Notes under the pieces: model-generated
What the model was told of the DNA's origin: nothing
Database searches by the model: none
The model's input: only the letters and a program-made list of their open reading frames with translations
In this document: positions 1 to 8,382 of the stretch, piece after piece
How positions within the stretch are numbered: the first letter of the stretch is position 1
Layout: each line of letters starts with the position of its first letter
Made by a program: the position numbers and the translations under genes
Source of the DNA: Chloroflexota bacterium
Lineage (GTDB): Bacteria > Chloroflexota > Anaerolineae > Promineifilales > Promineifilaceae
Direction: 5' to 3'
NCBI GenBank assembly: GCA_008501785.1
Contig: QQUD01000127.1
Location: 1 to 8,382, forward strand
DNA: 8,382 nt

Positions 1-309
1 GACAGTCTGACTTTGTTGAATTATAAGGTGCTTGAGGCGGCAAATGGTCGTGAAGCATTAGCGATTTTGAAAACAAAACCTGATGAAATTGCTTTGGTAT
101 TAAGTGATGTTGTTATGCCTGAGATGGGGGGTATCGCCCTATTTCAGGCCATGGAGCAGCAAAACCTAAGCATACCGGTTGTGCTGCTAACCGGACATCC
201 GCTCAGTAAAGACATGAAATCCTTACAAGAGCTTGGTCTGGCTGGATGGTTACCTAAGCCAACTGTTTTGGAAACGCTGAGTCAGTTACTATCACGGGTT
301 CTAGCTTGA
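1..309 (+). CDS. Response-regulator receiver (REC) domain, C-terminal end of a gene truncated by the window edge
   Basis: The frame is open from base 1 (Asp-Ser-Leu-Thr precede the first TTG at 13) and ends at TGA 307-309, so the gene starts outside the window. The visible 102 residues are the C-terminal four fifths of a CheY-like receiver: helix 1 and strand 2 (LNYKVLEAANG), the phospho-acceptor Asp in LSDVVMPEMGG (codon 106-108), the conserved switch Thr in VVLLTGHP and the conserved Lys-Pro pair in WLPKP. The acidic pair of strand 1 is lost upstream. No output domain follows, since the protein ends about 16 residues after the Lys. It is therefore either the last domain of a hybrid histidine kinase or a single-domain CheY-like regulator; the sequence style is typical of hybrid-kinase C-terminal receivers. 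It is cytoplasmic, and it would accept phosphate from a His on its own or a partner kinase. The family call is firm and the parent architecture is inferred. Confidence 0.85.
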   Translation, partial: DSLTLLNYKVLEAANGREALAILKTKPDEIALVLSDVVMPEMGGIALFQAMEQQNLSIPVVLLTGHPLSKDMKSLQELGLAGWLPKPTVLETLSQLLSRVLA

Positions 310-495
310 TAGCTTCCTGCCTATGAATCATAGCAAAGTGGCAGCTGCACAAAAATGAATGTCCCGTTACCTGGTATAGATTCGATTTGATGCACTACGG
401 AGTTCGGCGGTGCGTTCATGCATGGATGGTAGTGGGAACTGGCAATTGCAGGTTTTCTAGTCTCTCGTCTCTAATCTACAATCTCCAGGAACAGC
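310..495. other. Intergenic spacer between convergent genes
   Basis: This spacer lies between the stop codons of the receiver gene (+) and the methyltransferase gene (-). I see no ORF with coding character and no strong GC stem followed by a T tract. It contains a palindromic octamer CATGCATG at 417-424, a near-palindromic GTGGCAGCTGCAC around 340-352, and the 7-bp-period array listed separately at 459-486. Confidence 0.5.
459..486. repeat. Degenerate 7-bp tandem array (4 units)
   Basis: Four consecutive heptamers are visible: AGTCTCT, CGTCTCT, AATCTAC, AATCTCC. The consensus is roughly (A/C)(G/A)TCT(C/A)(T/C). The array lies in the spacer between convergent genes. It has the same period as the array at 6794-6828, with a different core (TCT instead of TCC), so the two look like members of one class of intergenic heptamer repeats. 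No function is evident. Confidence 0.55.
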
Positions 496-1245
496 CTATC
501 GTTGATATAAAAGGGAAATCTGCACGATTTCTTTGACGATAATTTCCTGATCGGGAACAGGGCTGTGCATGAGGGATTCAATTTGCATGGCGACTAAATC
601 TTCGAGGTAGGCAGCACTCCATTCGTCAGCTAAAAATTGGCGCAAATCGGATAGGGTGTCGAAGTAGGTAATAAAGGCGAACGTTTCTGCGGATTGGAGA
701 TGGTAGATGTGTTGGGAAACGCCTGCACTGAGCGCAGCCGAAGTGACCGTTTCCAACGCCTCATCCGCCAACAGATAGGCATCATAATCACTGTCTTCAC
801 GCACCCAACCGACCAGATGATGTTCATCTGCCAGCCGGACAGTGATCGGGGCTGGCTCACTAATCGGGTGCATATCAATTAGGCAGCCACCGGGAGCCAA
901 TAAGCTGCAAATTTGCTTCAGAGCATGAACCATGCTCTCAGGTTCCATTCATCACAATGACCAGGCGAGAATCACCAGATCATACGGCTGTGCCGCAGGG
1001 AAATCTTCCAGCGCCGCAACGTGATAATGGACGTGGGTTTCATTTTCAGAGGCCAACTCGAATGCACGTTCGATTTTTGATTCGTTGGGGTCGATGGCGT
1101 CAACATGTGCCGCCTGGGCGGCGTATTTGCGGGTGATACGGCCGTTACCGCACCCCACTTCCAATACCCGCTTGCCCTCAAACCCACCAGCCAGCTCGGT
1201 TAATGCTTTTAATTCTTGATCAATGGGATCGTATCGGAATGCCAT
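496..1245 (-). CDS. Class I SAM-dependent methyltransferase with two adjacent in-frame UGA codons (candidate tandem-selenocysteine protein)
   Basis: Translating from ATG 1245-1243 gives 97 residues, then UGA (954-952) and UGA (951-949), then 150 more residues in the same frame to TAG at 496-498: 249 codons, a normal size for a Rossmann-fold methyltransferase. An in-frame TGA five codons upstream fixes the start; no good Shine-Dalgarno is seen. SAM motif I is VLEVGCGNG (residues 27-35), the acidic end of strand 2 is in DAIDPNE (Asp52), strand 4 is YDLVILAWSL (88-97), and the post-IV loop and helix LLAPGG (115-120) lie after the UGAs. Neither half is a complete methyltransferase: the first has the SAM site, the second has strand 5 and the C-terminal part. 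The UGAs fall right after strand 4, where class I enzymes place catalytic or substrate residues, and a SECIS-like hairpin follows. Alternatives are a pseudogene with a double stop, or two polypeptides made by termination-reinitiation at TGATGAATG. The substrate is unknown. The fold is certain; selenocysteine is an inference. Confidence 0.75.
726..745. repeat. Dispersed-repeat-like 20-mer inside the methyltransferase gene
   Basis: The 20-mer CACTGAGCGCAGCCGAAGTG closely resembles the family with core CTGAGCG(C/A/T)AG(T/C)CGAAG that, from memory, is scattered through many Chloroflexota and cyanobacterial genomes, usually between genes. Its ends are complementary (CACT/AGTG). Read on the plus strand it gives the hallmark peptide ERSRS. 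In the methyltransferase it encodes Thr-Ser-Ala-Ala-Leu-Ser in frame, without breaking the gene. It may be an in-frame repeat insertion or a chance match. Confidence 0.4.
920..954 (-). promoter_or_regulatory. Candidate bacterial SECIS element: UGA-UGA plus downstream hairpin
   Basis: On the mRNA (minus) strand the two UGA codons (954-949) are followed by 10 nt and then a perfect 8-bp stem AGAGCAUG / CAUGCUCU (938-931 with 927-920) closing a GUU loop (930-928). The loop begins 18 nt after the second UGA and 21 nt after the first. In E. coli fdhF the apical stem starts 11 nt after UGA, the loop begins 18 nt after it, and G-U in the apex contacts SelB; here the apex reads GGUUC. The match in distance, stem length and loop is seen directly, while function as a SECIS is inferred. 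The same bases encode Glu-Ser-Met-Val-His-Ala-Leu, so the hairpin lies inside the coding sequence, as bacterial SECIS elements do. Confidence 0.5.
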
Positions 1246-1287
1246 GTAGCCAGTGTATCATTGCCTGCTTCTATTGACACATTTTAT

Positions 1288-1302
1288 TCCCGGTTTACGG
1301 GA
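1288..1302 (-). terminator. Weak hairpin downstream of the hybrid kinase gene
   Basis: TCCCG (1288-1292) and CGGGA (1298-1302) are perfect inverted arms around a 5-nt loop. In the minus-strand transcript the stem is followed by AUAAAAU, which is not a proper U tract. It sits 63 bp past the kinase stop and 43 bp before the methyltransferase start, so it could attenuate read-through between them. The stem is only 5 bp, and an intrinsic terminator is not established. Confidence 0.2.
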
Positions 1303-1320
1303 TCAGAGATAGGAAGTTCT

Positions 1321-1344
1321 ACGCAAAGACGCGAAGGCGCAAAG
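1321..1344. repeat. Degenerate 8-bp tandem array (3 units)
   Basis: Three octamers follow each other: ACGCAAAG, ACGCGAAG, GCGCAAAG, with a decaying fourth unit GAAGAGAA. The array occupies the 119-bp spacer between the kinase stop and the methyltransferase start, both on the minus strand. Similar CGCAAAG-type arrays recur, to my recollection, between genes in many environmental bacterial genomes. No function is evident. Confidence 0.6.
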
Positions 1345-1364
1345 GAAGAGAATATGAGCTGCGT

Positions 1365-4300
1365 TCATAACAATTTCTGAATTTCACTAATGTCAAACCG
1401 TTTCGCCAGGGCATACACCTTACGTGCAAAGGGTATGTAACGCGCATCTATTGTCTCAATATGCGCTGCCCACTCTTGAATGCGTGACATGCTGCCTAAT
1501 TGTAAAAACTGTTTAAGTTTGGCTATTTCCTCTGCTGGTGGCAGAGTAATCTGGTCATAAGCAGATTCACCATCACCTACATCATCCATTTTTTGCTCAT
1601 AAATCCAATCAAGATTGAGATGGATAGCCAGTAAGTTTGCCAGTTCTGTCAACGCGACTGGCTTTATGAGAAAGGCATCGAAGCCAGCTTCTTGGATTAA
1701 TGTCCGATCTTCTTTGGCTCCAGCTGCGGAAACGGCAATGATGGGTAAATCTGGCCGAATCAATTTCTGCCGAATCTGTTTCACTGCTTCAATTCCATCC
1801 ATCACCGGCATCCAACGATCCATCAAGATCAGGTCTGGTTGCCATGATTGCGTCAACTCAATCGCGTGTTTTCCATCTTCTGCGGCAGCTACATAAAACC
1901 CTAATGGTTCAAGCAAATCTACCAGAATTGATCGACTTGAGGGGATGTCATCTACGATTAGTAATTTATATTGTGGGCCATGATACCCAACGATCTGCCT
2001 CTCAATAACGAGGTTTTGGGAAACGGCCGTATTGCTAATCACCAGTGGAATCGTAAATGTAAAAACTGACCCTTGCCCTGGCTGACTTTGTACACTGATT
2101 TCCCCTCTCATCAATTGTAAAATTTTGTGGCTAATCGCCAATCCTAATCCTGTGCCATCACTTGGGCGTAGCGGGTTAATCACTTGCTCAAAAGGTTGAA
2201 AAACCCGGTCAATCTGATCGGGGTCAATACCAATCCCTGTATCTTTCACCTCAAATGTGAAAATTCCAGTTAATGGTTCATCCGTCAATTTCTTGATTTT
2301 CTGAATGTTTATACGCAGGTTAATACTGCCGGTATGTGTAAATTTGATCGCATTTCCTAAAAGATTTAACAAGACCTGACGCAATCTTGTTTCATCAACT
2401 TTCACCCCTATTGGCAAATCATCTGGCATCTCAATGGTGAAAGAAAGGCCTTTTGCCTTGGCTCTTGCCTGGATAACATTGGCTACGTCTTTTAAAAACG
2501 ACGCGAAACGAATGTGGGTGGGATTGAGATCCATCTTATTGGCTTCAATTTTTGCAATGTCTAAGATGTCGTTGAGCAGCGTGAGCAGGTGTTCACCACT
2601 TTTTTGAATAATATTGAGTCCATCAAGTGCGTTAAAAGGTAATGTTCGTTTTCTTAAAATTTGAGCATATCCTAAAATTGCATTTAGGGGTGTGCGCAGT
2701 TCGTGACTCATTTGGGCCAAGAAAACGCTCTTGGCCCGGTTGGCTGTTTCGGCCGTTTCTTTAGCCAGCATGGTTTGCTCAAACAAACGGGCATTACTAA
2801 TTGTCACGGCGATATAATTTGCAAGTGTACGCAGCAAACTGGCATCACTTTCATCTAAACCAGCCACTTGATCAGATTGCACGTCCAGCACACCAAGCAA
2901 CTGCCCTTCGAGCACAATAGGCACGGCAATTTCTGATCGTGTCCTCGGCAGCAGCGGGTTGGGCAACCAATGCGTCGATTTGTGAACATCGTTGACAAAT
3001 ACCACCTGTTCTGTCTGCGCTGCTCGTGCGACAAAACTAACGGCCGTATCAATCGCAATCATATGCCCTTGATCTCTGAGCATTTCGCCAATCTTGCCCG
3101 TACCGGCGGCCATCGACAGGTTTCTGTTTTGCTCATCCAGCAAATAGATATGGACATAGTAGTAGTCCAACTCCTCCTTCACCGAATTAACGATTTCTAA
3201 CAGCAATCTATCCAAATCAAGAATGCCAATCAAGTGCTCACCTATTGAGGTCATCCGTTTGAGGCGCTCTGTCCGTTCCGCGACAAGCTCTTCAAGTTGG
3301 TCGCGGTGTTTGCGTAATTCGCTTTCCGCTTGTTTCCGTTCAGTAATATCTCTGGCTACAGAAATTGCAGCAGGTTCGCCATCCAAATCGATAATAATTG
3401 AACTGATCTCGACTGGAATTATTATTCCACCTTTAGTGATATGTTCAATCTCATATACAGCACGCCGTTTTGAAAGAAGCAACGCAGCATTTGCCGGCAG
3501 TTCAAACAAACGTGCTGGCGAATCTAATTGTTGCGGTCCCATTTGACGGAATTCATCACGACTATAACCATACCGTTCACAAGCAACATCATTCACATCA
3601 TAGAATTTACTGGGCATGTCATCATCGGTAAACCCATGTAGAAAAATGGCATCATTGGCATTATTGAAGAGGTAACGATATTTTGCATCGCTTTCTTTTA
3701 ATGCTTTTTCTGCCTGTTTGCGCTCTGTGATGTCTCGGGCAATTGAAAAGACGGTTGGCTCACCGTCTAACTCAATAAAATAGGCTCTCATTTCTACCGG
3801 AAACGGCCGTCCATCCTTTGTTTTATGAACCGCTTCCATAATCATTTGATTGTTTGCTAAAATACCTCGGCGAAAAGATTCGCTTTCTTCAGGGGTAACA
3901 GGCTCAGCAAAAAATTCAACCGAATTCATTTTGAGGAATTCATCTCGACTATAGCCATATCTTTTGCAAGCTATTTCATTGACATCCAACAATATGTTTG
4001 GCGGACCCGTCCGACTAAAACGATGTACAAAAATGGCGTCATTGCCGCTGTTAAATAACCGTCGATATCTGGCTTCACTTTCCTTTAGCGCGTTTTCAGC
4101 TTTTTTTCTATCTGTAATATCTCGAATGAAACAGATAACATCTTCATTCTCACTAATAACCATACGAACTTCGAAATCACGTAAATCGCCCTTGATATCA
4201 AGCTGATATTCATAAACTTGTGTTTTGCCCGTTTTGATAATCCGTTTTAGATGCTTACGTGTTAACTGTGCTAACCAAGGAGGTAATGCATCATCTACAT

Positions 4301-5045
4301 GTTTGCCTAAAAATGTCTCTGGTGGTTGATACAGATATTCTTGATTAGTTTGTGAGTGTTCAAGAAAGATGCCATCTTTACTTAGAAAAAAAATCAAATC
4401 AGGGATGGCATCCAATATCTCTCTGTTTTTTTTCTCGCTTTGGATGAGCGCAGCTTCGGTTTTTTTTCGATCTTGTATCTCACAATTAAACTGCTGATTA
4501 ATTTTTTTAAGTTTAGTTTGGTTGTGTGCCAGAGCAACCAAGTCTCGGTAGGAGCGCAGTGCAGTGACTAATGATGTTAATAGTTGCTGATAGGTTAGCT
4601 CAGATTTGACTTTATAATCGTTAATGTCGTATTGCAATATGATGAATTCTGATGGGGTTTCGTTTGGATGACCGGTACGCAAAATGATGCGAACGAAGGT
4701 GTTTTTTATGGTTTGGCGAATGTGTTTTACGGCCGTTAATCCACTATCCTGTTTTTCCATGACCAAATCGAGAAGAATAACGGCCGTATCGGGATGCTCA
4801 TCCAACAGCTTTCTCATTTCTTTCTCGGAGTAAGCCGATAAAAACAGCAGTGATTGGCCTTCAAACTCAAAATCTTGAAATGCGGCCTTTGTAGACTGAT
4901 GCACTTCAAAATCATCGTCAACAATCATCACCTTCCAGGGTGATTTCATTTTCTGGGGGGCACTAACTTGTTTTTCTTCTGAGGAAGTATCCATATATTT
5001 ATTATCCTCAGTTAAACGAGGATCATGATCAGAAAATCTTTTCAT
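1365..5045 (-). CDS. Soluble hybrid histidine kinase, REC-PAS-PAS-PAS-GAF-HisKA-HATPase-REC
   Basis: The gene encodes about 1,226 residues with no membrane segment, so it is a cytoplasmic sensor kinase. Residue numbers here count from a GTG at 5048, but ATG 5045 is preferred because GAGG (5056-5053) sits 7 nt before it. Domains: REC1 about 38-165 (acid cluster DDD 44-46, phospho-acceptor Asp94, Thr125, and a non-canonical YKVK in place of the usual Lys-Pro); coiled coil about 172-207; PAS about 205-315; PAS 320-442; PAS 448-570, each ending in D-I-T-(D/E)-R-K; helical linker 575-600; GAF about 600-755; HisKA with phospho-acceptor His782 in SHELRTPLNA; HATPase with N-box Asn899, G1 DTGIGI (936-941), F-box FQPFEQ and G2 GTGLGL (965-970); REC2 1028-1144 with Asp1077 and Lys1129; then a short helical tail from about 1170. 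All catalytic residues are present. It probably autophosphorylates on His782 and relays to Asp1077. The N-terminal receiver suggests control by another kinase. Ligand and target are unknown, and the stop is TGA at 1365-1367. Confidence 0.95.
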   Translation of the reverse strand: MKRFSDHDPRLTEDNKYMDTSSEEKQVSAPQKMKSPWKVMIVDDDFEVHQSTKAAFQDFEFEGQSLLFLSAYSEKEMRKLLDEHPDTAVILLDLVMEKQDSGLTAVKHIRQTIKNTFVRIILRTGHPNETPSEFIILQYDINDYKVKSELTYQQLLTSLVTALRSYRDLVALAHNQTKLKKINQQFNCEIQDRKKTEAALIQSEKKNREILDAIPDLIFFLSKDGIFLEHSQTNQEYLYQPPETFLGKHVDDALPPWLAQLTRKHLKRIIKTGKTQVYEYQLDIKGDLRDFEVRMVISENEDVICFIRDITDRKKAENALKESEARYRRLFNSGNDAIFVHRFSRTGPPNILLDVNEIACKRYGYSRDEFLKMNSVEFFAEPVTPEESESFRRGILANNQMIMEAVHKTKDGRPFPVEMRAYFIELDGEPTVFSIARDITERKQAEKALKESDAKYRYLFNNANDAIFLHGFTDDDMPSKFYDVNDVACERYGYSRDEFRQMGPQQLDSPARLFELPANAALLLSKRRAVYEIEHITKGGIIIPVEISSIIIDLDGEPAAISVARDITERKQAESELRKHRDQLEELVAERTERLKRMTSIGEHLIGILDLDRLLLEIVNSVKEELDYYYVHIYLLDEQNRNLSMAAGTGKIGEMLRDQGHMIAIDTAVSFVARAAQTEQVVFVNDVHKSTHWLPNPLLPRTRSEIAVPIVLEGQLLGVLDVQSDQVAGLDESDASLLRTLANYIAVTISNARLFEQTMLAKETAETANRAKSVFLAQMSHELRTPLNAILGYAQILRKRTLPFNALDGLNIIQKSGEHLLTLLNDILDIAKIEANKMDLNPTHIRFASFLKDVANVIQARAKAKGLSFTIEMPDDLPIGVKVDETRLRQVLLNLLGNAIKFTHTGSINLRINIQKIKKLTDEPLTGIFTFEVKDTGIGIDPDQIDRVFQPFEQVINPLRPSDGTGLGLAISHKILQLMRGEISVQSQPGQGSVFTFTIPLVISNTAVSQNLVIERQIVGYHGPQYKLLIVDDIPSSRSILVDLLEPLGFYVAAAEDGKHAIELTQSWQPDLILMDRWMPVMDGIEAVKQIRQKLIRPDLPIIAVSAAGAKEDRTLIQEAGFDAFLIKPVALTELANLLAIHLNLDWIYEQKMDDVGDGESAYDQITLPPAEEIAKLKQFLQLGSMSRIQEWAAHIETIDARYIPFARKVYALAKRFDISEIQKLL
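3340..4110 (-). repeat. Tandem duplicated PAS modules within the hybrid kinase
   Basis: The second and third PAS domains (residues about 320-442 and 448-570 of the kinase) are paralogous. Matching segments include NDAIFVH / NDAIFLH, DVNEIACKRYGYSRDEF / DVNDVACERYGYSRDEF and FSIARDITERKQAEKAL / ISVARDITERKQAESEL. Similarity is visible in the DNA too (around 3550-3575 against 3938-3960, and 3643-3658 against 4028-4043). This points to a relatively recent intragenic duplication. The boundaries are approximate. Confidence 0.7.
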
Positions 5046-5125
5046 CACTAAACCTCATAACAAAGGGCTATCATGTAAAACTTGCATCATTGTTGAATTG
5101 AAATTGTGTATGTGAATCACCAGAG

Positions 5126-5154
5126 ATGGTAACAAGGGCAAAAGCGTTTGGCAA
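5126..5154 (-). promoter_or_regulatory. Possible sigma-70-type promoter for the hybrid kinase
   Basis: On the minus strand TTGCCA (5154-5149) and TACCAT (5131-5126) are separated by exactly 17 nt. They match the -35 consensus at 5 of 6 positions and the -10 at 4 of 6. The site lies about 80 nt upstream of the preferred start codon, in the 221-bp spacer shared with the divergent AhpD-like gene. This is a pattern match only. I found no equally good candidate for the divergent gene. Confidence 0.25.
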
Positions 5155-5266
5155 TATGACCCTGCGGTATGGGCAGGAATTTTATTGCAGTTATGCAAAA
5201 TTATGTAACTTTTCGTGTTTCCAAACATCTAAAGATAAAATTTAGGATACAAAAAGGGATGAGTGA

Positions 5267-5752
5267 ATGCATCAATTTAGGCGAAGAACGTATGAAAGTT
5301 TGCGTGAAATGGCTGGGGATTTATTGTGGCCACTTCGGCATCGGACACAGATTAGGCAGGCGATGCGTGGTGGACTGGTATCTCCGCAATTTCGAGAGCG
5401 GTTGATGATGGTGGTTACGGCCGTTAACGAATGCCGCTACTGTGCTTATTACCACGCCCGTGAAAGTGAACGCGTTGGCCTCCCCAAAAGCGAAATCCGA
5501 GCGCTGCTCGCCGGCGATTTGGTAAATGCGCCAGAGGAAGAACTGCCTGCGTTGTTGTATGCACAGGGGTTTGCGGAGAGAAACGGCCGTTTTGACCCCA
5601 CCGCCCACCACTCCCTGCAAACCACCTATGGCCCCACCCGTGCCGCTACCATCGAAACGGTTCTCCACCTGATACGCACCGGAAACTTACTCGGCAACAC
5701 CACCGACTGGCTAATTTTCAAACTGTCGCTGGGGCATTGGGGAGGGGCCTAA
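5267..5752 (+). CDS. AhpD-like / carboxymuconolactone decarboxylase family protein
   Basis: The product is 161 residues, a usual length for the family. ATG 5267 is chosen because AGGGA (5255-5259) lies 7 nt upstream. The AhpD signature E-x11-C-x2-C-x3-H is complete: Glu44, Cys56, Cys59 and His63 (ERLMMVVTAV followed by NECRYCAYYH). In AhpD these form a redox-active dithiol with a proton-relay Glu/His pair that reduces peroxiredoxin AhpC. Many relatives of this type are uncharacterised peroxidase or disulfide-reductase-like proteins, so the substrate is not known. The rest is all-helical, ending in NLLGNTTDWLIFKLSLGHWGG, with no signal peptide or membrane span. It stands alone, divergent from the hybrid kinase and convergent with the glucokinase cluster. 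Two ACGGCCGT palindromes lie inside it. Both active-site positions are Cys here. Family assignment is firm; peroxide defence is an inference from the motif. Confidence 0.88.
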   Translation: MHQFRRRTYESLREMAGDLLWPLRHRTQIRQAMRGGLVSPQFRERLMMVVTAVNECRYCAYYHARESERVGLPKSEIRALLAGDLVNAPEEELPALLYAQGFAERNGRFDPTAHHSLQTTYGPTRAATIETVLHLIRTGNLLGNTTDWLIFKLSLGHWGGA

Positions 5753-5786
5753 ATCACATAAACCACTTCACCTTAACAGGTTCATG

Positions 5787-5882
5787 TTACGCAGGATCAA
5801 CGCCTAGAGCAAACTGGAGTGCTATTGCAACTTCCTCACGCTGCAATAGCATCTCATCGATTGTCATTTGAATAGTTTTCAT
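5787..5882 (-). pseudogene. 31-residue ORF, possible remnant of a ribbon-helix-helix antitoxin
   Basis: ATG at 5882-5880 is preceded by AGGTG 8 nt upstream and the frame ends at TAA 5789-5787. The first 14 residues, MKTIQMTIDEMLLQ, look like the beta-strand plus first-helix start of ribbon-helix-helix (CopG/ParD-like) DNA-binding antitoxins, which commonly begin M-K-T-I-Q-(V/M)-T-(I/L)-D. The remaining residues do not resemble the expected second helix, and the protein is less than half the usual 70-90 residues. No toxin gene adjoins. It may be a decayed antitoxin truncated just where the inverted repeat begins, or a chance ORF. Confidence 0.25.
5820..5851. repeat. Perfect 10-bp inverted repeat with 12-nt loop
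   Basis: TGCTATTGCA (5820-5829) and TGCAATAGCA (5842-5851) are exact reverse complements, separated by 12 nt. The repeat lies inside the small minus-strand ORF. No T tract follows on either strand, so it is not a standard terminator. It could be a protein-binding operator, an RNA hairpin or a relic of a small palindromic element. Confidence 0.55.
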
Positions 5883-6043
5883 TTGTCACACACCTATAAC
5901 AATGTGCATAATTATCCACCTTATACTGTGTGGTCACATCTGGTTCAAATTACAAACGGTGACTCTACTGAAAAAACTCGGTTTCTTCTCTAAATTGACA
6001 CAGATTACTCGACTGTAGAAACTAAGTTTTTAATGAGTGGAAA

Positions 6044-6781
6044 TTAACGGGCAGCAGAAACGGCCGCTCCAATAATCCCCGCTTCATTTAGCAGTTGCGC
6101 TGGCATAACATCGGCATGGACATTAATCCGGTGAATGAACTTTTCGTGTTTTTTGCTAACACCACCACCAATGATGATTAGCTCTGGCGAGAAGAGAAAT
6201 TCGATATGCTGAAAATAGGTAGTTAGACGCTTGCCCCATTTTTTCCAGCTTAATTCCTCGCCTTTACGAATGCGGTCAGACATGAATTCTTCTGCATCGA
6301 ATTTTTGATCGCGCAAATACATGTGCCCCAACTCCAGGTTAGGTACAATTTGACCATTCACAAACATGACGCTGCCAACCCCGGTTCCCAAGGTAAAAAT
6401 CATCACCACGCCTTTTTGATCGCGACCTGCGCCAAATCGCATTTCAGCCACACCAGCCACATCCGCATCATTCATCAGCGTGACTTTGCAACCCAGTGTT
6501 TCTGCCATTGCCTGCTGTCCGGGGAAACCAATCCAGCCATTATCAATATTGGCCGCACTTTTTACCACGCCATTAATCACAACCGAAGGAATTCCCACAC
6601 CAATAGGGCCACTGTAATCAAAGTGCGCCACGATTGTTTTCATGGTTTCGATTACTGCTTTGGGTGTCGCTGGCTGCGGGGTTGGAATACGCAGCCGTTC
6701 GGTAATCATCTCTCCTGTTTGTGTGTTGACCAATGCGCCTTTAATGCCAGACCCGCCGATGTCGATGCCTAATATTGCCAT
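6044..6781 (-). CDS. ppgK: Polyphosphate glucokinase (ROK family)
   Basis: This cytoplasmic enzyme phosphorylates glucose to glucose 6-phosphate using inorganic polyphosphate (in some members also ATP), feeding glycolysis. It has 245 residues from ATG 6781, chosen because GGAGG (6791-6787) lies 5 nt upstream; an in-frame ATG at 6793 overlaps that Shine-Dalgarno and is unlikely. The phosphate-binding loop GIDIGGSGIKGA spans residues 5-16, the catalytic Asp105 lies in LMNDADVAG, TLGTGVGS (130-137) is the second phosphate-binding segment, and the sugar-binding ELGHM is at 150-154. The context PNLELGH and the C-terminal SWKKWGKRL plus SPELIIIGGGVSKK are characteristic of PpgK rather than of general ROK sugar kinases or repressors; no zinc-binding Cys cluster or N-terminal DNA-binding domain is present. 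It is last in the minus-strand cluster, 72 bp after the patatin gene. Polyphosphate use is inferred from family resemblance. Confidence 0.87.
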   Translation of the reverse strand: MAILGIDIGGSGIKGALVNTQTGEMITERLRIPTPQPATPKAVIETMKTIVAHFDYSGPIGVGIPSVVINGVVKSAANIDNGWIGFPGQQAMAETLGCKVTLMNDADVAGVAEMRFGAGRDQKGVVMIFTLGTGVGSVMFVNGQIVPNLELGHMYLRDQKFDAEEFMSDRIRKGEELSWKKWGKRLTTYFQHIEFLFSPELIIIGGGVSKKHEKFIHRINVHADVMPAQLLNEAGIIGAAVSAAR

Positions 6782-6793
6782 GTGTGCCTCCAT

Positions 6794-6828
6794 AGTCCGT
6801 AGTCCATCGTCCGTAGTCCGTCGTCCGA
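6794..6828. repeat. 7-bp tandem array (5 units), part of an extended inverted repeat
   Basis: Five heptamers run without gaps: AGTCCGT, AGTCCAT, CGTCCGT, AGTCCGT, CGTCCGA. An inverted copy, ACGGACTAC, lies at 6849-6857 and pairs with GTAGTCCGT at 6813-6821. TCCGA (6824-6828) pairs with TCGGA (6835-6839) inside it. The result is a nested hairpin filling the 72-bp gap between the patatin stop and the ppgK Shine-Dalgarno, and the distal arm includes the patatin stop codon. Confidence 0.65.
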
Positions 6829-6853
6829 AAAATGTCGGATTAGGGGTTACGGA

Positions 6854-7693
6854 CTACAGTTTACGGGCTGTTTGTTTAATAATCTCGTCAAGGTGAGGCA
6901 AAACGGCCGTTTTTCCCACCTCAACTCCTTCTTCCCAACGATGAAAGTCGAGAATGCCAATCGTGCCTAAATCAGGTTGTAACAAAATTTCTGGCTGTGA
7001 AATCGCCATCCGTGTGTTTAAAGATTGCGCCGTAACAATATCGACCACCGTTGACAGCATTTGCCAGGTGCGATTGCGCTGCGTGATGTTTAACACACGT
7101 TCAAGTACATTGCCGGTAGTGGGTACGTTTTGCGTGGTTGTGCCATAGGGAGCTGTGTTGGTCAAGTCAATCGCCAGCACAAAGTTGGCCCCGCGCGCCC
7201 GGGCCACATCAAACGGCACATTGTTCATAATGCCGCCATCGACCAGCGTGTGCCCGTCCCGTTCAACAGGTGGCAATACCAAGGGGAGTGCGATAGTGGC
7301 AAGAACGGCCGTTATCAAATCCCCCTCATCCAAAATCACCGGCTTCCGCTGCACCACATCCGTCGCCACAATTGCCAGCGGGATATTTAAATCAGCAAAT
7401 GTAATCCCCCCGATCATCTCTTGCAGCAACTTCTCAATTTTGTTGTTATTGCTAAAGGCAGGGAGCGTACCAGGCAGGCTGTACATGCCCGCAATCGACA
7501 GCTTCTCAAAAAATTCAGCAAGCTGTTCGGCATTAAACCCAGCCGCCAGCAGCGCCCCAATCATGCCGCCAATGCTCGTTCCCGTAATTAAATCAGGGTA
7601 AACACCCACCTGCTCCAATTCAGCAATGACGCCAATATGGGCTGCGCCACGTGCACCGCCGCCACCCAATGTCAAACCGAATTTATCGCTCAT
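6854..7693 (-). CDS. Patatin-like phospholipase / serine esterase (RssA-type)
   Basis: A 279-residue single-domain patatin with a Ser-Asp dyad. The oxyanion-hole motif GGGGARG is at residues 10-16, the nucleophile Ser40 sits in GTSIGG, and the catalytic Asp152 is in VDGGIMNNVP. The family hydrolyses acyl esters of phospholipids or other lipids; the true substrate is unknown. The length and the early GGGGARG are typical of compact bacterial RssA-like proteins. No signal peptide, transmembrane helix, cNMP-binding or surface-antigen domain is present, so it is probably cytoplasmic or peripherally membrane-associated. Its ATG (7693-7691) overlaps the stop of the upstream pyrimidine-nucleoside phosphorylase in an ATGA arrangement, indicating translational coupling. 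The stop is TAG at 6856-6854, inside the arm of a hairpin-forming repeat. Two ACGGCCGT palindromes fall within it, both read as Thr-Ala-Val. The catalytic assignment is firm. Confidence 0.92.
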   Translation of the reverse strand: MSDKFGLTLGGGGARGAAHIGVIAELEQVGVYPDLITGTSIGGMIGALLAAGFNAEQLAEFFEKLSIAGMYSLPGTLPAFSNNNKIEKLLQEMIGGITFADLNIPLAIVATDVVQRKPVILDEGDLITAVLATIALPLVLPPVERDGHTLVDGGIMNNVPFDVARARGANFVLAIDLTNTAPYGTTTQNVPTTGNVLERVLNITQRNRTWQMLSTVVDIVTAQSLNTRMAISQPEILLQPDLGTIGILDFHRWEEGVEVGKTAVLPHLDEIIKQTARKL

Positions 7694-8382
7694 GCAACCG
7701 TTCCATAAAAATGTGGCAGTGGCTCAACCGGTTCGTCTGACCAGGTAATCGCTGCCAGCAGTTCTTCCCGTGCCGTCGCTAATTTTTCAAAATCGTTTGC
7801 ATGAATTTCACCCAAAATGTGGCCAGCTTCTAGTTGCTCGCCCACTTTTGTCGGCAAAATCATGCCTACTGCATGGTCAATTTTATCGCTTTTAACGAGT
7901 CGTCCCGCACCCAAACGCACATTTGCCCAACCAATTGCCGTAGTATCCATTGCCGCAATCCACCCGGACCGGGGTGCGACCACTTGTTCAATAAATTGCG
8001 CACTCGGCAGCAAGTCAGGATTATCAACTTGCGCCACATCGCCCCCCTGCGCGGCTACCATGTCACGGAATTTAGCGAAGGCGCTACCGTTATCGCGAAC
8101 GGCCGTTATCATCGCCTTCCCCGCATCCAAACTGTCCGCCTTTCCCGCCAGCCGCAGCATATGCCCGCCAACTTCCAGGCAATGTGCCCAAAATCCGGCC
8201 GGACCATCCCCTTGCAGCGCCGCAATCGCCTCTTTCACTTCCAACGCATTGCCAATCGCATGACCGAGCGGCTGATTCATGTCCGACAGCAGCGCCACTA
8301 TCTTGCGGCCTGCATCTTTGCCAATGTCCACCATCACCTGCGCCAGCTCTTGCGCTTTTTCCACATTTGGCACAAATGCACC
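7690..8382 (-). CDS. pdp: Pyrimidine-nucleoside phosphorylase, C-terminal half (truncated by the window edge)
   Basis: The frame is open through the right edge: Gly-Ala-Phe-Val precede PNVEKAQELAQ, matching the family's conserved GAF(M) segment, so the GTG at 8373 is internal and the true start lies outside. The 230 visible residues are the second half of a protein normally about 430-440 long. The segment SDMNQPLGHAIGNALEVKEA followed by GDGP is characteristic. The C-terminal barrel-sandwich domain (APRSGWIAAMDTTAIGWANVRLGAGR, then KIDHAVGMILPTKVGEQLEAG) closes the protein. The enzyme reversibly phosphorolyses uridine and/or thymidine to the base plus (deoxy)ribose 1-phosphate. The QPLG form of the motif favours the Bacillus-type Pdp over E. 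coli-type DeoA, but specificity cannot be settled from this half. It is the first visible gene of the minus-strand cluster and overlaps the patatin gene by 4 bases (ATGA). Confidence 0.92.
   Translation of the reverse strand, partial: GAFVPNVEKAQELAQVMVDIGKDAGRKIVALLSDMNQPLGHAIGNALEVKEAIAALQGDGPAGFWAHCLEVGGHMLRLAGKADSLDAGKAMITAVRDNGSAFAKFRDMVAAQGGDVAQVDNPDLLPSAQFIEQVVAPRSGWIAAMDTTAIGWANVRLGAGRLVKSDKIDHAVGMILPTKVGEQLEAGHILGEIHANDFEKLATAREELLAAITWSDEPVEPLPHFYGTVA

What the first reader, a model, noticed from the sequence alone, without database searches (positions are those of the whole stretch)
920..954. Two consecutive in-frame UGA codons followed by a SECIS-like hairpin in a methyltransferase: candidate Sec-Sec enzyme
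Seen: one reading frame (1245 to 496, minus) is methyltransferase-like throughout and is broken only by UGA-UGA at 954-949. Ten nt later a perfect 8-bp stem closes a GUU loop, with 18 nt from the second UGA to the loop. Known: in E. coli fdhF the loop also begins 18 nt after UGA with G-U at the apex, and bacterial SECIS elements lie in the coding sequence just after UGA. Random decay would rarely give two adjacent stops with no frameshift or other lesion. Inference: both UGAs encode selenocysteine, replacing a likely Cys-Cys in relatives. Tandem Sec pairs are rare and I do not know of one described in a methyltransferase of this type.
Basis: partly seen in the sequence, partly recalled or inferred. 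Interest (0 to 1): 0.93.

Follow-up and report, generated by a model that had tools for sequence, protein, structure and literature searches.

The report
Bacterial methyltransferase with tandem selenocysteine pair
This bacterial methyltransferase-like gene carries two side-by-side UGA codons followed by a hairpin; relatives in 48 of 400 searched genomes keep one or both UGAs and the hairpin, and the two codons are very likely read as neighbouring selenocysteines, a pair that our literature searches did not find described in bacteria.

Summary
Observation confirmed; interpretation supported. The minus frame 1245-496 is one class I methyltransferase frame broken only by UGA-UGA (954-949), followed by a hairpin (938-920). 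Decay or base-calling error does not explain it: an HMM search of 400 genomes of a relative's phylum (Chloroflexota) gave 54 matches, 53 genes, in 48 genomes, every gene with in-frame UGA here. Across these and the window (54 loci) the two codons are UGA 92, UGU 8, UGC 8, nothing else (38 UU, 14 UC, 2 CU); Cys-type relatives have Cys-Cys. The hairpin pairs in 398 of 432 cells against 285 expected from synonymous recoding, with two-sided changes at 6 of 8 pairs. Coding constraint is similar on both sides. In 40 UGA-bearing genomes selD is over cut-off in 40, selB in 36, tRNA-Sec in 36, SelA strong in 38. Natural UC and CU forms suggest that one hairpin can serve both codons. A 2026 catalogue of 119 prokaryotic selenoprotein families lists no adjacent-Sec motif; an algal protein has one. 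Selenium insertion and the substrate are untested.

The parts
496..1245 (-). Read-through methyltransferase gene, 249 residues with predicted Sec98-Sec99, stop TAG at 498-496
   Evidence: AlphaFold2 model with Cys for Sec, mean pLDDT 93.7, pTM 0.89
1138..1161 (-). SAM-binding loop EVGCGNGR (residues 29-36)
   Evidence: G31, G33 and R36 invariant in 25 aligned relatives; SAM-binding role from general knowledge of class I methyltransferases
952..954 (-). First in-frame UGA, predicted Sec98
   Evidence: UGA or Cys codon in 54 of 54 loci
949..951 (-). Second in-frame UGA, predicted Sec99
   Evidence: UGA or Cys codon in 54 of 54 loci
920..938 (-). Bacterial SECIS-type hairpin: arms 938-931 and 927-920, loop GUU 930-928
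   Evidence: 398 of 432 cells paired versus synonymous null 284.7, sd 7.2; 6 to 8 of 8 pairs in every one of 54 loci; two-sided changes at 6 of 8 pairs
496..948 (-). C-terminal part, listed as a separate 150-aa ORF that begins just after the UGAs
   Evidence: P0002; P0003-P0028 look like the same truncation in relatives, whose DNA was not seen

Best explanation
The gene encodes a class I SAM-dependent methyltransferase-like protein whose two adjacent UGA codons are very likely both read as selenocysteine, probably directed by the single hairpin that starts ten nucleotides after the second UGA. Shown: in-frame UGAs exchanged only with Cys codons among relatives, a conserved and covarying hairpin, similar coding constraint on both sides, and Sec machinery in related genomes. 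Inferred: SelB with Sec-tRNA decodes the first UGA at 21 nt and then the second at 18 nt from the loop of the same hairpin; natural forms with only the first UGA (UC, 14 loci) or only the second (CU, 2 loci) suggest that each spacing can work alone. Inferred from the model: the pair lies just after strand beta-4 (motif IV), where class I enzymes usually face the methyl group of SAM and where six more distant relatives have His-His by eye. Most likely function (inferred, about 45% against other functions): the vicinal selenols bind a soft substrate, a metal(loid) or a thiol/selenol compound, and present it to SAM; a diselenide redox switch is the main alternative.
For: HMM search of 400 genomes: 54 matches in 48 genomes, 53 genes, each gene with TGA; G028 is one frameshifted gene in two matches, its downstream piece holding 2 TGA. 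A single-sequence search gave 43 matches in 40 genomes, all with TGA. 108 codons in 54 loci: 92 TGA, 8 TGT, 8 TGC. Cys-Cys in P0029-P0031, P0048-P0055, P0058, P0059 and P0060-P0065. Hairpin: 398/432 pairs, synonymous null 284.7 sd 7.2, maximum 310 in 2000 runs; 50 of 54 loci with at least 7 pairs against 8.0 expected; G at the same loop base in 54 of 54; MFE at or below -7.5 in 53 of 54; slid structures pair 22-59% against 92%; 22 cells with two-sided change against 5.7 shuffled. The window meets the published bSECIS limits (PMC13188914 section 5): loop 3 nt, stem 8 bp, G first in the loop, 18 and 21 nt from the UGAs, MFE -11.1. dN/dS in 16 chosen pairs: 0.09-0.34 upstream, 0.10-0.39 downstream, four saturated values (two on each side, among them window-L001 on both) aside. 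Of 40 UGA-bearing genomes: selD 40, selB 36, tRNA-Sec 36 over cut-off, SelA strong in 38; the other 8 of the 48 genomes have SelA too. selD itself has an in-frame TGA in 39 of 40. ARAGORN calls tRNA-SeC with anticodon TCA in 5 of 5 loci, the nearest relative's included. On the best tree the states UU, UC, CU, CC and HH need 15 changes.
Against: No direct proof of Sec. The window's own genome is not held. SelA is common in this phylum (327 of 400 over cut-off), so its presence is a necessary condition and weak support. The tRNA-Sec model passes its cut-off in 5 of 14 control genomes, three of which (Caulobacter, Thermus, Thermotoga) have no SelA match, so a hit alone is not specific. Gaps: no tRNA-Sec over cut-off in G168, G200, G259, G318; selB below cut-off in G001, G045, G096 and absent in G287; SelA weak in G096, absent in G287. 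In the genome searches only the best 6 candidates of each genome were scored, so a Cys-type copy could have been missed. DNA of Cys-type relatives could not be fetched, so the control 'no hairpin without UGA' is missing. One covariation measure, further pair types, is no better than shuffles (131 of 500). 15 of 54 loci lack the outermost pair and 17 the innermost; one of the two CU loci, L016, has the weakest hairpin (MFE -3.9). No Rfam family matches the hairpin. Function rests on position and fold alone; neighbours give no clue.
Confidence: 0.88

Rival explanations
1. Pseudogene or sequencing error: two nonsense changes in a dead or misread methyltransferase gene.
For: Two stops interrupt the frame; one relative, G028, does have a frameshifted copy.
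Against: UGA is in every one of 53 genes found in 48 genomes; dN/dS stays low on both sides; the hairpin is maintained.
Confidence: 0.005
2. Split gene: the N-terminal half stops at UGA and the C-terminal half restarts at the AUG right after it by translational coupling, giving a two-chain enzyme.
For: UGAUGAAUG in the window; databases list halves as separate ORFs.
Against: The codon after the pair is ATG in only 10 of 54 loci (GTG in 7; ATC or ATT in 30); exchange with Cys codons and the covarying hairpin stay unexplained; Cys-type relatives are one chain.
Confidence: 0.015
3. UGA is read through as cysteine or another ordinary residue by a suppressor tRNA, with the hairpin as a read-through stimulator; no selenium.
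For: Cys is the only alternative residue at both places, so Cys would be tolerated.
Against: UGA ends other frames of the window; tRNA-Sec, selA, selB and selD, the last with its own in-frame UGA, are found in relatives; the tRNA-Cys near selC in G001 has anticodon GCA; the hairpin fits the bSECIS model.
Confidence: 0.03
4. Only one of the two UGAs is decoded well as Sec; the other is often a termination point or takes an ordinary residue, so the Sec-Sec form is minor.
For: UC and CU forms show that one Sec can be enough; back-to-back Sec insertion is thought to be inefficient (recalled).
Against: 38 of 54 loci keep both UGAs and several supported clades are wholly UU.
Confidence: 0.07

Closest known systems
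MduS, methyltransferase domain-containing double selenoprotein (NCBIfam NF045649)
   Same: Methyltransferase domain and two Sec residues (catalogue entry)
   Different: Catalogued motif CxxU; the window protein scores 22.6 bits against a cut-off of 380, and 0 of 400 genomes of the phylum match at E 1e-30. No MduS sequence was seen, so its Sec positions were not compared
Algal PDI_e (GUGUU motif)
   Same: Two consecutive Sec residues; its authors call it the first such case (PMC7539508, passages)
   Different: Eukaryotic and PDI-type rather than a bacterial methyltransferase with an in-frame SECIS
ArsM-type selenoproteins (NF008823, NF041536, NF041537, NF047649)
   Same: Methyltransferases with Sec, listed in the 2026 catalogue
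   Different: Catalogued motif UxxG; here an adjacent pair just after beta-4, and no other conserved Cys outside the SAM loop
CpaM, corrinoid protein-associated methyltransferase (NF043040)
   Same: Best NCBIfam match over the methyltransferase core
   Different: 64 bits against a cut-off of 180
E. coli fdhF SECIS
   Same: In-frame hairpin just after UGA with G-U in the apical loop (recalled)
   Different: Serves one UGA; here one hairpin follows two adjacent UGAs

Membership tests
Bacterial selenoprotein | In-frame UGA where homologues have Cys | tested here: met
Bacterial selenoprotein | bSECIS hairpin within the published limits | tested here: met
   Window: loop 3 nt, stem 8 bp, G first, 18/21 nt, MFE -11.1; MFE limit met in 53 of 54 loci
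Bacterial selenoprotein | Hairpin conserved through compensatory changes | tested here: met
   6 of 8 pairs with two-sided changes; four of five measures exceed all 500 shuffles
Bacterial selenoprotein | Sec machinery in the same genome | tested here: inconclusive
   Window genome not held; in 40 UGA-bearing relatives selD 40, selB 36, tRNA-Sec 36 over cut-off, SelA strong in 38
Bacterial selenoprotein | Selenium found in the protein | not testable with these tools
   Needs 75Se labelling or mass spectrometry
Class I SAM-dependent methyltransferase | Domain score over Pfam cut-off and matching fold | tested here: met
Class I SAM-dependent methyltransferase | Methyl transfer activity | not testable with these tools
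   No assay
MduS (NF045649) | Curated NCBIfam score | tested here: not met
   22.6 bits, cut-off 380
CpaM (NF043040) | Curated NCBIfam score | tested here: not met
   64 bits, cut-off 180
Arsenite methyltransferase ArsM | Three conserved substrate-binding Cys (recalled) | tested here: inconclusive
   In A1 only residues 98, 99 and the nearly invariant C32 of the SAM loop are conserved Cys/Sec; the criterion is recalled and no ArsM sequence was aligned

The most novel reading that the evidence does not exclude
A widespread, overlooked family of bacterial methyltransferases carries a vicinal diselenol (Sec-Sec) at the mouth of the SAM site, made by back-to-back decoding of UGA-UGA under one hairpin: the first prokaryotic Sec-Sec enzyme and a natural system for processive Sec insertion, with UC and CU forms as built-in single-site controls.
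Probability: 0.78. Interest if true: 0.92.

Novelty: new variant of a known kind. Interest (0 to 1): 0.86.

Why it matters
Bacterial SECIS hairpins are generally described as serving one UGA (general knowledge); here one hairpin would serve two neighbouring codons, and relatives exist with only the first or only the second UGA, so processive Sec decoding can be tested on natural variants. The family occurs in 48 of 400 sampled Chloroflexota genomes, yet the protein databases searched list it as separate truncated ORFs, so an enzyme family is hidden by stop-codon annotation. A selenol pair at the active site of a methyltransferase would suggest unusual chemistry, such as metal(loid) or selenium methylation, or redox gating.

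Tried and rejected
Viral contigs: no relative. Plasmids: a near search with window 4000-8382, which does not hold this gene, found no match; the gene itself was not searched there. Rfam: nothing at gathering scores in the window, and only two chance-level hits at E 6.5 and 8 around the hairpin. Neighbourhood: in 22 loci clustered, upp, a zinc alcohol dehydrogenase, an amidase, DUF1801 and a C69 peptidase recur in one set of relatives (neighbours named from L047, L051, L063 and L065 only); the window and L001 share none of these clusters, so no function was drawn from them. MduS and CpaM rejected on score. UGA=Cys through an odd tRNA-Cys: the 2017 mBio paper (PMC5424206, passages) concerns Cys charging of tRNA-Cys, does not mention UGA, and gave no support. 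Of the distant hits P0032-P0047, the five aligned (P0032, P0034, P0037, P0038, P0042) have no Cys-Cys; the others were not examined at this place. Papers seen: PMC13188914 (outline, section 5 whole, section 7 parts 1 and 2 of 3, passages); PMC9312934, PMC1088965, PMC2398784, PMC12013277, PMC5029168, PMC7539508 and PMC5424206 (passages only). Not held, hence unread: Haft and Tolstoy 2025 and Haft and Gwadz 2023; Deng 2026 was seen only as cited in the review. 'Not found described in bacteria' rests on the listings and on the catalogue table, whose motif column shows no adjacent Sec pair but gives no motif for some entries. A structural family absent from the VIA list is not thereby excluded. 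In the second draft I lowered the main confidence from 0.93 to 0.88, one rival from 0.10 to 0.07 and the novel case from 0.80 to 0.78, because the odds summed to more than one and the tRNA-Sec control proved less specific than I had written.

Full report
What is there. The minus-strand frame 1245-496 encodes 249 residues when the two UGAs at 954-949 are read through. It matches Methyltransf_25 at 70.6 bits over a cut-off of 27, across the UGAs. The hairpin lies at 938-920, starting 10 nt after the second UGA, with loop GUU; the loop is 18 nt from the second UGA and 21 nt from the first. UGA is an ordinary stop for three other frames of the window, among them the histidine kinase and the phosphorylase.

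The same break recurs in relatives. In the protein search, the 26 best hits other than the window itself (P0003-P0028) are 136-147 aa ORFs that begin just downstream of the pair; their DNA was not seen. A later profile search also lists N-terminal halves; the seven that I read (P0066, P0067, P0070, P0071, P0078, P0081, P0082) end at the Leu just before the pair. The one locus found among GTDB contigs, L001 from an Anaerolineae MAG, keeps TGATGA and the hairpin at about 50% protein identity. A single-sequence search of 400 genomes of that phylum gave 43 matches in 40 genomes, all with 1-2 TGA. A profile search gave 54 matches in 48 genomes at E 1e-20: 53 genes, all with TGA, one (G028) being split by a frameshift into two matches. 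In both searches at most six candidates per genome were scored, so weaker or extra copies, Cys-type ones included, could be missed.

Sec/Cys exchange. With the window this makes 54 loci. The two codons are TGA 92 times, TGT 8 and TGC 8 times; 38 loci are UU, 14 UC and 2 CU. In a 25-row alignment (22 UGA-type, 3 Cys-type) both positions are invariant as Cys/Sec, as are glycines of the SAM loop. Further Cys-type relatives, labelled Hodarchaeales, Kariarchaeaceae or Thaumarchaeota archaea or unlabelled, have Cys-Cys (P0048-P0055, P0058, P0059; P0060-P0065; some are fragments). Six more distant ones (P0077, P0084-P0088) have His-His there by eye, and five still more distant ones have neither. On the best tree of 70 rows the states UU, UC, CU, CC and HH need 15 changes, the least possible being 4; well-supported branches alone force at least 8 changes of the UU label.

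The hairpin. 398 of 432 possible pairs form; random synonymous recoding of the same peptides gives 284.7 (sd 7.2, maximum 310 in 2000 runs). At least 7 of 8 pairs form in 50 of 54 loci against 8.0 expected, and never fewer than 6. Six of eight pairs show changes on both sides; structures slid by 1-3 columns pair 22-59% instead of 92%; four of five measures exceed all 500 shuffles, the fifth (further pair types) does not (131 of 500). The first base of the three-nt loop is G in 54 of 54, and 53 of 54 have MFE at or below -7.5; the exception is L016, one of the two CU loci. The window meets the published bacterial SECIS limits. The weakest pairs are the outermost (39 of 54) and the innermost (37 of 54). 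A control with DNA from Cys-type relatives was not possible.

Translation across the UGAs. In 16 pairs of loci that I chose, dN/dS is 0.09-0.34 upstream and 0.10-0.39 downstream; four values are saturated, two on each side, among them window against L001 on both sides, and give only upper bounds of 0.08-0.24 under an assumed dS of 2. The codon after the pair is ATG in 10 of 54 and GTG in 7, which argues against restart of translation as the general mode.

Machinery. The window's genome is not held. In the genome behind L001 (G001) there are SelA, tRNA-Sec at 69 bits with anticodon TCA, selD with an in-frame TGA and selB probably in two pieces on separate contigs, none over the cut-off (my reading: the best-scoring frame there looks like EF-Tu). 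Among the 40 UGA-bearing genomes: selD 40, selB 36 and tRNA-Sec 36 over cut-off, SelA strong in 38; the 8 genomes added also have SelA and were not tested for the rest. Against over-reading: SelA is common in the phylum (327 of 400), and the tRNA-Sec model passes its cut-off in 5 of 14 control genomes, three of them without a SelA match. ARAGORN called tRNA-SeC in the 5 loci given to it.

Known or new. The 2026 review table of 119 prokaryotic selenoprotein families (PMC13188914) shows no motif with an adjacent Sec pair; nearest by name are MduS and ArsM types. MduS is excluded on score (22.6 against 380 bits; 0 of 400 genomes at E 1e-30). A consecutive Sec-Sec is described in an algal PDI (PMC7539508, passages). 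Two relevant papers could not be read, so prior mention cannot be fully excluded.

Noticed in passing
window 1138, 2023, 3040, 3803, 4729, 4780, 5417, 5583, 6903, 7305, 8099: The palindrome ACGGCCGT occurs 11 times in 8.4 kb (0.09 expected from base composition) and 43 times in 36.9 kb of 14 loci of the relative G001, but 0 times in four loci of other genomes of the phylum (L046, L049, L054, L060): a highly iterated palindrome, like HIP1 of cyanobacteria (recalled), perhaps shared by one lineage.
   Followed up: partly
P0077, P0084-P0088: Six distant relatives carry His-His, by eye, where the Sec/Cys pair lies, which hints at ligand or substrate binding by this pair.
   Followed up: partly
G028, locus L091: One relative has a frameshift in the N-terminal half (or an assembly error) but keeps TGATGA and the hairpin.
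   Followed up: no
window 5267-5752 (+): Carboxymuconolactone decarboxylase/AhpD-like protein with a CRYC (CxxC) motif; CMD-like proteins with CxxU are listed among known selenoproteins.
   Followed up: no
G065:C16 (L056) and G388 (L046, L063): Some genomes hold two copies: G388 has one CU and one UU copy, G065 two UC copies about 5 kb apart.
   Followed up: no
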